64,000 nucleotides of DNA from Microbacterium natoriense. GTDB lineage: Bacteria > Actinomycetota > Actinomycetes > Actinomycetales > Microbacteriaceae. The notes beneath the pieces are model-generated. The model did no database searches and was not told the origin of the DNA. It was given only the letters and a program-made list of their open reading frames with translations. Numbering within the stretch: position 1 is the first letter of the stretch; each line of letters opens with the position of its first letter. Below are positions 1-64,000 of the stretch, one piece after another. The stretch lies in the NCBI RefSeq assembly GCF_030816295.1, contig NZ_JAUSXV010000001.1, positions 2,356,001-2,420,000 of the forward strand. The letters are read 5' to 3'. The position numbers were made by a program, and so were the translations under genes.

Positions 1-23
1 CCGAGGCATCCGCCCCTCCTTCG

Positions 24-905
24 TCAACGGGATAGTCGCGAACCGACCGCTCGAAGCGACACGGCCGCCCACGTGCGGAAGGGGCGCCATCGCTCGGAGA
101 TCGCGGCCACCTCTACCTCGTCGGGATCGTGATCGAGCGCGTACAGCTCGCGAACGGCAACTCTCGTGTGAACTTCGTGGACGGGGAGCGCGTCGGCCGA
201 TCCGCACCCGCGGATCACGATCAACGCGCTGTAGAACGGGCCGATGCCCGGGAGCTGTTGCAGCTCGATCATCGCGGCAGCGGGGTCCATCGAGGTCAGA
301 CGCCTCACGTCGAGCGTGCCGTCCAGAGCCGCGCGAGCGATCGCGTGCAGCCGGGGGATGCGGTCGGCGGGCAGCCCGGTGATCGCGTCGAGCGCCAGCA
401 GCTGCTGCGGCAGTGGAACCGCAGGCTCGGCGCGTCCTGCCAGCTGGAACACCGCTCCGTGCTCACGGGACAGGCGCTCACGGAGCGCGATGCCCTGTCG
501 ACGGGCGCGTCGAGCCGACAGGATCGCCCAGACGGCCGCCTCGTACGGGCTGTAGAAATTCGAGGGCCGGAACCCCGGAGCTTCTGCGTGGACTCTGGCG
601 AGCACCGGATCCGACGCGCAGACCGAGGCCCACGCGTCTCCGTCATGATCGGCCGAGACCACCCGAGCCACCTGCGCGGCGATCGCCGTGAGATCGCCCT
701 CGCCGTGGACCGTGAGCGTGAGCGTGTCGCCGTCCTGGCGCACTTCGACGCCGACCTGCGCGTCGAGGGCGTCGGTGCAGAACGCGAGCCGCATGATTCC
801 GTCGAACGTCGACTCATCGCGGTGGCCGAAGCCCATGAGGGCGACCTCGCCGAGATCGTACGGCCCGACCAGGGGGATCGTCGTGGTGCGGGTCGGTGTG
901 CTCAT
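24..905 (-). CDS. AlkA-like HhH-GPD DNA glycosylase family protein
   Basis: Related to DNA-3-methyladenine glycosylase II (AlkA), which excises alkylated bases from DNA. The helix-hairpin-helix shows as LPGIGPFYSALIVIRG in the C-terminal quarter, followed by the expected alpha-helical GPD segment. The position that holds the catalytic aspartate in AlkA/Nth reads PVHEVHTRV, with His/Glu and no Asp, so either the subfamily works differently or the protein only binds DNA. I chose ATG at 905 over the ATG at 920 because a -10-like CAGAGT lies six nucleotides before it. It is the last gene before a minus-strand EamA permease, with a short gap. The family is clear; activity is uncertain. Confidence 0.8.
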   Translation of the reverse strand: MSTPTRTTTIPLVGPYDLGEVALMGFGHRDESTFDGIMRLAFCTDALDAQVGVEVRQDGDTLTLTVHGEGDLTAIAAQVARVVSADHDGDAWASVCASDPVLARVHAEAPGFRPSNFYSPYEAAVWAILSARRARRQGIALRERLSREHGAVFQLAGRAEPAVPLPQQLLALDAITGLPADRIPRLHAIARAALDGTLDVRRLTSMDPAAAMIELQQLPGIGPFYSALIVIRGCGSADALPVHEVHTRVAVRELYALDHDPDEVEVAAISERWRPFRTWAAVSLRAVGSRLSR

Positions 906-942
906 GCCGACACTCTGCACCCCGCCTCCGACATCGCGACGC

Positions 943-1878
943 TCAGCCGCGACGTCGGAACCGGATCCTGTTCTGCGTCAGCAGGATGCCTGCGAAGACG
1001 ATCAGCGCGCCGACCGGCTCGTTCCAGCTGACCTCCTCATGAAGGATCAGAATGCCGAGCGTCACGCCGACGACGGGCGTGATGTAGGTCACGGTCGATG
1101 CGCGGGTCGGCCCCCATGCTCGCAGCACGTTCTGGTTCCAGACATAGGCGAGCCCGGTTCCGAGGAACCCGAGCAGGATCACCGAGCCGACGATCCAGAT
1201 GTCCAGATGCACCGGGGTGAGGACGAGCACGGGAGAGAGCAGCACCATGATCGCCGCCGCCAGCCCGATGTTCAGGAACGAGAACACCAGTGCGCTCACG
1301 CCGGAGTCGCCCAGGAACCGGCGCATGTAGGCCAGGCTGAATCCGTAGCACGCTGTCGCTCCGAGGATCGCCAGCTGCGCTCCGATGCTCTGCCCGGCGT
1401 CGAGCCCCTGCCACGGTGCGATGATCACCATGACGCCGGAGATCCCGACAAGGATGCCGATGATCTGCACGAGCTTGAGCTTCTCGACGCGGAACACGGC
1501 CCACGCCATGACCGCCGTCATGATCGGCGTCGTCGCGTTGAAGATGCTCGCGAGGCCCGAGCTCACATGCTGCTGGGCCCACGAGAAGATCAGGAACGGG
1601 ACGACGCAGAAGGTCACGGCGACGACGGTCAGATGCATCCAGGTGCGCAGGGCGCGCGGCAGCCGTTCGCGGCGGAGCGCGACGAAGAGGCCCAGGGCGA
1701 GGGCGCCCAGAACGAGACGCGACCAGACGACCTGTGCGGGGGAGATGCCGCCGAGGGCGACCTTCATGAACAGGAAGCTCGATCCCCAGACGATGCCGGT
1801 CAGGATGAACTGGATCGTGATCGGTGCGCGGCGAGAGGATGTGGCTCCGGTGTGCGCTGTCGCCAAGGTCGAGGTCAT
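943..1878 (-). CDS. EamA/DMT-family permease
   Basis: Ten-TM drug/metabolite transporter of the EamA (RhaT-like) type, 311 aa, with two five-helix repeats; a likely exporter of small metabolites with unknown substrate. The start MTSTLATAHTG is preceded by TAGAGT ending six nucleotides upstream, a leaderless geometry. Repeat one begins near residue 22 (ITIQFILTGIVWGSSFLFMKV), and repeat two around residue 165 after a short polar linker. It lies tail to head with the glycosylase and downstream of an MFS permease on the same strand, so the three could be co-oriented but each seems to have its own start signals. Substrate cannot be inferred from sequence. Confidence 0.88.
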   Translation of the reverse strand: MTSTLATAHTGATSSRRAPITIQFILTGIVWGSSFLFMKVALGGISPAQVVWSRLVLGALALGLFVALRRERLPRALRTWMHLTVVAVTFCVVPFLIFSWAQQHVSSGLASIFNATTPIMTAVMAWAVFRVEKLKLVQIIGILVGISGVMVIIAPWQGLDAGQSIGAQLAILGATACYGFSLAYMRRFLGDSGVSALVFSFLNIGLAAAIMVLLSPVLVLTPVHLDIWIVGSVILLGFLGTGLAYVWNQNVLRAWGPTRASTVTYITPVVGVTLGILILHEEVSWNEPVGALIVFAGILLTQNRIRFRRRG

Positions 1879-1966
1879 GATCGAACTCTAACGACGGCGT
1901 ACGACGCCGAAAGGCCTGGAGCACTGCGACGTCCGAATTCCGCCGACGATCGGCAGGATCGTGTCG

Positions 1967-3259
1967 TCAGGCTGCAGGCCGCTCAGCATCGTAGGCGCGG
2001 AAGCGCGGGTTCGCTCGAGCGAGCACGGCGACCAGGCCGATCACCAGGAAACCGCCCAGCAGCGGAGGGAACCACACTGCGGTGAGCGTCGCGAGCGCGC
2101 CGGCGTAGAGGGCGCCCACGCGCGGTCCGCCGGCGACCACGATGATGAAGACGCCCTGCAGGCGACCGCGCATGCTGTCGGGCACCGCCGCCTGCATCAT
2201 CGTGTTGCGGTAGATGGAGCTGATGTTGTCGGCGGCGCCGGAGAGCGCGAGAGCGAAGCAGGCCGTCAAGATGAGTGCGAGGTTCGGCGTCTGCTCGGAG
2301 GCCCGGGGGAGGAAGACTCCCACCAGCAGGACGGCGCCGAACAGTGCGATGGCCGCGCCGTACGCCTGCACGGCGCGTTCGATGCCGCGCCCGTGCCAGC
2401 GGTACTGCACCACGCGCCCCGAGAACAGGCTGGACGCGAACGTGCCGACGGCGACGGCGGCGGTGAGGACGCCGGTGGTCACGGCGCCGCCGCCGAGCAG
2501 CACGGTGCCGAGGGCGGGGAACAGGGCGAGAGGCTGACCGAAGGTCATCGCGACGATGTCGAGGATGTACTGCATCCGGATGTTGCTCGAGCGGCGCAGG
2601 AACCGCCAGCCGTCCTTGAGCGACTCCAGCCCAGGGCGGACGATCTCGCCCTCGGGCTTCAGCGGCGGCAGGGTCCAGAGCCCGAGGAACATCGAGAGCA
2701 TCAGCACGACGTCGATCGTGTATGTCCAGCCGTAGCCGGTGAGCGCGACCAGCACCCCCGCGAGGGCGGGTCCCGCCATGACGGTCAGCCCGAACGCGAC
2801 GCCGTTCAGAGCGGATGCCGAGGCCAGCATCTCTCGGGGGATGAGGCGCGGCACGATGGCGGTACGGGTGGCCATGCCCACCGAGTTCGCCGCGGAGTTG
2901 ATCATGCTGAGGACGTAGAGCCACCAGATGGTCTCGAGGCCCGTCCATGTGAGCGCGGCGAGCAGTGCCGTCGATGCGAAGGTCACCGAGGCGGCGACAA
3001 GGGCGACGGAGCGTCTGTCGAAGGCGTCGGCGAGCATGCCTCCGTAGAGGCCGGCGAGGATCATGGGCACGAGTCCGGCGACGGCGATCATCGAGACCGC
3101 GAACGTGTTGTGAGTGAGGGCGAACACGTGCAGCATCACGGTGACGATCGTGAGCTGCCCGCCGATGCCGGTGAGCGTCGATCCGATCCACATCCGTGCG
3201 AACGCCGGACTCTCCTTCAACGGGGTGAGATCGATGAGGTGCCCGTTCGTGGCTCTCAC
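1967..3259 (-). CDS. MFS transporter
   Basis: Major facilitator superfamily permease, 430 aa, resembling the enterobactin-exporter/MdfA-like group with about 12 hydrophobic segments; substrate unknown. The only sensible start is GTG at 3259 ([15 protein letters not shown]). It overlaps the TGA of a seven-codon upstream ORF whose own ATG sits six nucleotides after a TACGCT box, and the purine-rich AGAGGA abuts the GTG, so translation is probably coupled to the short ORF. Divergent from rpsO across a 176-nt region. A moderately conserved central loop follows helix 6. Family certain, role open. Confidence 0.88.
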
Positions 3260-3279
3260 TCCTCTGGCCGGTCCTGCAT
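3256..3279 (-). CDS. putative leaderless 7-codon upstream ORF
   Basis: ATG followed by codons for QDRPEE and TGA. The ATG lies six nucleotides after TACGCT (3291-3286, minus strand), the same geometry as many starts in this window. The stop overlaps the GTG start of the MFS gene (GTGA). I infer a coupling or leader ORF; no protein function is proposed. Confidence 0.4.
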
Positions 3280-3338
3280 GCTTCGAGCGTATCCGAGAAG
3301 CGGCAGGCGACTGGTCGTCTGCCGGTCGTGATCGCTGG

Positions 3339-3344
3339 TAGACT
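3339..3344 (+). promoter_or_regulatory. candidate -10 element of rpsO
   Basis: TAGACT, a typical actinobacterial -10 hexamer, lies 91 nt before the rpsO start in the divergent region with the MFS permease. No good -35 is visible, so this is only a candidate. Confidence 0.4.
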
Positions 3345-3435
3345 CTTCAGGTTGCCGTTTGATCGGCCGCGGATAAAGAGAGCTCGCACATCAGGTGCCG
3401 GGCACCGCGCAACAAGCAGAGAGGGGATCGAATCT

Positions 3436-3705
3436 ATGGCACTGGAAGCAGACGTCAAGAAGGCGATCATCGAAGAGTACGCGACGCACCCCGGTGACAC
3501 CGGATCCCCCGAGGTGCAGGTCGCAATGCTGACGCAGCGCATCAAGGACCTCACCGAGCACCTGAAGGAGCACAAGCACGACCACCACTCGCGTCGTGGC
3601 CTGTTCCTGCTCGTCGGTCAGCGCCGTCGCCTGCTGGGTTACCTGCAGGACATCGACATCAACCGCTACCGTTCGCTCATCGAGCGTCTCGGCCTGCGTC
3701 GATAA
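3436..3705 (+). CDS. rpsO: 30S ribosomal protein S15
   Basis: Complete S15, 89 aa, the usual size. It binds 16S rRNA helices 20-22 in the small-subunit platform and nucleates assembly of S6/S18. The conserved block [16 protein letters not shown] and the LLGYLQ...[12 protein letters not shown] tail are present. The ATG at 3436 follows a GAGAGG ribosome binding site. In many bacteria rpsO is followed directly by pnp; here pnp is about 20 kb downstream, and rpsO ends in its own strong terminator, so it is a single-gene transcript. Identification is secure. Confidence 0.98.
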
Positions 3706-3745
3706 GGCATAACGACCAGCGTTCAATCGCGCAAAACGTTCTTGG

Positions 3746-3778
3746 AAGGCCGCCCCACGGTGTGGGGCGGCCTTCGTC
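3746..3778 (+). terminator. rpsO intrinsic terminator
   Basis: Perfect 13-bp stem (AAGGCCGCCCCAC / GTGGGGCGGCCTT, 3746-3758 with 3762-3774) closed by a 3-nt loop, about 40 nt after the rpsO stop. There is only a short T-rich tail, as is usual in high-GC actinobacteria. Confidence 0.85.
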
Positions 3779-3803
3779 GTGTCCGGGCTTGACCTGTGAG
3801 CTG

Positions 3804-3842
3804 CTTTCCTTTAGGAAAGTAGAAGACTTTCCGAAGGGAAAG
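3804..3842. promoter_or_regulatory. tandem palindromic operator (two copies)
   Basis: Two copies of CTTTCC-N4-GGAAAG at 3804-3819 and 3827-3842; centres are 23 bp apart, about two helical turns. They lie between a TTGACC -35-like element (3789-3794) and the GTG start of the following membrane gene. The operon's second gene is a winged-helix regulator, so autoregulation is the likely use. The palindromes are seen; the binding protein is inferred. Confidence 0.7.
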
Positions 3843-3860
3843 CGAACAGGAGCGCCGATC

Positions 3861-4760
3861 GTGGATCACAAGCCCATGCGAGGGATCGAACCGCTGGAGC
3901 CGCCCACGCCCGATCTGGCGCAGTCGTATCTCGACGAGATCGACGTCGTCGAGCGACGACGGGACGAGCGGATCGATCGTCGGGCGGCAGGGTGGCAGCT
4001 CGCCTTCAACGGGCTGGGAGTCGCAGTCGTGCTGACGGCCTACCTGCTGGTCGTGCGCGGGAGCGATGGTGCGATGGCGCTTCAGCCCATGCTGTTCCTG
4101 CTCATCCTCTGGGGGCAGATCGGCGTAGGGGTGGCTGAGCGCTCCGGGGTGCGCTGGCGGACATCGGGCAAGAGGCCCTGGCAGGTGATCGTCGTGATCC
4201 TGCTCGCGATCGTGGCCGTCTGCTCTTTCATGGTGCTCTTGATCGACTCCGCCGAGCGTCCGCTGTGGGCGTTCTTCGTGCCGGGTGCGATCGTCGCGAT
4301 CGGTTTCGGCGGGCCCGCTGCCGTCCAGTTCTTGCGCAGCCGGGGACGCGTCGCTGTCATCGAGCTGCCGTACGAGCCGATGCCACGTGCCTCACGCCTC
4401 GCCACAGCAGGTCTCGGGCTTCTTCTGGGCCTCGCGGTGCTGGCCGTCGGGTACGGATCCACCCTGTTCGCCTCCGTCGGCTCCACGATCCTCATGTTCG
4501 CAATGGTGGCGTGGATCCTGGCCTCGAGGACGGATGCCGGGCCGCAGGCTCTCGGGCGGTTCTGGAGATGGCCGCAGATCCTGGCCTACCTGCTCGGCGT
4601 GGCCGTCGTGATCGGGCTCAGTCTGCTGGAGGTCTACACGGACGTCGTGCAGTCGTGGATGATCGGGGCGTGCGCGGTGCTGGTCGTGCTGCTGCTCGCC
4701 GGCGCGGCGTTCCTGCCGGACGCGGGAGCACGACGGGCGGCGGATGGTCGCGATGGCTGA
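3861..4760 (+). CDS. multi-pass membrane protein, unknown function
   Basis: A 299-aa protein beginning at GTG 3861, preceded by AGGAG; an upstream in-frame ATG inside the rpsO terminator is rejected. A charged N-terminus rich in Asp, Glu and Arg (about residues 1-45) precedes roughly eight hydrophobic segments. I do not recognise a catalytic motif. It is the first gene of a two-gene operon whose second member, a winged-helix regulator, overlaps its 3' end by 17 nt, and the pair sits behind a duplicated CTTTCC-N4-GGAAAG operator. Pairs of a small winged-helix regulator and a membrane protein often respond to envelope or drug stress, but here the role is unknown. Confidence 0.8.
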   Translation: MDHKPMRGIEPLEPPTPDLAQSYLDEIDVVERRRDERIDRRAAGWQLAFNGLGVAVVLTAYLLVVRGSDGAMALQPMLFLLILWGQIGVGVAERSGVRWRTSGKRPWQVIVVILLAIVAVCSFMVLLIDSAERPLWAFFVPGAIVAIGFGGPAAVQFLRSRGRVAVIELPYEPMPRASRLATAGLGLLLGLAVLAVGYGSTLFASVGSTILMFAMVAWILASRTDAGPQALGRFWRWPQILAYLLGVAVVIGLSLLEVYTDVVQSWMIGACAVLVVLLLAGAAFLPDAGARRAADGRDG

Positions 4761-5091
4761 TCGACAGGAATCCGCGAGCCGTGCGCACCCGCGCACGCGC
4801 CTCGACGACAACTTCTCGACGGGGCTGCGGTTCTCGCTGATGGCCTCTCTGGGCGAGCAGGTCGAACTCGACTTCGCGACTCTGGCCGACATCCTGCAGG
4901 CCAACGACTCGGCTCTCAGCAAGGCGATCTCGCACTTGAACGACGCCGGATACGTGGCGGTGACGAAAGGGCGCATCGGCAGTCGCCCCCGCACCTGGGT
5001 GCGCTCGACCGCGGCGGGGATCGACGCCTTCGCCGGTCATCTGAGCGCGCTGCGCGAGATCGTGGAGATCGGCGAGCAGCGCTCATCCTGA
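4744..5091 (+). CDS. winged-helix transcriptional regulator (HTH_27-like)
   Basis: Small 115-aa MarR-like winged-helix DNA-binding protein of the type built almost only from the wHTH. After a basic N-terminal arm, DNFSTGLRFSLMASLGEQVELDFATLADIL gives helices 1-2, the recognition helix is SALSKAISHLNDAG, and the wing is YVAVTKGRIGSRPRTWV. Start is ATG 4744 (or ATG 4753), overlapping the end of the membrane gene, so the two are translationally coupled. Its likely target is the duplicated palindrome upstream of the operon (3804-3842). Effector unknown; the regulator class is clear. Confidence 0.87.
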   Translation: MVAMADRQESASRAHPRTRLDDNFSTGLRFSLMASLGEQVELDFATLADILQANDSALSKAISHLNDAGYVAVTKGRIGSRPRTWVRSTAAGIDAFAGHLSALREIVEIGEQRSS

Positions 5092-5104
5092 CGGCCCCTC
5101 CCGA

Positions 5105-6106
5105 TCAGCCCGCCGCGACCAGGTCCGGGTGGTGGATCGCCGCGACGTCCGGGTGGGCGCGCAGCCTCGATTTCAGGGCGTTCTCGCCGTAAAGGGCGTG
5201 GATCGGATTCCGCGGATCGGCCGTGACGCCGGTCGCCGCGGCCGCGAGATCCTCGGGCAGCTCGATGAGCGGCAGTCGTTTGTCGAGTGCGGGGTTGAAG
5301 AAGAACGGGATCGAGATGCGCTCGTTCGGTGCCTGAGGTGAGACGACGCGGTGGTTCGTCGCCTTCAGATAGCCGCCGGTCGCGTACTCGAGCAGTTCGC
5401 CGATGTTGACGACGAATGCTCCGGGCACCGGGGGAGCGTCAACCCATGCGCCGTCGCGTTCGACCTGCAGACCGCCCTTGCCCGGCTCCACCCAGAGCAG
5501 CGTGAGAACGCCGGAATCCTTGTGCGCTCCGACACCCTGCTGCGGCTCGGGTTCGTGCGTACCCGGGTAACGGACGATCTTGATCAGCGTCGACGGCTCG
5601 CCGAAGTGCTCATCGAAGTAGTCGGACTCCGCTCCCAGAGTCTCGGCCCACGCGCGCAGGAGTTTGCGGGAGACCTCGGACAGCGTCGCATGCCACTCCT
5701 CGACGACGTCCTTGAGCTCGGGCTGGGCGGCCGGCCACAGGTTGGGCCCGATCAGGCGGTTGTAGGCGGCGCCTCCGTCGACGGCGTCGCGCTCAGGTCC
5801 GATGTCGATCTGCTCGCGCCAGTCGACCTGTCCCTGGGTGCGCTCGCCGCCGATGCGGGTGTAGCCGCGGAAGTGAGGACTGTTGACGTTCTCGATCGCG
5901 AGCTTCTCCTCTTCAGGCAGCGCGAAGAAGTCGAGCGCGGCGCGATGCAGGCGGGCCTCCAGCTCGGAGGAGACGCCCGTGCCGGTCAGATAGAAGAACC
6001 CCACGTCGTGCGTCGCCGCGCGCAGGTCGTCGCGGAATCGCGCAGCGGCCTCCGGACCGGCGTCGAGCTGAGAGAGGTCGAGGATTGGGAGCGAGAGTTC
6101 AGCCAT
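5105..6106 (-). CDS. isopenicillin-N-synthase-like 2OG-Fe(II) oxygenase
   Basis: A 333-aa non-haem iron dioxygenase of the IPNS/2-oxoglutarate family. An N-terminal DIOX_N region (FFYLTGTGV, HRAALDFFALPEEEK) is followed by the jelly-roll: iron ligands H195 and D197 (HKD) and H252 (NHR), and the 2-oxoacid-binding R263-x-S265. All expected ligands are present, so it should be active. The substrate is unknown; bacterial members act on amino acids, secondary metabolites or plant-type compounds. TACTCT ends six nucleotides before the ATG, suggesting a leaderless transcript. It stands alone between the HTH gene and efeU. Confidence 0.88.
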   Translation of the reverse strand: MAELSLPILDLSQLDAGPEAAARFRDDLRAATHDVGFFYLTGTGVSSELEARLHRAALDFFALPEEEKLAIENVNSPHFRGYTRIGGERTQGQVDWREQIDIGPERDAVDGGAAYNRLIGPNLWPAAQPELKDVVEEWHATLSEVSRKLLRAWAETLGAESDYFDEHFGEPSTLIKIVRYPGTHEPEPQQGVGAHKDSGVLTLLWVEPGKGGLQVERDGAWVDAPPVPGAFVVNIGELLEYATGGYLKATNHRVVSPQAPNERISIPFFFNPALDKRLPLIELPEDLAAAATGVTADPRNPIHALYGENALKSRLRAHPDVAAIHHPDLVAAG

Positions 6107-6211
6107 GACCCGAGAGTAGATCGGGTTATCCCGGGGAGAGGCGAGTGTTGCAGAGGATTACCCGCGGTGACGGCGTTCGGACGACGCAGGAGCGGATGCT
6201 AGAGTCTTCTC

Positions 6212-6229
6212 GGTAAGGGATGCCTTACC
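6212..6229 (+). promoter_or_regulatory. IdeR/DtxR-like iron box upstream of efeUOB
   Basis: Perfect inverted repeat GGTAAGG-GATG-CCTTACC, 26 nt before efeU. It keeps the AGG-N4-CCT core of the DtxR/IdeR operator. A TAGAGT at 6200-6205 could be the -10. The repeat is seen; iron-dependent repression is inferred from the downstream iron-uptake genes. Confidence 0.7.
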
Positions 6230-6254
6230 TCATTCACCCGGAGAAGTTCATCCC

Positions 6255-7199
6255 GTGCTCGCCACCTTTCTGATCGGCCTTCGCGAGGGCCTCGAAGCCG
6301 CGCTCGTCGTCGGCATCCTCGTCGCCTACCTCCGCCGGCTCGGCAGACAGGACGCGCTGCCCCGGATGTGGGCGGGCGTGGGCCTTGCCATCGCCCTCGC
6401 GCTCGGGATCGGCGCGGTTCTGACATTCGGCGCGTATTCGCTGACGTTCGAGGCCCAGGAGCTGATCGGCGGACTGCTGTCGTTGCTCGCGGTCGGCATG
6501 GTCACCTGGATGATCTTCTGGATGCAGAAGGCCGGACGCACCATGAAGGCCACGCTCGAGAGCGGGCTCGACCGCGCGCTCTCGGTCGGGGGTCTGTGGG
6601 CGCTCATCGCGATCGGCTTCGTCTCGGTGGCCAGAGAGGGCATCGAGACGACGCTGCTGCTGTGGTCGATGGTGCAGTCGTTCGGCGATGCCCCGGCCGC
6701 CCTGCTCGGGGCGCTTCTCGGCCTCGCCGGCGCCGTCGTGATCGGCTGGCTCCTGGCCCGCGGCGCCGTCAAGCTCGACCTCCGCCGGTTCTTCGCCTGG
6801 ACCAGCGGCTTCCTTGTCATCGTGGCCGCCGGCGTGCTCGCCTACGCCGTGATGGACCTGCAGGAGGCCGGCGCCCTCCCCGGGCCCTTCACCGAAGCCG
6901 CGCCGATCGACCCGACATCGGGTGCCGTTGGCACCGGCTGGTCGGCCTTCCCCTTCGGATGGGCGTTCGACGTCACCGCCGTGATCCCGCCCGACAGCGT
7001 CTGGGCCACGGTCCTGCAGGCGACCGTCGGATTCATGCCGCGGATGACCTGGATGCAGGTCTCGGCATGGACTCTCTACTTCGTGATCGTCGGAATCTTC
7101 TTCATCCGCGGCATCCGCTCCCGCAAGCCGACGCGTGACGCGGCGACTGTGCCGGCTGATCCCGCGACGTCTTCTCTCACACAGCAAGGAGCAGCATGA
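6255..7199 (+). CDS. efeU: iron permease EfeU (FTR1 family)
   Basis: Inner-membrane permease of the EfeUOB ferrous-iron uptake system, 314 aa. Two iron-coordinating REXXE motifs are intact: REGLE at residues 10-14 and REGIE at 127-131, each in a transmembrane helix. About seven hydrophobic segments are visible. Start is GTG 6255 with GGAG upstream. It leads the operon efeU-efeO-efeB and overlaps efeO by 4 nt (ATGA). An IdeR/DtxR-like palindrome lies upstream, so repression when iron is plentiful is likely. Identification is secure. Confidence 0.95.
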   Translation: MLATFLIGLREGLEAALVVGILVAYLRRLGRQDALPRMWAGVGLAIALALGIGAVLTFGAYSLTFEAQELIGGLLSLLAVGMVTWMIFWMQKAGRTMKATLESGLDRALSVGGLWALIAIGFVSVAREGIETTLLLWSMVQSFGDAPAALLGALLGLAGAVVIGWLLARGAVKLDLRRFFAWTSGFLVIVAAGVLAYAVMDLQEAGALPGPFTEAAPIDPTSGAVGTGWSAFPFGWAFDVTAVIPPDSVWATVLQATVGFMPRMTWMQVSAWTLYFVIVGIFFIRGIRSRKPTRDAATVPADPATSSLTQQGAA

Positions 7200-8428
7200 C
7201 CACCTCCCGCCGAATCCTCGGTGCCCTGGCGGCCGCCGGTGCAGCCGCGCTCGTCCTGAGCGGCTGCGTCGCCAAGGCCGATGTCGCCGCCGGCGCCTCG
7301 TTCGACGTCTCCTCGACAGACAGCGCATGCGCAGTGTCGGGCGCGACGGCGAAGAGCGGCACGCTTGTGTTCGACGTCACGAACGACAGCAGCCAGACCA
7401 GCGAGTTCTACCTGCTCGCCGACGACGGCCTGCGCATCGTCGGCGAGGTCGAGAACATCGCCCCCTCGGCATCCCGCACGCTGACCGTGGTCGCGCAGCC
7501 GGGTACCTACTACACGCTGTGCAAGCCCGGCATGGTGGGCGACGGCGTGGGCAAGGCCGAGTTCACCGTGACCGGCGACCGCGTCACCGTGACCGGGAAG
7601 GACGCCGAGCAGAAGCAGCAGGCCGTCGATCTGTACGCCGCCTTCGTGAAAGACCAGGTCGGACAGCTCGTGCCCGCGGTCGACGACTTCGTCGCCGCCT
7701 ACGAGTCCGGCGACGACGAGGCCGCGCGTGCGCAGTTCCCGCAGGTCCGCGCATTCTACGAGCGCATCGAACCGGTCGCCGAAGCGCTGGGCGACCTCGA
7801 TCCGCGCATCGACTTCCGCGAGGTCGACGCCGTCGCCGACGGTCTCGACTGGACCGGATTCCACCGGATCGAGAAGGACCTCTGGGTGCCCGCGCAGGAC
7901 GCCCTCAACGCCGATGGAGAGACTCCCGCGTGGCAGGACTGGGCACAGTCGACGCCTGAGGACCGCGCGGGCTTCGGCGACCAGCTGATCGCCGACGTGC
8001 AGGAGCTGTACGACTACGTGCACTCCGACGACTTCACCGACGCGCTGGACGATCAGGGCATCGGCGGCATCTCCAACGGCGCGATCGCGCTGCTCGACGA
8101 GGTCGCGACCGGCAAGATCTCGGGCGAGGAGGACTGGTGGTCCGGCACGGACCTCTACGACTTCGCCGCCAACGTCGAGGGGTCGAAGATGGCGTTCTCC
8201 CTCGTGCAGGACTTCGCCGAGTCTCAGGGCGAGGAGGGCGAGACGCTCGTGTCCGAGATCGAAGACGGCTACGCTGCGCTCGAGGCGGCGCTCGCGAAGC
8301 ACGGCTCCCTCACCGACGGCTTCGTGAACTACTCGGAGCTCACGGAGGATGACAAGCGCGAGTTCACCGATCTGATCAACGCGCTGGCGGAGCCGCTGTC
8401 GCAGCTCACCGGCACGGTCCTCGACTGA
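7196..8428 (+). CDS. efeO: iron uptake lipoprotein EfeO
   Basis: Extracytoplasmic iron-handling subunit, 410 aa. A lipobox LSGC with C24 makes it membrane-anchored. An N-terminal cupredoxin-like domain (about residues 30-135, with the metal-site-like stretch YYTLCKPGMVG) is fused to a C-terminal M75 imelysin-like domain whose HxxE motif (HRIE) starts at about residue 223. This is the full two-domain EfeO. The gene is translationally coupled to efeU (ATGA) and followed by efeB. It probably captures iron and presents it to EfeU. Confidence 0.95.
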   Translation: MTTSRRILGALAAAGAAALVLSGCVAKADVAAGASFDVSSTDSACAVSGATAKSGTLVFDVTNDSSQTSEFYLLADDGLRIVGEVENIAPSASRTLTVVAQPGTYYTLCKPGMVGDGVGKAEFTVTGDRVTVTGKDAEQKQQAVDLYAAFVKDQVGQLVPAVDDFVAAYESGDDEAARAQFPQVRAFYERIEPVAEALGDLDPRIDFREVDAVADGLDWTGFHRIEKDLWVPAQDALNADGETPAWQDWAQSTPEDRAGFGDQLIADVQELYDYVHSDDFTDALDDQGIGGISNGAIALLDEVATGKISGEEDWWSGTDLYDFAANVEGSKMAFSLVQDFAESQGEEGETLVSEIEDGYAALEAALAKHGSLTDGFVNYSELTEDDKREFTDLINALAEPLSQLTGTVLD

Positions 8429-8453
8429 TCGCCGCACCAGGTACGATCCCGAA

Positions 8454-9767
8454 GTGAGCGAAAGCACGACGGATGCCGCGACCACCGCATCGGATGACGA
8501 TGCGGTGGCCGCGGCATCCTCTTCTCCTGGCCTCAGCAGGCGCGGTCTCCTCGGACTCGCACTCGGCGGAGGCGTCGCCGGTCTCGCCGTCGGTGTGGGC
8601 GCAGGTGTGGCTGGGGGAGTGGCCCTCGGACGGGCCAGGGCGGCCGAAGAGGCGCAGACCGCGTACGACTTCTTCGGCGCCCATCAGGCGGGCATCACGA
8701 CGCCCGTGCAAGAGCATCTGCACTTCGCCTCGTTCGACATGATGCCCCGTACCGACCGCGACGACCTCATCTCGCTGCTGCAGGACTGGTCGTATGCGGC
8801 ATCGCGGATCACGCAGGGTCTCGAGGTCAGCGCGACCGGTGCTGTGGGAGGCGACGCCGAGGAGCCGCCGGATGACACCGGTGAGGCGCAGGGGCTTCCT
8901 GCCGCCGGCCTCACGATCACGATCGGATTCGGCCCGAGCCTGTTCGAGAACGAAGACGGCGACCGCTACGGCATCGCCGATCGGCGTCCCCAGGCACTGG
9001 AGCGGCTGCCCCCGTTCGTGGGCGACGATCTCGATCCCGCGCACTCGCAGGGCGACCTGTGCATCCAGGCCTGCGCAGACGATCCGCAGGTCGCCGTGCA
9101 CGCGATCCGCAACCTCAGCCGCATCGCGTTCGGCCGGGCGCGACTGCGCTGGTCGCAGCTCGGGTTCGGCAAGACCTCGCGCACCACCTCTGCACAGGCG
9201 ACCCCGCGCAACCTGTTCGGGTTCAAAGACGGCACCGCGAACATTCTGGCCGACGATGCGAAGGCGCTCGAACAGAACGTGTGGGTCGCCGTATCCGACG
9301 AGCCGGGCTGGATGGCCGGCGGCTCCTACCTCGTCGCGCGCAAGATCGCGATGCTGATCGAGACCTGGGATCGCGTTCGTCTGAGCGAGCAGGACGCGAT
9401 CATCGGGCGCGAGAAGGGCAGCGGCGCCCCGCTCTCGGGCGGCGACGAGTTCACAGAGCCGAAGTTCTCCGGAACCGCGATCGACGCGAACTCGCACGTG
9501 CGCCTCGCCCACCCCGATCAGAACGACGGGATCCGCATCCTTCGTCGCGGCTTCAACTACGTCGACGGCAACAACGAGCTCGGCCGGCTGGCTGCAGGGC
9601 TCTTCTTCCTCTCGTATCAACGGGATCCGCAGCAGTTCATCGCTCTGCAGAAGCGGCTGTCGACCGACCTGATGAGCGAGTACATCCGGCACGTCGGCTC
9701 CGGCATCTGGGCGGTGCCGCCCGGCGCTGCGAGCGGATCGTACGTCGGGGCAGGGCTGTTCGCCTAG
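8454..9767 (+). CDS. efeB: deferrochelatase/Dyp-type peroxidase EfeB
   Basis: Haem-binding Dyp-type peroxidase, 437 aa, third gene of efeUOB. A twin-arginine signal (SRRGLLGLALGG) predicts Tat export after haem loading. The Dyp motif GFKDGT contains the distal aspartate D259, and SHVRLAHP holds the probable proximal haem ligand H348. The start is GTG 8454; TACGAT ends six nucleotides before it, so besides operon transcription it may have a leaderless promoter of its own. Its stop and that of the convergent serine hydrolase share one CTAG. Confidence 0.95.
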   Translation: MSESTTDAATTASDDDAVAAASSSPGLSRRGLLGLALGGGVAGLAVGVGAGVAGGVALGRARAAEEAQTAYDFFGAHQAGITTPVQEHLHFASFDMMPRTDRDDLISLLQDWSYAASRITQGLEVSATGAVGGDAEEPPDDTGEAQGLPAAGLTITIGFGPSLFENEDGDRYGIADRRPQALERLPPFVGDDLDPAHSQGDLCIQACADDPQVAVHAIRNLSRIAFGRARLRWSQLGFGKTSRTTSAQATPRNLFGFKDGTANILADDAKALEQNVWVAVSDEPGWMAGGSYLVARKIAMLIETWDRVRLSEQDAIIGREKGSGAPLSGGDEFTEPKFSGTAIDANSHVRLAHPDQNDGIRILRRGFNYVDGNNELGRLAAGLFFLSYQRDPQQFIALQKRLSTDLMSEYIRHVGSGIWAVPPGAASGSYVGAGLFA

Positions 9768-10642
9768 ACGCGGTCGGGCTCGGCGCGCGCTGCATCCACG
9801 GCGAAGGCCGCCATGGCATCGGCGCCGAAGTGGTCGTCGGCGGTGATCGTGATCACCGCCGGGCCGGCGAGGAGGAGCATCTGGCCTCCGGCGCCGTGCA
9901 GCCTCCAGGCGTGTCCTGGCCCTCCCCAGCCGGCGAGGGCGTAGCGGTCGTATCCCGGGCTCGTGCCGGCGTCGACCCACTCGGAGTGCATCGCGTCGAT
10001 CCAACCCGTCGAGACGAGCTGCCGCCCCTGCCAGCGGCCACCGTCTCTGATCAGCCGGCCGAGACGCGACATCTCCTCTGTGCGCAGCGCGAGCCCTCCG
10101 CCTGCGACGATCCTCCCGTTCGGACACCTCTGCCACTCGAGGTCCCTGATGCCCAGAGGGTCGAACAATCGAGGTCGGAGGTACTCGAGCACGTCGCCCG
10201 TGCGGGCGGCGAGCACGGTCATCGCCGTATACGTGCTCGCATTGCTGTACTGGAAGGCGCGCCCTCGTGAGGGACGAGCGAGGAACTCGCGCGCGAGGTC
10301 CGGCCAGTCCGTCATCAGAGTCTCCGACCAGGGCAGATCGATGCCGCTGGACATGCTCAGCAGATGCCGGAGGGTGACTCCGTCGACGCCGGGGCCGATG
10401 TCGAAGTCCGGAAGATACTCGGCGACCGGGACGTCGAATCCGACGAGCCCCTCGTCGGCGGCCATGCCCGCGGCGAGAACGCAGATTCCCTTCGCGACCG
10501 ACTGGATATCTTCGCGGACGTCATCCGCCCACCGGTGCTCGACGGCGTCATCGCCCAGAAGAACATGCATCCCGTGCGCACCGAAGCCCGTGGCATCCGC
10601 CTCGTGCACGAGCGAGTCGAGAAGGAGCTGCGCGCGGGTCAT
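9764..10642 (-). CDS. serine hydrolase (class C beta-lactamase fold)
   Basis: A 292-aa penicillin-binding-protein-like serine hydrolase. Catalytic motifs are S48-V-A-K (SxxK), Y132-S-N (YxN) and an HGAGG third motif near residue 249. No signal peptide is visible, so it is probably cytoplasmic and more likely an esterase/amidase than a PBP. The ATG overlaps the stop of the upstream acyltransferase by 4 nt (ATGA), so the two form an operon, which suggests they act on related substrates. Substrate unknown. It converges on efeB with stop codons sharing CTAG. Confidence 0.87.
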   Translation of the reverse strand: MTRAQLLLDSLVHEADATGFGAHGMHVLLGDDAVEHRWADDVREDIQSVAKGICVLAAGMAADEGLVGFDVPVAEYLPDFDIGPGVDGVTLRHLLSMSSGIDLPWSETLMTDWPDLAREFLARPSRGRAFQYSNASTYTAMTVLAARTGDVLEYLRPRLFDPLGIRDLEWQRCPNGRIVAGGGLALRTEEMSRLGRLIRDGGRWQGRQLVSTGWIDAMHSEWVDAGTSPGYDRYALAGWGGPGHAWRLHGAGGQMLLLAGPAVITITADDHFGADAMAAFAVDAARAEPDRV

Positions 10643-11769
10643 CGCGGCCTGCGCGAGCCGGTCGGGTCGCTGCGGTGCCCCTCGCGAGAGGCGAGCTGCG
10701 GGTCGGCGAACAGCCAGGTCGGTCGCGGCTCGACGAGGGGCCGGAACAGCCTGCGGACGGGCTTGGTCGCGAGCAGCAGCGCGATCAGCACCGAGGAGAT
10801 CGTCACGAGAGGCAGCCAGAGCCACGTGGGCTCGGCGTTGCGCAGAATGCCGGTCTCGCGGAATGGATACAGGATGAAGGAGTGCAGCAGGAACACGTAC
10901 ATCGTGTATTGTCCGAACGCCGTCCACCAGTACTGCCCGCGAGGGATGAGCGTGAAGAAGGCGGCGCTGAGCACAACGGCGACGACCATGAGAGCGATGC
11001 GGATCCCGCCGGCCCACCACTGCTCGCCGCCGAGCTCGGCGTAGGCGTCTTCGTAGAAGAGCCAGTGCCTCAGGTCGATCTTCTGCCAGACATCCAGCCA
11101 GAACCAGGCGGCGAAGCCGGCGCCGATCAGGAGAGCTGCAGCGACGACCCGGCTCCACCACGGGCGACGCACCAGCAGACCGAAGCGGTTCACGATGTCG
11201 TGCTCGCGCAGCCACCAGCCGAGCGTGAAGAACGGCAGCAGCCCCAACGTGCGCGACAGCGAGAAGGTGCTGTCGATGTTGGGGAGGTAGCCCACCCCGA
11301 TCGAGATGACGACCGTCCACAGCAGCGGCCAGCGCAACAGGGCGAGATAGGGGAGCACGAGCCGGAAGATGCCGAGCGCGAGCAGGAACCAGAGGGTCCA
11401 CGACGGCTTGGTGGGATTCGGATTCGCCTGTCCTTCGACGAGCCACTTCGTGAAGGTCCAGACGAGTTCGAAGATGAGATAGGGCACGAGGATGTCGGTG
11501 ATGATCCGCGCCATCTGCACCCGCGTGGGCGAGCCGGATTTCGAGAAGTGGCCGGAGATGATCGCGAAGGCCGGCATGTGGAACGCGTAGAGGGCGAGAT
11601 AGAAGGCCAGCGCGATGTCGGAGTCGTAGATGAGTCGCTGGATCGCGTGCCCGAGCACGACGAGCACGATGCACACGTACCGGGCGTTGTCCCAGAACGG
11701 CACCCGGCGACGTGGCCGCGAGATCCCTCCCGTGACGGGCGTCGTCATGTCGGATCCGGCGCTGTTCAT
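10639..11769 (-). CDS. membrane acyltransferase 3 family protein
   Basis: A 376-aa integral membrane protein of the acyltransferase-3 (OafB/WecH/OpgC) type, with about ten hydrophobic segments. The N-terminal signature FWDNARYVCIVLVVLGHAIQRL contains the family His, and the stretch FHMPAFAIISGHFSK is typical. Members move acetyl or other acyl groups onto extracytoplasmic glycans or exported small molecules. It is first in a two-gene operon with the serine hydrolase. TAGCCT ends six nucleotides before the ATG, with GGAGG immediately adjacent. Acceptor unknown. Confidence 0.87.
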   Translation of the reverse strand: MNSAGSDMTTPVTGGISRPRRRVPFWDNARYVCIVLVVLGHAIQRLIYDSDIALAFYLALYAFHMPAFAIISGHFSKSGSPTRVQMARIITDILVPYLIFELVWTFTKWLVEGQANPNPTKPSWTLWFLLALGIFRLVLPYLALLRWPLLWTVVISIGVGYLPNIDSTFSLSRTLGLLPFFTLGWWLREHDIVNRFGLLVRRPWWSRVVAAALLIGAGFAAWFWLDVWQKIDLRHWLFYEDAYAELGGEQWWAGGIRIALMVVAVVLSAAFFTLIPRGQYWWTAFGQYTMYVFLLHSFILYPFRETGILRNAEPTWLWLPLVTISSVLIALLLATKPVRRLFRPLVEPRPTWLFADPQLASREGHRSDPTGSRRPR

Positions 11770-11810
11770 CCTCCGAGGCTACCCCCGGGAATAAAGTTGG
11801 TGCGGTCGCG

Positions 11811-11840
11811 TTGACTCATATACATTCAAATGAATAGAAA
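11811..11840 (+). promoter_or_regulatory. promoter with internal palindrome for the CE1758/CE1759 pair
   Basis: TTGACT (11811-11816) and TAGAAA (11835-11840) are spaced by 18 bp. The palindrome ATTCAAATGAAT (11824-11835) fills the spacer, the usual place for a repressor operator. The regulator is not identifiable here. Confidence 0.6.
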
Positions 11841-11879
11841 CGGATGCAGGGTCATCCGATTCGGAGAGCATGGAGAATC

Positions 11880-13106
11880 ATGAGCGAGCAGTCAGGCGCA
11901 CAGGCGATGCAGTTCGGCATCATGTCGGTCAGCGACATCACCCGCGACCCCACCACCGGCGTCACGCCCAGCGAACAGGAGCGCATCAAGGCGACTCTGA
12001 CCATCGCGAAGCACGCGGAGGAAGTCGGTCTCGACGTCTTCGCGATCGGCGAGCACCACAACCCTCCGTTCTGGTCTTCCAGCCCCACGACCTTCCTCGC
12101 CGCGCTCGCCGCGCAGACGGAGCGTCTGATCGTCTCCACCTCGACGACGCTGATCACGACGAACGACCCGGTGCGCATCGCCGAGGAGTACGCGATGCTG
12201 CAGCACGTGTCCGACGGCCGCATGGATCTCATGCTCGGCCGCGGCAACACCGGCCCCGTCTATCCGTGGTTCGGCCAGGACATCCGCCAGGGACTTCCGC
12301 TCGCCATCGAGAACTACGCGCTGCTGCGCAAGCTGTGGGATGAGGACGTCGTCGACTGGGAGGGCAAGTTCCGCACGCCGCTGCAGGGCTTCACCTCGAC
12401 TCCGCGCCCGCTCGACGGCATCTCGCCGTTCGTATGGCACGGTTCGATCCGCACTCCCGAGATCGCCGAGCAGGCCGCGTACTACGGTGACGGGTTCTTC
12501 GCGAACAACATCTTCTGGCCGAAGGAGCACTACCAGCGTCTGATCGAGCTGTACCGTCAGCGCTTCGCGCACTACGGGCACGGCACAGCGGAGCAGGCGA
12601 TCGTGGGGCTCGGCGGCCAGGTCTTCATGGCGGCGAAGTCGCAGGATGCCGTCACTCGGTTCCGTCCCTACTTCGACAACGCGCCGGTGTACGGACACGG
12701 TCCGAGCCTCGAGGACTTCAGCGAGATGACGCCGCTGACCGTCGGCTCGCCGCAGCAGGTGATCGACCGCTACGCGGCCATGCGCGAGCACTACGGCGAC
12801 TACCAGCGCCAGCTGTTCCTGATCGACCACGCCGGACTTCCGCTGAAGGCCGTCCTCGAGCAGCTCGACATCCTCGGCTCCGAGGTCGTGCCTGTACTGC
12901 GCGCAGAACTCGCGAAGGATCGCCCTGCAGCGGTTCCGGATGCTCCCACCCACGCCGCACGCGTCGCCGCCGTGTACGGCGACGGGCCGACCCGGCAGGC
13001 TCGCCCCGGTGCGAATCGCGGAGACAACCTCACCGGCGACTCGCCCTATCAGGACACGCCGGCACCCGCCGGCGCCGCATTCGGGCTCGGCCGGAAGGAG
13101 GCCTGA
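11880..13106 (+). CDS. CE1758-family FMN-dependent luciferase-like monooxygenase
   Basis: A 408-aa bacterial-luciferase-like flavin monooxygenase of the CE1758 type, which occurs with a partner FMN reductase. The TIM-barrel family stretches AEEVGLDVFAIGEHHNPPF and GRMDLMLGRGNTGPVYPWFG are clear. The last 60 residues are low-complexity and probably disordered. Start is ATG 11880 after GGAGAA; an upstream in-frame ATG at 11844 has no binding site. The partner reductase follows after 1 nt. A palindrome inside the promoter suggests repression relieved by an electrophile or oxidant, but that is inference. Substrate unknown. Confidence 0.88.
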   Translation: MSEQSGAQAMQFGIMSVSDITRDPTTGVTPSEQERIKATLTIAKHAEEVGLDVFAIGEHHNPPFWSSSPTTFLAALAAQTERLIVSTSTTLITTNDPVRIAEEYAMLQHVSDGRMDLMLGRGNTGPVYPWFGQDIRQGLPLAIENYALLRKLWDEDVVDWEGKFRTPLQGFTSTPRPLDGISPFVWHGSIRTPEIAEQAAYYGDGFFANNIFWPKEHYQRLIELYRQRFAHYGHGTAEQAIVGLGGQVFMAAKSQDAVTRFRPYFDNAPVYGHGPSLEDFSEMTPLTVGSPQQVIDRYAAMREHYGDYQRQLFLIDHAGLPLKAVLEQLDILGSEVVPVLRAELAKDRPAAVPDAPTHAARVAAVYGDGPTRQARPGANRGDNLTGDSPYQDTPAPAGAAFGLGRKEA

Positions 13107-13107
13107 G

Positions 13108-13752
13108 ATGACCACTCGTCGCATCGCCGTCATCTCGGCAGGTCTGTCCAACCCGTCATCGACCCGGATGCTGGCCGATCGGCTGGCCGCCGAGACCGTC
13201 AAGGCTCTCGCCGCGGACGGCATCGAGGCGAGCATCGACGTGATCGAGCTGCGCGACTACGCGCACGACATCACGAACAACATGCTCACCGGCTTCGCGC
13301 CGCCCGCGCTGGAGACCGCCATCAACACGGTGGTGTCGGCTGACGCTCTGATCGCGGTCACCCCGATCTTCTCGACGAGCTACTCGGGACTGTTCAAATC
13401 GTTCATCGACGTGCTCGACCCCGACGCGCTCACCGGAAAGCCTGTGCTGATCGGCGCCAACGCGGGAACAGCCAGGCACTCGCTCGCGATCGACTACGCG
13501 ATCCGACCGCTGTTCGCCTATCTGCACGCGGATGCCGTCTCGACCGGAGTGTTCGCGGCATCCAGCGACTGGGGCGGAACCGGCGACGATGTCGCCCCGC
13601 TCGCGAAGCGCGTCGAGAAGGGCGCGAAGGAGCTGGCTGTCGCCATCGCCGCACGCGACACCGTCGCGGTCGCCGACCCCTACGATCCGGCCACCTACCT
13701 CGGCGAAGGAAGATCGTTCGGTCACATGCTGGGCGGCCTCGCCGGCGAGTGA
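13108..13752 (+). CDS. CE1759-family NADPH-dependent FMN reductase
   Basis: A 214-aa flavodoxin-fold reductase that probably supplies reduced FMN to the luciferase-like partner encoded immediately upstream. The N-terminal ISAGLSNPSSTRMLADRL is the flavin phosphate loop, and VTPIFSTSYSGLFKSFIDVLD is the typical FMN-reductase segment. ATG 13108 follows AAGGAGG. The two genes are one nucleotide apart and certainly one operon. Confidence 0.88.
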   Translation: MTTRRIAVISAGLSNPSSTRMLADRLAAETVKALAADGIEASIDVIELRDYAHDITNNMLTGFAPPALETAINTVVSADALIAVTPIFSTSYSGLFKSFIDVLDPDALTGKPVLIGANAGTARHSLAIDYAIRPLFAYLHADAVSTGVFAASSDWGGTGDDVAPLAKRVEKGAKELAVAIAARDTVAVADPYDPATYLGEGRSFGHMLGGLAGE

Positions 13753-13809
13753 TCGAACGCGGGGCGTGACGCCGTCGACAATGTCCTCGGGGCGTCGTAC
13801 GGTGGCGTC

Positions 13810-15162
13810 ATGCCCCTTCTCTCTGCGCTCGAGGCCGTCCGCCCCCGGCTGGTCGGCTCGCTCGTGCTTCCCTCCGACGACGACTTCGACGACGCGCGAC
13901 GCCCGTGGAATCTCGCGGTCGAGCAGACCCCCGCCGGGGTCGCCATGCCCGCGGGGGTCGACGATCTCCGCGCGCTGCTGAACGCTGTACGCGATGCCGG
14001 GGCCGCTCTCGCGGTGCAGCCCAGCGGTCACGGGGCGTCCGGAGATCTCCGCGACGCCGTGATCGTGCGCACGTCGGCCTTCGACGACCTCGAGGTGGAC
14101 GTCGCAGCAGGGCGGGTGCGCGTCGGCAGCGGAGTCCGCTGGGGCGCCGTGGTCGATGCGCTCGAGGGCACGGGATGGTCGGCTCCCGCGGGCACGAGTC
14201 CGGTGGTCAGCGTCGCCGGCTACACGCTCGGCGGGGGGCACTCGTGGTTCAGCCGCACAGCGGGCCTTGGCTCTGACAACCTTCGAGCGGCCTGGGTGCT
14301 GCGCGCAGACGGAACCCATGAGCGCGTCGACGACGAAAGCGATCCGGACCTCATGTGGGCGCTGCGCGGAGCAGGCGGCATCGTCGGTATCGTCACCGCC
14401 CTCGAGATCGATCTCGTCCGCACACCGGCGCTCTGGGGGAGCGCGTTCACCTTCGACGCGGCGGACGCCGCCGCCGTGATGCGCGCAGTCCGTGATCTGG
14501 CGGCGGTCGCGCCGCATAGCCTCAACGTGTTCATGAACTCCCTGCGGATGCCCGATGCGCCGCAGCTGCCCGACGAGATCCGCGGACGCAGCTTCCTCTC
14601 CGTGCAGGCGCTCTCGTCAGACGGTTCGGTCGACGATCTGCTCTCCGGCGTACGACGTGCAGGCTCGGTCCAGCGGGAGATCAGCGGCCCGACATCTCCG
14701 GCGACGCTCGCGGCCGCGTCGAACGAGCCGACCGAACCGACCCCTGGACGGGGCGCGTCCGTGGCACTGTCGGTGTTCGACGACGACACGATCGAACAGC
14801 TCGCCGAGTTCCGTCAGCGAGACGAGCAGTGGCCGGTCGTCGGCATCGACATCCGCATGCTCGGCGGAGCCCTCGACGAACCCCGGCGTGCGGGATTCGC
14901 GTCGTTGCAGGGCGCACAGTGGCTTCTGCACGCGCTCGCGCCGCAGTTCCCCGGTGCTCCCGCAGAACCCGGCGAGGCGAGCCTGTCCGGGTTCCGCGAG
15001 CTGCTCAGCGCGGTGCAGGCGCCACGCACGGTGACGACGTTCCTCGCCCCTGAGCAGACGCTGGAGCGCTGCGGCTCCGCCACCGACATCGCACGCCTGC
15101 ACACGCTGCGCGAGACGCTCGACCCCGACGGCGTCCTGCACGAAGGCAGATTGCCGCGCTGA
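13810..15162 (+). CDS. FAD-binding oxidoreductase (FAD_binding_4/BBE type)
   Basis: A 450-aa PCMH-type flavoprotein oxidase. The N-terminal FAD domain contains QPSGHGASG, the usual site of the histidyl-FAD link, followed by VRVGSGVRWGAVVDAL and a glycine-rich GYTLGGGHSWFSRTAGLGSDN. A C-terminal berberine-bridge-like tail is weakly visible (DPDGVLHEGRLPR). Members oxidise sugars, alcohols or alkaloid-like amines; the substrate is not predictable. TACGGT ends six nucleotides before the ATG (leaderless geometry). An NAD(P)-binding protein follows on the same strand. Confidence 0.86.
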   Translation: MPLLSALEAVRPRLVGSLVLPSDDDFDDARRPWNLAVEQTPAGVAMPAGVDDLRALLNAVRDAGAALAVQPSGHGASGDLRDAVIVRTSAFDDLEVDVAAGRVRVGSGVRWGAVVDALEGTGWSAPAGTSPVVSVAGYTLGGGHSWFSRTAGLGSDNLRAAWVLRADGTHERVDDESDPDLMWALRGAGGIVGIVTALEIDLVRTPALWGSAFTFDAADAAAVMRAVRDLAAVAPHSLNVFMNSLRMPDAPQLPDEIRGRSFLSVQALSSDGSVDDLLSGVRRAGSVQREISGPTSPATLAAASNEPTEPTPGRGASVALSVFDDDTIEQLAEFRQRDEQWPVVGIDIRMLGGALDEPRRAGFASLQGAQWLLHALAPQFPGAPAEPGEASLSGFRELLSAVQAPRTVTTFLAPEQTLERCGSATDIARLHTLRETLDPDGVLHEGRLPR

Positions 15163-15217
15163 GACCGCGCGGCTCACGGTAGCGTCGTCGTGGCGCACAC
15201 CGTACGGAGGAGAGCCC

Positions 15218-15967
15218 ATGGAGATCGCAGTCGCAGGCGGAACCGGCACCGCCGGGAGCGAAGTCGTGCGGGTCGCACAGCAGCGCGGTCATCGCGTCCG
15301 CGTTCTCACGCGCGGCAACGGCGTCGACGTCCGCTCCGGCACGGGGCTCGACGAGGCCCTCGCCGCGACGGATGTCGTGATCGACGCACTCAGCACCTCG
15401 ACCCGCAGTGCCGGCGCCGCCGTCGACTTCTTCACCGAGACGTCTTCGCACCTGCTCGCGTCGGGTCATCGTGCAGGCGTCGGCCACCACATCGCCCTGT
15501 CGATCGTCGGCGTCGACCGCGCCCCGTACGGGTACTACGCCGGAAAGCTCGCTCAGGAGCAGACCGTGCTGTCGGGCAGAGTGCCCTGGACGATTCAGCG
15601 CGCGACGCAGTTCCACGACTTCGTCGCCCAGACGTACCGAGGTGCGTCCTTCGGTCCCTTGCACCTGGCCCTGCGCATGCGCACGCAGCCGATCTCGGTG
15701 GTCGAGGTCGCCACGCGCCTCGTCGATCTCGCCGAAGCCGGCCCGGCGCAGCGGGCGTCCGACATCGCCGGGCCGCAGGAGGAGCAGCTCGTCGACATGA
15801 TGCGGTCCTGGGCCGCTCACACCGGACGGGCCGGGTGGATGCCGGCGTTCTCGCTGCCGGGCGCCTTCGGCCGCGCGATCCGCGACGGCAGCATCCTGCC
15901 GGACGGCGACGCCGACCTCGGCACCGTGACGTTCGCGGACTGGCTCGCGGCGCAGCCGCGGGGCTGA
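15218..15967 (+). CDS. NAD(P)-binding (atypical SDR/NmrA-like) protein
   Basis: A 249-aa Rossmann protein of the NAD(P)H-binding/NmrA-like atypical SDR group. The nucleotide loop is GGTGTAGSEVVRVAQQRGH at the N-terminus, with the second strand RVLTRGNG. The classical YxxxK appears only loosely as YYAGKLAQE. Members act as reductases or redox sensors. Start ATG 15218 follows GGAGGAG. It follows the FAD oxidoreductase by 55 nt and could share its transcript. It ends 3 nt before the convergent response regulator. Confidence 0.82.
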   Translation: MEIAVAGGTGTAGSEVVRVAQQRGHRVRVLTRGNGVDVRSGTGLDEALAATDVVIDALSTSTRSAGAAVDFFTETSSHLLASGHRAGVGHHIALSIVGVDRAPYGYYAGKLAQEQTVLSGRVPWTIQRATQFHDFVAQTYRGASFGPLHLALRMRTQPISVVEVATRLVDLAEAGPAQRASDIAGPQEEQLVDMMRSWAAHTGRAGWMPAFSLPGAFGRAIRDGSILPDGDADLGTVTFADWLAAQPRG

Positions 15968-15970
15968 GCG

Positions 15971-16663
15971 TCAGCCGGCCTCGCTCCCGCGGATCCAGGA
16001 GTACTCGGTCTCGGGGCGCCCAGGCGCACCGTACCGGGCGGCGCGCGCGATCACGCCATCGGCGGCGAGGTGCTCCAGGTAGCGTCGCACGGCGACGCGA
16101 GACATCCCGAGTGCGGCGGCCGTCTCGCTGGCCGAAAGCGGACCGGTCGCCCGCACGACGGAGCCCACGCGCCCGAGGGTCTCGGGCGAGAGGCCCTTGG
16201 GCAACGGCATCCGTCCTCCCGCGCGGCCGAGCAGCGCGTCGATCTCGGCCTGCGTCGCCTCTCCGTCGGTGGATCGTGCCTGCTTCCGGTGCTCGCGGAA
16301 CGCGAGCATGCGCTCCCTGAACGTCGCGAAGGAGAACGGTTTGACGAGGTACTGGTAGACGCCGAGCGCAGCCATCTGACGGACCGTCTCGGCATCTCGC
16401 ACCCCGGTGATGGCGATCACATCCACGGATGCGCCCCGGGCGCGCAGCGTCCGCAGCACATCGATGCCGGTTCCGTCCGGCATGGTGATGTCGAGGAGCA
16501 CGAGGTCGAATGCGCGCCCGTCCGGCGGGCCGAGCACGGCTGCGAGCGCCGCGCGGGCTCCGCTGCATTCGCCGCCGACGACGAAGCCGTCGAGTCGCTC
16601 GAGATAGGTGCGATGCAGTTCCACGGTCAAGGCGTCGTCGTCGACGATCAGGGTGCGGATCAC
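15971..16663 (-). CDS. response regulator, CitB/DcuR type
   Basis: A 230-aa two-component regulator. The receiver domain has the acidic pocket VDDD (residues 7-10), phospho-acceptor D58 in LVLLDITMPD, and a conserved Lys in QYLVKPFSF. The C-terminal half carries a winged-helix (ASETAAALGMSRVAVRRYLEHLAADGVIARAARYG) as in DcuR/DpiA proteins. It overlaps the kinase gene by 4 nt, so both are one operon, divergent from a dicarboxylate symporter that is the likely target. Confidence 0.92.
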   Translation of the reverse strand: MIRTLIVDDDALTVELHRTYLERLDGFVVGGECSGARAALAAVLGPPDGRAFDLVLLDITMPDGTGIDVLRTLRARGASVDVIAITGVRDAETVRQMAALGVYQYLVKPFSFATFRERMLAFREHRKQARSTDGEATQAEIDALLGRAGGRMPLPKGLSPETLGRVGSVVRATGPLSASETAAALGMSRVAVRRYLEHLAADGVIARAARYGAPGRPETEYSWIRGSEAG

Positions 16664-17928
16664 GATCTGCGCCTCCGCGTCGAGGGGAGCGTCACGCGGA
16701 AGGTCGTGGGAGAGCTGGATACCTCCACCGTCCCGCCGGCCTCCTCGACGATCGAACGCACGAGAGCGAGTCCCACGCCGCGTCCCTGCGCATCAGCGGG
16801 TTTCGTGGAGAAGCCGTGCTCGAAGATGCGCTCACTCAGCTCGCGCGGGATGCCGGGGCCGCTGTCGGAGACCTCGAGCACCACCCCGCCGCTGTCGGAG
16901 GGGTGCAGCGCCACCTCGACCCGGCTGTCGGGAGAACCGGCGGCCGCATCCATGGCGTTGTCGATGAGGTTCCCGAGCACCGACACGCTGTCGACCGGAG
17001 TGAGCGCCGAGCGCGGGGTGTCCGGTTCGATGCGCACTCGCCAGTCGATGCCCCGCTCCTTCGCCTGAGACGCCTTGCCGAGCAGCAGGGCGCCCACTGT
17101 CGGGTCGCCGTGCCGACGCGCGGTCACCTGATCGACGAGGGATTGGCTCTCGCGGGAGGTTTCGGTGAGGATGTCGATCGCCTCCTGGGTGCGCCCGAGC
17201 TCGAGCAGCGCCACCGCGGTGTGCATCCGATTGCCGTGCTCGTGCGTCTGCGCGCGCAGCGCCTCGCCAAGGGTGCGGATCGACTCGTACGACGACACCG
17301 CATCTCGGACGGTTCCCGGGGGGAGGTCCCCGGCGATCCGCCTCGTCACCCTGCGCGCCGTCCACGCGCCGAGAGCGCCGATTCCGACGAGCACGCTCGT
17401 GATGGCGAGAGACAGTGGCAGCCGTCGCAGAAGGGTCTCTGAGATGGACTCCGTGGTGACGCCGGCGGAGACCCAGCCCACAAGCGCGCCGTCGGACGCC
17501 GTCACGGGGACGATCGTGCGCACGGACGGACCCAGCGTTCCCGTGAAGGTCTCGGTGAGGGCTACCGGCGAGGGCGGGATCGTGCCGAGGTAGCGCCCGC
17601 CGATCTGTCCCTGGTCGGGGTGGGTGATCCGCACGCCTTCCACCGTCATGATGGTGACGAAGTCCAGCCCGGCCTCATCGATCACCCTCAACGCGTACGG
17701 TTCGAGCGCTGCGGTGGCGCTCTCGTGGTCGTCGCTGCGCAGAGCCGAGACCACCTCTCCGGAGGACGCGATGGCCGCGGCGGCCACTGCCGTGGCCCTT
17801 TCCGCCTCGGCCTGCACGGCCCGCTGCGTCTCGACCACGAGGAACCCGGCGACGAGCACGCCGATCACGAGGGCGGCCGACAGCAGCATCAGGAACACGC
17901 GCGAGGCGATGCTGCGGGAACGTGCCAT
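16660..17928 (-). CDS. sensor histidine kinase, CitA/DcuS type
   Basis: A 422-aa membrane sensor. TM1 spans about residues 10-32, a periplasmic PAS-like sensing domain 35-170, TM2 about 172-190. The H-box THEHGNRMHT has the phospho-acceptor H229 in the CitA/DcuS arrangement; the ATPase N-box is GNLIDNAMDAAA and the G-box DSGPGIP. Start is ATG 17928 behind a GGAGGAG site; the longer in-frame extension has no support. The divergent symporter suggests it senses C4-dicarboxylates or citrate. Confidence 0.92.
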   Translation of the reverse strand: MARSRSIASRVFLMLLSAALVIGVLVAGFLVVETQRAVQAEAERATAVAAAAIASSGEVVSALRSDDHESATAALEPYALRVIDEAGLDFVTIMTVEGVRITHPDQGQIGGRYLGTIPPSPVALTETFTGTLGPSVRTIVPVTASDGALVGWVSAGVTTESISETLLRRLPLSLAITSVLVGIGALGAWTARRVTRRIAGDLPPGTVRDAVSSYESIRTLGEALRAQTHEHGNRMHTAVALLELGRTQEAIDILTETSRESQSLVDQVTARRHGDPTVGALLLGKASQAKERGIDWRVRIEPDTPRSALTPVDSVSVLGNLIDNAMDAAAGSPDSRVEVALHPSDSGGVVLEVSDSGPGIPRELSERIFEHGFSTKPADAQGRGVGLALVRSIVEEAGGTVEVSSSPTTFRVTLPSTRRRRS

Positions 17929-17951
17929 CTCGCTCCTCCGCTCGCCGTCGA

Positions 17952-17993
17952 TGTGGTCGTCAGTGACCAATACGACCACAAATGGCGTGGTCG
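17952..17993. promoter_or_regulatory. inverted repeat in the kinase/symporter divergent region
   Basis: TGTGGTCGT (17952-17960) and ACGACCACA (17972-17980) form perfect 9-bp arms around an 11-nt spacer, and a third GTGGTCG lies at 17987-17993. Position between the two-component operon and dctA-like gene makes it the likely response-regulator site. Confidence 0.6.
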
Positions 17994-18079
17994 CGCGACG
18001 TCGATCACCGTGGGATGCACCGGACGCGACGTCGCAGCCGGCACATGACACGACGACGTTCATGATCGAGGAGGACCAC

Positions 18080-19519
18080 ATGGCCATCACAACCGGATTC
18101 ACCCTGCCGGGTTTCCATTGGCGGCGAGGCAAGCAATCCTGGGACCGCCACACCTGGCTGTACGTCTCGGTGCTGCTCGCAGTCGTGCTCGGTGCTCTCG
18201 TCGGCCTCATCTGGCCCGAGGTCGGTCAGAGCTTCGAGGCGCTGGGGAAGGGCTTCGTCGCCCTGATCAAGATGATGATCGCGCCCATCATCTTCTGCAC
18301 GATCGTGATCGGCGTCGGCTCGATCGCCAAGGCGGCGACCGTGGGCAAGATCGGCGGTCTCGCGCTGCTGTACTTCATGGTCATGTCGACCTTCGCGCTC
18401 GCGATCGGCCTGGTCGTCGGCAACATCATCCACCCGGGTGAGGGGCTGAACATGGCCGGTGCGTCGTACGACACGACCGGCACCGAGGCGAAGACCACGC
18501 AGGAGTTCATACTCGGCATCATCCCGCCCACGTTCTTCGGCGCCTTCACGGGCGAGAGCGTTCTTCAGGTGCTGTTCATCGCACTCCTGGTCGGCTTCGC
18601 CCTGCAGGGCCTGGGTGAGCGCGGCGCCGGCATCATGGACGCCGTGAAGCAGCTGCAGAAGCTCGTGTTCCGCATCCTGGGCATGATCCTGTGGCTCGCA
18701 CCCCTCGGAGCGTTCGGCGCGATCGCTGCGGTCGTCGGGAAGACGGGCGTCGCGGCGATCTGGAGCCTCGGCATCCTGATGGTCGCGTTCTACATCACCT
18801 GCATCCTGTTCATCGTCGCCGTGCTCGGCACGCTGCTCTGGGTGGTGACGAGGGTGAACATCTTCAGCCTGATGAGGTACCTCGGCCGCGAGTACCTGCT
18901 GATCGTGGGCACATCGTCGTCGGAGTCGGCTCTTCCCCGCCTGATCGCCAAGATGGAGCACGTGGGCGTCTCCAAGCCCGTGGTCGGCATCACCGTTCCC
19001 ACCGGCTATTCGTTCAACCTCGACGGCACCGCGATCTACCTGACGATGGCGTCGCTGTTCATCGCCACCGGACTCGGGCAGCCGATGACGATCGGCGAGC
19101 AGATCGGACTGCTCGTGTTCATGATCATCGCGAGCAAGGGCGCCGCGGGCGTGACCGGCGCGGGACTCGCCACTCTCGCGGGCGGTCTGCAGGCGTACCG
19201 CCCCGATCTCGTCGACGGCGTCGGAGTGATCGTCGGCATCGACCGGTTCATGTCCGAAGGTCGTGCCCTCACCAACTTCACCGGCAATGCCGTCGCCACA
19301 CTGCTGATCGGCACCTGGACGCGGCAGATCGATCGCACCAGGGTGCGTCAGGTGCTGGGTGGCGAACTGCCCTTCGACGAGTCGGTCCTTGACGGCGTCG
19401 ACGGTCACGAGCCGGTCGCGTCAGCGCAGGCCGCCGACCTGCACGAGCTGAACGAGGCCGCGGTCGCCGAGATGTCGGCGAAGGAGCAGAGGGCCCGGGA
19501 GCGCGCCGCTCAGCGCTGA
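18080..19519 (+). CDS. dctA: dicarboxylate:cation symporter (DctA family)
   Basis: A 479-aa member of the dicarboxylate/amino acid:cation symporter family. It contains the substrate-binding hairpin region TSSSESALPRLIAKME, the GYSFNLDGTAIYLTMA signature and the second hairpin SKGAAGVTGAGLATLAG. About eight TM helices are present. Uptake of succinate, fumarate, malate or related acids with Na+/H+ is expected. Start ATG 18080 follows GAGGAGG; a nearer upstream ATG at 18062 lacks spacing. Divergent from a CitAB-like system, which probably induces it. The last 60 residues are hydrophilic. Confidence 0.93.
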   Translation: MAITTGFTLPGFHWRRGKQSWDRHTWLYVSVLLAVVLGALVGLIWPEVGQSFEALGKGFVALIKMMIAPIIFCTIVIGVGSIAKAATVGKIGGLALLYFMVMSTFALAIGLVVGNIIHPGEGLNMAGASYDTTGTEAKTTQEFILGIIPPTFFGAFTGESVLQVLFIALLVGFALQGLGERGAGIMDAVKQLQKLVFRILGMILWLAPLGAFGAIAAVVGKTGVAAIWSLGILMVAFYITCILFIVAVLGTLLWVVTRVNIFSLMRYLGREYLLIVGTSSSESALPRLIAKMEHVGVSKPVVGITVPTGYSFNLDGTAIYLTMASLFIATGLGQPMTIGEQIGLLVFMIIASKGAAGVTGAGLATLAGGLQAYRPDLVDGVGVIVGIDRFMSEGRALTNFTGNAVATLLIGTWTRQIDRTRVRQVLGGELPFDESVLDGVDGHEPVASAQAADLHELNEAAVAEMSAKEQRARERAAQR

Positions 19520-19532
19520 GCAGGAGGTGAGG

Positions 19533-19565
19533 GATGCGGGAACCGAAGACATCGGTTCCCGCATC
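19533..19565. terminator. bidirectional terminator between dctA and the DUF5302 gene
   Basis: Perfect 14-bp stem GATGCGGGAACCGA / TCGGTTCCCGCATC with loop AGACA, lying between two convergent genes. Confidence 0.85.
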
Positions 19566-19572
19566 CACGCGG

Positions 19573-19749
19573 TCAACCGCTCTTGCGTCGGAACTCGCGC
19601 CGCGTCTGCGGTGCGTGCGCGCCGTGGACGGCGGAGTCGCCGTCGAGGTGGGCTTCGCCCTGCCGGTGGTGCGCGTTCTTCTTCTCGAGCGCTTCCTTGA
19701 ACTTGCGCTTCATGTCCTCGGGAGAGGATGCGCCTTCTTCGGTGCTCAT
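19573..19749 (-). CDS. DUF5302 family small protein
   Basis: A 58-aa highly charged protein matching the DUF5302 pattern: an N-terminal acidic stretch, then EDMKRKFKEALEKKNA, a His-rich middle and a C-terminal KREFRRKSG-like tail (TRREFRRKSG). Function unknown; the family is confined to actinobacteria as far as I know. TAGGCT ends seven nucleotides before the ATG, so the mRNA is probably leaderless. An upstream in-frame ATG at 19782 is not supported. Confidence 0.85.
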   Translation of the reverse strand: MSTEEGASSPEDMKRKFKEALEKKNAHHRQGEAHLDGDSAVHGAHAPQTRREFRRKSG

Positions 19750-19789
19750 GTCCGCCAGCCTAGGGCACGGCGCCCGGTGCATGGCAGGG

Positions 19790-20362
19790 TCACCGCCGCA
19801 GTCTGCGTGTCAGCACGTCGATCAGCGCACCCAGTCCGATCGCGACGGCGATCGAGACGATCACCGCGACCACCGGACCCCCGGGAAGAAAGGTCGCCAC
19901 CAGCGCTCCCACCGAGGCCTGGTAGACCGCCCATCCTGCCGCCGCCAGGAGGACGAGTGCGAAATAGCGTGGTGCGTGGATGCGAGATGCTCCGGCCACG
20001 AGGTTGATCGCCAGCCGGGCGAAGGGCACGAATCGCGCGGTGAACAGCACCGTCGCCGTGCCGGCATCCAGTCGCAGTCTCGCCCACTGCAGCGCGCGCT
20101 GCACGCGCACTGTGCGCATCCAGCCCCAGCGGTCGATGCCGACCGTCCGTCCGATCAGATAGCAGGCGATATCCCCGGATGCCGCGGCGAGAGCGGCGCA
20201 GAGGATCACCGCCCACAGAGGCGGGGCGCCCGCGCTCGCCGAGATCGCGCCGAGGGCGGTCACGGCGACCTCACCGGGGATCACCACGATGAACGCGTCT
20301 CCCAGCACGAGGACGCTCATCACGGCGAGAGCCCATGGCGTGGTCAGCAGATCGATCGGCAT
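19790..20362 (-). CDS. DedA/SNARE-associated-domain membrane protein
   Basis: A 190-aa DedA-family protein. Typical features are PGEVAVTALGAISASAG near the N-terminus, ASGDIACYLIGRTVG, and the signature FTARFVPFARLAINLVAGASR with the conserved Arg residues. Four to five hydrophobic segments are seen. DedA proteins are linked to phospholipid or undecaprenyl-phosphate flipping and proton-motive-force maintenance. The ATG at 20362 starts a well-formed first helix; longer in-frame extensions are spurious. Divergent from the glycosyltransferase fusion. Confidence 0.9.
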   Translation of the reverse strand: MPIDLLTTPWALAVMSVLVLGDAFIVVIPGEVAVTALGAISASAGAPPLWAVILCAALAAASGDIACYLIGRTVGIDRWGWMRTVRVQRALQWARLRLDAGTATVLFTARFVPFARLAINLVAGASRIHAPRYFALVLLAAAGWAVYQASVGALVATFLPGGPVVAVIVSIAVAIGLGALIDVLTRRLRR

Positions 20363-20501
20363 GCACCCAGGGTGTGCGTTCGAGGTGAACGGCAACCAAC
20401 GGTCGGATAGCCGGTGACCGGCGTTCCAGCATCGGGTGAACATCTGGTGCCCTGACCCGTTTCCGCACGCCGGGTGCTCGTGGCGGCGGCATTCTGAGGG
20501 T

Positions 20502-22439
20502 GTGAGAGTCGCGATCGTGACAGAGTCCTTCCTTCCGCACATGAACGGTGTCACCGGATCCGTGCTGCAGATCCTGAAGCACCTCGAACGCTCCGGGCAC
20601 GACGCCCATGTCATAGCGCCCGCTGCTGCGGGCATTCCAGCCGCTATGCACGGCGCGGACGTGGAGGCGATCCCGAGCCTCGCCCTTCCGGGATACCGGA
20701 ACGTGCGGGTCGGCACGTCTCCTGCGCACCGAGTGGCGGCCTCGCTCCGCCGATTCCGGCCCGACGTGGTGCACTTGGCGTCGCCGTTCGCGCTGGGGTG
20801 GCGCGGCGTGCTCGCTGCCGACCGGCTGGGCGTGGCATCCGTCGCCGCCTATCAGACCGATGTCGCCGCCTACACCGAGCGCTATCGAATCGCCGCGACC
20901 ACGGGCATCGCCCAGACCCATATCGCTCGGCTGCACCGCCGGGCCACGCTCAGCCTCGCCCCCTCGAACGAATCGGCGCAGCAGCTCGCGGGGCTGGGCG
21001 TGGATCGAGTGCGACGCTGGGGCAGAGGAGTGGATGCGGAGCGATTCCATCCGTTGCGACGCGATGACGACCTGCGCGCCGAGTGGGGCACCGAGGTGGT
21101 GATCGGCTACGTCGGGCGGCTCGCTCCGGAGAAGCAGGTGGAGGACCTCGTGTCCCTGCGCGGCATCCCCGGTGCTCGTCTCGTGATCGTGGGCGACGGG
21201 CCGAGCCGGCAGCGCCTCGAGACCCTGCTGCCCGATGCCGTGTTCCTCGGTCATCTCGATGGCGAGGCGCTCGCCGCAGCGATCGCCTCGTTCGACCTGT
21301 TCGTGCACCCCGGGGAGAGCGAGACGTTCGGGCAGACGCTGCAGGAGGCGCACGCCAGCGGGGTGCCGGTCATCGCCACCGGACGAGGCGGTCCTCTCGA
21401 CCTCGTGCGCATGGGGATCGACGGCTGGCTCTATCGGCCAGGCGACCTCGATGACCTCCGAATGCGGGTGAACGACCTCGCAGGCGACGCGCGCAAGCGC
21501 AGGGCGTTCGGCGAAGCGGGAAGAGAGGCCGTGCAGGGACGCAGCTGGGCGAAGGTCTGCGATCAGCTGCTCGGACACTTCGATGAGGCGAGGATGCTGA
21601 GCACCGTGGACCGCAGCCTGCGCGCTCGCCGCGTCGTGCGGCCGGAGACGTCGGCGCCGGTCACCGAGGCGCGCTGGCAGCGGTACGTCGCATTGGGCGA
21701 TTCGCTCACAGAGGGGCTGTGCGATCCCGCGCCTGACGGTGCGCTGCGGGGGTGGGCCGACCGGCTCGCTCTGCTGCTGGCCGCGCGTGGCGGTCTGCAC
21801 TATGCGAACCTCGCGATCAGATCCAAGCGGGTCGCCGACGTGTGCGGATCCCAGCTCGAGCGCGCGCTGCAGCTTCAGCCCGATCTCGTCTCGATCCTCG
21901 TCGGGGCGAACGATCTGGTGAAGCACCGTGCAGACGTCCCTGCGCTCGCTCGTCAGGTGGAGGATGCGATCGGGCAGCTCCGCGCCAGCGGAGCTGACGT
22001 GCTGCTGGTCACGCCGTTTCTGCCCGGCAGGCGGGCGGCGTCGATCTACACCCGGCGCTTCTCCGCCTTCGCGACCGCGCTCGCCGGGGTCGCCGCGCGC
22101 ACGGGTGCGATCCTGATCGACACCGATCTGCACCCGACGCTGCGGGAGCGGCCGAACTGGGGTGAGGACCTCGTGCATCTGAGCAGCCGGGGGCACCGCT
22201 TCCTCGCCTACCGGGCGGGCGAGATCCTCGCCGTGCCGCACGCCGACGCCCTCGGCGCTCTCGACGCCGCTCTGCACGAGCACGAGCCGATCGGAGCAGG
22301 GCTCTGGTGGCGTCGGCACGCGCTGCCCTGGGTGTGGCGGCGTCTGCACGGCCGGGCCGCCGGCGACGGGCGCGCCGCCAAGCACAACGGGTACGTCTAC
22401 CTCGGCCGCTCCAACGTCAGACGCGACGTGGAGGTGTAG
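20502..22439 (+). CDS. GT4 glycosyltransferase fused to an SGNH/GDSL hydrolase
   Basis: A 645-aa two-domain protein. Residues 1 to about 375 form a GT-B glycosyltransferase family 4 enzyme like the GDP-mannose-dependent mannosyltransferases: RVAIVTESFLPHMNGVTGS, GYVGRLAPEKQVEDL and HPGESETFGQTLQEAHASGVPVIAT. Residues about 390-600 form an SGNH hydrolase with GDSLTEG (Ser near 397), GANDL and DLVHLSSRGH (catalytic Asp/His). Start is GTG 20502. The two activities in one chain suggest coupled glycosylation and deacylation (or acyl transfer) of a lipid or envelope glycan. No TM or signal is seen. Convergent with a UDP-glucose dehydrogenase. Confidence 0.88.
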   Translation: MRVAIVTESFLPHMNGVTGSVLQILKHLERSGHDAHVIAPAAAGIPAAMHGADVEAIPSLALPGYRNVRVGTSPAHRVAASLRRFRPDVVHLASPFALGWRGVLAADRLGVASVAAYQTDVAAYTERYRIAATTGIAQTHIARLHRRATLSLAPSNESAQQLAGLGVDRVRRWGRGVDAERFHPLRRDDDLRAEWGTEVVIGYVGRLAPEKQVEDLVSLRGIPGARLVIVGDGPSRQRLETLLPDAVFLGHLDGEALAAAIASFDLFVHPGESETFGQTLQEAHASGVPVIATGRGGPLDLVRMGIDGWLYRPGDLDDLRMRVNDLAGDARKRRAFGEAGREAVQGRSWAKVCDQLLGHFDEARMLSTVDRSLRARRVVRPETSAPVTEARWQRYVALGDSLTEGLCDPAPDGALRGWADRLALLLAARGGLHYANLAIRSKRVADVCGSQLERALQLQPDLVSILVGANDLVKHRADVPALARQVEDAIGQLRASGADVLLVTPFLPGRRAASIYTRRFSAFATALAGVAARTGAILIDTDLHPTLRERPNWGEDLVHLSSRGHRFLAYRAGEILAVPHADALGALDAALHEHEPIGAGLWWRRHALPWVWRRLHGRAAGDGRAAKHNGYVYLGRSNVRRDVEV

Positions 22440-22488
22440 CGCTCGCCACGAGGGTCCTCGGTGGAGCGGCGCACGAGCGCTCAGGGCG

Positions 22489-23799
22489 TCAGCGCCTTCC
22501 CATGCCGTGGTACGCCCAGCCCGCTGCCCGCCACGCGGCGGCGTCGAGGCAGTTGCGCCCGTCGACGACCACGCGCGCGGAGACCAGAGCGCCCGCGTGC
22601 TCCGGCGACAGATGACGGCGGTACTCGTCCCATTCGGTGACGACGACGACGGCATGCGCTCCCCGCAGCGCCTCATCGCGATCTCGTTCATATCCGAGCT
22701 GCGGGTGCACCGCCCTGGCGTTGTCGATCGCGGCGGGATCCGTCACCACGACGTCGGCGCCCAGCCCTCGCAGACGTACGGCCACGTCGAGAGCGGGGGA
22801 GTCGCGGATGTCGTCGCTGAAGGGCTTGAACGCGGCGCCGAGCACGGCGACGCGCTTGCCGAACACCAGACCGCCCAGTGCGTCGACGACGATCTGCACG
22901 GCTCGATCACGCCGACGGAGGTTGATGGCATCCACCTCGTGCAGGAAGCCGACCGACTCGCCGCGTCCGAGCTCCTCGGCGCGGGCGGCGAAGGCCCTGA
23001 TGTCCTTCGGCAGGCACCCGCCGCCGAATCCGATGCCCGAGCCGAGATAGCGTCGCCCGATCCGGGTGTCGTGCCCGATCGCGTCCGCGAGAAGCGTCAC
23101 ATCAGCGCCGGCGGCCTCAGCGATCTCGGCCATCGCGTTGATGAACGAGATCTTCGTCGCGAGGAAGGCGTTGGCGGCTCCCTTGACGAGCTCTGCCGTC
23201 GCAGGATCCGTCACGAGGAACGGAGCGCCGGCCTCGACTGCTGGTCGGTAGACCTCGCGCAGGATCTCGGCGGCGCGCTCGCCGGACTCGCCCGACGAGA
23301 CGCCGACCACGATGCGGTCGGGAGCCAGCGTGTCGTGCACCGCCCACCCCTCGCGCAGGAACTCCGGGTTCCACGCGAGCACGGCGCCGGTGGGCGCGAT
23401 GCGGGCGGAGATGCCCGACGCGGTACCGACAGGAACGGTCGATTTGCCGGCCAGCACGTCGCCAGGGCGGAGGTGGGGCACGAGGTCGTCGACCGCGGCG
23501 TGGACGAATCGCAGATCTGCCGCGTGCCCGCCTGCAAGCTGGGGCGTGCCGACCGCCAGGAAGTGCACGCCCGCCCCTGCCGCGTCCGCCATGTGCGTGC
23601 TGAACCGGAGTCGTCCCGAGGCGAGGCCGGCCTGAAGGAGCTCGGCCAGCTGTGGCTCGAAGAAAGGAGCGGTGCCGGCCGACAGGGCCGCCACCTTCTG
23701 CTCGTCGACGTCGATGCCGACGACGTCGTGTCCGATCGAGGCCATCGCAGCGGCATGCACGGCACCGAGGTAGCCGCAGCCGATCACTGACAAGCGCAT
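22489..23799 (-). CDS. UDP-glucose/GDP-mannose dehydrogenase family protein
   Basis: A 436-aa NAD-dependent sugar-nucleotide 6-dehydrogenase. The N-terminal NAD fold begins MRLSVIGCGYLGAVHA; the central catalytic region contains GGGCLPKDI with the nucleophilic Cys near residue 262; the C-terminal UDP-binding fold has GAAFKPFSDDIRDSPA. UDP-glucose to UDP-glucuronate is the most likely reaction, feeding exopolysaccharide or cell-wall glycan. ATG 23799 begins exactly at the Rossmann strand, so longer forms are rejected. Convergent with the glycosyltransferase fusion, which may use related precursors. Confidence 0.92.
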   Translation of the reverse strand: MRLSVIGCGYLGAVHAAAMASIGHDVVGIDVDEQKVAALSAGTAPFFEPQLAELLQAGLASGRLRFSTHMADAAGAGVHFLAVGTPQLAGGHAADLRFVHAAVDDLVPHLRPGDVLAGKSTVPVGTASGISARIAPTGAVLAWNPEFLREGWAVHDTLAPDRIVVGVSSGESGERAAEILREVYRPAVEAGAPFLVTDPATAELVKGAANAFLATKISFINAMAEIAEAAGADVTLLADAIGHDTRIGRRYLGSGIGFGGGCLPKDIRAFAARAEELGRGESVGFLHEVDAINLRRRDRAVQIVVDALGGLVFGKRVAVLGAAFKPFSDDIRDSPALDVAVRLRGLGADVVVTDPAAIDNARAVHPQLGYERDRDEALRGAHAVVVVTEWDEYRRHLSPEHAGALVSARVVVDGRNCLDAAAWRAAGWAYHGMGRR

Positions 23800-24159
23800 G
23801 GACCCAGCAGAGCGGATGCCGCCCACGCCGGGGCATCCGCGGGATGAACGGTGCGTGGCCGGGGCATGACCGATCCGCGATGTGAGCGGCGGCGGGGCTT
23901 TCCGTGCTCTCGCTGATAGGCTGGATGAGGTCGATCTGTGTCGACTCACAACTTCATATCGACTCATGGAGCGATCGGCGGAGAAGCTGGTCCCCTGTGG
24001 TGGGTTCCTCGGCGATCGTCGGGTGGCTTTCTACTGGTGGCCAGCGCAGGTGACATTCGCGGGAATGCCCGCGCGCCCGAACCCCGTCTTTCCGCTCCTT
24101 CATGAACACGCTCGCGCGTCATACGGATTCGCGAGTCTAAACAAAGAAGGAGAGACCTC
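23800..24159. other. intergenic region and pnp leader
   Basis: Divergent, 360 nt. It holds a possible pnp -10 TAGGCT at 23917-23922 without a clear -35, and in the presumed leader a perfect 6-bp hairpin CGCGGG-AATG-CCCGCG (24058-24073). PNPase leaders in other bacteria carry RNase III-processed hairpins; whether this one acts so is unknown. No gene is supported here. Confidence 0.4.
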
Positions 24160-26442
24160 TTGGAAGGTCCTGAAATCACCGCCACCGAGGCCGTTCTCGA
24201 CAACGGCCGCTTCGGCACCCGCACCATCCGCTTCGAGACCGGCCGCCTCGCGCAGCAGGCTCAGGGCGCAGTCGCCGCGTACCTCGACGGCGAGACCATG
24301 CTCCTCTCGGCCACCAGCGCAGGCAAGCACCCGCGCGAGGGCTTCGACTTCTTCCCGCTGACGGTCGACGTCGAAGAGCGCTCCTACGCCGCGGGCAAGA
24401 TCCCCGGCTCGTTCTTCCGCCGCGAGGGACGCCCGTCCACCGAGGCGATCCTGGTCTGCCGTCTGATCGACCGCCCACTTCGTCCGTCGTTCGTCGACGG
24501 ACTGCGCAACGAGGTCCAGATCGTCATCACCGTGCTGTCGATCGCACCCGGCGAGTTCTACGACGCGCTGGCGATCAACGCGGCCTCCGCGTCGACCCAG
24601 ATCTCGGGCCTGCCGTTCTCCGGCCCCGTCGCCGGTGTGCGCCTCGCGTTCATCCCCGGCCACGGCGAGCACGCCGATCAGTGGGTCGCGTTCCCGACTG
24701 CCGAGCAGGTCTCGGAGGCCGTGTTCGACCTGATCGTCGCCGGTCGCGTCGTCACGAAGGCCGATGGCTCTGAAGACGTCGCGATCATGATGGTCGAGGC
24801 CGAGGCGACCGAGGGCAGCTGGAACCTCATCAAGGCCGGCGCCACCAAGCCGAACGAGGAGATCGTCGCGCAGGGACTCGAGGCATCCAAGCCCTTCATC
24901 GCGCAGCTCGTCAAGGCTCAGGCCGAGCTCGCAGCGACCGCGTCGAAGGAGCCGGGTGTGTACCCGGTCTTCCCGGCGTACAGCCAGGAGGTCTACGACT
25001 TCGTGGCCGGCCGGTCCTACGACGAGCTGGTCGGGGTCTACCAGATCGCCGACAAGACCGAGCGCCAGACGGCCGACGACGCGATCAAGGACCGCGTCAG
25101 GGCTGAGCTGATCGAGGCCACCGAGGCGGGTTCGCTTCCGGCGGGGGCTCCGCTCGAGTTCTCCGCGGCGTACAAGTCGGTCACGAAGAAGATCGTGCGC
25201 GGACGCATCCTCACCGAGGGCGCTCGCATCGACGGTCGCGGCCTGGCGGACATCCGTCCGCTCGACGCCGAGGTGCAGGTCATCCCGCGCGTGCACGGCT
25301 CCGCGATCTTCCAGCGCGGCGAGACCCAGATCCTGGGCGTCACCACGCTGAACATGCTCAAGATGGAGCAGCAGATCGACTCGCTGTCTCCGACGACGAG
25401 CAAGCGCTACATGCACCACTACAACTTCCCGCCGTACTCGACCGGTGAGACCGGCCGCGTCGGTTCGCCGAAGCGTCGCGAGATCGGGCACGGCTTCCTC
25501 GCCGAGCGCGCACTCGTTCCGGTTCTGCCGAGCCGCGAGGAGTTCCCGTACGCGATCCGTCAGGTCTCCGAGGCGCTCAGCTCGAACGGCTCGACCTCGA
25601 TGGGCTCCGTCTGCGCCTCGACCCTGTCGCTGCTGAACGCGGGTGTGCCCCTGCGCGCTCCCGTCGCCGGCATCGCGATGGGTCTCGTCTCCGACGAGGT
25701 CGACGGCGAGACGCGCTACGCGGCGCTGACCGACATCCTGGGTGCCGAGGACGCTCTCGGCGACATGGACTTCAAGGTCGCCGGCACGAGCGAGTTCGTC
25801 ACGGCGATCCAGCTCGACACGAAGCTCGACGGCATCCCGTCGTCGGTGCTCGCCGGCGCGCTGACCCAGGCCCGCGAGGCTCGTCTGACGATCCTCAACG
25901 TCCTGAACTCCGCGATCGACGCTCCTGACGAGATGGCGCCCACCGCGCCGCGCGTCATCAGCGTGCAGATCCCGGTCGACAAGATCGGCGAGCTGATCGG
26001 CCCGAAGGGCAAGACGATCAACGCGATCCAGGACGAGACCGGTGCGCAGATCTCCATCGAGGAGGACGGCACCGTCTACATCGGCGCGACCGACGGCCCC
26101 TCGGCCGAGGCTGCCCGTGCCCAGGTCAACGCGATCGCCAACCCGACCAACCCCGAGGTCGGCGAGCAGTTCCTCGGAACCGTCGTGAAGATCGCCACCT
26201 TCGGCGCCTTCATCTCGCTGCTTCCTGGCAAGGACGGCCTGCTGCACGTCACCGAGGTGCGCAAGCTCGCCGGTGGCAAGCGCGTCGAGAACGTCGAGGA
26301 CGTCCTGTCCGTGGGCCAGAAGATCCTCGTGAAGATCACGAAGATCGACGATCGCGGCAAGCTGTCGCTCGAGCCCGTGCTCGACGAAGCTCCGGCTGCC
26401 GAGGCTGATGCCGCTCCGGCTGAGGATGCTGCAGCCGAGTAA
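24160..26442 (+). CDS. pnp: polyribonucleotide nucleotidyltransferase (PNPase)
   Basis: A 760-aa 3'-5' phosphorolytic exoribonuclease. Two RNase PH domains (about residues 10-230 and 345-560, the second with [23 protein letters not shown]), a KH domain with [21 protein letters not shown], and a C-terminal S1 domain ([27 protein letters not shown]) are all present. The start is an unusual TTG at 24160 with a good AAGGAGAG site. The tail is Ala/Glu-rich. It is separated from rpsO by about 20 kb. A strong terminator follows. Confidence 0.98.
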
Positions 26443-26458
26443 GCACCGCTGACACGAC

Positions 26459-26493
26459 AGAACCCGGGCCTCGCCGAGCGAGGTCCGGGTTCT
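26459..26493 (+). terminator. pnp intrinsic terminator
   Basis: Fifteen-base-pair stem beginning AGAACCCGG and ending CCGGGTTCT, with one G-U pair and a 5-nt loop, 16 nt after the pnp stop. Confidence 0.85.
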
Positions 26494-26653
26494 GTCGTAT
26501 CCGATGTGACCAAACCGTTATGCGGTGTTTCCGCGCCGTTCCCTGGATTGGTCAGCGTGATCGCCGTTGTCGCATACCCTCGAAGTACGCACCGGGGGGT
26601 GCATAGGCAGCAGTGACGCAAGACCGGAACGCACGGTCGATGCGGGGGTGAGA

Positions 26654-27685
26654 ATGATGCGGTTGTTCAGCGTAGGCGCAGGAGCGTCCGTCGAACGTGC
26701 ACAGCACGGGGCGGCTGAGCATCCGTCTGCGCCCATCCCGATCGTGGGGGCCGGTGTCGGCGAGACCGTGAGGGTTGCGCTGGGAGAGACCGGATTCGAG
26801 ACCTTCCCGCTCATGCTGGGCGCCGCCGAGTTCGGTTGGAACGTCGACCTCGAGACCAGCCACGGCATTCTCGACCGCTACATCGAGTTCGGTGGCAACG
26901 CGATCCACACGGCCGACGGATTCTCCGGCGGTCGCAGCGAGCACATCATCGGACAGTGGCTGCGCTCACGCGGACACCGGGAGCGCACGCTGCTGAGCGT
27001 GCGCATCGGCGCACATGCCGACAACCCGGGTCTCGGCTCGGTGAACCTGGTACGCGCCGTCGAGGGCTCGCTGACCCGTCTGGGCGTCGAGCGCATCGAC
27101 GTCCTGTACCTCGACGCGACACTCGACGCGACGACGAACCTCGAAGACACCCTCGCGACGGTCGAGTGGCTCGTCGAGGCGGGCAAGATCACGACGGTCG
27201 GGGCTTTCGGATTCAGTCCCGAGAGGCTCGTCGAGGCGCGCATCCTGGCGTCCGCCGGCTACCCGCGCATCGAAGTGATCGACGCTCCCTACAACCTCAT
27301 CCGACGACAGCCGTTCGAAGGCGATCTGCGCCTCGTCGCGGGGGCGCAGAACCTCGCGGTCACGCCTTCGCACGCGCTCGAGCACGGCTTCCTCTCCGGG
27401 CGCCATCGCAGCAAGGCGCTGGCCGCTCAGGGCGTGCGCGGCGAGCAACTGCGCAGCCACTTGAACCGCCGAGGAATCAAGATCCTCCGGGCTCTCGACC
27501 AGGTCGCGACCGAGCTCTCCGTGCCGGTGGCTGCGGTGTCGATCGCCTGGCTGCTCGCTCAACGGACCATCGCGGCTCCGATCGTGAACGCCTTCGCGAG
27601 CGACCACGTCGACGAACTGATGCAGGGTGCAGGGGTGACGCTGTCGCGCGCGCATCTGGCTGATCTGACCCGAGCCGGCATCTGA
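26654..27685 (+). CDS. aldo/keto reductase-fold protein, catalytic residues altered
   Basis: A 343-aa TIM-barrel protein of the aldo/keto reductase family, seen from TADGFSGGRSEHIIGQWL, RAVEGSLTRLGVERIDVLYLD and the C-terminal VAAVSIAWLLAQRTIAAPIVNA. Of the AKR tetrad, Asp is kept, but the Tyr position reads Phe (ADGFSGG), the Lys position Arg (LSVRIG) and the His position Asp/Ala (LYLDAT). It is therefore probably not a normal reductase. Start uncertain among GTG 26648 and ATG 26654/26657, all after GGGGGTGA. The N-terminal 50 residues are atypical. Single gene after pnp. Confidence 0.85.
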   Translation: MMRLFSVGAGASVERAQHGAAEHPSAPIPIVGAGVGETVRVALGETGFETFPLMLGAAEFGWNVDLETSHGILDRYIEFGGNAIHTADGFSGGRSEHIIGQWLRSRGHRERTLLSVRIGAHADNPGLGSVNLVRAVEGSLTRLGVERIDVLYLDATLDATTNLEDTLATVEWLVEAGKITTVGAFGFSPERLVEARILASAGYPRIEVIDAPYNLIRRQPFEGDLRLVAGAQNLAVTPSHALEHGFLSGRHRSKALAAQGVRGEQLRSHLNRRGIKILRALDQVATELSVPVAAVSIAWLLAQRTIAAPIVNAFASDHVDELMQGAGVTLSRAHLADLTRAGI

Positions 27686-27764
27686 GCGTCGTCACGCGTC
27701 TGTCACACACCTGGCTTATGGTGGAGTGGAGTCCGGCGGATGCTGGCGATGAAGCGAGCGAGTA

Positions 27765-28367
27765 GTGACGCATTACATTTATCTGGTCAGACATGGTGAA
27801 CATCAAGACGCCGAGCACGGTCTCGCCGACGGACCCCTTTCACCTCGGGGGCAGCGACAGGCCGAACTGATCGCCGATCGTCTGTCGGGTCTTCCTCTCG
27901 ATGCGGTCTGGCATTCTCCGCTGCTGCGGGCCAACGAGACGGCCCGCGCGATCGCGGCCCGGTTGCCGTCGGTCGACCCCGAACCCACTGCGCTGCTGTT
28001 CGATTGCGTGCCCACGGGCATGACGGAAGAGACTCCGGCGGTGTTCGAGCCGTTCTTCGGAGCGGTGACGGATGCCGAGATCGAAGCAGGTCGGGCGCAG
28101 ATGGCCGATGCTGTGAACGAGTTCCTCGTCCGCAAGACCGGCGACGTGCACGAAGTGCTCATCACTCACAACTTCGTGATCTCCTGGTTCGTGCGCGAGG
28201 TGCTCGGGGCTCCCGAGTGGCGCTGGATGACCCTCAACCAGGCCCACTGCGGGCTCACGGTCATCGCGCAGAAGCAGGGTCGCCCGTGGACGCTGCTGAC
28301 GCACAACGACACCGGCCACCTGCCCGTCGAGCTGCGCACCGGCATCCCGGACGGCATGCCGGTCTGA
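27765..28367 (+). CDS. histidine phosphatase family protein
   Basis: A 200-aa phosphoglycerate-mutase-like phosphatase. The phospho-acceptor motif is R9-H10-G11-E12, and the second catalytic His is in VLITHNFVISWFV; the PLSPRGQRQAELIADRL segment is typical. GTG 27765 is the start. Such proteins dephosphorylate small metabolites or phosphoproteins; the substrate is unknown. It precedes dapB by 45 nt, but dapB seems to have its own leaderless promoter. Confidence 0.9.
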   Translation: MTHYIYLVRHGEHQDAEHGLADGPLSPRGQRQAELIADRLSGLPLDAVWHSPLLRANETARAIAARLPSVDPEPTALLFDCVPTGMTEETPAVFEPFFGAVTDAEIEAGRAQMADAVNEFLVRKTGDVHEVLITHNFVISWFVREVLGAPEWRWMTLNQAHCGLTVIAQKQGRPWTLLTHNDTGHLPVELRTGIPDGMPV

Positions 28368-28412
28368 CCTGTCGCGCCGCCGGGTCTGCGCCCGTCCAAA
28401 TAGACTGGTCGC

Positions 28413-29153
28413 ATGACAACGCGCGTGGCCCTCGTCGGCGGTACCGGCAAGCTCGGGCAGATCATCCACGCGGTGATCGACGACCTCGAGGGGTTCGAGG
28501 TGAGTCGCGTGCTGACGTCGTCGAGCGATCTCTCCGAGATCGACGGCGCAGACCTCGTCGTCGACGCGTCCACACCGCAGATCAGCATCGACGTCGTGCG
28601 CGCAGCGGTCGAGCGCGGCATGAACGTGCTCGTCGCGACCTCCGGCTGGTCGGCCGAGCGCATCGCGCTGGTCCGCCCGCTCGTCGAGGCCGCCGGCACG
28701 GGCGCCGTCTTCATCCCGAACTTCTCGCTCGGCTCCGTCCTGGGCACGGCCCTGGCGGCGGCCGCTGCGCCGTTCTTCGGTTCGGCTGAGATCGTCGAGG
28801 CGCACCACGAGTCGAAGATCGACTCGCCCAGCGGCACCGCAGTGCGCACTGCGGAGCTGATCGCCGCGGCGCGCGCCGAGCAGGGTCCGGTGAGCGCCCC
28901 GCACGCCGACCAGCGCGCGCGAGGACAGCAGGTCGGCAGCGTGCCGATACATTCCCTGCGCCGCCCCGGCGTCGTCGCCAAGCAGGAGGTCATCCTGTCG
29001 GGGCCCGGCGAATCGCTCACATTCACGCACGACACGGTCGAGCCCGCCAAGGCGTACGCCCCCGGCATCCGCCTCGCCCTGCCGTTCGCTCTGCACGCGG
29101 AGGGCGTCGTCGTAGGGCTGGAGAACATGATCGACATCGGCATCCGCTCGTGA
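28413..29153 (+). CDS. dapB: 4-hydroxy-tetrahydrodipicolinate reductase
   Basis: A 246-aa DapB, the NAD(P)H reductase of the diaminopimelate/lysine pathway after DapA. The nucleotide loop is GGTGKLG (residues 7-13), and the active-site stretch EAHHESKIDSPSGTA holds the catalytic His pair and Lys. TAGACT ends six nucleotides before the ATG, so a leaderless mRNA is likely. The stop overlaps the start of the next membrane gene (TGATG). dapA lies 5 kb downstream, as commonly in actinobacteria. Confidence 0.97.
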   Translation: MTTRVALVGGTGKLGQIIHAVIDDLEGFEVSRVLTSSSDLSEIDGADLVVDASTPQISIDVVRAAVERGMNVLVATSGWSAERIALVRPLVEAAGTGAVFIPNFSLGSVLGTALAAAAAPFFGSAEIVEAHHESKIDSPSGTAVRTAELIAAARAEQGPVSAPHADQRARGQQVGSVPIHSLRRPGVVAKQEVILSGPGESLTFTHDTVEPAKAYAPGIRLALPFALHAEGVVVGLENMIDIGIRS

Positions 29154-29587
29154 TGTCGCGAATCGGCGTCGCCCTGATGGGCGCTGCGCTCGTGGTCTAT
29201 CTCGCGGTCGCGGTGTGGCTCGCCGTGATGTTCCTCGTGGTCGGAACCCCCGTGTCGATCGGCATGGGGGTGGCGTTGGTCGTGCTGGCGCCGCTCGGCG
29301 CCTGGGCGCTGATCAGAGAGATGCAGTTCGGCTTCGGAGCGGATCGCCTCGGCCGGGTGCTCGATTCCGAGGGCGGGATGCCCCCGGTCGAGACCGACCT
29401 CACTCCCAGCGGCCGGATCGCCCGTGCAGACGCCGATCCTCTCGTCGAGCGATACACCGCCGCTGCAGATGCCGCGCCCGAAGACTGGCGCGCCCGCTAC
29501 CGGCTGGGGGTCGTGCAGGATGCGGCCGGGCGTCGCAAGGACGCCCGAGCCAGCATCCGCGAGGCGATCCGCCTCGAACGCGCCTGA
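29153..29587 (+). CDS. membrane protein with TPR-like C-terminus
   Basis: A 144-aa protein with two N-terminal TM helices (about residues 4-30 and 35-52) followed by a soluble segment whose last 45 residues (DPLVERYTAAADAAPEDWRARYRLGVVQDAAGRRKDARASIREAIRLE) resemble a TPR pair; I cite it by its start DPLVERY and end REAIRLE. The ATG overlaps the dapB stop (TGATG), so it is translationally coupled to dapB. Function unknown; conserved dapB neighbours of this kind occur in actinobacteria. Ends one base before convergent osmC. Confidence 0.75.
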   Translation: MSRIGVALMGAALVVYLAVAVWLAVMFLVVGTPVSIGMGVALVVLAPLGAWALIREMQFGFGADRLGRVLDSEGGMPPVETDLTPSGRIARADADPLVERYTAAADAAPEDWRARYRLGVVQDAAGRRKDARASIREAIRLERA

Positions 29588-30013
29588 TCAGGCGAGCGTG
29601 GCCTCGAGGGTGATCTCGATGCCCGCGAGTGCCTGAGAGACCGGGCATCCGGTCTTGGCGCCTTCGGCGATCTCCTGGAACTTCTCGGGCGAGAGACCCG
29701 GGACAACCGCGTTGACGTTGAGGTGGCTGCCGGTGATGCCGGTGCCGGGCTTGAAGGTGACGGATGCGCTCGTGTTCACGCGCTCGGGCGGGGTGCCGTT
29801 CTCGGCGAGAGCGTTCGAGAGCGCCATGCTGAAGCACGACGAGTGCGCCGCGGCGATGAGCTCTTCAGGAGTGGTCGTGGTGCTGCTGCCCTCGCTGCGG
29901 GCTTTCCAGTCGATGGGGAAGGTGCCGAGGTTCGACGACGAGAAGGCGACCGTGCCGGATCCTTCGATGAGCGATCCGGTCCAGGTGCTGTTGGCTTCAC
30001 TGGTGACGGGCAT
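29588..30013 (-). CDS. osmC: OsmC/Ohr-family peroxiredoxin
   Basis: A 141-aa thiol peroxidase of the OsmC/Ohr type that reduces organic hydroperoxides. Both active-site cysteines are visible, C60 in AAHSSCFSMAL and C123 in TGCPVSQAL, and the N-terminal beta-meander is intact. ATG 30013 follows GGAGG. Immediately upstream on the same strand are a DUF4395 protein and a thioredoxin-like protein, so the three may form a redox-repair group. Confidence 0.9.
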   Translation of the reverse strand: MPVTSEANSTWTGSLIEGSGTVAFSSSNLGTFPIDWKARSEGSSTTTTPEELIAAAHSSCFSMALSNALAENGTPPERVNTSASVTFKPGTGITGSHLNVNAVVPGLSPEKFQEIAEGAKTGCPVSQALAGIEITLEATLA

Positions 30014-30098
30014 GATGACCTCCGGTTCTCGCGCTGCCTGGGTGGCGGCGTCGCATCGTCGCCAGCCTACCGAGCGCGCACGTCGCGGGGAACTGCGC

Positions 30099-30671
30099 TC
30101 AGGCGGATGCTGTGCGCCCGAGGACGCCCGCGCGCTGCAGCAGCAGATAGAGCTGGCACCCGAGGCAGAACGCGAAGGCCGCGTTGAGGAACGCCGCGAT
30201 GAACGCGGCCGCCGTCGCGATCGGCAGCGCCCACGGGACGCCGACCAGATGCAGCACGAGCCCGATCGTCACGACGAACAGGCCGACGCCCTGCGCGAAG
30301 CGCGGCGGGCGGGGGTCCTCGAGCTCGGAGGGCGGTGCGAGACGAGGGCGGATGGCCGCGCGGAACAGAGCGCCCCACGGGGCGGTCCGCGGCGACGCGA
30401 CGCTCCACAGGAACAGCAGCGCGATCACGAGGGTCAGCAGGAAGGCGGGGTCGAGGACGCGCGCGGCGAGGGAAGCGGATTGGATCGCCCAGCCCGTCGG
30501 GGTGAACGTGGCGTCGGCGAGCGGCTGGTACGCGAACCAGCCGAACGTCGTCGCGCCCTGCGCGGTCGAGATCCCGATCAATCCGAGGAACGTCGCGATG
30601 AGGAGAAGCACGGCGGTGATGGTCGCGGCGAAGCGCGGGCCGCGCGGGTCGATGCCTGCGGGTGTGGTCAT
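30099..30671 (-). CDS. DUF4395 membrane protein
   Basis: A 190-aa protein of the DUF4395 family with four to five TM helices. Conserved features include the N-terminal DPRGPRFAATITAVLLL, and a C-terminal CLGCQLY double-Cys motif in the last helix. Family members often accompany thioredoxins, as here, and may exchange electrons across the membrane; that is inference. ATG 30671 has GGAG upstream. The thioredoxin gene ends 22 nt before it. Confidence 0.85.
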   Translation of the reverse strand: MTTPAGIDPRGPRFAATITAVLLLIATFLGLIGISTAQGATTFGWFAYQPLADATFTPTGWAIQSASLAARVLDPAFLLTLVIALLFLWSVASPRTAPWGALFRAAIRPRLAPPSELEDPRPPRFAQGVGLFVVTIGLVLHLVGVPWALPIATAAAFIAAFLNAAFAFCLGCQLYLLLQRAGVLGRTASA

Positions 30672-30693
30672 GGTGGGCTCCGGTGTTCGTGAC

Positions 30694-31104
30694 TCAGACG
30701 GCGGCGAGGGCTTCGGCGAGGGCGTGCCGGTGCGGCACGCCGTTGAATCGTGCGCGGACGACACCGGCTCTGTCCACGAGGAACGTGGTCGGCGTCTGCA
30801 GAACGCGATACCGCGACGACAGGTCGGGGCGATGGGTCAGATCGACTTCGATGTGGGCGAGGCCATCGTCAGCCGAGGCGATGGCGCCCAGCATCCGCCG
30901 CACCTGCGGGCACCGTGCGCACATCTCGGTGCTGAACTGCACGAGCGTGGCCTTCTCGCCCAGTTCTCCCGAGGCATCCGTCGCGTCGAATCGCAGATGT
31001 CCGCCGCCGCGACGCCGGCCGTCGACGAGCCGTATGACGATGCCCGCGATCACCGCGGCGACGAGGAGCGCGGCGGCGATGAGGAGGGCGAGCACAGGCG
31101 ACAT
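30694..31104 (-). CDS. membrane-anchored thioredoxin-like protein
   Basis: A 136-aa protein: one N-terminal TM helix (residues 4-26) followed by a thioredoxin fold with active site C62-A-R-C65 (preceded by Met, not the usual Trp) and cis-Pro P105 in QTPTTF. The helix leaves the fold outside or inside depending on topology; the Arg-rich flank RLVDGRRRGGG after the helix argues for the cytoplasm. TACTCT ends six nucleotides before the ATG. It leads the Trx-DUF4395-OsmC group. Confidence 0.87.
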   Translation of the reverse strand: MSPVLALLIAAALLVAAVIAGIVIRLVDGRRRGGGHLRFDATDASGELGEKATLVQFSTEMCARCPQVRRMLGAIASADDGLAHIEVDLTHRPDLSSRYRVLQTPTTFLVDRAGVVRARFNGVPHRHALAEALAAV

Positions 31105-31200
31105 GGGTAGAGAGTACGACTGCCGGGTGCGCCTGCGGGCCGATGTTTCCGAGCATGACGAACCGCCCCGCAACCGGGCCGGGAAGGTAGTCTGGCTCTC

Positions 31201-32010
31201 ATGAGCGAAGCCGTGCCGACTCCGTATGAAGACCTGCTGAGAGACGTGCTGGAGACCGGCACGCACAAGTCGGATCGGACCGGAACCGGCACGACCAGCG
31301 TGTTCGGCCGGCAGATCCGCTTCGACCTGGCACAGGGCTTCCCTCTGATCACGACCAAGCGCGTGCATTTCAAGTCCATCGCCTACGAGCTGCTCTGGTT
31401 CCTGCGCGGCGACTCCAACGTGCGATGGCTGCAGGAGAACGGCGTCACCATCTGGGACGAATGGGCGGATGCCGACGGCGACCTCGGCCCGGTCTACGGC
31501 GTGCAGTGGCGCTCGTGGCCCACCCCGGACGGCGAGAGCATCGATCAGCTCTCCGATGTGATCGAGCAGATCCGCAAGACCCCCGACTCCCGACGGCTGA
31601 TCGTGTCGGCATGGAATCCTGCAGACATCCCCGACATGGCTCTGGCTCCCTGCCACGCCCTCTTCCAGTTCTACGTCGCCGACGGGAAGCTCTCCTGCCA
31701 GCTCTACCAGCGCAGCGCCGACCTCTTCCTCGGTGTCCCGTTCAACATCGCCTCCTATGCGCTGCTGACTCTCATGGTCGCGCAGCAGGTGGGGCTCGAG
31801 CCGGGCGACTTCGTCTGGACCGGCGGGGACTGCCACATCTACGACAATCACCTCGAGCAGGTGCGCGAGCAGCTCTCACGCGAGGCCTACCCGTATCCGA
31901 CGCTGCGTTTCGCACGCACGCCCGAGTCGATCCTCGACTACCGCTACGAGGACTTCATCGTCGAGGACTATCAGCATCACGCGCCGATCCGAGCGGCGGT
32001 GGCCGTATGA
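31201..32010 (+). CDS. thyA: thymidylate synthase
   Basis: A 269-aa ThyA converting dUMP to dTMP with methylene-tetrahydrofolate. The nucleophile is C151 in [19 protein letters not shown] and [20 protein letters not shown] are intact. TAGTCT ends seven nucleotides before the ATG. Its stop overlaps the start of folA (ATGA), so dihydrofolate made by ThyA is recycled by the next gene product. Confidence 0.98.
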
Positions 32011-32483
32011 CCTGGGTGGGGCTGATCTGGGCCGAGGCGCACGGCGGCGTCATCGGGGCCGAGGGCGGGATGCCGTGGCATGTGCCCGAGGATCTGGCTC
32101 ACTTCAAGGAGGTCACCCTCGGTGCTCCTGTCGTGATGGGCCGCAAGACCTGGGATTCCCTTCCCGAGCGGTTCCGCCCATTGGTCGGCCGCGAGAACAT
32201 CGTGATCACCCGCCAGCAGGACTGGTCGGCGCAGGGCGCTCGACGTGCGGCGACGATCGCGGAGGCCGTCCGCGGCCAAGAACGCGTGTGGATCATCGGC
32301 GGCGCCGAGATCTTCCGTCAGGTCGTGGCTGAGGCCGATCGCCTCGAAGTCACCGAACTCGACGTCGATGTCGATGGCGATGCCTACGCTCCGTCGAAGG
32401 CGGGCTGGAGGCTCGTCGACGAGGGGGAGTGGCAGACCTCTCGCAGCGGCATCCGCTACCGCTTCCTCGGATACGAGCGCTGA
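32007..32483 (+). CDS. folA: dihydrofolate reductase
   Basis: A 158-aa DHFR reducing dihydrofolate with NADPH. The [13 protein letters not shown] segment with its Trp and active-site Glu/Asp, the [20 protein letters not shown] region and [10 protein letters not shown] are all present. Coupled to thyA by a 4-nt overlap and followed by an SDR after one base, so a three-gene transcript is likely. Confidence 0.97.
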
Positions 32484-32484
32484 C

Positions 32485-33246
32485 ATGCCCACCGCACTGA
32501 TCACGGGTGCCAGTGCCGGCCTGGGCGCCGAGTTCGCGCGTCAGCTGGCCCGTCGCCGCGCCGATCTGATCCTCGTCGCCCGCTCGATCGGGCCGCTCGA
32601 GGAGCTGGCTGCCGAGGTGCGGAGCGCGCACGGCGTCGCGGTCGAGATCATCACGGCCGATCTCGCGGTGCCGGAGGACGTCGAACGCGTCGCCGCGCGC
32701 CTGCGCGACGCGAGCGACCCGGTGGACCTTCTCGTCAACAACGCGGGTTTCGGCCTTCCCCTGCAGTTCGCCGACAACGACATCGACGACGAGGTGCGCC
32801 ATCTGCGTGTGCACGTCGAGGCATCGATGCGGCTCATGCACGCCGCGCTGCAGACCATGCGCGGGCGCGGCGGGCGGATCATCAACGTGGCCTCGGTCGC
32901 GGGCTTCATCTCACGCTCGACATACTCGGCGTGCAAGAGCTGGCTGATCGGCTTCAGCCGCTGGGCGAACGCCGAGTACGCCAGAGACGGCGTGACCGTG
33001 ACCGCGCTCTGCCCCGGTTTCGTGCACACGACCTTCCACGAGCGCATGGGCCTCGAGAAGGGGCAGGAAGGCGTGCCGAGCATCCTGTGGCTGCAGGCCC
33101 CCGACGTCGTGCGAACGGGGCTGCGCGACGCAGCACTCGGCAAGGCCGTCTCGATCCCGTCGCTGCGGTACAAGGCCGTCGTGGCTCTGACCGGCATCCT
33201 GCCGCGGTCGCTCACCGCGGGCGTGGCGCGTCGCGGCCGGGTCTGA
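32485..33246 (+). CDS. short-chain dehydrogenase/reductase
   Basis: A 253-aa classical SDR. Cofactor loop TGASAGLG (residues 7-14), NNAG near residue 86, and catalytic S137, Y147 and K151 (YSACK) are present. The C-terminus (YKAVVALTGILPRSL) is like that of bacterial proteins annotated as ketoacyl or steroid-type reductases. Substrate unknown. The gene starts one base after the folA stop. Confidence 0.9.
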   Translation: MPTALITGASAGLGAEFARQLARRRADLILVARSIGPLEELAAEVRSAHGVAVEIITADLAVPEDVERVAARLRDASDPVDLLVNNAGFGLPLQFADNDIDDEVRHLRVHVEASMRLMHAALQTMRGRGGRIINVASVAGFISRSTYSACKSWLIGFSRWANAEYARDGVTVTALCPGFVHTTFHERMGLEKGQEGVPSILWLQAPDVVRTGLRDAALGKAVSIPSLRYKAVVALTGILPRSLTAGVARRGRV

Positions 33247-33258
33247 GCGGGCGTCGAC

Positions 33259-33801
33259 TCAGCGGAACCGCCCGATCCGGATGCCGGCATAGGCGATCGC
33301 GGCGACCGTCTCGCCGTCGGTGATGCGGCCGTCGGCGATCATCTCCAGCGCATCGCCGAACGGTACCCAGGCGACCGCATCTATGCCCTCCTCAGCCTGA
33401 GAATGCGCGGCATCCGCTGCATCATGCTGGAGACCGCGAGCGAGGAAGACGTGCTCGGGCGCGTGCGCGATGCCGTTGAGGGCGTTCATCGTGCCGATCC
33501 GCGTCCATTCCGCGGCCCTGAACCCCGTCTCCTCGAGGAGCTCCCGCTGGGCCGCGACCAATGGGTCCTCGCCGTCGCTCCCGCCGGCGGGCACTTCGAT
33601 CGACGTCCCCGTGGTGTAGCGGTCGAGAGTCACGAGGCAGACCCGGTCGTCCGCGTCGATCGCGACGACGAAGACGGCGGGATGCCGCATCGTGACCACG
33701 CCGTAGATGCCCTTGCCCGCGGGACCGGTGACACGGTCCTCGCGCACGGAGATCCACGCGTTCTCATAGACCGACGTGGAGTCGTGCGTCTGCCAGCTCA
33801 T
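33259..33801 (-). CDS. NUDIX hydrolase (ADP-ribose pyrophosphatase-like)
   Basis: A 180-aa NUDIX enzyme. The box is EVPAGGSDGEDPLVAAQ followed by RELLEETGF, with the metal-binding REXXEE intact; the glycine-rich part is one residue shorter than the textbook spacing, as in several ADP-sugar pyrophosphatases. TAGGCT ends seven nucleotides before the ATG. It diverges from the EF-Tu-domain-II-like gene, and both promoters are leaderless in form. Substrate probably ADP-ribose or a sugar nucleotide. Confidence 0.88.
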   Translation of the reverse strand: MSWQTHDSTSVYENAWISVREDRVTGPAGKGIYGVVTMRHPAVFVVAIDADDRVCLVTLDRYTTGTSIEVPAGGSDGEDPLVAAQRELLEETGFRAAEWTRIGTMNALNGIAHAPEHVFLARGLQHDAADAAHSQAEEGIDAVAWVPFGDALEMIADGRITDGETVAAIAYAGIRIGRFR

Positions 33802-33842
33802 GGCTCCGAGCCTAGGCGCAGCTGCTGCGTAGGATCGACGTC

Positions 33843-34253
33843 ATGGGCTGGTTCGGGAGGAAGCGCGATCCGCAGGACGCGAACGAGATGCTGCGGCAGT
33901 ACAACGAGGCCGAGGCCGAACGCCTGGCCGGTCTGGCGCACGGTGCAGTCGGTGCGCCAGTGACCGTCTCCACCGCCGTCACCACGGGCGAGCTCGTCGT
34001 CGAAGACGTCTTCACGATCACGGGACGCGGCCAGGTGGTGACCGGCACCGTCGCGGCAGGGATCGTGCGAGTGGGTGATCGCATCGTGGTGCACCGCGAC
34101 GGCGCCGAGGTGGGAACATCGGAGATCACCGGCATCGAGATGTTCCGCACGAAGGCGACGGAAGCCGCGGCAGGGACCATGGCGGGACTGCTGCTGCGCG
34201 GCCACCTCGACCTGGCGCGAGGCGACGTCATCCGCACGTCCGCGTCAGCGTGA
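33843..34253 (+). CDS. stand-alone EF-Tu domain-II-like protein
   Basis: A 136-aa protein. Residues 1-45 are a charged helix (MGWFGRKRDPQDANEML). Residues about 50-135 closely resemble the second beta-barrel of elongation factor Tu: VVEDVFTITGRGQVVTGTV, an EITGIEMFRTK strand and a GLLLRG strand, in the same order. No GTPase or third domain is present. It may bind aminoacyl-tRNA, rRNA or a protein partner, but no function is known to me. TAGGAT ends seven nucleotides before the ATG. Confidence 0.75.
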   Translation: MGWFGRKRDPQDANEMLRQYNEAEAERLAGLAHGAVGAPVTVSTAVTTGELVVEDVFTITGRGQVVTGTVAAGIVRVGDRIVVHRDGAEVGTSEITGIEMFRTKATEAAAGTMAGLLLRGHLDLARGDVIRTSASA

Positions 34254-34281
34254 GCGAGCGACGAACCGATACGCTGGGAAC

Positions 34282-35259
34282 ATGACGCACTCGGGCAATC
34301 CATTCGGACAGGTTCTCGTCGCGCTGGTCACTCCGATGACCGCCGACGGCGAAGTCGACTGGCCCGCCGTCGAGAAGCACATGGATGACGTCATCACCGC
34401 GGGTGCGGACGGCATCGTCGTGACGGGTACGACCGGCGAGACCTCGACCCTCACGGACCCCGAGAAGCTCAAGCTGGTCGAGGTGGGCAAGTCGGTCTCG
34501 GCGGGCCGCGCCAAGATCATCACGGGCGGCGGATCCAACGAGACCGCGCACGCGATCGAGCTCTACAAGGCCAGCGAGAAGCTCGGGGCCGACGGCATCA
34601 TGATCGTCACGCCGTACTACAACAAGCCGACTCAGGCCGGCATCCTCACGCACTTCCGCCTCGTCGCCGACGCGACCGATCTGCCGGTCATCCTCTACGA
34701 CATCCCGGGTCGCACCGGTGTGCCGATCAAGTACGAGACGATCCTCCGGCTCGCCAAGCATCCGAACATCCTCGCCGTGAAGGACGCCAAGGGCGACTTC
34801 TCCGAGGTGAGCCGCGTGCTCAACCAGACCGATCTGATGTACTTCTCCGGCGACGACGCGAACGTGCTTCCTCACCTCGCCATCGGCGCCACGGGATTGA
34901 TCGGCGTCACCGCCAACATCACCGCGACCCCGTATCGCACGATCGTCGACGCCGTGAACCGCGGGGATCTCGCGACCGCGACCGCCGAGCACAAGCGCCT
35001 CGAGCCGCTCGTGCGCGCTGCGATGACCCACGTTCCCGGCACGGTGGCAGCCAAGTACATCCTGCACGGACTCGGGCGCATCTCGAGCCCGCGCGTGCGT
35101 CTGCCCCTGGTGGGTCCGGAAGAGTGGGAGGCCGCCCTCATCGAGGACGAGCTCGCTCTCGTCACGGATGTGCCCGGCGCGGACTTCTCGAACTTCCGGC
35201 CCGACCGCAACGCGGCCGCCGGTGGTGCCCTGCCGAAGGTGCACGGCACCACGCGCTGA
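34282..35259 (+). CDS. dapA: 4-hydroxy-tetrahydrodipicolinate synthase
   Basis: A 325-aa DapA that condenses pyruvate with aspartate semialdehyde, first step of the DAP/lysine branch. Schiff-base K167 (AVKDAKGD), Y139 and the TGTTGE loop (residues 48-53) are present. ATG 34282 is preceded by TACGCT ending six nucleotides upstream. The C-terminal tail is slightly longer than in E. coli. rnj follows after 68 nt, a common actinobacterial order. Confidence 0.97.
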   Translation: MTHSGNPFGQVLVALVTPMTADGEVDWPAVEKHMDDVITAGADGIVVTGTTGETSTLTDPEKLKLVEVGKSVSAGRAKIITGGGSNETAHAIELYKASEKLGADGIMIVTPYYNKPTQAGILTHFRLVADATDLPVILYDIPGRTGVPIKYETILRLAKHPNILAVKDAKGDFSEVSRVLNQTDLMYFSGDDANVLPHLAIGATGLIGVTANITATPYRTIVDAVNRGDLATATAEHKRLEPLVRAAMTHVPGTVAAKYILHGLGRISSPRVRLPLVGPEEWEAALIEDELALVTDVPGADFSNFRPDRNAAAGGALPKVHGTTR

Positions 35260-35327
35260 GACATCGGGCGCGGAGACGCGTCCCTGAGAACGAACGGACG
35301 CGCGGAGCGTCCGACTGAGGAGACAGC

Positions 35328-37004
35328 ATGTCCATCCCCATCGCAGATCCGGCAGAGCTCGACGAGGGGACCCTGCGCGTCACACCGCTCGGCGGCCTCG
35401 GCGAGATCGGTCGCAACATGACCATGTTCGAGTACGAGGGCAAGATCCTGATCGTCGACTGCGGCGTGCTCTTCCCCGAAGAGCACCAGCCCGGCGTCGA
35501 CCTCATCCTGCCCGACTTCGAGCCGATCCGGGATCGTCTCGACGACATCGTCGGCGTCGTTCTCACGCACGGGCACGAGGACCACATCGGAGCGGTGCCG
35601 TACCTGCTCCGTCTGAAGAGCGACATCCCGCTGATCGGATCCGGTCTGACGCTCGCCCTCGTCGAGGCGAAGCTCAAGGAGCACCGCATCAAGGCCTTCA
35701 CCCTCACGGTGAAGGAGGGTCAGCAGGAGAAGGTGGGCCCGTTCGATCTCGAGTTCGTCGCGGTCAACCACTCGATCCCCGATGCGCTGGCCGTCGCCAT
35801 CCGCACACCCGCCGGCATGGTGCTCGCCACCGGCGATTTCAAGATGGACCAGTTGCCGCTGGACGGACGCATCACTGACCTGCGGGCGTTCTCGCGCCTC
35901 GGCGAAGAGGGGGTCGACCTGTTCCTGGTCGACTCGACCAACGCCGACGTCCCCGGGTTCACCCCGACGGAGCGCTCGATCGGACCGGTGCTCGATCAGG
36001 TGATCGGCAAGGCCCCTCGACGCGTCATCGTCGCAAGCTTCTCGAGCCACGTGCATCGCGTGCAGCAGGTCATCGACGCCGCCGCCGCCCACGGGCGCCG
36101 CGTCGCCTTCCTCGGTCGCAGCATGGTGCGCAACATGACGATCGCCGAGCAGCTGGGCTACCTGAAGGTGCCGGACGGCGTCCTCATCGACTTCAAGAAG
36201 GCGCGTGACCTTCCCGACGAGCAGATCGTCTACATGTCCACGGGCTCGCAGGGCGAGCCCATGGCCGTGCTCAGCCGCATGGCCAACATGGATCATGCGA
36301 TCGAGGTGAGCGAGGGCGACACCGTCATCCTCGCCTCCAGCCTCATCCCCGGCAACGAGAACGCCGTGTATCGGGTGATCGACGGCCTCACCAAGCTCGG
36401 CGCGAACGTCGTGCACAAGGCGAACGCGCGCGTGCACGTCTCGGGCCACGCCGCCGCCGGCGAGCTGCTGTACTGCTACAACATCCTCAAGCCGAAGAAC
36501 GTGCTGCCCGTGCACGGCGAGTACCGGCACCTGATGGCGAACGCCAAGCTCGCGCAAGACACCGGCATCGCCGAGGAGCGCACGATCATCGCGTCCAACG
36601 GCACAGTGATCGACCTCAAGGACGGCGTGGCGCGCGTGGTCGGACAGCTCGACCTCGGATTCGTCTACGTCGACGGTTCGACCGTCGGAGAGATCACGGA
36701 TGCGGATCTCAAGGACCGTCGGATCCTCGGCGAAGAGGGCTTCGTCTCTGTGATCGTCGTGGTGGATGCCGGTACCGGCCGCATCATCTCGGGACCGGAG
36801 ATCCACGCCCGTGGCATCGCGGAGGACGACTCGGTGTTCGACGACGTCGTGCCGAAGATCATCGCAGCGCTGAAGGACGCCTCCGGCAACGGAGTGCGCG
36901 ACACGCACGCTCTGTCGCAGGTCGTCCGCCGCACGATCGGACGCTGGGTGAATCAGAAGCTGCGTCGTCGTCCCATGATCGTGCCTCTGGTCATCGAGGC
37001 GTGA
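35328..37004 (+). CDS. rnj: ribonuclease J
   Basis: A 558-aa metallo-beta-lactamase/beta-CASP RNase with endo- and 5'-3' exonuclease activity. The zinc motif H81-x-H83-x-D85-H86 lies in VVLTHGHEDHIG; the beta-CASP part has VASFSSHVHRVQQVID and GSQGEPMAVL; a C-terminal domain completes it. ATG 35328 follows GAGGAGA. Neighbours dapA and ftsK are the expected actinobacterial ones. Confidence 0.97.
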   Translation: MSIPIADPAELDEGTLRVTPLGGLGEIGRNMTMFEYEGKILIVDCGVLFPEEHQPGVDLILPDFEPIRDRLDDIVGVVLTHGHEDHIGAVPYLLRLKSDIPLIGSGLTLALVEAKLKEHRIKAFTLTVKEGQQEKVGPFDLEFVAVNHSIPDALAVAIRTPAGMVLATGDFKMDQLPLDGRITDLRAFSRLGEEGVDLFLVDSTNADVPGFTPTERSIGPVLDQVIGKAPRRVIVASFSSHVHRVQQVIDAAAAHGRRVAFLGRSMVRNMTIAEQLGYLKVPDGVLIDFKKARDLPDEQIVYMSTGSQGEPMAVLSRMANMDHAIEVSEGDTVILASSLIPGNENAVYRVIDGLTKLGANVVHKANARVHVSGHAAAGELLYCYNILKPKNVLPVHGEYRHLMANAKLAQDTGIAEERTIIASNGTVIDLKDGVARVVGQLDLGFVYVDGSTVGEITDADLKDRRILGEEGFVSVIVVVDAGTGRIISGPEIHARGIAEDDSVFDDVVPKIIAALKDASGNGVRDTHALSQVVRRTIGRWVNQKLRRRPMIVPLVIEA

Positions 37005-37068
37005 CGACGGCCGAGGACTCACAGGCGCGCGTCACTCGGGCGTAACCGGCGCGTCCTAGGCTCTGGAC

Positions 37069-37564
37069 ATGACCGAGCAGTTCTCGATCCGCCCCCGCCG
37101 TGCAGAGCGACGGCAGCTTCCTCGGCGACATGGTCGTCGAGGCGGCGAACTGGCGGGGTCGCGCGCCTCAGGCACGCCACGAGATCCTCACATCCGCTGT
37201 GCATCGCCGGTACATCTCCGGGTGGATGCGCCCGGCGGATGCGGGGTTCGTCGCCGTCGACGCGGGTGGCAACGAGATGGGCGCCGCCTGGTATCGGATG
37301 CTGCCCCGCAGCGACCCCGGCTTCGGATTCGTCGAGACCGCCGTGCCCGAGCTCATCATCGGGGTGCAGCCGATCTGGCGAGCCCACGGGGTCGGCCGCA
37401 CGCTCTTGCGACGACTCGTGCTCCACGCGCACGAGCAGGGACATCGGCGGCTCAGCCTGAGCGTCGAGCACGACAACTTCGCCCGCAATCTCTACCGTTC
37501 GGAGGGCTTCGTCACCACGGTGCAGAGCGAAGGTCGCGACACCATGGTGCACCGGCTGTCCTGA
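37069..37564 (+). pseudogene. GNAT acetyltransferase, frameshifted near its start
   Basis: The GNAT fold continues in one frame from about 37100 to 37564, with GVQPIWRAHGVGRTLLRRLV as the acetyl-CoA loop and NLYRSEGFV after it. The true start should be ATG 37069, with TAGGCT ending six nucleotides upstream, encoding MTEQFSIRP; the two parts join if one C is removed from the C5 run at 37092-37096. The GTG at 37100 would give a shorter protein without the first strand and has no binding site. I infer one disrupted gene, by mutation or sequencing error. Substrate unknown. Confidence 0.75.
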
Positions 37565-37654
37565 AGAGCTCGCGCGATCCGAGGCTGGTACCGAAGGATG
37601 CCGGAAAGCCGCGTCATTACGGGCTTTGTCGGCTGCTGGTCGTAACGTGAGAGC

Positions 37655-40348
37655 ATGCCCAGGAGCACTACGAAGACCGCGCGCGCGTCGGCGAGCGCAC
37701 CGTCGCGCCCGAAGCGGCAGACCGCGCCGAAGGCTCAGGCGGCTCCGAAGAAGTACATCGACGAGGCCGACAAGCCACCTCTCGCCGTCCGTGCCTGGAA
37801 CGGCATCGCGCACGGCGTGGGCGGGATGTTCCGCGCGTTCGGCCCCGAGACGCTCGAGAAGGACGACCGTCGCGACGGGTTCCCGTTCCTGCTGGTGCTG
37901 CTGGCCATCGCCGGAGCCGTGAACGAGTGGTTCTTCATCGGCAACGAGATCGCCGGCAACATCAGCGCCTACTCCGTGGGACTCCTCGTCGGACGCGTCG
38001 CCTTCGTGATGCCCGTTCTGCTCCTGCTGCTCGCGGGATGGCTCTTCCGGCATCCCTCGTCGGTGAACGACAACGGGCGGATCGGCATCGGGTTCGGCCT
38101 CTTCGCCATCGCGATGGCCGGGTTCTGCCATGTCGCGGGTGGCACGCCGCAGCCGAAGCAGGGCATGGTCGCCCTCAGTGCCGCGGGCGGGCTGTCGGGC
38201 TGGATGGTCGGACAGCCCCTGACGTATCTGACGACGATCCCCGCGTACATCGTTCTCGCCCTGTTCGCCGGCCTGAGCATCCTGATCCTCACCAAGACGC
38301 CGCCGAACCGCATCGGTCAGCGCTTGGGAGACCTGTACGCCTGGATGTTCGACGCCGAGCGCGTCGAGAAGCCCGCGAAGGACGCGGTCGTCGACGAGGC
38401 CGACAAGGTCGACGATCCCGATGTGCTGCCGTGGTGGCGGCGCAACAAGACCGGTCGAGAAGAAGACCCCGACGAGGGCACGCTCGGATCGGATGACATC
38501 ACCGCTCTCCTCACGACCGCTGACCCCACGCCCGCATACGACCAGGCCGTGGTCGTCGAAGACCCCTACGACGCGGCGACCGAGGTGCTGTCCGACGTGC
38601 GGTCGGTCACCGACGCGCTCGCGGGGCAGCAGAGCACGGCGCTGCTCGATGACTCCGACACCGGTGAGATGCCGGAGCTCCCTGGCCTCGACGGCTTCGG
38701 CACAGAGGGTCCGGGGGAGCGGGGACCGCAGGCGCCGGTGGCGCCGTACATCCTTCCGCCGCCCAACCTGCTCGTGGAGGGTCCGCCTCCCGTCGTGCGT
38801 TCGGAGGCGACCGACAAGGTGATCGAGCAGATCACGAACGTGCTCACGCAGTTCAAGGTCGATGCGAAGGTCACCGGGTTCTCCCGCGGGCCGACGGTCA
38901 CGCAGTACGAGGTCGAAGTCGGGCACGGCGTCAAGGTCGAGAAGATCCTGCAGCTGAGCAACAACTTCGCGTATGCCGTGGCCTCGAACGACGTGCGCAT
39001 CCTCTCGCCGATTCCGGGCAAGAGCGCGATCGGCATCGAGATCCCGAACGCCGACAAGGAGATGGTCGCGCTGGGCGACGTCCTGCGTTCCCAGGCCGCG
39101 CAGAAGAGCACGCATCCCATGACGATCGGCGTCGGCAAGGACGTCGGTGGCAACATCGTGATCGCCAACCTCGCGAAGATGCCGCACCTGCTCGTCGCCG
39201 GTTCGACCGGCTCGGGAAAATCGAGCTTCGTGAACTCGATGATCACGAGCCTGCTGATGCGGGCACGTCCCTCCGACGTGCGGATGGTGCTGATCGACCC
39301 GAAGCGCGTGGAGCTCACGAGCTACGCCGGCGTTCCTCACCTGATCACGCCCATCATCACGAACCCGAAGAAGGCCGCAGAGGCTCTGCAGTGGGTCGTG
39401 AAAGAGATGGACATGCGATACGACGACCTCGCGTCGTTCGGATTCCGCCACATCGACGACTTCAACCGGGCAGTGCGTGCCGGTGAGGTCGAGGTTCCCG
39501 TCGGCAGCGAACGGGTTCTCAAGCCGTACCCGTATCTGCTGGTCGTGGTCGACGAGCTCGCCGACCTCATGATGGTCGCCCCCCGTGACGTCGAGGACTC
39601 GATCGTCCGAATCACCCAGCTCGCGCGCGCATCCGGCATCCACCTCGTGCTCGCCACACAGCGACCCAGCGTCGACGTCGTGACCGGTCTGATCAAGGCC
39701 AACGTGCCCTCGCGTCTCGCCTTCGCCGTGACCAGCGTGACCGACAGTCGTGTCATCCTCGACAGCCCCGGCGCCGACAAGCTGATCGGTCAGGGTGACG
39801 CCCTGTTCTCTCCGATGGGCTCGTCCAAGCCGTTCCGTCTGCAGGGCGCATGGGTCGACGAGAAGGAGATCGACGCGGTCGTCAAGCACGTGACGCGTCA
39901 GGCCCGCCCCGAGTACCGGTCCGATGTGCAGGAGGCGATGGACCCGGCCAAGAAGAAGGAAGTCGACGAGGACATCGGAGACGACCTCGAGCTGCTGCTC
40001 GCAGCCGCCGAGCTCATCGTGTCGTCCCAGTTCGGTTCCACATCGATGCTGCAGCGCAAGCTCCGCGTCGGCTTCGCCAAGGCGGGCCGTCTGATGGATC
40101 TGCTCGAATCGCGAGAGATCGTGGGCCCGTCCGAGGGATCGAAGGCGCGCGACGTGCTGGCGACCGCCGAGCAGCTGCCGCAGGTGCTCGCGAAGCTCCG
40201 CGGTGATGACGCGCCGGCTGCGCCTTCGGCGGCCGCGCCGGCACCGGCCGGCCGCGCGCAGGATCCGGTCGAGGCGCAGTTCGACGGGCTTCCGGTCGTC
40301 GAGGCGGAAGGCGACGAAGACGCCTGGGGACTCACGGGGCGCGACTGA
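37655..40348 (+). CDS. ftsK: DNA translocase FtsK/SpoIIIE
   Basis: An 897-aa septal DNA pump. Four to five TM helices lie within residues 70-225, then an acidic linker (about 225-390), the alpha/beta motor with Walker [10 protein letters not shown] near residue 517 and Walker [12 protein letters not shown] near 630, and a gamma winged-helix at about 790-840 ([21 protein letters not shown]). TAACGT ends six nucleotides before the ATG. The stop overlaps the start of pgsA by one base. Confidence 0.97.
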
Positions 40349-40923
40349 TGGCCATTCCACGGCAGCTCCCCAACGCGATCACGGTCGCACGCATCCCCCT
40401 CGCGGTGGTCTTCTTCGTGTTGCTGCTGCTCGGAGGCACCTACGGCGAGCCCGATCCGGTGCTGCGCTGGGTGGCCGGCGCCCTTTTCATCCTCGCGATC
40501 TCCACCGATTGGGTCGACGGGTACCTGGCCCGCAAGTACGACATCGTCAGCGACTTCGGAAAGCTGTGGGATCCGATCGCCGACAAGCTCCTCACCGGAG
40601 CCGGATTCATCGGCCTCGCGATCCTCGGCGAGGTGAACTGGTGGATCGTCGCGATCATCCTGGTGCGCGAGTGGGGGATCACCGTCCATCGGCTGATGAT
40701 CGTGAACGAGCATGTGGTCGCGGCGGCCTGGATGGGCAAGCTCAAGACGGCCGTGCAGGCGGTCGCGCTCGGCTGGGCGCTGCTGCCGCTGCACCTGCTC
40801 ATCGGACTCCAGCCCTGGACCCTCGTCACGGCCGTGCTGATGGTCGTCGTGCTCGTGCTCACCGTCGCGAGCGGCATCGACTACATCGTCGCCCAGGTGC
40901 GCGGCGCCCGGGCGAAGGCGTGA
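40348..40923 (+). CDS. pgsA: CDP-diacylglycerol-glycerol-3-phosphate phosphatidyltransferase
   Basis: A 191-aa membrane enzyme making phosphatidylglycerol phosphate. The full CDP-alcohol signature is present: D57, G58, A61, R62, G71, D75 and D79 in order. Five to six TM helices. It overlaps ftsK by one base and cinA by four, so the three are coupled. Phosphatidylglycerol is also the usual lipid donor of Lgt enzymes, relevant to the Lgt-like gene at 52.4 kb. Confidence 0.95.
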   Translation: MAIPRQLPNAITVARIPLAVVFFVLLLLGGTYGEPDPVLRWVAGALFILAISTDWVDGYLARKYDIVSDFGKLWDPIADKLLTGAGFIGLAILGEVNWWIVAIILVREWGITVHRLMIVNEHVVAAAWMGKLKTAVQAVALGWALLPLHLLIGLQPWTLVTAVLMVVVLVLTVASGIDYIVAQVRGARAKA

Positions 40924-41402
40924 GCGAGGCATCCGAGGTCCTCGAGGAACTGCGTTCCCGAGGATGGACGCTGGGCATCGCCGAGTCGCTGACCGGGGGA
41001 GCCGTCGCGGCGGAATGCGTCTCGGTGCCGGGCGCCTCCGCCGTTCTCCTGGGTGCGGTGGTGGCGTACGCGACGCCCGTCAAACACACTCTGTTGGGAG
41101 TCGACGCGGATCTGCTCGATGAGCACGGGCCCGTCCACCCGCTGGTGGCCGCGCAGATGGCCGACGGAGTTCGCTCGGCCGTGGCCGTAGACGGATGCCG
41201 GGCGGATGTCGGAGTCTCCACGACGGGCATCGCCGGTCCCGACTCGCCGGATGGTCAGCCGGTCGGTACTGTGCACATCGGCGCGGTGACGCCCGAAGGT
41301 GCGCGAACGGCGGCCTTCCTGTTCTCCGGAGATCGTGCGCAGATCCGTGCGCAGACGGTGCAGGAGGCGTTCGCCGTGCTGCTCGAACTGCTACGGGAAT
41401 AG
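40920..41402 (+). CDS. CinA C-terminal domain protein (nicotinamide-nucleotide amidohydrolase)
   Basis: A 160-aa stand-alone CinA C-terminal (PncC-like) domain that deamidates NMN. The signature IAESLTGGAVAAECVSVPGAS and the VSTTGIAGPDSPDGQPVGTV stretch are present. The N-terminal MoaB-like domain of full CinA is absent, as in many bacteria. GTG 40920 overlaps the pgsA stop (GTGA). clgR follows after 135 nt with its own promoter. Confidence 0.92.
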   Translation: MSEASEVLEELRSRGWTLGIAESLTGGAVAAECVSVPGASAVLLGAVVAYATPVKHTLLGVDADLLDEHGPVHPLVAAQMADGVRSAVAVDGCRADVGVSTTGIAGPDSPDGQPVGTVHIGAVTPEGARTAAFLFSGDRAQIRAQTVQEAFAVLLELLRE

Positions 41403-41461
41403 ATGGCTCTGCATCAAAGTTGACATGAGTGTGCTCACATTCAAACCACAGGGTGTCAAGG

Positions 41462-41467
41462 TAGATT
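41462..41467 (+). promoter_or_regulatory. candidate -10 element of clgR
   Basis: TAGATT lies 70 nt before the ClgR-like gene. A TTGACA occurs farther upstream (41420-41425) but is too distant to pair with it. Weak candidate. Confidence 0.3.
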
Positions 41468-41537
41468 CTGTGCAAGCAAGAGGTATTAGACTGGCGATCT
41501 CTTCGAGGGCGACCTCGGGAACTGGGAGGAGGTTCCG

Positions 41538-41846
41538 ATGATTCTCGTACGACAGGAAATCGGCGATGTGCTGAGGGACTTCCGTCAGCAGAAGGGGCGT
41601 ACGCTCCGGCAGGTCGCAAGCAAGGCATCCGTGGCTCTGGGCTATCTCAGTGAGGTCGAGCGCGGGCAGAAGGAAGCATCGAGCGAGATCCTCGCTTCGG
41701 TCGCAGAGGCGCTCGACGTTCCGATCTCCACCATCATGCGCGAGGTCGGCGATCGGATCTCGGTGCTCGAGGGCATCCAGGTCTTCCCCGATGTCGTGCC
41801 CGACGATCTCGTCGCGTCGATCGAGCCTCAGCTCACGCTGCGCTGA
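41538..41846 (+). CDS. clgR: ClgR-type XRE transcriptional regulator
   Basis: A 102-aa single-domain helix-turn-helix protein very like actinobacterial ClgR/PopR, activators of clp protease and chaperone genes. The helix-turn-helix is LRQVASKASVALGYLSEVERGQKEAS. The C-terminus FPDVVPDDLVASIEPQLTLR is short and ends in hydrophobic residues, a possible Clp-degradation tail. ATG 41538 follows GGGAGGAGG-like purines. Upstream of recA, as in relatives. Confidence 0.9.
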   Translation: MILVRQEIGDVLRDFRQQKGRTLRQVASKASVALGYLSEVERGQKEASSEILASVAEALDVPISTIMREVGDRISVLEGIQVFPDVVPDDLVASIEPQLTLR

Positions 41847-41864
41847 TCAGCTCTTCTTTCGTCG

Positions 41865-42089
41865 ATGCGTCGCAGTGAGTTCCTCCGCGCCGTGGACGTC
41901 GAGTTCGGGGGGCGCGCGTCCTCATTGGTCAGCGACCTGGTCCTGACACAGCTCGGAGACCGCACGGCTGCCGCGGCGTTGACAGACGGTCTGCCACCCC
42001 GAGAGATCTGGCTGGCGTTGTGTGCCGAGATGGACGTGCCGATCGAACGACGCCATGGCGCGGGACGATTGGAACCTCGCAAGCGCTGA
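41865..42089 (+). CDS. DUF3046 family protein
   Basis: A 74-aa DUF3046 protein: MRRSEFLRAVDVEFGG, then a helical VLTQLGDRTAAAALTDGLPPREIWLALCAEMDVP core. Function unknown. This family is found immediately upstream of recA in many actinobacteria, as here, 18 nt after clgR. Confidence 0.88.
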   Translation: MRRSEFLRAVDVEFGGRASSLVSDLVLTQLGDRTAAAALTDGLPPREIWLALCAEMDVPIERRHGAGRLEPRKR

Positions 42090-42139
42090 AGCGGTTGTTC
42101 GAGAGATCCGTGTTTCGACACGCCGAATGCGACATGTCC

Positions 42140-42168
42140 TCGAAGATGTGTTCGAGAAGGCGTAGTCT
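42140..42168 (+). promoter_or_regulatory. LexA (SOS) box and -10 element of recA
   Basis: TCGAAGATGTGTTCGA at 42140-42155 differs at one position from a perfect actinobacterial SOS palindrome (TCGAAC-N4-GTTCGA). A TAGTCT -10 follows at 42163-42168. The leader to recA is then about 180 nt. Confidence 0.8.
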
Positions 42169-42352
42169 TCTGCACAAGTGGTTCTGATGCCGTGTTATCC
42201 CCAGTTCGTGGGCGTCCTGACGCAATGTCCGAGGCTCCTCGTACGGTGAAGACAAGGCCTCGAAGCCATACGCCTTGTCGGAGAGTTCTCCCCATCCGGG
42301 GGTGGGCCGCGACAGCCTACAGGCGGCAACACGCGAGCAGAAGGAACACATC

Positions 42353-43396
42353 ATGCCATCACCCGCAGACCGCGAGAAGTCCCTCGAGACCGCACTCGCA
42401 CAGATCGACCGCCAGTTCGGAAAGGGCTCGGTCATGCGGCTGGGCAGCGATGAGCGCGCTCCCGTCGCCGTGATCCCCACGGGTTCCATCGCTCTCGATG
42501 TCGCTCTCGGCGTCGGCGGCCTGCCACGCGGACGCATCGTCGAGATCTACGGTCCGGAGTCGTCGGGTAAGACGACCCTGACTCTGCACGCGATTGCCAA
42601 TGCGCAGCGCGCAGGAGGCATCGCCGCCTTCATCGACGCCGAGCACGCGCTCGATCCCGACTACGCGGCGAAGCTCGGTGTCGACATCGACGCGCTGCTC
42701 GTCTCCCAGCCCGACACCGGTGAGCAGGCGCTCGAGATCGCCGACATGCTCGTGCGCTCCGGAGCCATCGATCTGATCGTCATCGACTCCGTCGCAGCGC
42801 TCGTGCCCCGGGCCGAGATCGAGGGCGAGATGGGCGATTCGCATGTGGGTCTGCAGGCCAGGCTCATGTCGCAGGCCCTCCGCAAGCTCACCGGCGGACT
42901 GAACCAGACCAACACCACGATGATCTTCATCAACCAGCTGCGCGAGAAGATCGGCGTGTTCTTCGGCTCGCCTGAGACCACAGCCGGTGGTAAGGCGCTG
43001 AAGTTCTACGCGTCCGTGCGACTCGACATCCGTCGGATCGAGACGCTGAAGGACGGCACCGACGCGGTGGGAAACCGTACGCGTGTCAAGGTCGTGAAGA
43101 ACAAGATGGCGCCGCCCTTCAAGCAGGCCGAATTCGACATCCTTTACGGCATCGGCATCTCGCGAGAGGGCAGCCTGATCGACTTCGGTGTCGAGCACGG
43201 CATCGTCAAGAAGTCCGGATCGTGGTACACGTACGACGGTGACCAGCTGGGGCAGGGCAAGGAGAACGCGCGATCGTTCCTCCTCAAGAACCCCGACATC
43301 GCGCTGGCCATCGAGTCCCAGATCAAGCAGAAGCTCGGCATCGGTGCGCCGGCTGCTGCTCCCGCCGATGAACTTGCCGAGCGCCGCCCGGCCTGA
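42353..43396 (+). CDS. recA: recombinase RecA
   Basis: A 347-aa RecA, complete. Walker A GPESSGKT at residues 67-74, Walker [11 protein letters not shown], and the [20 protein letters not shown] loop are present. It forms the strand-exchange filament and triggers LexA self-cleavage. ATG 42353 follows AAGGA. A LexA box lies upstream and recX downstream beyond a 24-bp tandem repeat. Confidence 0.98.
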
Positions 43397-43494
43397 TGCT
43401 TCGGCGTCGCTCAGCAACCGTGCTTCGACGTCGCTCAGCAACCGTGCTTCGACGTCGCTCAGCAACCGGGGTGAGTCATGACTGCCGACGATGA
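43396..43494 (+). CDS. putative Arg-rich repeat micro-ORF between recA and recX
   Basis: A 32-codon ORF whose ATG overlaps the recA stop (TGATG) and which ends inside the start of recX. It encodes an octapeptide LRRRSATV repeated three times, because the DNA under it is a 24-bp tandem repeat. No binding site of its own is visible. It could couple recA and recX translation or be an accident of the repeat. Confidence 0.3.
   Translation: MLRRRSATVLRRRSATVLRRRSATGVSHDCRR
43398..43469. repeat. 24-bp tandem repeat, three copies
   Basis: Three consecutive 24-nt units (43398-43421, 43422-43445, 43446-43469), each beginning GCTTCG and containing CGTCGCTCAGCAACCG; copy one differs from copy two at one base and copy three differs at the last base. 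Confidence 0.95.
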
Positions 43495-44299
43495 GTCGCT
43501 TGCTCCTGTCATCCCGCTCTTCGGCGGGGCACGGAAGAACCATGGGTCTGAGGGTGAGGGGGATGGCGCCGCGGGCGTCGTCCCCCGTCCCGCCGAAGAG
43601 GAACAGCTCTGGCGCTCCACATGGTCGTCGCCGACGCTCGGAGACGACCGGCCCGCAGATGCCGGGACGCCGAGCGAACGGCATCCGGCGCGAGGTGCGG
43701 CCGGTCGAGCCGCACCGCGGCTGCGCGCTCTGACATCTCACGAGACGCGCGAGCGCGATGCCGCCCCCGACGGAGGTGCCGACCCTGAGCAGGTCAGAAA
43801 GGCCGCGGAAGAGGTCCTCGTCCGACGGCTGCGAACTCGTTCGCTGTCCGTCTCTGAGGCGCGCCTGGTGCTGAGGGGATACGAAGCCGGTGAGCAGAGG
43901 CTCGACTCGGCGCAGATCGACGACGTCATCGACGACTTCTGCCGCCGCGGCTACCTCGACGACGCCGTCCTCGCTGGCCACCTCATCACCTCGGGCGTCG
44001 AGCGGAAGGGCCAGGGGAGAGTCGCCCTGTCCCGTCTCCTGACGCAGCGCGGCATCGCGCGCGATGTGATCGATGCGGCTCTCGACGATCTTCCGGATGA
44101 CGACGTCGAACGTGCCCTCGAGTTCGCCAGGTCCAAGATGCGCTCGCTCGCCCGGCTCGACCAGGAGACGGCCAAGCGACGGCTCTCGGGTCAGCTTGCT
44201 CGTCGCGGGTACTCCGGGGGCGTCGTCAGCTCCGTGGTCCGGACGGTGATGGGCGAGCAGTTCTCCGGCCCACGGCCCTCGGGCGTGAGATTCGAATGA
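43478..44299 (+). CDS. recX: regulatory protein RecX
   Basis: A 273-aa RecX that binds RecA filaments and limits them. The RecX core begins at about residue 105 and shows three three-helix repeats (VLVRRLRTRSLSVSEARLVL; GYLDDAVLAGHLI; FARSKMRSLARLDQ). The N-terminal 100 residues are low-complexity and acidic, an extension common in actinobacteria. ATG 43478 follows GGGGTGAG at the end of the tandem repeat. A terminator follows. Confidence 0.93.
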   Translation: MTADDESLAPVIPLFGGARKNHGSEGEGDGAAGVVPRPAEEEQLWRSTWSSPTLGDDRPADAGTPSERHPARGAAGRAAPRLRALTSHETRERDAAPDGGADPEQVRKAAEEVLVRRLRTRSLSVSEARLVLRGYEAGEQRLDSAQIDDVIDDFCRRGYLDDAVLAGHLITSGVERKGQGRVALSRLLTQRGIARDVIDAALDDLPDDDVERALEFARSKMRSLARLDQETAKRRLSGQLARRGYSGGVVSSVVRTVMGEQFSGPRPSGVRFE

Positions 44300-44310
44300 A
44301 GTGCGCGATC

Positions 44311-44349
44311 GGCCCGGCTGCCGACCGGTGAGGTCATGGCAGCCGGGCC
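44311..44349 (+). terminator. recX terminator
   Basis: Perfect 12-bp stem GGCCCGGCTGCC / GGCAGCCGGGCC (44311-44322 with 44338-44349) with a 15-nt loop containing a small inner GACC/GGTC pairing. Confidence 0.75.
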
Positions 44350-44432
44350 CGTCTCGCGCAGCCGCAGCACATCAGAGTGCTGACGTGCATCGCGAGCGGT
44401 ACCAGGGCTGTCGATCGTAGAATCGAAGGATC

Positions 44433-45981
44433 ATGACTATCCCTCGCAGTGAACCGACGATCATCGACGCGTCGTCGGCAGCAGTCGACAGCGACGGGCG
44501 GCAGCGCTCGTACGAAGTGCGCACGTTCGGGTGCCAGATGAACGTTCACGACTCGGAGCGTCTCTCCGGTTCGCTGGAGAGCGCGGGCTACGTGCGGGCG
44601 GCAGCCGGTGACGAGCCTGACGTCGTCATCATCAACACCTGCGCGGTGCGCGACAACGCGGCTGGGAAACTCTACGGAACGCTGGGTCAGCTCGCCTCGG
44701 TCAAGCGTCGCAAAGACGGCATGCAGATCGCCGTCGGCGGGTGCCTCGCACAGATGGACAAGCAAGCTGTGCTCGACAAAGCCCCCTGGGTCGACGTCGT
44801 CTTCGGAACGCACAACATGGGTTCTCTCCCTGGACTTCTCGAGCGTGCGCGTCACAACGGCGAGGCCGAGCTCGAGATACTCGAGTCCCTGGAGATCTTC
44901 CCGTCGACGTTGCCCACCAAGCGCGACTCCGCGCACAGCGGCTGGGTGTCGATCTCGGTCGGCTGCAACAACACGTGCACCTTCTGCATCGTGCCGCATC
45001 TGCGGGGCAAGGAGAAAGACCGCCGACCCGGAGACATCCTCAACGAGATCCGCCTGCTCGTCGAAGACGGCGCGATCGAGGTCACGCTGCTCGGGGCAGA
45101 ATGTGAACTCCTACGGCGTCGAGTTCGGTGACCGTCAGGCATTCGGCAAGCTCTTGCGTGCCGCCGGCGAGATCGAGGGCCTCGAGCGCATCCGCTTCAC
45201 GAGTCCGCATCCGGCCGCCTTCACCGATGACGTGATCGACGCGATGGCCGAGACGCCGAGCGTCATGCCTCAGTTGCACATGCCGCTGCAATCGGGCAGC
45301 GACCGCATCCTCAAGGCGATGCGGCGCTCGTACCGGAGCGAGCGCTTCCTCGGCATCATCGAGCGCGTGCGCGAGCGCATCCCGCACGCGGCGATCACGA
45401 CCGACATCATCGTCGGGTTCCCCGGCGAGACCGACGAGGACTTCGAAGACACCATGCGGGTCGTCGAGCAGTCGCGGTTCTCCGGAGCCTTCACATTCCA
45501 GTACTCGATCCGCGAGGGCACCCTCGCCGCGACGATGGAGAACCAGGTGCCCAAAGAGGTGGTCCAGGAGCGTTACAACCGCCTGATCGCCCTGCAGGAG
45601 CGAATCTCGCTCGAGGAGAACCAGAAGCAGGTCGGCCGTGAGGTCGAGCTGTTGGTGTCTGTCGGTGAGGGGAAGAAGGATGCGGAGACCCATCGCCTGA
45701 CCGGACGCGCACAGGACAACCGTCTCGTGCATTTCGAGGTGACGCCCGGATCCGAGATCCCTCGCCCAGGCGATGCCGTGACCGTGACGATCACCCATGC
45801 GGCGCCGTTCCACCTGCTCGCCGACGACCCGACTGCCCAGCCGTTGCGCATCCGTCGCACCCGCGGCGGAGACGCCTGGGACCGGGCGCAGTCCGAGTCG
45901 TGCGCGGTGCCCTCTGCGGCATCCGACGGCGCTCCTCGCGCGGTCTCGCTCGGTCTGCCGACTCTGCGCGTGGGCGTGTGA
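44433..45981 (+). pseudogene. miaB: MiaB tRNA methylthiotransferase, frameshift in a G4 run
   Basis: MiaB adds methylthio to i6A37 of tRNAs. N-terminal cluster Cys are C34, C70 and C104, radical SAM C178-x3-C182-x2-C185. The frame breaks after EVTLLG, where the run GGGG at 45093-45096 should be GGG: removing one G restores [15 protein letters not shown] and the rest of the radical SAM and TRAM ([11 protein letters not shown]) domains to 45981. As given, translation stops at 45131 with a truncated enzyme. Since miaA next to it is intact, base-call error is the best explanation. TAGAAT lies 9 nt before the ATG. Confidence 0.9.
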
Positions 45982-46087
45982 ACCCGCAGCGTCAGCGAGA
46001 GCGCGCCCTGTCGGCGGCACCCCGTGATGCAGGCATCGCCGTGGCAATGTCGCGACCTGAGACCGGAGCCCCAGAGCGAGACGTTCG

Positions 46088-46996
46088 ATGACCCAGAGGC
46101 TCTGGGCGGTCGTCGGGGCGACAGGCACCGGCAAGAGCGACCTCGCGCTCGATCTCGCTGAGAGGCTCCACGAGCGAGGAAACCCTGCGGAGATCGTCAA
46201 CGCCGACGCCATGCAGCTGTACCGCGGCATGGACATCGGCACGGCGAAGCTCTCCCTCGAGGAGCGCCGAGGCATCTCGCACCATCTGCTCGACGTCCGT
46301 GACGTCACCGACGAGGCAGCGGTCGCCTGGTATCAACCGCTCGCGCGGGCCGCGATCGCGGACATCCACGCGCGCGGGGGAGACGCCATCCTGGTGGGGG
46401 GCTCCGGCCTCTACGTCTCGAGCGTCGTGTTCGACTTCCGCTTCCCTCCGCGCGACCCCGCTGTTCGGGCGCGACTCGAACGCGAGCTCGATGAACGCGG
46501 CGCCGGCGTCCTCCTCGAGCGTCTGCGATCCGCAGACCCGGCGACGGCTGAGCGCATCGATCCGCACAACGGACGCAGGATCGTGCGTGCGCTCGAAGTC
46601 CTCGAGCAGGGGAGTGTGACGCACCAGGCTTCGCTGCCATCGGCGCCGGTGCTCTGGCATCCGTCCACGCATCTGATCGGCCTGCACGTCGAGCGGGCTG
46701 ACCTCGTGCAGCGACTCGATGCACGAGTGGAGCGCATGTGGGCCGACGGTCTCGCCGACGAGGTCGCACGTCTTCGGGAAGTCGGCTTGGAACGCGGCGC
46801 GACCGCGAGCCGCGCGATCGGCTACGCGCAGGCGCTCGCCCGGCTCGACGGCCGTCTCTCACAGGCGGAGGCCATCGCCGAGACGCAGGCCCTCACACGG
46901 CGCTACGCGCGTCGACAGGTGTCCTGGTTCAAGCGCTACCCCGGGTTGGAATGGCGCTCACCCATGTCGGATGCCGGTGCCATCATCGACCTATGA
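46088..46996 (+). CDS. miaA: tRNA dimethylallyltransferase
   Basis: A 302-aa MiaA that prenylates A37 of tRNAs reading U-initial codons, making the substrate of MiaB. P-loop GATGTGKS (residues 10-17), the [17 protein letters not shown] segment and [16 protein letters not shown] are intact. The stop overlaps the next start (ATGA). It lies 107 nt after miaB. Confidence 0.96.
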
Positions 46997-47520
46997 CGAC
47001 CCACTACTACACGGCCACCAGCCTCGACGGCTTCATCGCGACGAGCGACCACTCACTCGACTGGCTGCTGAAGCAGGACATCGATATGGACGGTCCGATG
47101 GCGTATCCGGGGTTCGTCGAATCCATCGGCGCCCTCGCCATGGGCTCATCGACCTACGAGTGGGTCATGCGGGCCGAGCAGGGGAACTGGGGCTACGAGC
47201 AGCCGACCTGGGTGTTCACTCACCGAGACCTCGAGCATCCCGCCGTCGGTGAGGTCCGTTTCACTCAGGCCGACGTGCGTGAGGTGCACGCGCGAATGAT
47301 GGAGGCGGCCGGCAGCAAGGATCTGTGGATCGTCGGCGGCGGCGATCTGGCTGGACAGTTCGCGGATGCCGGTCTGCTCGATGAGGTGTGGCTGCAGTAC
47401 GCTCCCGTGACACTCGGGTCCGGAGCTCCGGTGCTGCCGCGGCCACTCGATCTCGAGCTGATCGAGGTGGCGCGCAATCGGGCCTTCCTCTGCGGGCGCT
47501 ATCGGGTGCGGAAAGACTGA
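46993..47520 (+). CDS. dihydrofolate reductase-fold (RibD C-terminal-like) protein
   Basis: A 175-aa protein of the DHFR/RibD-C fold: [32 protein letters not shown] and [34 protein letters not shown]. Such proteins are NADPH reductases of unknown substrate, distinct from the true folA at 32 kb. Coupled to miaA by ATGA. Confidence 0.87.
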
Positions 47521-47543
47521 CGGCCGCCCGTAGGCTCGTACTC

Positions 47544-47975
47544 ATGAGCTGGCATGTGAGGAGCTTTCGACGCGATGACATCGAGGCGGTTGTCGCCCTC
47601 TGGACTGAGGCCGGTCTCACCCGCCCGTGGAACGATCCACGACTCGATATCGAGAGGAAGCTCGGTGTGCAGCCGGAGCTGTTTCTCGTCGCCACAGAGA
47701 CAGAGACAGACGCCATCGTCGGCAGCGTCATGGCAGGATACGACGGCCACCGCGGTTGGCTGTACTACCTCGCTGCCGCCGAATCGCACCGCGGCCGCGG
47801 TGTCGCTCGTGCTCTCGTTCGCGAGGCCGAGAAGCGGCTCCTCGCTATGGGCTGCCCGAAGGTGCAGCTGATGGTGCGCGAAGGGAACGAGGGCGTTCTC
47901 GGGTTCTATGACGGTCTCGGGTACGAGCGTTTCTCCGTTCGGAACACGGGGAAGAGACTCATCGCCGACGCATAG
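47544..47975 (+). CDS. GNAT acetyltransferase (YpeA-like)
   Basis: A 143-aa GNAT close to E. coli YpeA: IEAVVALWTEAGLTRPWNDPRLDIERKL is characteristic, and the acetyl-CoA loop is ESHRGRGVARALVREAEK. Substrate unknown. TAGGCT ends seven nucleotides before the ATG, indicating a leaderless mRNA. Confidence 0.88.
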   Translation: MSWHVRSFRRDDIEAVVALWTEAGLTRPWNDPRLDIERKLGVQPELFLVATETETDAIVGSVMAGYDGHRGWLYYLAAAESHRGRGVARALVREAEKRLLAMGCPKVQLMVREGNEGVLGFYDGLGYERFSVRNTGKRLIADA

Positions 47976-47998
47976 TCGCGCCTGAATAGACTGGCCTC

Positions 47999-48873
47999 AT
48001 GGTCGCATTCACCAAGGGGCACGGCACAGGCAACGACTTCGTCATCATCGCCGACCCCGACGGCTCTCTCGATCTGAACGCCGAGCAGGTCGCTGCGCTC
48101 TGCGATCGCCACTTCGGCGTCGGCGGCGACGGCGTCCTGAGGGTCGTCCGCTCCGCGGCGATCGCCGACGGTGCGGCGGCACTCGCGGAGGAGCCCGCGG
48201 CGGAGTGGTTCATGGACTACCGAAACGCCGACGGGTCGATTGCGGAGATGTGCGGCAACGGCATTCGAGTCTTCGCGCACTATCTCGTGAGGTCCGGGCT
48301 CGCCACGATCGAACCGGGTTCGACGCTGCCGATCGGAACCCGTGCGGGCGTGCGAGACGTCACCCGCAGCGAGACGGGCTATCAGGTCGACCTGGGACTG
48401 TGGAAGCTGTCGGGCGACGATCCGCTCGTCACCGCGGGCGGGCTGGCGGTGACCCGACCCGGTCTCGGCATCGACTTGGGCAACCCTCATGTCGTCGTGG
48501 CACTGGCGTCCGACGCCGAGCTGGCGTCCCTTGAACTGCACCGGACTCCGGACCTCGAGCCCGCGCTGCCCGCCGGCGCGAACATCGAGTTCGTGTGGTT
48601 CCCGGAGAGCCCCTGGTGCGAGACGGCATAGGTCACGTGAAGATGCGCGTGTCGGAGCGCGGCGTGGGCGAGACACTCAGCTGCGGCACGGGAGTCGCCG
48701 CCACCGCCCTGGCGGTTCGCTACTGGGCGGGGGAGAAGGCGCCGAACAACTGGCGCGTCGAAGTCCCTGGCGGCACGCTCGGCGTGCGCATGTTCCCCGC
48801 GGAAGACGGCGAGCACGTCGCGCTGTCTGGCCCGGCGACCCTGGTCTTCCACGGCGAGGTCGAACTGGCCTGA
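47999..48873 (+). pseudogene. dapF: diaminopimelate epimerase, frame-disrupted
   Basis: DapF interconverts LL- and meso-DAP. The N-terminal half has [36 protein letters not shown] with the first catalytic Cys; the second half, in another frame, has [23 protein letters not shown] with the second catalytic Cys. The frame changes near 48593-48600 (TTCGTGTGGTTCCC): one G missing from the GG at 48597-48598, or two extra bases, accounts for it. As given the protein ends at 48631 and lacks the second Cys. TAGACT ends six nucleotides before the ATG. Base-call error is likely because the pathway is otherwise intact. Confidence 0.9.
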
Positions 48874-48877
48874 TCCG

Positions 48878-49537
48878 GTGTCCGCCCCGTTCGAACTGGT
48901 GATCTTCGACTGCGACGGTGTTCTCGTCGACAGCGAGAGGCTCTCTGTCGAGATCGATCGTGAGGTCCTCGCGACCCTGGGCTGGAAGCTCACGCCTGAA
49001 GAGATCGTCCACCGGTTCGTCGGGCGTTCGACCGACCACTTCCGGGCGGAGATCGAGGAGCACCTGGGGTGCGCGCTGCCGGACGACTGGGAATCGCCCT
49101 TTCAGCCTCTCTATGTGGAGGCCTTCGAACGCGAACTCGACGCGGTGGACGGTGTCGAGAGCGCTCTCGATGCGATCTCCGTGCCTACGTGCGTCGCCTC
49201 GAGTGGACCTCACGAGAAGATCCGGCGCTCACTCGGGTTGACCGGACTGCTCTCACGATTCGATGGCCGCATCTTCAGCGCCGACGACGTCTTCGAGGGC
49301 AAACCCGCACCCGACCTGTTCCTGCACGCCGCTGCTCGAATGGGCGTCGCACCGTCTCGATGCGCCGTGGTCGAGGACAGCCGGTTCGGTGTGCAAGCCG
49401 CCCGGGCCGCGGGAATGCGGTCCTACGGATACGCAGGCGGATTGACTCCGGCGGAATGGCTGGCGGGGGAGGACACCGAGGTGTTCAGCGACATGGCGGA
49501 GTTGCCCGCTCTGCTCGGTATGGCAGCCGCGGGATGA
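48878..49537 (+). CDS. HAD-superfamily hydrolase
   Basis: A 219-aa haloacid-dehalogenase-like phosphatase of the beta-phosphoglucomutase/phosphoglycolate type. Motif I D11-x-D13-GVLVDSE, motif II VASSG, motif III Lys in EGKPAPDLF, motif [19 protein letters not shown] are all present. GTG 48878 lies 4 nt after dapF, so it is cotranscribed. Substrate unknown. Confidence 0.9.
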
Positions 49538-49555
49538 GCCGCGCGCTCGCATTGC

Positions 49556-50197
49556 TCAACCGATGATGATCGGTTCGGTCGGAGGTGTGCCGTGACGACG
49601 GACCTTCAGCACTCGGTAGCCCTTGCCGGTCGTCGTGCGGAACACGCTGTAGCCGGGGTGGAAGGTCGCCGCGATCCAGCGCTGCAGCGAATCCGCGCCG
49701 AGATTGCGCTGCACGACGAGCCACGCGTCGCTGCGCTCGTCGAGACGAGGGATCCAGCGCTCCAGGAGTCCGTGGAGCTCGTTCTTGCCCACACGGATCG
49801 GTGGATTGGAGCGGATGGTCCGGAACGTGACGTCAGCGGGAACATCTTCGGGGAGTGAAGCGTTGACATTGGTGAGCCCGAGAGATGCCGCGTTGCGGCG
49901 CACCAGATCGAGGGCGCGCTCATTGACATCGACAGCCCATACGGTCGCGTGCGGCGCCGCCAAGGCCATCGACAGCGTGATCGGACCCCATCCGCTTCCG
50001 AGGTCGAGGAGATTGCCGCCGGGAGGAACAGGTGGCATGTTGGCGAGAAGCACTGCAGTGCCGGCATCCAACCGATCCGGGCTGAAGACGCCGCCAGCGG
50101 TGGTGACGTCGAGCTCACGGCCTGCGAGCGACACACGGATCGTACGCAGGTTCTCGGGGCTTGCCGGGGCCGCAGTGAAGTAGTGGTCGGACCCCAT
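49556..50197 (-). CDS. class I SAM methyltransferase, RsmC/RlmG type
   Basis: A 213-aa methyltransferase of the MTS/RsmC family that modifies guanine in rRNA. SAM motif LLDLGSGWGPI and the base-flipping NPPI motif (RSNPPIRVGK) are present; only the catalytic domain exists, without the RsmC N-terminal duplicate, as is usual in actinobacteria. TACGCT ends six nucleotides before the ATG. Divergent from hflX over 67 nt. Confidence 0.9.
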   Translation of the reverse strand: MGSDHYFTAAPASPENLRTIRVSLAGRELDVTTAGGVFSPDRLDAGTAVLLANMPPVPPGGNLLDLGSGWGPITLSMALAAPHATVWAVDVNERALDLVRRNAASLGLTNVNASLPEDVPADVTFRTIRSNPPIRVGKNELHGLLERWIPRLDERSDAWLVVQRNLGADSLQRWIAATFHPGYSVFRTTTGKGYRVLKVRRHGTPPTEPIIIG

Positions 50198-50264
50198 ACC
50201 GTGAGCGTACCGGACAGCGCGGGTAAGGTTAAGACTCCGCGCAAAAGCCAGAGACAAGGACCGG

Positions 50265-51776
50265 ATGACGGACACCACCAACCACTCGACCGACGACGAA
50301 GCAGTCGAACGCGTTCTCGCGAACGCGGACAAGCGCACGGAAGCGCGCGTCTTCGGGGCAGCACAGGCGCTGCAGGATGCCGCCACCGCAGGATACGGCT
50401 CGGGAGACGGCGACCAGTGGGACCTCGCCGACCGGCACGCGCTACGTCGCGTGCAGGGACTGTCGACCGAGCTCGAAGACGTCACCGAAGTCGAGTACCG
50501 GCAGCTGCGGCTGGAGAACGTCGTCCTCGTGGGCGTGTATCCGCAGGGCGCTCAGGAGGATGCTGAGAACTCCTTGCGTGAGCTCGCCGCCCTCGCCGAG
50601 ACGGCGGGCGCCGTCGTGCTCGACGGCGTGCTTCAGCGACGCCCGCATCCGGACGCGGCGACCTACATCGGGCGAGGCAAGGCGCAGGAGCTCAAGGACA
50701 TCGTCGCTGCCACCGGCGCCGACACCGTGATCGCCGATACCGAGCTCGCACCCAGCCAGCGCCGCGCGCTGGAAGACGTCGTCAAGGTGAAGGTGATCGA
50801 TCGCACCACCGTCATCCTCGACATCTTCAGCCAGCATGCGAAGAGCCGTGAGGGCAAGGCCCAGGTCGAGCTCGCGCAGCTCGAGTACCTGCTGCCGCGC
50901 CTGCGCGGCTGGGGAGAGTCGATGAGCCGCCAGGCCGGTGGCCAGGTCGGAGCCGGCGGTGCCGGCATGGGCTCACGTGGTCCCGGTGAGACCAAGATCG
51001 AGCTCGATCGTCGACGCATCCGCACGAAGATGGCGCTCCTGCGCAAGCAGATCCGAGACTTCGCGCCCGGCCGTGAGGCGAAGCGCGCTGAGCGCAAGCG
51101 CAACACGATCCCTTCGGTGGCGATCGCCGGGTACACGAACGCGGGTAAGTCGAGCCTGCTCAACGCGCTCACGAGCGCAGGCGTGCTCGTCGAGAACGCC
51201 CTCTTCGCGACTCTCGATGCCACAGTGCGCCGCTCAGAGACCAGTGACGGTCGTGTGTACACGCTGACCGACACGGTCGGTTTCGTGCGCAACCTTCCGC
51301 ATCAGCTCGTCGAGGCCTTCCGCTCGACCCTCGAAGAGGTCGGCGACGCCGACGTCGTGCTGCATGTCGTCGACGGATCGCACCCCGATCCGGCCGGCCA
51401 GCTGCAGACCGTGCGTGACGTGATGGGTGACGTGGGCGTACGCGACATGCCGGAGATCGTCGTCTTCAACAAGGCCGACCTCATCGCCGACGACGAGCGC
51501 CTGGTCCTGAGGGGACTCGAACCCAAGGCGCACTTCGTGTCGTCCCGCTCCGGCGAGGGCATCGACGAGTTGCGGGAAGCCATCGAAGCCGCGCTGCCGA
51601 CGCCCGCGATCGAGGTGAACGCGGTGATCCCCTACGAGCGCGGTGATCTCGTCGCAGCCATCCACGAAACCGGGATGCTGCTGTCAGTCGAGCACCGTGA
51701 GGCGGGCACCGCCGTGCACGCGCGCGTCTCGGAACGGCTCGCCGCAGAGCTCGCGGAGTTCTCGGCGACGGACTGA
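50265..51776 (+). CDS. hflX: ribosome-associated GTPase HflX
   Basis: A 503-aa HflX, which splits stalled 70S ribosomes. The N-terminal HflX domain (about 60-215, with YIGRGKAQELKDIV and ELAPSQRRALED), the coiled linker rich in Arg/Lys, and the G domain with P-loop GYTNAGKSSLLNAL, DTVGF, and NKAD are complete. The ATG follows AAGGA, and TAAGGT/TAAGAC -10-like elements lie about 30-40 nt upstream. Confidence 0.96.
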   Translation: MTDTTNHSTDDEAVERVLANADKRTEARVFGAAQALQDAATAGYGSGDGDQWDLADRHALRRVQGLSTELEDVTEVEYRQLRLENVVLVGVYPQGAQEDAENSLRELAALAETAGAVVLDGVLQRRPHPDAATYIGRGKAQELKDIVAATGADTVIADTELAPSQRRALEDVVKVKVIDRTTVILDIFSQHAKSREGKAQVELAQLEYLLPRLRGWGESMSRQAGGQVGAGGAGMGSRGPGETKIELDRRRIRTKMALLRKQIRDFAPGREAKRAERKRNTIPSVAIAGYTNAGKSSLLNALTSAGVLVENALFATLDATVRRSETSDGRVYTLTDTVGFVRNLPHQLVEAFRSTLEEVGDADVVLHVVDGSHPDPAGQLQTVRDVMGDVGVRDMPEIVVFNKADLIADDERLVLRGLEPKAHFVSSRSGEGIDELREAIEAALPTPAIEVNAVIPYERGDLVAAIHETGMLLSVEHREAGTAVHARVSERLAAELAEFSATD

Positions 51777-51804
51777 CCGGGGCTGAACCGCCGGGCAGGG
51801 CGCT

Positions 51805-52371
51805 CTACGCGAACAGCAGCGTGCTGCAGGGTCCGAGTACGACGAGCCAGCCCGCCGCTGCCACGATCAGGATGCCGACGCCGAATCCGCGGGTTCTGGG
51901 AGAGAAGAGCAGCCCGACGCCGACGAGCACGGGCAGCCCGAAGATCACGAAGTATGCTGCGGGGCCGGCCTGACTCAGCACCGACATCGTGCCCAGGAAG
52001 AGGAAGAACGCGACGACGTAGGACAGGCATCCGATCCCGCTCCCGATGCCGATCTTGGCGCCGTTGCCGAGGCCTCTCTTCTGCCCGTACGGCGGGCCGG
52101 GTGGCATGCCGTACGGCACCTGAGGGACTTGTCCGTAGAACTGCGGTTGACCGGAGTGCAGCGGCTGACCGGAGTAGGGAGGCTGACCGGAGTACGGCAG
52201 TTGGGCCGGGTACGGCGGCTGGGCCGGGTACGGCGGAGCGGCTGCCGGAGCCGGCTGCACGGGTGGAACACCGGTCGACGGTGGCACGGCGGGCTGCGGC
52301 GGCACGACCGGTTCGGGCGGCACCACGGCATCCTGTTCTTCGGGACTGCCGTCAGGCGGGTTGATGCTCAT
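51805..52371 (-). CDS. proline-rich membrane protein with hexapeptide repeats
   Basis: A 188-aa protein, last gene of the four-gene minus-strand operon. Residues 1-100 are Pro/Gln/Tyr-rich, including five hexapeptides of the type PPYPAQ/PPYSGQ encoded by 18-bp tandem repeats. The second half has about three TM helices (GIGCLSYVVAFFLFLGTMSV, YFVIFGLPVLVGVGLLF, GFGVGILIVAAAGWLVVL). The Pro-rich tail is probably cytoplasmic and disordered. It overlaps the Lgt-like gene by 20 nt. No known function. Confidence 0.82.
   Translation of the reverse strand: MSINPPDGSPEEQDAVVPPEPVVPPQPAVPPSTGVPPVQPAPAAAPPYPAQPPYPAQLPYSGQPPYSGQPLHSGQPQFYGQVPQVPYGMPPGPPYGQKRGLGNGAKIGIGSGIGCLSYVVAFFLFLGTMSVLSQAGPAAYFVIFGLPVLVGVGLLFSPRTRGFGVGILIVAAAGWLVVLGPCSTLLFA
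52148..52237. repeat. 18-bp coding tandem repeat, five copies
   Basis: Five degenerate 18-nt units, three starting TGACCGGAGT and two starting TGGGCCGGGT, encoding the hexapeptide repeats of the proline-rich protein on the minus strand. Confidence 0.9.
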
Positions 52372-53158
52372 TCTGTGTCCTCCGGTCGGCGGGGATGAAC
52401 GCGCCCTTCCGCCACAACCATACGAGGCGGATGGCGAGCAGCGGGAGAGTCGCGAGCAGGAACAGCTGCGGGCGCGTGAAGACGAGCCAGGCGACGTCGT
52501 TGCCGCGCACGAACTCGACGAGGAAGCGGAAGACCGCATACGCAGCGATGTAGAGGGTGAGCGTCTCTCCGCTGCGGAGTCCGAGATGCCGCAGCCAGAA
52601 CCACAGCACGATGAACGCCGCGGCGTGGAAGACGATCTCGTACACGAAGCTCGGATGCAGGCCGACACCCGCCGGTGCACCCAGCCGGGTCGCCTGAGCG
52701 GGCGTCAGGACGATGCCCCAGTCGCCACCCGTGGGCGTGCCCGGGTCCTCGGTGAACAGGCATCCGAATCGGCCGATGGCCATGGCGAGAGCCACAGCGG
52801 GCGCGAAGAGATCGCCGCTGCGATCCCGGTATCCGACGATCCGCTTGGTGACGTGCACGCCCGCCCACGCGCCGACCAGAGCCGACAGGATCGAGGCGTT
52901 GCCCGACACCAGCTGCTCGCCCAGACTGAGGTTCTGCGACGGATCCAGATGCTGCGCCCAGGTGCCCAGTCGCGAGAAGATCGCCGCTCCGATGAGAGCG
53001 CCCAGCACGAGGTACGGGATCCGCGGATCGTTCGCGCCGCGTCGACGCGCTTCGACCCAGAACACGAGACCGCCCGCGAGCAGCCCGATTCCGACGAAGA
53101 ACCCGTGGGTCTCGATCGGCGGGCCGAATCCGAACAGGTCGGTCAGGGTGGGGAACAT
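52352..53158 (-). CDS. divergent prolipoprotein diacylglyceryl transferase-like protein
   Basis: A 268-aa, about seven-TM member of the Lgt family, which normally moves diacylglyceryl from phosphatidylglycerol to lipoprotein cysteines. HGFFVGIG, the GRFG core with R130, GLHPSFVYE and RFLVEFVRGN with R211 and E215 are recognisable. The canonical Asn of GRxGNF is replaced by C133 and the family His of HGGL is not seen, so it is unlikely to be the housekeeping Lgt. It lies 3 nt after a small TM gene and 0.3 kb after a Tes-like radical SAM gene, suggesting a role in a special lipid modification. Confidence 0.85.
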   Translation of the reverse strand: MFPTLTDLFGFGPPIETHGFFVGIGLLAGGLVFWVEARRRGANDPRIPYLVLGALIGAAIFSRLGTWAQHLDPSQNLSLGEQLVSGNASILSALVGAWAGVHVTKRIVGYRDRSGDLFAPAVALAMAIGRFGCLFTEDPGTPTGGDWGIVLTPAQATRLGAPAGVGLHPSFVYEIVFHAAAFIVLWFWLRHLGLRSGETLTLYIAAYAVFRFLVEFVRGNDVAWLVFTRPQLFLLATLPLLAIRLVWLWRKGAFIPADRRTQNEHQPA

Positions 53159-53161
53159 CGG

Positions 53162-53470
53162 CTATCCCAGCATCCGCATCCAGAGCATCACCCAGAACGG
53201 GATCGCCGCCGCCGAGAGCACAGCGAGCACGATGAGGTAGGCGAGCACGTTGCGCGTGTCGCCGAGTTTGCAGCGCGAGCGCAGGAGGCCAGCTCGCCGG
53301 GCCTGTGCGTACGCGACGATCGCGATACCGGAGAAGCCCAGCAGCGCGACCGGACCGAGGACGCATGTGATCAGTGCGACGGTGGCGTTGACGCACAGCC
53401 GCAGCGGGTCGCGCGCGTTCGGGGGATCACCGACGCTCGGATCGCGCTGGTTCAACGGCCACGTGGTCAT
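53162..53470 (-). CDS. small two-TM membrane protein in the radical SAM operon
   Basis: A 102-aa protein with TM1 at about residues 27-55 (ATVALITCVLGPVALLGFSG), a cytoplasmic basic loop AQARRAGLLRSRCKLGD, and TM2 at about 72-98. The layout (TM, Ala/Arg/Gly loop with Cys and GD, TM) recalls dispanin/DUF4190-like proteins, but I do not assign it. Its ATG overlaps the radical SAM stop (ATGA) and it ends 3 nt before the Lgt-like gene. Confidence 0.75.
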   Translation of the reverse strand: MTTWPLNQRDPSVGDPPNARDPLRLCVNATVALITCVLGPVALLGFSGIAIVAYAQARRAGLLRSRCKLGDTRNVLAYLIVLAVLSAAAIPFWVMLWMRMLG

Positions 53471-55068
53471 GATGTCGCCGCTGAACCGACGAGGGGCAGT
53501 GAGGTGCGGCCCGTGGCGGTCGATAGCTTCTGATCGGACAGGGGCTTCCACGCCTGCACGGCGCAGAACGGAGCGCACTGATGCTCGTCGGTCTCGCCGT
53601 TGACGGTGGCGACGTGCACACAGCACTGCAGCAGACGTTCCTCGATCATGGTGTTGATGTCCATGAACGGCTTGACGGTGATGCGCTTCACCCGTTCGCC
53701 GAGGAAACGACGCAGCCGCTTGTGCTGTCCGGGGAGGGCCGCCGTGGCGAGCTTTGTGAGTGTGCCGATGCCGAGATCGCACCCGGTGCAGATGTCCTTC
53801 CACAGCGACCCGATCGACGGGTGCGACAGCGACGACTGCTCGCTCAGCAGGTCGAGCAGCGACTGCTTCACGCTGTCCTTGAGGGCTTGGTTGACGTTGC
53901 TGTCCGCGATCCGGTTCGCGATGAGGTCGGGGTTCAGGTCGAGGAACTGCTTGAGCTGCTCGTGGCCGACCAGCGCCGTGAGGGACCGCCAGCTGTCGGA
54001 GTCGTCGCGGAGCAGATAGCCGACCGAGCAGCAGTGCGGGTGGCTGCAGGGGAGCGCCGTGAGGTCCTGCCAGGTGACTTCGCCGTCGGTCTGCGGCCCC
54101 AGGCGCGCGAGGACGCCGGTGTGGGTCAGCCGATCCGTCACGTCGATTCCGCTCGAGCGCCCTGACCCGAAGACGGGCTGGATGGTGACGCCTCCGACAT
54201 AGGGTGTCACCATCGCGCGACGGACGACGGTGCCGATCTCATGGTCGTTGACGCCGAGGGCGGCGGTCATCGTCAGGGTCGTGAAGATGCCGGCACCTGA
54301 CAGCCTCTCGAGGGCGCGCTCCTTGAACCGCCGGATGTCGGCACCGCGGTGGAACTTCGAGGTCTCGGCTTCTTCTCCGTCGTACTGCAGATAGATCTCG
54401 ACGCGTTCGCGGTGCCGCGTGAGTACGGCGAGGAACTCATCGTCGTTGGCGATCCGCAACCCGTTCGAGTTGATCAGGATCCTCACGATCGGCCGGGCGA
54501 CCAGGTGCTCGAGCAACTGTTCGAGCCAGGGGTAGAGCGTCGGCTCGCCGCCCGACAGCATCAACACGTCGATGCGGTCGTTCTCCCGCGCGAGCTTGGC
54601 ATCCACCGACGCGAGCACCTGTTCGAGCGGCGCCACGGCGCTCGCGGCCGGACTGGACTCGGCGAAGCACGTGGGACAGCGCAGGTTGCAGTGGTCGGTG
54701 ATGTCGGCGAGCAGGATGCAGGTGTGCTGGGTCTGCATCTCCGGAAGGCCGTCGAGGTACGCCTCCGGAACGGGCGCGAAGTTGCCGACGACGTCGGGAG
54801 TGTGCGCCTTGGTCGGCGCCGTCCACTGCTCCAGATAGCGGAGTATCTCGGCGGACTCGTCGTAGAGCGTCCGCTGCAGACCGTGCTCCCGACATCCGCG
54901 CTCGAGCCAGATCGTCCCGTCGCGGTCGGCCAGCCATCCGGACAGACGCTTCACTTCCGACAGCGGGCGATCGGGATCCTCGGCGTGGCATTCGGGGCAG
55001 AACGCGTTGACGTACCGGTGGATGCGGTAGTCGCGGAGGGGCATTCCGGTCGTCGTCGGCTGAGGCAT
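53467..55068 (-). CDS. radical SAM protein, Tes/MJ0619-like
   Basis: A 533-aa multi-cluster radical SAM enzyme. N-terminal zinc/iron-finger-like Cys C24-x2-C27 and C59 (FCPECHAE, LERGCREHG), the SAM cluster C127-x3-C131-x2-C134 in DITDHCNLRCPTCFAE, GGEP at 173-176, then C341/C346 (CSHPHC), C427/C430, and the C-terminal FMD, CCVHVA (482-483) and C498/C502 (CAPFCAVQ). This order is that of the archaeal MJ0619/tetraether-lipid-synthase group, which acts on pterin precursors or joins lipid chains. TAGCTT ends six nucleotides before the ATG. It leads an operon with an Lgt-like protein. Substrate unknown; lipid is my inference. Confidence 0.85.
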   Translation of the reverse strand: MPQPTTTGMPLRDYRIHRYVNAFCPECHAEDPDRPLSEVKRLSGWLADRDGTIWLERGCREHGLQRTLYDESAEILRYLEQWTAPTKAHTPDVVGNFAPVPEAYLDGLPEMQTQHTCILLADITDHCNLRCPTCFAESSPAASAVAPLEQVLASVDAKLARENDRIDVLMLSGGEPTLYPWLEQLLEHLVARPIVRILINSNGLRIANDDEFLAVLTRHRERVEIYLQYDGEEAETSKFHRGADIRRFKERALERLSGAGIFTTLTMTAALGVNDHEIGTVVRRAMVTPYVGGVTIQPVFGSGRSSGIDVTDRLTHTGVLARLGPQTDGEVTWQDLTALPCSHPHCCSVGYLLRDDSDSWRSLTALVGHEQLKQFLDLNPDLIANRIADSNVNQALKDSVKQSLLDLLSEQSSLSHPSIGSLWKDICTGCDLGIGTLTKLATAALPGQHKRLRRFLGERVKRITVKPFMDINTMIEERLLQCCVHVATVNGETDEHQCAPFCAVQAWKPLSDQKLSTATGRTSLPLVGSAATS

Positions 55069-55111
55069 GGTCTGAAGCTAGCAGTCGTCGGCGCGCATCA
55101 TCCGACGACGC

Positions 55112-55771
55112 TCAGTGAGCGGCGAAGCGGGCTTCGACGGTTGCGGAGATCACGATGTCTTCGGGCTCGTACTCCATCGCGGGCGCGGAATCGGCGGCGA
55201 AGGCCATGCCACGGGCCTTCGTCATCGGCGACGGCCCCGGCTGGCCTGAGGAGATGAGGCCGGTGTCGGCGATCTCGAGCGGCGTCACATCGTTCATGCC
55301 GAGGGCTCCCGCGTAGGCGTGCGCCCTCGTGACGGCCACGCCGACCGCTGCCGCGGCCACTTCGCGTTCGATCCGGGCAGTCGTCTCGGGTGTGAGATGC
55401 CAGTTGACCCAGCCCACTTCGATGCCCTCCCAGGATGAGATCTCCGAGATCCAGATCGACAACTCGGATGCCTCGACGAACGTGGCCGTGAAGTCCACGT
55501 TCGCGTAGTAGACCGGAGCGAGTCGTTTGCCCTCGGCATTCCACGGGCGCTCTGCCCGCACCGAGAAGTTCCTGCTGCTCCACTCGAGGACGGCACCCGC
55601 ATCCTTGCGGGCGGCGATGCTCGTGCGCAGCGGCTCTGCGAGGCGCAGGGCGCTGTCGACGACTGCAGTGCGTTCGGGACCTTCGGTGCGCACGCTGATG
55701 CGGACGCTGGCTCGCTCCGGAGCCACTCGTGCCTCGTGTTCGCCGCGGACGGTGATGATCACATCGCTCAT
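55112..55771 (-). CDS. SIMPL domain-containing protein
   Basis: A 219-aa SIMPL/DUF541 protein: ITVRGEHEARVAPERASVRISV opens it and ISATVEARF closes it, with the central duplicated alpha/beta halves typical of the family (BP26 of Brucella is one). No signal peptide is visible, so it is probably cytoplasmic. Function unknown. TAGAGT ends seven nucleotides before the ATG; the promoter region is shared divergently with tmRNA. Confidence 0.87.
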   Translation of the reverse strand: MSDVIITVRGEHEARVAPERASVRISVRTEGPERTAVVDSALRLAEPLRTSIAARKDAGAVLEWSSRNFSVRAERPWNAEGKRLAPVYYANVDFTATFVEASELSIWISEISSWEGIEVGWVNWHLTPETTARIEREVAAAAVGVAVTRAHAYAGALGMNDVTPLEIADTGLISSGQPGPSPMTKARGMAFAADSAPAMEYEPEDIVISATVEARFAAH

Positions 55772-55903
55772 GCCCGCGACTCTACGCCTGCCTGGGGGAA
55801 TGGCGGAGCCACTCGAATCGTTGTAAGCTGTGAGGCTCGGGTGCACAGCATCCGATCTGGTAATTACACAGTGCGACAGCGGCTCCTTCGAGAGAAGGAC
55901 CAC

Positions 55904-56270
55904 GGGGCTGATCGGTTTCGACAGCGCCTGTGAATCCACGAGAAGCGGGCCGAGGATGCAGGGTTATCTCGTGAACGCTCCCTGCAAAACAATAAGTGCC
56001 GAAACCAAGCGCACTGACTTCGCCCTCGCTGCCTAAGCGAGCCCGATAGTCCGTCAGGCCGTATGTGATTCCGATACGGATCCTGGCGTCATTTAGGAAT
56101 CTTGCTGTGTGACGGCGTCTGGACGTCACGCGGGACTCTTCCCAGGCTGGGCTTGTCGACTTAGGTGTCTGTGACAAAGGTCGGAGCCGAGCAGAACGTC
56201 TGCACAGACTGCGCCCGGAGAAGGCGTGGAGACTCAGCGTTGGACGGGGGTTCGATTCCCCCCAGCTCCA
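55904..56270 (+). ncRNA. ssrA: transfer-messenger RNA
   Basis: A 367-nt tmRNA that rescues stalled ribosomes. The 5' end GGGGCTG pairs with CAGCTCC at 56263-56269, and the T-arm GGGGGTTCGATTCCCCCC is upstream of it. The tag frame ends SAETKRTDFALAA and stops at TAA 56034-56036; the resume codon is not certain (GCC before GAA is plausible). CCA is not encoded: the sequence continues A then CAA. A promoter -10 may be TAATTA at 55861-55866. Confidence 0.93.
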
Positions 56271-56286
56271 CAAACGATTGAGCCGA

Positions 56287-56310
56287 GGTTCGAGAGCTTG
56301 CTCTCGAACC
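56287..56310 (+). repeat. hairpin flanked by 8-bp direct repeats after tmRNA
   Basis: Perfect 10-bp stem GGTTCGAGAG-CTTG-CTCTCGAACC, flanked by CGATTGAG at 56275-56282 and 56315-56322. No T-run follows, so it may be a processing element or a small insertion. Confidence 0.6.
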
Positions 56311-56375
56311 CAGGCGATTGAGTTTTGTAGAAGTGGCGAGCGAAGCACGCCACGATACAGGTCGCTGTCGCGAGT

Positions 56376-56414
56376 GAAGAGCCCCTGCAGGTCGATGACC
56401 GGCAGGGGCTCTTC
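56376..56414. terminator. strong bidirectional terminator (tmRNA / 56.4-kb gene)
   Basis: GAAGAGCCCCTGC pairs with GCAGGGGCTCTTC (13 bp) around an inner GGTC-GAT-GACC hairpin, with one mismatch between. Located between convergent tmRNA and the gene ending at 56420. Confidence 0.85.
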
Positions 56415-56419
56415 GCGTG

Positions 56420-57358
56420 TCACTCGCCGAACGTGTAGTCGATCTTGAGGAGGACGTCGAGCTTCGCATTCGACGGGAGGTCCTCGACGTCGACCTCGGT
56501 ATTGTCGTATGCCGGGTCGAGGCCGCACGAGACCGTGAGGGTGCCGCCGTTGGCTGGGAAGTCGGTCAGATCCGAGCAGATCCCGATCAGCTCGTCGTCG
56601 ACGAAGACCGCCAGGTAGACCTCCGTGTACTCGGCGGCTGCCGACAGCGTCGAGGCGAGATCGGCTTCGGCGTGGCCATCTCCGGTGCGGGCTTCGACGA
56701 TCGTCGCACCCCCGCTGAGGGGCGGGTCGATCCACTCTATGTCCAGCTGCTCGACCACGAAGTGGTCGAGCTCGTCGAGGACGGTGAGGAAGCTGGCGTC
56801 CAAGACCGTGGTCTGATCAGGCAGCAGGTAGAACAGATCCAGCGTCCGGTAGATGATGCGACCGTCAGCGTCGTACGCGGTGATGTCGAAAGAGGAGCGC
56901 GCGACCTGGTTGCTGCTCGTGTTCGTCACGAGCGCGTACAGCGTGGAGATGCTCGAATCGGATGCGAGTGCGAAATGATCCACTCGAAGGTCGGAGGCGA
57001 CCGTCACGGGGTAGTCCTGGACCTCTGTGGTCGTGGATCCCGCGGAAGTTCCCTGCGAGGTCGACGTGGGATCGGGGGTCGGATGAGGCGTCGACGCCGA
57101 ACCACCCTGCATCAGCAATGCTGTCGAGACGCCCAAGCCGATCGTCGACAGCAGCAGCGCGGAGCATGCGATCGCGAGCACGATGACCGCGATGTTCCGC
57201 TTCCCCGGCGACGCGGGGCGGGAAGGCAGTGCCGGGGGTGCGGTCTGGGTGGGCAGCGGCACTGCCGGCTGGGCGGGCGCGAGGGGAGGAGCGAAGACAG
57301 GCGGAGCCAGGGGCACTCGCTGCTGCAGAGGGTCCTGTCGTGGCTCGTCCGTCGTCAT
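56420..57358 (-). CDS. single-TM protein with Pro-rich N-terminus, unknown
   Basis: A 312-aa protein. Residues 1-50 are proline-rich and cytoplasmic, one TM helix spans about 54-82 (IAVIVLAIACSALLLSTIGL), then a Ser/Thr/Pro linker to about 110 and a beta-rich extracellular domain to the end (ALVTNTSSNQVARSSFDITAYDADG is typical of FxLYD-like domains). ATG 57358 with GGGGAGAA site. TAGGCT occurs about 50 nt upstream. Not recognised beyond this; a surface or stress-sensor role is only possible. Confidence 0.72.
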   Translation of the reverse strand: MTTDEPRQDPLQQRVPLAPPVFAPPLAPAQPAVPLPTQTAPPALPSRPASPGKRNIAVIVLAIACSALLLSTIGLGVSTALLMQGGSASTPHPTPDPTSTSQGTSAGSTTTEVQDYPVTVASDLRVDHFALASDSSISTLYALVTNTSSNQVARSSFDITAYDADGRIIYRTLDLFYLLPDQTTVLDASFLTVLDELDHFVVEQLDIEWIDPPLSGGATIVEARTGDGHAEADLASTLSAAAEYTEVYLAVFVDDELIGICSDLTDFPANGGTLTVSCGLDPAYDNTEVDVEDLPSNAKLDVLLKIDYTFGE

Positions 57359-57455
57359 GCTCGCGTTCTCCCCACGGTTGCCGTCACGCGTCCATGCGCT
57401 GGCAGGAAGCCTATCGTCAGTCCTCTGCTGCGCGCCGCTGGCCGATATCGAGGAG

Positions 57456-58025
57456 TCAACCGGCCCAATCGATGAGGATGAGGCCCTGCTTGGTGTCGGA
57501 CAGCTTCACCCAGCCGTCGCCGAACAGGTACGTCATTCCGTAGCCCTCGTCATCCGTACCCAGGGAGAACTGCGGGTCCTCCGTGAAGTAGCTGCCCTCG
57601 GGGCCGTTCTCGCGGAGCCACCCGCTCTCGAGCAGCGATGCCTGGGCTGCGGCCGCGTCGTCGGACGATATCTCCGCCCAGCCGTAGAGCTGTCCGTGAT
57701 CGGTCGCGATCGTGTAGTCGGCCCAGAAGCACAGCATGCCGTCGGGCAGCGCGATGTCGCCGATCACGAAGTCCTGGCGCTTCGGCGTCCAGCCGATGGC
57801 AGTCAGCGCCTCCACAGTGCCCTCGGTGATGATCGTGTCGCAGGCGGGCTTGCCGTCAGTCGCATCAGGGGCCTCGGTCTCGACCGGCTGAACCGTGGGC
57901 TCCGGCGTCGTCTCGGCAGCGGGTCTCGTCGGCTTCGGCTCGGACGGGGGCGCGCCGGAGCACGCCGTGAGGACGACGGCGAGGAGCAGCGCCGAGAGGG
58001 CTGCGGCGGGGATGCGGGGGTTCAT
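57456..58025 (-). CDS. small lipoprotein, unknown function
   Basis: A 189-aa secreted lipoprotein: signal MNPRIPAAALSALLLAVVLTAC with lipobox LTAC and C22, then a Pro/Thr/Glu linker to about residue 60, and a soluble domain with two further Cys (KPACDTI, MLCFWAD) that could pair. I do not recognise the domain. ATG 58025 follows AAGG. It precedes the membrane protein on the same strand by 97 nt. Confidence 0.75.
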   Translation of the reverse strand: MNPRIPAAALSALLLAVVLTACSGAPPSEPKPTRPAAETTPEPTVQPVETEAPDATDGKPACDTIITEGTVEALTAIGWTPKRQDFVIGDIALPDGMLCFWADYTIATDHGQLYGWAEISSDDAAAAQASLLESGWLRENGPEGSYFTEDPQFSLGTDDEGYGMTYLFGDGWVKLSDTKQGLILIDWAG

Positions 58026-58044
58026 CTCGTGCCTTGAGGTCTGG

Positions 58045-58842
58045 TCAGTCGTGCAGGAGGGCGAGGAAGGCGTCGTGGAGGATGCCGTTGCTTGCGAGTG
58101 TCGAGCGGTCCGAGATCGTCTCAGCGCCCTCGAAAGACGTCATCCGGCCGCCTGCTTCTCGGACGATCGGCACGGCCGCGGCGATGTCGTACTCTTTGAC
58201 GTCGAACTCGGCGACCATGTCCACACGTCCCTCGGCGAGCATCATGTACGAGTACACGTCGCCGTAGGCACGGTCGCGCCAGACCCGGTCAGCAAGCGTG
58301 AGCAGCTGGTCGAGATGGCCGGAGCGCGACCACTGCGCAATGCTCTGGAAGCTCACGCTCGCATCGTCGAGGGAGCTGACGGAGGACGTGCTGAGGCGAC
58401 GCGCCCCGGCATCCGTCGTCGTCCATGCGCCGCCGCCCGTCGACGCCCACCAGCGGCGTCCGAGCGCAGGCATGCTGACGACGCCGACCTGGGGGACCCC
58501 GTCGATGGCGAGGGCGATCATCGTGCCCCACAGCGGGATGCCCCGCAGATAGTTGGCGGTGCCGTCGATCGGATCGATGATCCACTGGCGCTGGGTGCCG
58601 CCCTGGGCCCCGAACTCCTCGCCGAAGATGCCGTCCTCGGGGCGCTCGGCTTCGATGAGTCCTCTGATTGCACGCTCGGTCGCAAGGTCGGCGTCGGTGA
58701 CGTGCGAGTTGTCGGCCTTCGTCGAGATCTGCAGATCGGCGCTGTCGAAGCGGGCCAGGGACTGCTCGTCGGCCGCATCGGCGAGCCGAAGGGCGAGAGC
58801 GAGGTCGGAGGAGAGATCGTCGGCGCGGAGGGAGGCGGTCAC
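58045..58842 (-). CDS. inositol-phosphatase family protein (HisN-like)
   Basis: A 265-aa Mg-dependent sugar phosphatase. The metal sites EEFG and WIIDPIDGTANYLRGIP plus EYDIAAAVPIVREAGG match the IMPase fold; the whole resembles actinobacterial histidinol-phosphatase HisN, a likely role in histidine synthesis. I take GTG 58842 because TATCCT ends seven nucleotides before it; an in-frame extension to 58995 overlaps the tRNA. Divergent from tRNA-Lys. Confidence 0.88.
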   Translation of the reverse strand: MTASLRADDLSSDLALALRLADAADEQSLARFDSADLQISTKADNSHVTDADLATERAIRGLIEAERPEDGIFGEEFGAQGGTQRQWIIDPIDGTANYLRGIPLWGTMIALAIDGVPQVGVVSMPALGRRWWASTGGGAWTTTDAGARRLSTSSVSSLDDASVSFQSIAQWSRSGHLDQLLTLADRVWRDRAYGDVYSYMMLAEGRVDMVAEFDVKEYDIAAAVPIVREAGGRMTSFEGAETISDRSTLASNGILHDAFLALLHD

Positions 58843-58991
58843 GGCACCAAGGATAGTCGTCCGATCTGACTGCGGTCTGCGCCGCCGACATGCTGCGACA
58901 CGCGCGGGAGGAGCAGCGCCCGGCCTCGATTTCACATGCGGCCCAACCGCTGGTAATGTAATTCCTCGGCCGGGGATGCTTCCCAGGCCAC

Positions 58992-59064
58992 GCACCTCTA
59001 GCTCAATCGGCAGAGCAACTGACTCTTAATCAGTGGGTTCAGGGTTCAAGTCCCTGGGGGTGCA
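58992..59064 (+). tRNA. tRNA-Lys (CTT)
   Basis: A 73-nt cloverleaf: acceptor GCACCTC with GGGGTGC, anticodon loop CTCTTAA (anticodon CTT at 59025-59027), T-loop GGTTCAAGTCC and discriminator A. CCA is not encoded. Confidence 0.95.
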
Positions 59065-59070
59065 CGGATC

Positions 59071-59105
59071 AGCCCCGATGACTCTCGCCAGTCATCGGGG
59101 CTTTT
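59071..59105 (+). terminator. terminator after tRNA-Lys
   Basis: Perfect 13-bp stem AGCCCCGATGACT / AGTCATCGGGGCT with a 6-nt loop and a TTTT tail. Confidence 0.9.
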
Positions 59106-59130
59106 CTGCGTCTACGAAGACCTGTGGGAC

Positions 59131-60303
59131 TCAGGCGGAAGGCGCATCCGAGTCCAGGCTCTCCGTCACGGCACCGTTCGGGCTCAGCGGCAATTGCAGG
59201 AGTCGAATTGCCGCGAGCGATATCGCGATGACGACGCCTGTCGCGAGACCCGTCGGGCCGAGGTGGTCGAGTGTCAACCCGACGGCTGCCGGCCCGATTC
59301 CCGTTCCGAGTGCAAGGGCCCCGGCCGAAGCTGCAACCCACCTTCCGCTTCGATCGAACTGGGCCGCCGCGGCGAGCACGAGTACGAGTGTTGCAAGATA
59401 GCCGACCTGCCAGACGACGCACGCGACGGCGAAGACGCCGGGGGAGCCGGTGGTTACGACGGCGACTTTTGCGGCAACGCCGAGCGCAAGGACGCATGCG
59501 AGCGCGGCACGTGTCCCGACAACGCGACGAAGAAGGACGCCCAACGGCACGCCGGCGAGGGCAGCGATGGCCGCGACGCCGAGGACCGCGGCTGCTGACG
59601 AGGCGTCGAGCCCTGCGCCGGTGCGGCCAAGCACGTCCGCATACGACCAGATCCCTTGCTCGCTCATTCCGAACAGTGCGACGGCCGCGACGAACACCCA
59701 ACTCAGCGGAGGGCCATCGCCCGCACGATGGGCCATGGTCGTTCGGGGCAGTCCGCGCACGAGCACCAAGCCGAGTGCGCAGCAACCGGCCAGAAGTGCA
59801 AAGCCACCAGCGTCACCGAGGAGTCTGTTCGCGAGCGGAATCGCCAGTATCAGGGCAGCGATGGCGATGGTGCTGGAGAGCAACGTGAGGGTCGTTGCGC
59901 GATCGCTGTTCGGAGTGGAGCTGAGCGCGGCTGACGCTGCGGCGAAAGTCGCGCCCAGACCAGCGCCGATGACGGCGTTGGCCCCGAAGAGGATCTCGGT
60001 CGACGGTGCGATCCAGGCGCAGGTGAACCCGATGGCAGCGACGGCGAGTCCGATCTGGCTGAGGCGTACCCGTCCGAGGCCTGCAGCGCGCGCGGAGAAT
60101 GTCAACGCCACTGCTGCAGTCATCAGCAATTGCACGGCGGCGATCATGCCTGCTGTCGTCGCTGAGAGGTCGAAGCGCTTCATGAAACCGTCCAACAGCA
60201 AAGGCATCAGATTTCCGCCGACGTTGCCGAGCGTCATGCCTGTGGCGAGCGCAAGCAGCGATGACGCTGTGAGCCCCTGGCGGTCCCGAGTCGCGCGGAT
60301 CAC
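59131..60303 (-). CDS. MFS transporter
   Basis: A 390-aa MFS permease with 12 hydrophobic segments, N-terminal GMTLGNVGGNLMPLLLDGFMKRFD and a later GRWVAASAGALALG-like repeat boundary. Substrate unknown. The chosen start is GTG 60303 (VIRATRDRQG), which overlaps the TGA of a small upstream ORF (60300-60359) with a strong AAGGGAAG site; a frameshift merging the two is also possible. It is divergent from a serine hydrolase/TetR pair, whose regulator probably controls it. Confidence 0.82.
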   Translation of the reverse strand: MIRATRDRQGLTASSLLALATGMTLGNVGGNLMPLLLDGFMKRFDLSATTAGMIAAVQLLMTAAVALTFSARAAGLGRVRLSQIGLAVAAIGFTCAWIAPSTEILFGANAVIGAGLGATFAAASAALSSTPNSDRATTLTLLSSTIAIAALILAIPLANRLLGDAGGFALLAGCCALGLVLVRGLPRTTMAHRAGDGPPLSWVFVAAVALFGMSEQGIWSYADVLGRTGAGLDASSAAAVLGVAAIAALAGVPLGVLLRRVVGTRAALACVLALGVAAKVAVVTTGSPGVFAVACVVWQVGYLATLVLVLAAAAQFDRSGRWVAASAGALALGTGIGPAAVGLTLDHLGPTGLATGVVIAISLAAIRLLQLPLSPNGAVTESLDSDAPSA

Positions 60304-60359
60304 TCGTCGCAACCTGGTGGCGAGATGGCCTGTTCCGCGCCCATCAACGATCTGATCAT
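60300..60359 (-). CDS. putative leader ORF of the MFS permease
   Basis: Nineteen codons (MIRSLMGAEQAISPPGCDE), ATG 60359 preceded at good distance by AAGGGAAG, TGA overlapping the permease GTG (GTGA). Either a coupling leader peptide or the true permease N-terminus separated by a frame error. Confidence 0.35.
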   Translation of the reverse strand: MIRSLMGAEQAISPPGCDE

Positions 60360-60409
60360 GTGTCTTCCCTTCGGGTGCTCTGGCGTCCAGAGGTGACAGT
60401 CTCAGCGAT

Positions 60410-60441
60410 ACACCAACGGTGTCACCAGTGGTGACTATAGT
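60410..60441. promoter_or_regulatory. overlapping CACC-N3-GGTG palindromes and promoter
   Basis: ACACCAACGGTGT (60410-60422) and GTCACCAGTGGTGAC (60421-60435) overlap, directly before TATAGT (60436-60441), the -10 of the serine hydrolase operon. A further GGTGAC is at 60392-60397. The nearby TetR protein is the likely binder. Confidence 0.6.
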
Positions 60442-60471
60442 GGAAGCGGAGAAGAAGATGGAGGTGTGCCG

Positions 60472-61686
60472 ATGAAGCGGATGCTGATTCTGGGCGGAGC
60501 GCTCGGTGCGGTGCTGACCGGAGGGACATGGCTGTGGCGACACCATGGCGAGCTTGCCTCGAATCGCCCCGTCAACGAGTGGACGTTCACCCACATGGAC
60601 AAGCTGATGCCGAGCGAACGCGTGCTCCGGCCGGAGTCCTCACGCGCTCTTCTGCGTCGCGGAAAGTTGCCGGACGTGCGGTACTGCTTCGACGGGCGGC
60701 GCTACTCACTGGCTGAGCTGCATCGCCGCACGAACACCACGTCGTTCGTCGTCGTGCATCGCGGTCGTGTGGTGGCGGAGGAGTATCCGGGATGGTTCGC
60801 GGCCCCCGGTGTTCGATTCCAGGCGTTCTCCCTCACGAAATCCGTCACCTCGCTACTCATCGGCATCGCCCTTGAACAAGGGGAGATCGGCTCGATCGAT
60901 GACCCGATCGTGGATTACTGTCCGCAGCTGCGGGGCTCCGGGTACGACGGCCCGAGCATCGGCGATCTGCTGAACATGACCAGCGGCGTGGGAGGTCTCG
61001 AGGACTGGAGCGTCGCGGATGCTCCGATCCACCGTTTCGAGAGGGCGGTCACGACGGGTGGTTCCGTGCTGGATGTCATCCGCTCGCTGCCGATCATGTC
61101 TGCGCCGGGTCAGCGGTTCAACTACTCGACCATCGACAGTCATGTCCTCGGCTGGGTCCTCGAGGCGGCGACAGGACGAACTTTGGCGCAGAATGCCTCA
61201 GCTCGACTGTGGTCGCCGATGGGCGCGGAGCACGAGGGGTACTACTTTCTCACCCGCGGTCGACCGAGGACCGCTCTGGGGGGAGGGTCGTTGAACTCCA
61301 CCGCGAGAGATCTCGCCAGAATAGGCATGGTCATGGCCGATGGCGGGCGGGTCGGTGCGGATCAGGTGGTGCCCGAAGCCTGGGTGCTCCGCAGCCGCGG
61401 CGCCGGCGCACCGAGCCTTCAGGTCGGGGCTCTCGGACCGAGCGGATACCCGCACTACGGGTATTCGAATCAATGGTGGACCTTGGGCGGACCGCACAGG
61501 GCGTTCACAGGGCTCGGCGTGCACGGACAGTACCTCTGGGTCGATCCGGATCGAGAGACCGTCATCGTGAAGACCAGCGCATGGAACCATCCCGACGACC
61601 CGGACCGAGATCGCGAGACCGTCGCCGCCCTCAGCGCAGTCGTCGACGCTCTCCAGGAGAGCGGTTCGACAACAGCCCCAGGATAG
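60472..61686 (+). CDS. serine hydrolase (class C beta-lactamase/6-aminohexanoate hydrolase-like)
   Basis: A 404-aa serine hydrolase with an N-terminal membrane anchor or signal (MLILGGALGAVLTGGTWLW). Motifs are S120-L-T-K (SxxK), Y218-S-T (YxN-like) and HGQ near the C-terminus, as in 6-aminohexanoate-dimer hydrolases and esterases. ATG 60472 follows GGAGG. The TetR gene begins 9 nt later. Substrate unknown; the divergent permease suggests a shared small molecule. Confidence 0.87.
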   Translation: MKRMLILGGALGAVLTGGTWLWRHHGELASNRPVNEWTFTHMDKLMPSERVLRPESSRALLRRGKLPDVRYCFDGRRYSLAELHRRTNTTSFVVVHRGRVVAEEYPGWFAAPGVRFQAFSLTKSVTSLLIGIALEQGEIGSIDDPIVDYCPQLRGSGYDGPSIGDLLNMTSGVGGLEDWSVADAPIHRFERAVTTGGSVLDVIRSLPIMSAPGQRFNYSTIDSHVLGWVLEAATGRTLAQNASARLWSPMGAEHEGYYFLTRGRPRTALGGGSLNSTARDLARIGMVMADGGRVGADQVVPEAWVLRSRGAGAPSLQVGALGPSGYPHYGYSNQWWTLGGPHRAFTGLGVHGQYLWVDPDRETVIVKTSAWNHPDDPDRDRETVAALSAVVDALQESGSTTAPG

Positions 61687-61695
61687 GGTCTGATC

Positions 61696-62400
61696 ATGCA
61701 GGAACAGCGCCCGCGAGGTCCGCGCAGCGGGCACCCGCTCACCAAAGCGGTCATCATCGACGCCGCGATGCTGATCGTCGAACAGGGAGGGGCCAACGCC
61801 CTGACTCTCCGCCGCCTCGGCGCGGAACTCGGCACCGATCACACGGCTGTCCTACGTCATTTCCGAGGCAAGGATCAGATCATCCTCGGCCTCGCAGAGA
61901 GGCTGATGTCGGAGGCGCTGTCGGAGTTCGAGCCGGGGAGCGGGTGGCGTGCGACGCTGTCTCAACTGGCTCGTCAGGTGCGGCAGACCTGTATCCGGCA
62001 TCCTTCTGTCGCCGTCCTCGCCGCCATGCGGGTGTCGCGGAGTCCGGACGAGTTCCGCGGGGCGGACATCGTCATAGCGGCCCTGTCGCAGGTGGGGCTC
62101 CGTGGCAGGAAGGCGGCGTTGATCTATCGCACGATCACCGACCTGGCGTTGGCCGCCGGCTCCTACGAGGCCGCGATGCTGACGCTCGACGAGTCGGCGC
62201 GCGATGGCGACCGCGAAGCGCTTCGGCGCGAGTATCTGCTGGCGTCACCGCGTGACTATCCGCATCTGGCCGCCGTCGCCCAGTTCCTGGCCGATGTCGA
62301 CGACGAAGAGCAGTTCGAGACCGCGCTCGAGCTCATCCTGGATGGTATCGAGGTGCACGCAGCGCGCGTCGCAGGTTCCTCGGAGACGTCCCCTGGGTAG
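61696..62400 (+). CDS. TetR-family transcriptional regulator
   Basis: A 234-aa TetR. HTH at about residues 17-63 (ALTLRRLGAELGTDHTAVLRHFRGKDQIILGLAERL); the C-terminal ligand domain has a TetR_C_33-like look (ALIYRTITDLALAAGSYEAAML). TAGGGT ends six nucleotides before the ATG, so it may be expressed alone as well as with the hydrolase. Likely represses the hydrolase and the divergent MFS permease. Confidence 0.9.
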   Translation: MQEQRPRGPRSGHPLTKAVIIDAAMLIVEQGGANALTLRRLGAELGTDHTAVLRHFRGKDQIILGLAERLMSEALSEFEPGSGWRATLSQLARQVRQTCIRHPSVAVLAAMRVSRSPDEFRGADIVIAALSQVGLRGRKAALIYRTITDLALAAGSYEAAMLTLDESARDGDREALRREYLLASPRDYPHLAAVAQFLADVDDEEQFETALELILDGIEVHAARVAGSSETSPG

Positions 62401-62442
62401 GTGCATCCGGCCAGATGAACCAAGACGTGAGATGAGGACCAT

Positions 62443-63117
62443 TTGAGAACCGCACATGTCCCGCAGGGGGTACGGCCCGCAACTCTCGTCGACCTCGACG
62501 AGATGACACGAATTCTCGCGGCGGCCTTCTTGGAAGATCCGGTCTGGGGCCCCGCGTTTCCGGATCTCGCGACGCGTCCGCAGGTGGCTGGTGCGTATTG
62601 GCGGTTCATGGTTAGGGAAGCCCTGCGTTTCACCGAGTCGCGAGTACTCGAGGGTGCTCACGGTGGTGAGAGCGACTCGCTGACGTCGGGCGGCCGCGGC
62701 GCACTTCGTGCCGTCTCCGTGTGGTATCCGCCGGGCGCAGACGAGGTTTCCGACGAGGCCCATCCTGCATACGAGGCCCTGGTCGGCGAACTGCTGGATG
62801 CGGAGGCGGCTGCCGCTTTGGAGCAGGCCGGTGTCCGGTTCGCTGATGCCCGGCCCAGCGAACCGCACGCCTACCTGACATTGCTCGGCGTAGCTCCCGA
62901 GGCCCGTGGCGGCGGGCACGGCATGGCGTTGCTCAGGACGGCACTCGCCCAGTACGACGAGGCGGGGATCCCTACCTATCTGGAGTCGTCGAACCCGGCG
63001 AACGATGCACGATACGAAAGACTCGGGTACCGCCCCCGCGATGTCGTGGAACTCGCAGGCGGTGCGCGGGTGCAGACCTTCTGGCGTGATCCGCACGTCG
63101 CTCGACCGACGTTCTGA
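62443..63117 (+). CDS. GNAT family acetyltransferase
   Basis: A 224-aa GNAT. N-terminal PATLVDLDEMTRILAAAFLEDPVWGPAFPD, acetyl-CoA loop VAPEARGGGHGMALLRTAL and ESSNPANDARYERLGYRPRDVV are standard. Start is TTG 62443 behind GATGAGGA. Substrate unknown. It ends before a convergent MFS gene. Confidence 0.88.
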   Translation: MRTAHVPQGVRPATLVDLDEMTRILAAAFLEDPVWGPAFPDLATRPQVAGAYWRFMVREALRFTESRVLEGAHGGESDSLTSGGRGALRAVSVWYPPGADEVSDEAHPAYEALVGELLDAEAAAALEQAGVRFADARPSEPHAYLTLLGVAPEARGGGHGMALLRTALAQYDEAGIPTYLESSNPANDARYERLGYRPRDVVELAGGARVQTFWRDPHVARPTF

Positions 63118-63283
63118 CGCCTGACCCGCGGGGCCCCGGAGCACTCCGCGTGCGCGATCTGCGGGTCTGGCAAGCCGATGTCGAACGGCGTGCCCGCCGA
63201 GAGACGGGTCGCCCCTTTCGTGATGCGCAGCGGTGGTGTCGAGTTCTCAGCCGGTGCTGGGACGTGCTGGATTCTTGCGTGGA

Positions 63284-64000
63284 TCACGAAGGCTCCGGTG
63301 CCAGGGAGCGGCCACTGCCCTTCGGGAGCAGGAGCGCGAGTACCGCGCCGACGATCGCGACGCCCATCGCTATGAGGAGTCCGATGCGAAAAGCCGAAAG
63401 ATCCGGAACCCCACCTGCGGCCGTGGCACTCGTCGAGATGATGGACGCCACGACCTGTGTCGCAAACGCCCCGCCGATCGCGCGTGCGATCGTCACAAGG
63501 GCGGTGGAGACGCCCACCTCATGCTCGACCGCGCCCGACGTGGCCGAAGAGAAGGCTACGGTTGATGCCGAGCCGGCGCCGATTCCGGCGAACGCGAGTG
63601 CGGCGATGATCGCCGCAGGCTCTGTCGAGAGTGTCGCGACGAAGGTGCCTGTTGCAAGAACGAGCATCGCCCCCGCACCGACCACGCGCGTGCCGAGACG
63701 GACTGCGATTCTGCCTGCGATGGGTGAAGCGACGAATCCGGCCGCGAACGCGACGGTGAGGAAGAATCCGGTCTGTGTCGCGCTCGCACCGAGGCCATAG
63801 CCGTCAGCGGGCTGAGAGATCTGCTGCGGCAGGAGATAGACGAGCGAGGCGTAGGCTGCGCCGATCCCGACGCCCATGGCCGCTGCACCGCCGACCGCCC
63901 GCGATCTCAGCGTAGCGACGGCGATCATGGGCTGTGCGACACGGCGTTCGATGAGCACCCATGCGATGGTGAGGGCGACGGCTACGGCGAGCAGGAGGAG
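63284..64000 (-). CDS. MFS transporter, C-terminal part (runs off the window)
   Basis: In-frame to the right edge, 239 residues visible, about seven TM helices, ending AEPS after GKGSGRSLAPEPS. The segment GLGASATQTGFFLTVAFAAGFVASPIAGRIAVRLG is typical of DHA2-type drug MFS proteins. The start lies beyond 64000, so the gene is partial here. Confidence 0.85.
   Translation of the reverse strand, partial: LLLLAVAVALTIAWVLIERRVAQPMIAVATLRSRAVGGAAAMGVGIGAAYASLVYLLPQQISQPADGYGLGASATQTGFFLTVAFAAGFVASPIAGRIAVRLGTRVVGAGAMLVLATGTFVATLSTEPAAIIAALAFAGIGAGSASTVAFSSATSGAVEHEVGVSTALVTIARAIGGAFATQVVASIISTSATAAGGVPDLSAFRIGLLIAMGVAIVGAVLALLLPKGSGRSLAPEPS

What the first reader, a model, noticed from the sequence alone, without database searches (positions are those of the whole stretch)
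51805..55068. Four-gene operon of Tes-like radical SAM, two-TM protein, Lgt-like protein and Pro-rich membrane protein
Seen: all four genes on the minus strand overlap or are within 3 nt (53467/53470 overlap, 3-nt gap, 20-nt overlap), with one leaderless-type promoter at 55075-55080. Known: MJ0619/Tes radical SAM proteins with this Cys order act on hydrophobic or pterin substrates, including joining lipid chains; Lgt moves diacylglyceryl groups. Inference: an actinobacterial membrane-lipid or lipoprotein-lipid modification system.
Basis: partly seen in the sequence, partly recalled or inferred. Interest (0 to 1): 0.78.

Follow-up and report, generated by a model that had tools for sequence, protein, structure and literature searches.

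The report
Tes-like radical SAM and Lgt module
Certain actinobacteria, such as some Microbacterium and Nocardioides, carry side by side a relative of the archaeal enzyme that welds lipid tails and an altered relative of the enzyme that attaches lipid to proteins, which points to an undescribed lipid modification that can be tested.

Summary
The four-gene minus-strand operon is real, as described, and is a conserved unit. Its leaderless promoter recurs 6-7 nt before a start codon in 38 of 41 relatives with rSAM first. In three genome samples a close radical SAM gene (rSAM) and the Lgt-like gene (Lgt2) occur in exactly the same genomes: 21 of 149, 21 of 296 and 9 of 296. Gene order changes (rSAM first in 41 loci, Lgt2 first in 36) but adjacency holds. 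Two small membrane genes belong to the unit; of 90 loci only two, cut inside the rSAM gene, lack both.

Best reading: a two-enzyme glycerolipid modification, Lgt2 at the head end and rSAM at the tail. The chemistry is inferred. My ten paper searches listed no description of the pairing.

The parts
53467..55068 (-). Tes-like radical SAM protein, 533 aa, first gene of the operon
54667..54690 (-). CX3CX2C (C127, C131, C134) of the radical SAM cluster
   Evidence: invariant in the 34 module sequences and the 6 TrsS-like sequences of the alignment
53162..53470 (-). TM2: small membrane protein, 102 aa, predicted three helices, two invariant Cys (C26 at 53395-53393, C67 at 53272-53270)
   Evidence: both Cys in 71 of 71 sequences; model; in the same 21 of 149 genus genomes as the rSAM
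52352..53158 (-). Lgt2: divergent Lgt paralogue, 268 aa, with R130, R211, E215, R218, Y207, E174, E137 kept and H18, L91, C133 in place of Y26, H103, N146
   Evidence: a canonical Lgt lies elsewhere in the genome
51805..52371 (-). TM4: Pro-rich N-terminus plus about three hydrophobic stretches, ending in a G-x-C motif (LGPC, C182 at 51828-51826)
   Evidence: profile family adjacent to the module in 73 of 80 loci, and in 8 of 10 loci not used to build it
55075..55080 (-). -10 hexamer TAGCTT, 6 nt before the ATG: leaderless promoter
   Evidence: TAnnnT at 6 nt (34) or 7 nt (4) in 38 of 41 loci with rSAM first

Best explanation
This is a conserved lipid-modifying module of Actinomycetota that has also moved between lineages. 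Shown: the rSAM and Lgt2 occur as a unit with one or two small membrane proteins, in the window as one operon; the rSAM has the overall Tes architecture, with its radical SAM cluster and its C-terminal cluster cysteines; Lgt2 keeps the residues that hold and activate phosphatidylglycerol but has a different, nearly invariant acceptor side. Inferred: Lgt2 takes the diacylglyceryl group of phosphatidylglycerol at the outer face and passes it to an acceptor other than an ordinary lipobox Cys (or only binds it); the rSAM, held at the inner face by TM2, pulls a hydrogen from a fatty chain of the same lipid and makes a new bond there, most likely C-C or C-S through the C-terminal cluster as in Tes. 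TM2 and TM4 serve as docking partners, and the G-x-C of TM4 is the best candidate acceptor within the operon.
Against: No substrate, product or phenotype is known. The rSAM is far from Tes (22-24% identity), lacks the N-terminal cluster, and has Met439 to Lys and Tyr459 to Val in 34 of 34; M439A, Y459F and Y459L variants of Tes stay active (passages), so these two changes are neutral. The better-scoring NCBIfam relative is TrsS, not Tes (187.5 against 151 bits), and TrsS-like genes of the phylum sit beside a methyltransferase (15 of 15), so methyl chemistry is possible. Distant rSAM relatives occur without Lgt2 (11 class genomes), so the fold alone does not imply Lgt2. As I recall, members are mostly ordinary aerobes; the listings (top 30 of 206 and 15 of 1,326 papers) show no report of membrane-spanning lipids in them. 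TM2 is missing in Janibacter-type and mycobacterial-type loci and TM4 in others, so neither small protein is indispensable.
Confidence: 0.42

Rival explanations
1. A membrane protein or peptide is the target. The rSAM modifies the small membrane protein(s), for example at the invariant Cys of TM2, and Lgt2 lipidates the G-x-C Cys of TM4, giving an uncleaved lipid-anchored protein.
For: TM2 C26 and C67 are invariant in 71 of 71 and, if the model holds, lie on one side. Of 82 loci with a TM4 profile match (best match per locus at E<0.01 among 90 loci, adjacency not required), 77 have a Cys in the last 35 residues, 73 of these with G at -2, after a charged loop and a hydrophobic stretch. The Lgt2 acceptor side differs from Lgt.
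Against: Pfam found no peptide-recognition domain in the rSAM, and it matches Tes, not peptide maturases, over its length. TM2 or TM4 is absent in some loci. The residue before the TM4 Cys is usually P, V or A, so most sites are not classical lipoboxes (lipobox rule recalled).
Confidence: 0.22
2. The rSAM acts on a soluble or quinone-like small molecule (methylation or other C-H chemistry), and Lgt2 only anchors or exports it.
For: TrsS-like relatives sit directly beside a methyltransferase in 15 of 15 loci (DVU_1556 type). The family was once classed as class D methylases (passage).
Against: No methyltransferase is shared by the module loci; across taxa only rSAM, Lgt2, TM2 and TM4 are. The structure matches a lipid enzyme.
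Confidence: 0.2
3. Lgt2 is merely a second lipoprotein Lgt, and the neighbourhood is inherited baggage.
For: Pfam LGT matches well above cut-off (91.9 against 24.9 bits). The mBio 2026 paper presumes low Lgt activity for MSMEG_5408 (passage).
Against: Not found without the rSAM in the three samples; two gene orders; Y26, H103 and N146, each needed in E. coli, are replaced by other invariant or nearly invariant residues.
Confidence: 0.08

Closest known systems
Archaeal tetraether synthase Tes / GDGT-MAS (MJ0619; PDB 7TOL, 7TOM)
   Same: Overall fold, rubredoxin-like C-C-C-H site, CX3CX2C, C-terminal cluster cysteines
   Different: No N-terminal [4Fe-4S] cysteines; Met439 to Lys and Tyr459 to Val; 151 bits against the NF045702 cut-off of 450; paired with Lgt2
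TrsS (NF045646) and TrsS-like rSAM with methyltransferase
   Same: Same radical SAM branch; C341, C346, C430 shared
   Different: 187.5 bits against a cut-off of 490; TrsS-like relatives have 26-32% BLAST identity to the window rSAM, keep the N-terminal cluster in 5 of 6 and sit beside a methyltransferase with no Lgt2 or TM2 match in the fetched stretch (15 of 15). Those tested with NCBIfam are themselves below the TrsS cut-off
Lgt, prolipoprotein diacylglyceryl transferase
   Same: Pfam LGT; donor-lipid residues kept
   Different: 55.5 bits against the TIGR00544 cut-off of 118.9; Y26H, H103L, N146C; found only with the rSAM in the sampled genomes
M. smegmatis MSMEG_5408 (second Lgt homologue, function unproven)
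   Same: Y26H and N146C as reported in PMC13251419 (passage); Lgt2 relatives occur in several named Mycolicibacterium
   Different: Its sequence and neighbours were not available to me, so identity with Lgt2 is likely but untested
Bacterial membrane-spanning lipid synthase Mss
   Same: Couples fatty acids in bacteria (passages); that it is a radical SAM enzyme is recalled
   Different: Not compared here; no Mss sequence was at hand

Membership tests
Tes (NF045702) | NCBIfam equivalog cut-off of 450 bits | tested here: not met
   151 bits; L046 155.9, L074 143.8
Tes (NF045702) | Rubredoxin-like C9-C12-C33-H36 site | tested here: met
   C24, C27, C59, H62 invariant; the first two by motif, as the 7TOL stretch used begins at residue 33 of the chain
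Tes (NF045702) | N-terminal [4Fe-4S] ligands C73, C77, C80 | tested here: not met
   V100, D106, P109 in the window; no Cys among the residues shown for the 34 module sequences
Tes (NF045702) | Radical SAM CX3CX2C | tested here: met
   C127, C131, C134 in 34 of 34
Tes (NF045702) | C-terminal cluster cysteines C455, C456, C470 | tested here: met
   C482, C483, C502 in 34 of 34; that these three are the ligands is inferred, the passages read name only Met439
Tes (NF045702) | Met439 and Tyr459, conserved in 1000 archaeal homologues | tested here: not met
   Lys466 and Val486 in 34 of 34; statement of conservation
Tes (NF045702) | Whole-chain fold | tested here: met
Tes (NF045702) | Joins saturated lipid tails | not testable with these tools
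   needs enzyme assay or lipidomics
TrsS (NF045646) | NCBIfam equivalog cut-off of 490 bits | tested here: not met
   187.5 bits
TrsS (NF045646) | Adjacent methyltransferase (an association, seen here in TrsS-like loci) | tested here: not met
   none among the conserved neighbours of the module; present in 15 of 15 TrsS-like loci
Lgt | Pfam PF01790 gathering score | tested here: met
   91.9 against 24.9 bits
Lgt | NCBIfam TIGR00544 equivalog cut-off | tested here: not met
   55.5 against 118.9 bits
Lgt | R143 and R239 | tested here: met
   R130 and R211 in 74 of 74
Lgt | Y26, H103, N146 | tested here: not met
   H18 74 of 74, L91 73 of 74, C133 74 of 74; H103 is Y, W or F in some true Lgts and N146 is C in some distant ones; the Y26 column is ambiguous in my alignment
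Lgt | Lipidates prolipoproteins | not testable with these tools
   needs complementation
Mss | Sequence relationship to Mss | not tested
   no Mss sequence at hand

The most novel reading that the evidence does not exclude
A new kind of lipid-anchoring system: Lgt2 moves a diacylglyceryl group from phosphatidylglycerol to the non-lipobox G-x-C cysteine of TM4 (or to a lipid acceptor), and the Tes-like rSAM joins or functionalises the fatty tails. It would make membrane-spanning or cross-linked lipid anchors in ordinary actinobacteria, some non-tuberculous mycobacteria included.
Probability: 0.17. Interest if true: 0.88.

Novelty: new variant of a known kind. Interest (0 to 1): 0.64.

Why it matters
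The activity of bacterial Tes homologues had not been confirmed according to Zeng 2022 and PMC11868695 (passages), and Lloyd et al. point to bacterial homologues in species not known to make biphytanyl chains (passage). This module gives one bacterial branch of that family a fixed partner that should handle phosphatidylglycerol, and so a testable substrate guess. It also offers a reason for a class of second Lgt genes whose odd residues had been noted without an explanation (passage). It is present in a minority of the window's genus (21 of 149 sampled), so natural with/without comparisons are at hand.

Tried and rejected
Considered and dropped: chance operon; pterin methylase (not corroborated by Lloyd et al.); TrsS member (below cut-off and other partner); selenoprotein (the TGA flagged for G350 is the stop codon that ends its 530-aa ORF, as the coordinates of L091 show). 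Further shared neighbours: none across the 8 reference loci. TM2 could not be assigned to a family (MerT E 0.07, below cut-off), and its model is of modest confidence; no fold search was run for it. Lgt2 and TM4 were not folded (two jobs only). No tree with Mss or a broad set of archaeal Tes was made; in my tree the 90 module sequences are monophyletic with a long stem but support of only 0.757, rooted at 7TOL, and the 15 TrsS-like ones are not monophyletic. Two trees built were not used.

Limits. One search kept the best 80 of 266 loci, so the loci lean to close relatives; the genome samples do not share this bias, but they overlap in a few genomes. The ten loci L090, L091 and L101-L108 were chosen because they hold the rSAM (Lgt2 was already known there), so only TM2 and TM4 are tests in them. 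Only 4 of 12 intended TM4 seeds were picked up, plus the window. The class count leaves out 11 distant rSAM matches without Lgt2 (32-35% identity), and the phylum count leaves out all matches weaker than 1e-100 (168 of 296 genomes match at 1e-3, most by the radical SAM domain only). Statistics treat genomes as independent.

Papers. Searches: (30 of 300 listed; 30 of 206; 25 of 67; 1 of 1; 12 of 42; 1 of 1; 1 of 1; 2 of 2; 15 of 1,326), 87 (20 of 270); open-licence papers only. Passages seen: PMC8941075, PMC9433317, PMC11868695, PMC4728403, PMC13251419, PMC7174638 (78, about MSMEG_5406, not of use), PMC8939145 (89, not of use). No paper was read whole. Tschumi 2012 is not held.
Full report
Observation. 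The window lies in a 4.19 Mb single-contig genome; the closest named relatives of its rSAM are from Microbacterium. The -10 box is not a lucky match: 38 of 41 relatives with the rSAM gene first have TAnnnT 6 nt (34) or 7 nt (4) before an in-frame start codon, out of 98 candidate start codons tried in all, against 0.004 per random position. So the operon most likely starts with a leaderless transcript. Downstream it ends 28 nt from a convergent 503-aa ORF.

Conservation of the unit. A scan with the rSAM protein kept the best 80 of 266 loci. In these, Lgt2 is adjacent in 77; the other three (L031, L051, L081) are cut by a contig end. TM2 is present in 71 of 80 by profile. The fourth gene looked family-specific at first, but a five-sequence profile found it beside the module in 62 of 80 loci and nowhere else in them at E<0.01; after iteration it was beside the module in 73, with two sites elsewhere. 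In ten further loci not used for the profile (L090, L091, L101-L108, chosen because they hold the rSAM) it was found in 8, and TM2 in 6. Of the 90 loci only L031 and L081, cut inside the rSAM gene, lack both small genes. Gene order differs: rSAM-TM2-Lgt2-TM4 in the window's relatives; Lgt2 before rSAM, with TM2 after it where present, in many others (41 against 36).

Co-occurrence. In 149 genomes of the genus, rSAM, Lgt2 and TM2 are each found in 21, the same 21. In 296 class genomes, a close rSAM (>=64% identity) is in 21 and Lgt2 in the same 21; 11 more have a distant rSAM and no Lgt2. In 296 phylum genomes, 9 have a close rSAM (E <= 1e-100; one of them split over two contigs) and the same 9 have Lgt2. 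The samples overlap by a few genomes. One genome of the window's genus (G280) carries a copy of only 66% identity that groups with Janibacter (support 0.927) and has the Lgt2-first order, which suggests that the unit moved horizontally.

The Lgt-like protein. The genome has a canonical Lgt elsewhere. Lgt2 keeps the equivalents of R143, R239, E243, R246, Y235, E202 and E151 in 74 of 74 sequences, and replaces Y26 by His (74 of 74), H103 by Leu (73 of 74) and N146 by Cys (74 of 74) (mapping; the Y26 column is ambiguous in my alignment but agrees with the published wording). Mao et al. 2016 put R143 and R239 at the phosphatidylglycerol site and found H103 and Y26 essential (passages). The mBio 2026 paper lists Y26, H103, R143, N146, G154 and R239 as required, and says that MSMEG_5408 of M. 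[quoted passage not shown] Several named Mycolicibacterium proteins are relatives of Lgt2.

The small proteins. TM2 has D21-P22-L23-R24-L25-C26 and, in the 23 sequences aligned, an A-R-R-x-G-x-x-x-S-x-C-x-L-x-D-T loop; both Cys are invariant in 71 of 71. The model has three helices, which would put both Cys on one side, probably the cytoplasmic side because of the positive loop (inference, modest confidence). TM4 has a Pro-rich start and about three hydrophobic stretches. Among 90 loci 82 have a profile match; 77 of these have a Cys in the last 35 residues, 73 with Gly two places before it. Its position after a positive loop and a hydrophobic stretch suggests the outer face, where Lgt works (inference).

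Mechanism. I commit to a glycerolipid pathway: Lgt2 at the outer face handles the diacylglyceryl end, rSAM at the inner face modifies a fatty tail by Tes-like radical chemistry, and small proteins dock them. Shown: unit, architecture, retained and lost residues. Inferred: substrate, acceptor, bond made. The best rival is modification of the small proteins themselves.

Novelty. Both enzyme families are known; the pairing, this rSAM subfamily and the conserved four-part unit were not described in the papers that my ten searches listed, of which I saw titles and abstract starts, and passages of seven (open-licence papers only). I therefore call it a new variant of a known kind.

Noticed in passing
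L083-L087, L089, L092-L100: TrsS-like rSAM genes sit beside a methyltransferase in 15 of 15 loci. Some also have a SRPBCC lipid-transport-like protein, a MauE-like membrane protein or a CDP-alcohol phosphatidyltransferase nearby: possibly a second lipid module.
   Followed up: partly
G280 (L090): A genome of the window's genus with a Janibacter-like copy of the module (66% rSAM identity, Lgt2-first order): probable horizontal transfer of the unit.
   Followed up: partly
window 55904-56271 (+): tmRNA gene with tag AETKRTDFALAA about 0.8 kb upstream of the operon.
   Followed up: no
G528 C111: Lgt2 of this genome is flagged with one TGA inside the match; not looked into.
   Followed up: no
L018, L039, L044, L046, L050, L052, L059: Two TM4-like genes lie at the module in these loci, as if TM4 were duplicated.
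   Followed up: no
window 52625-52627 (Lgt2 H178): By the alignment H178 stands four residues after E174, where E. coli Lgt has E206, a residue named near the R143 bulge; it is His in 67 of 74 and Gln in 7.
   Followed up: no
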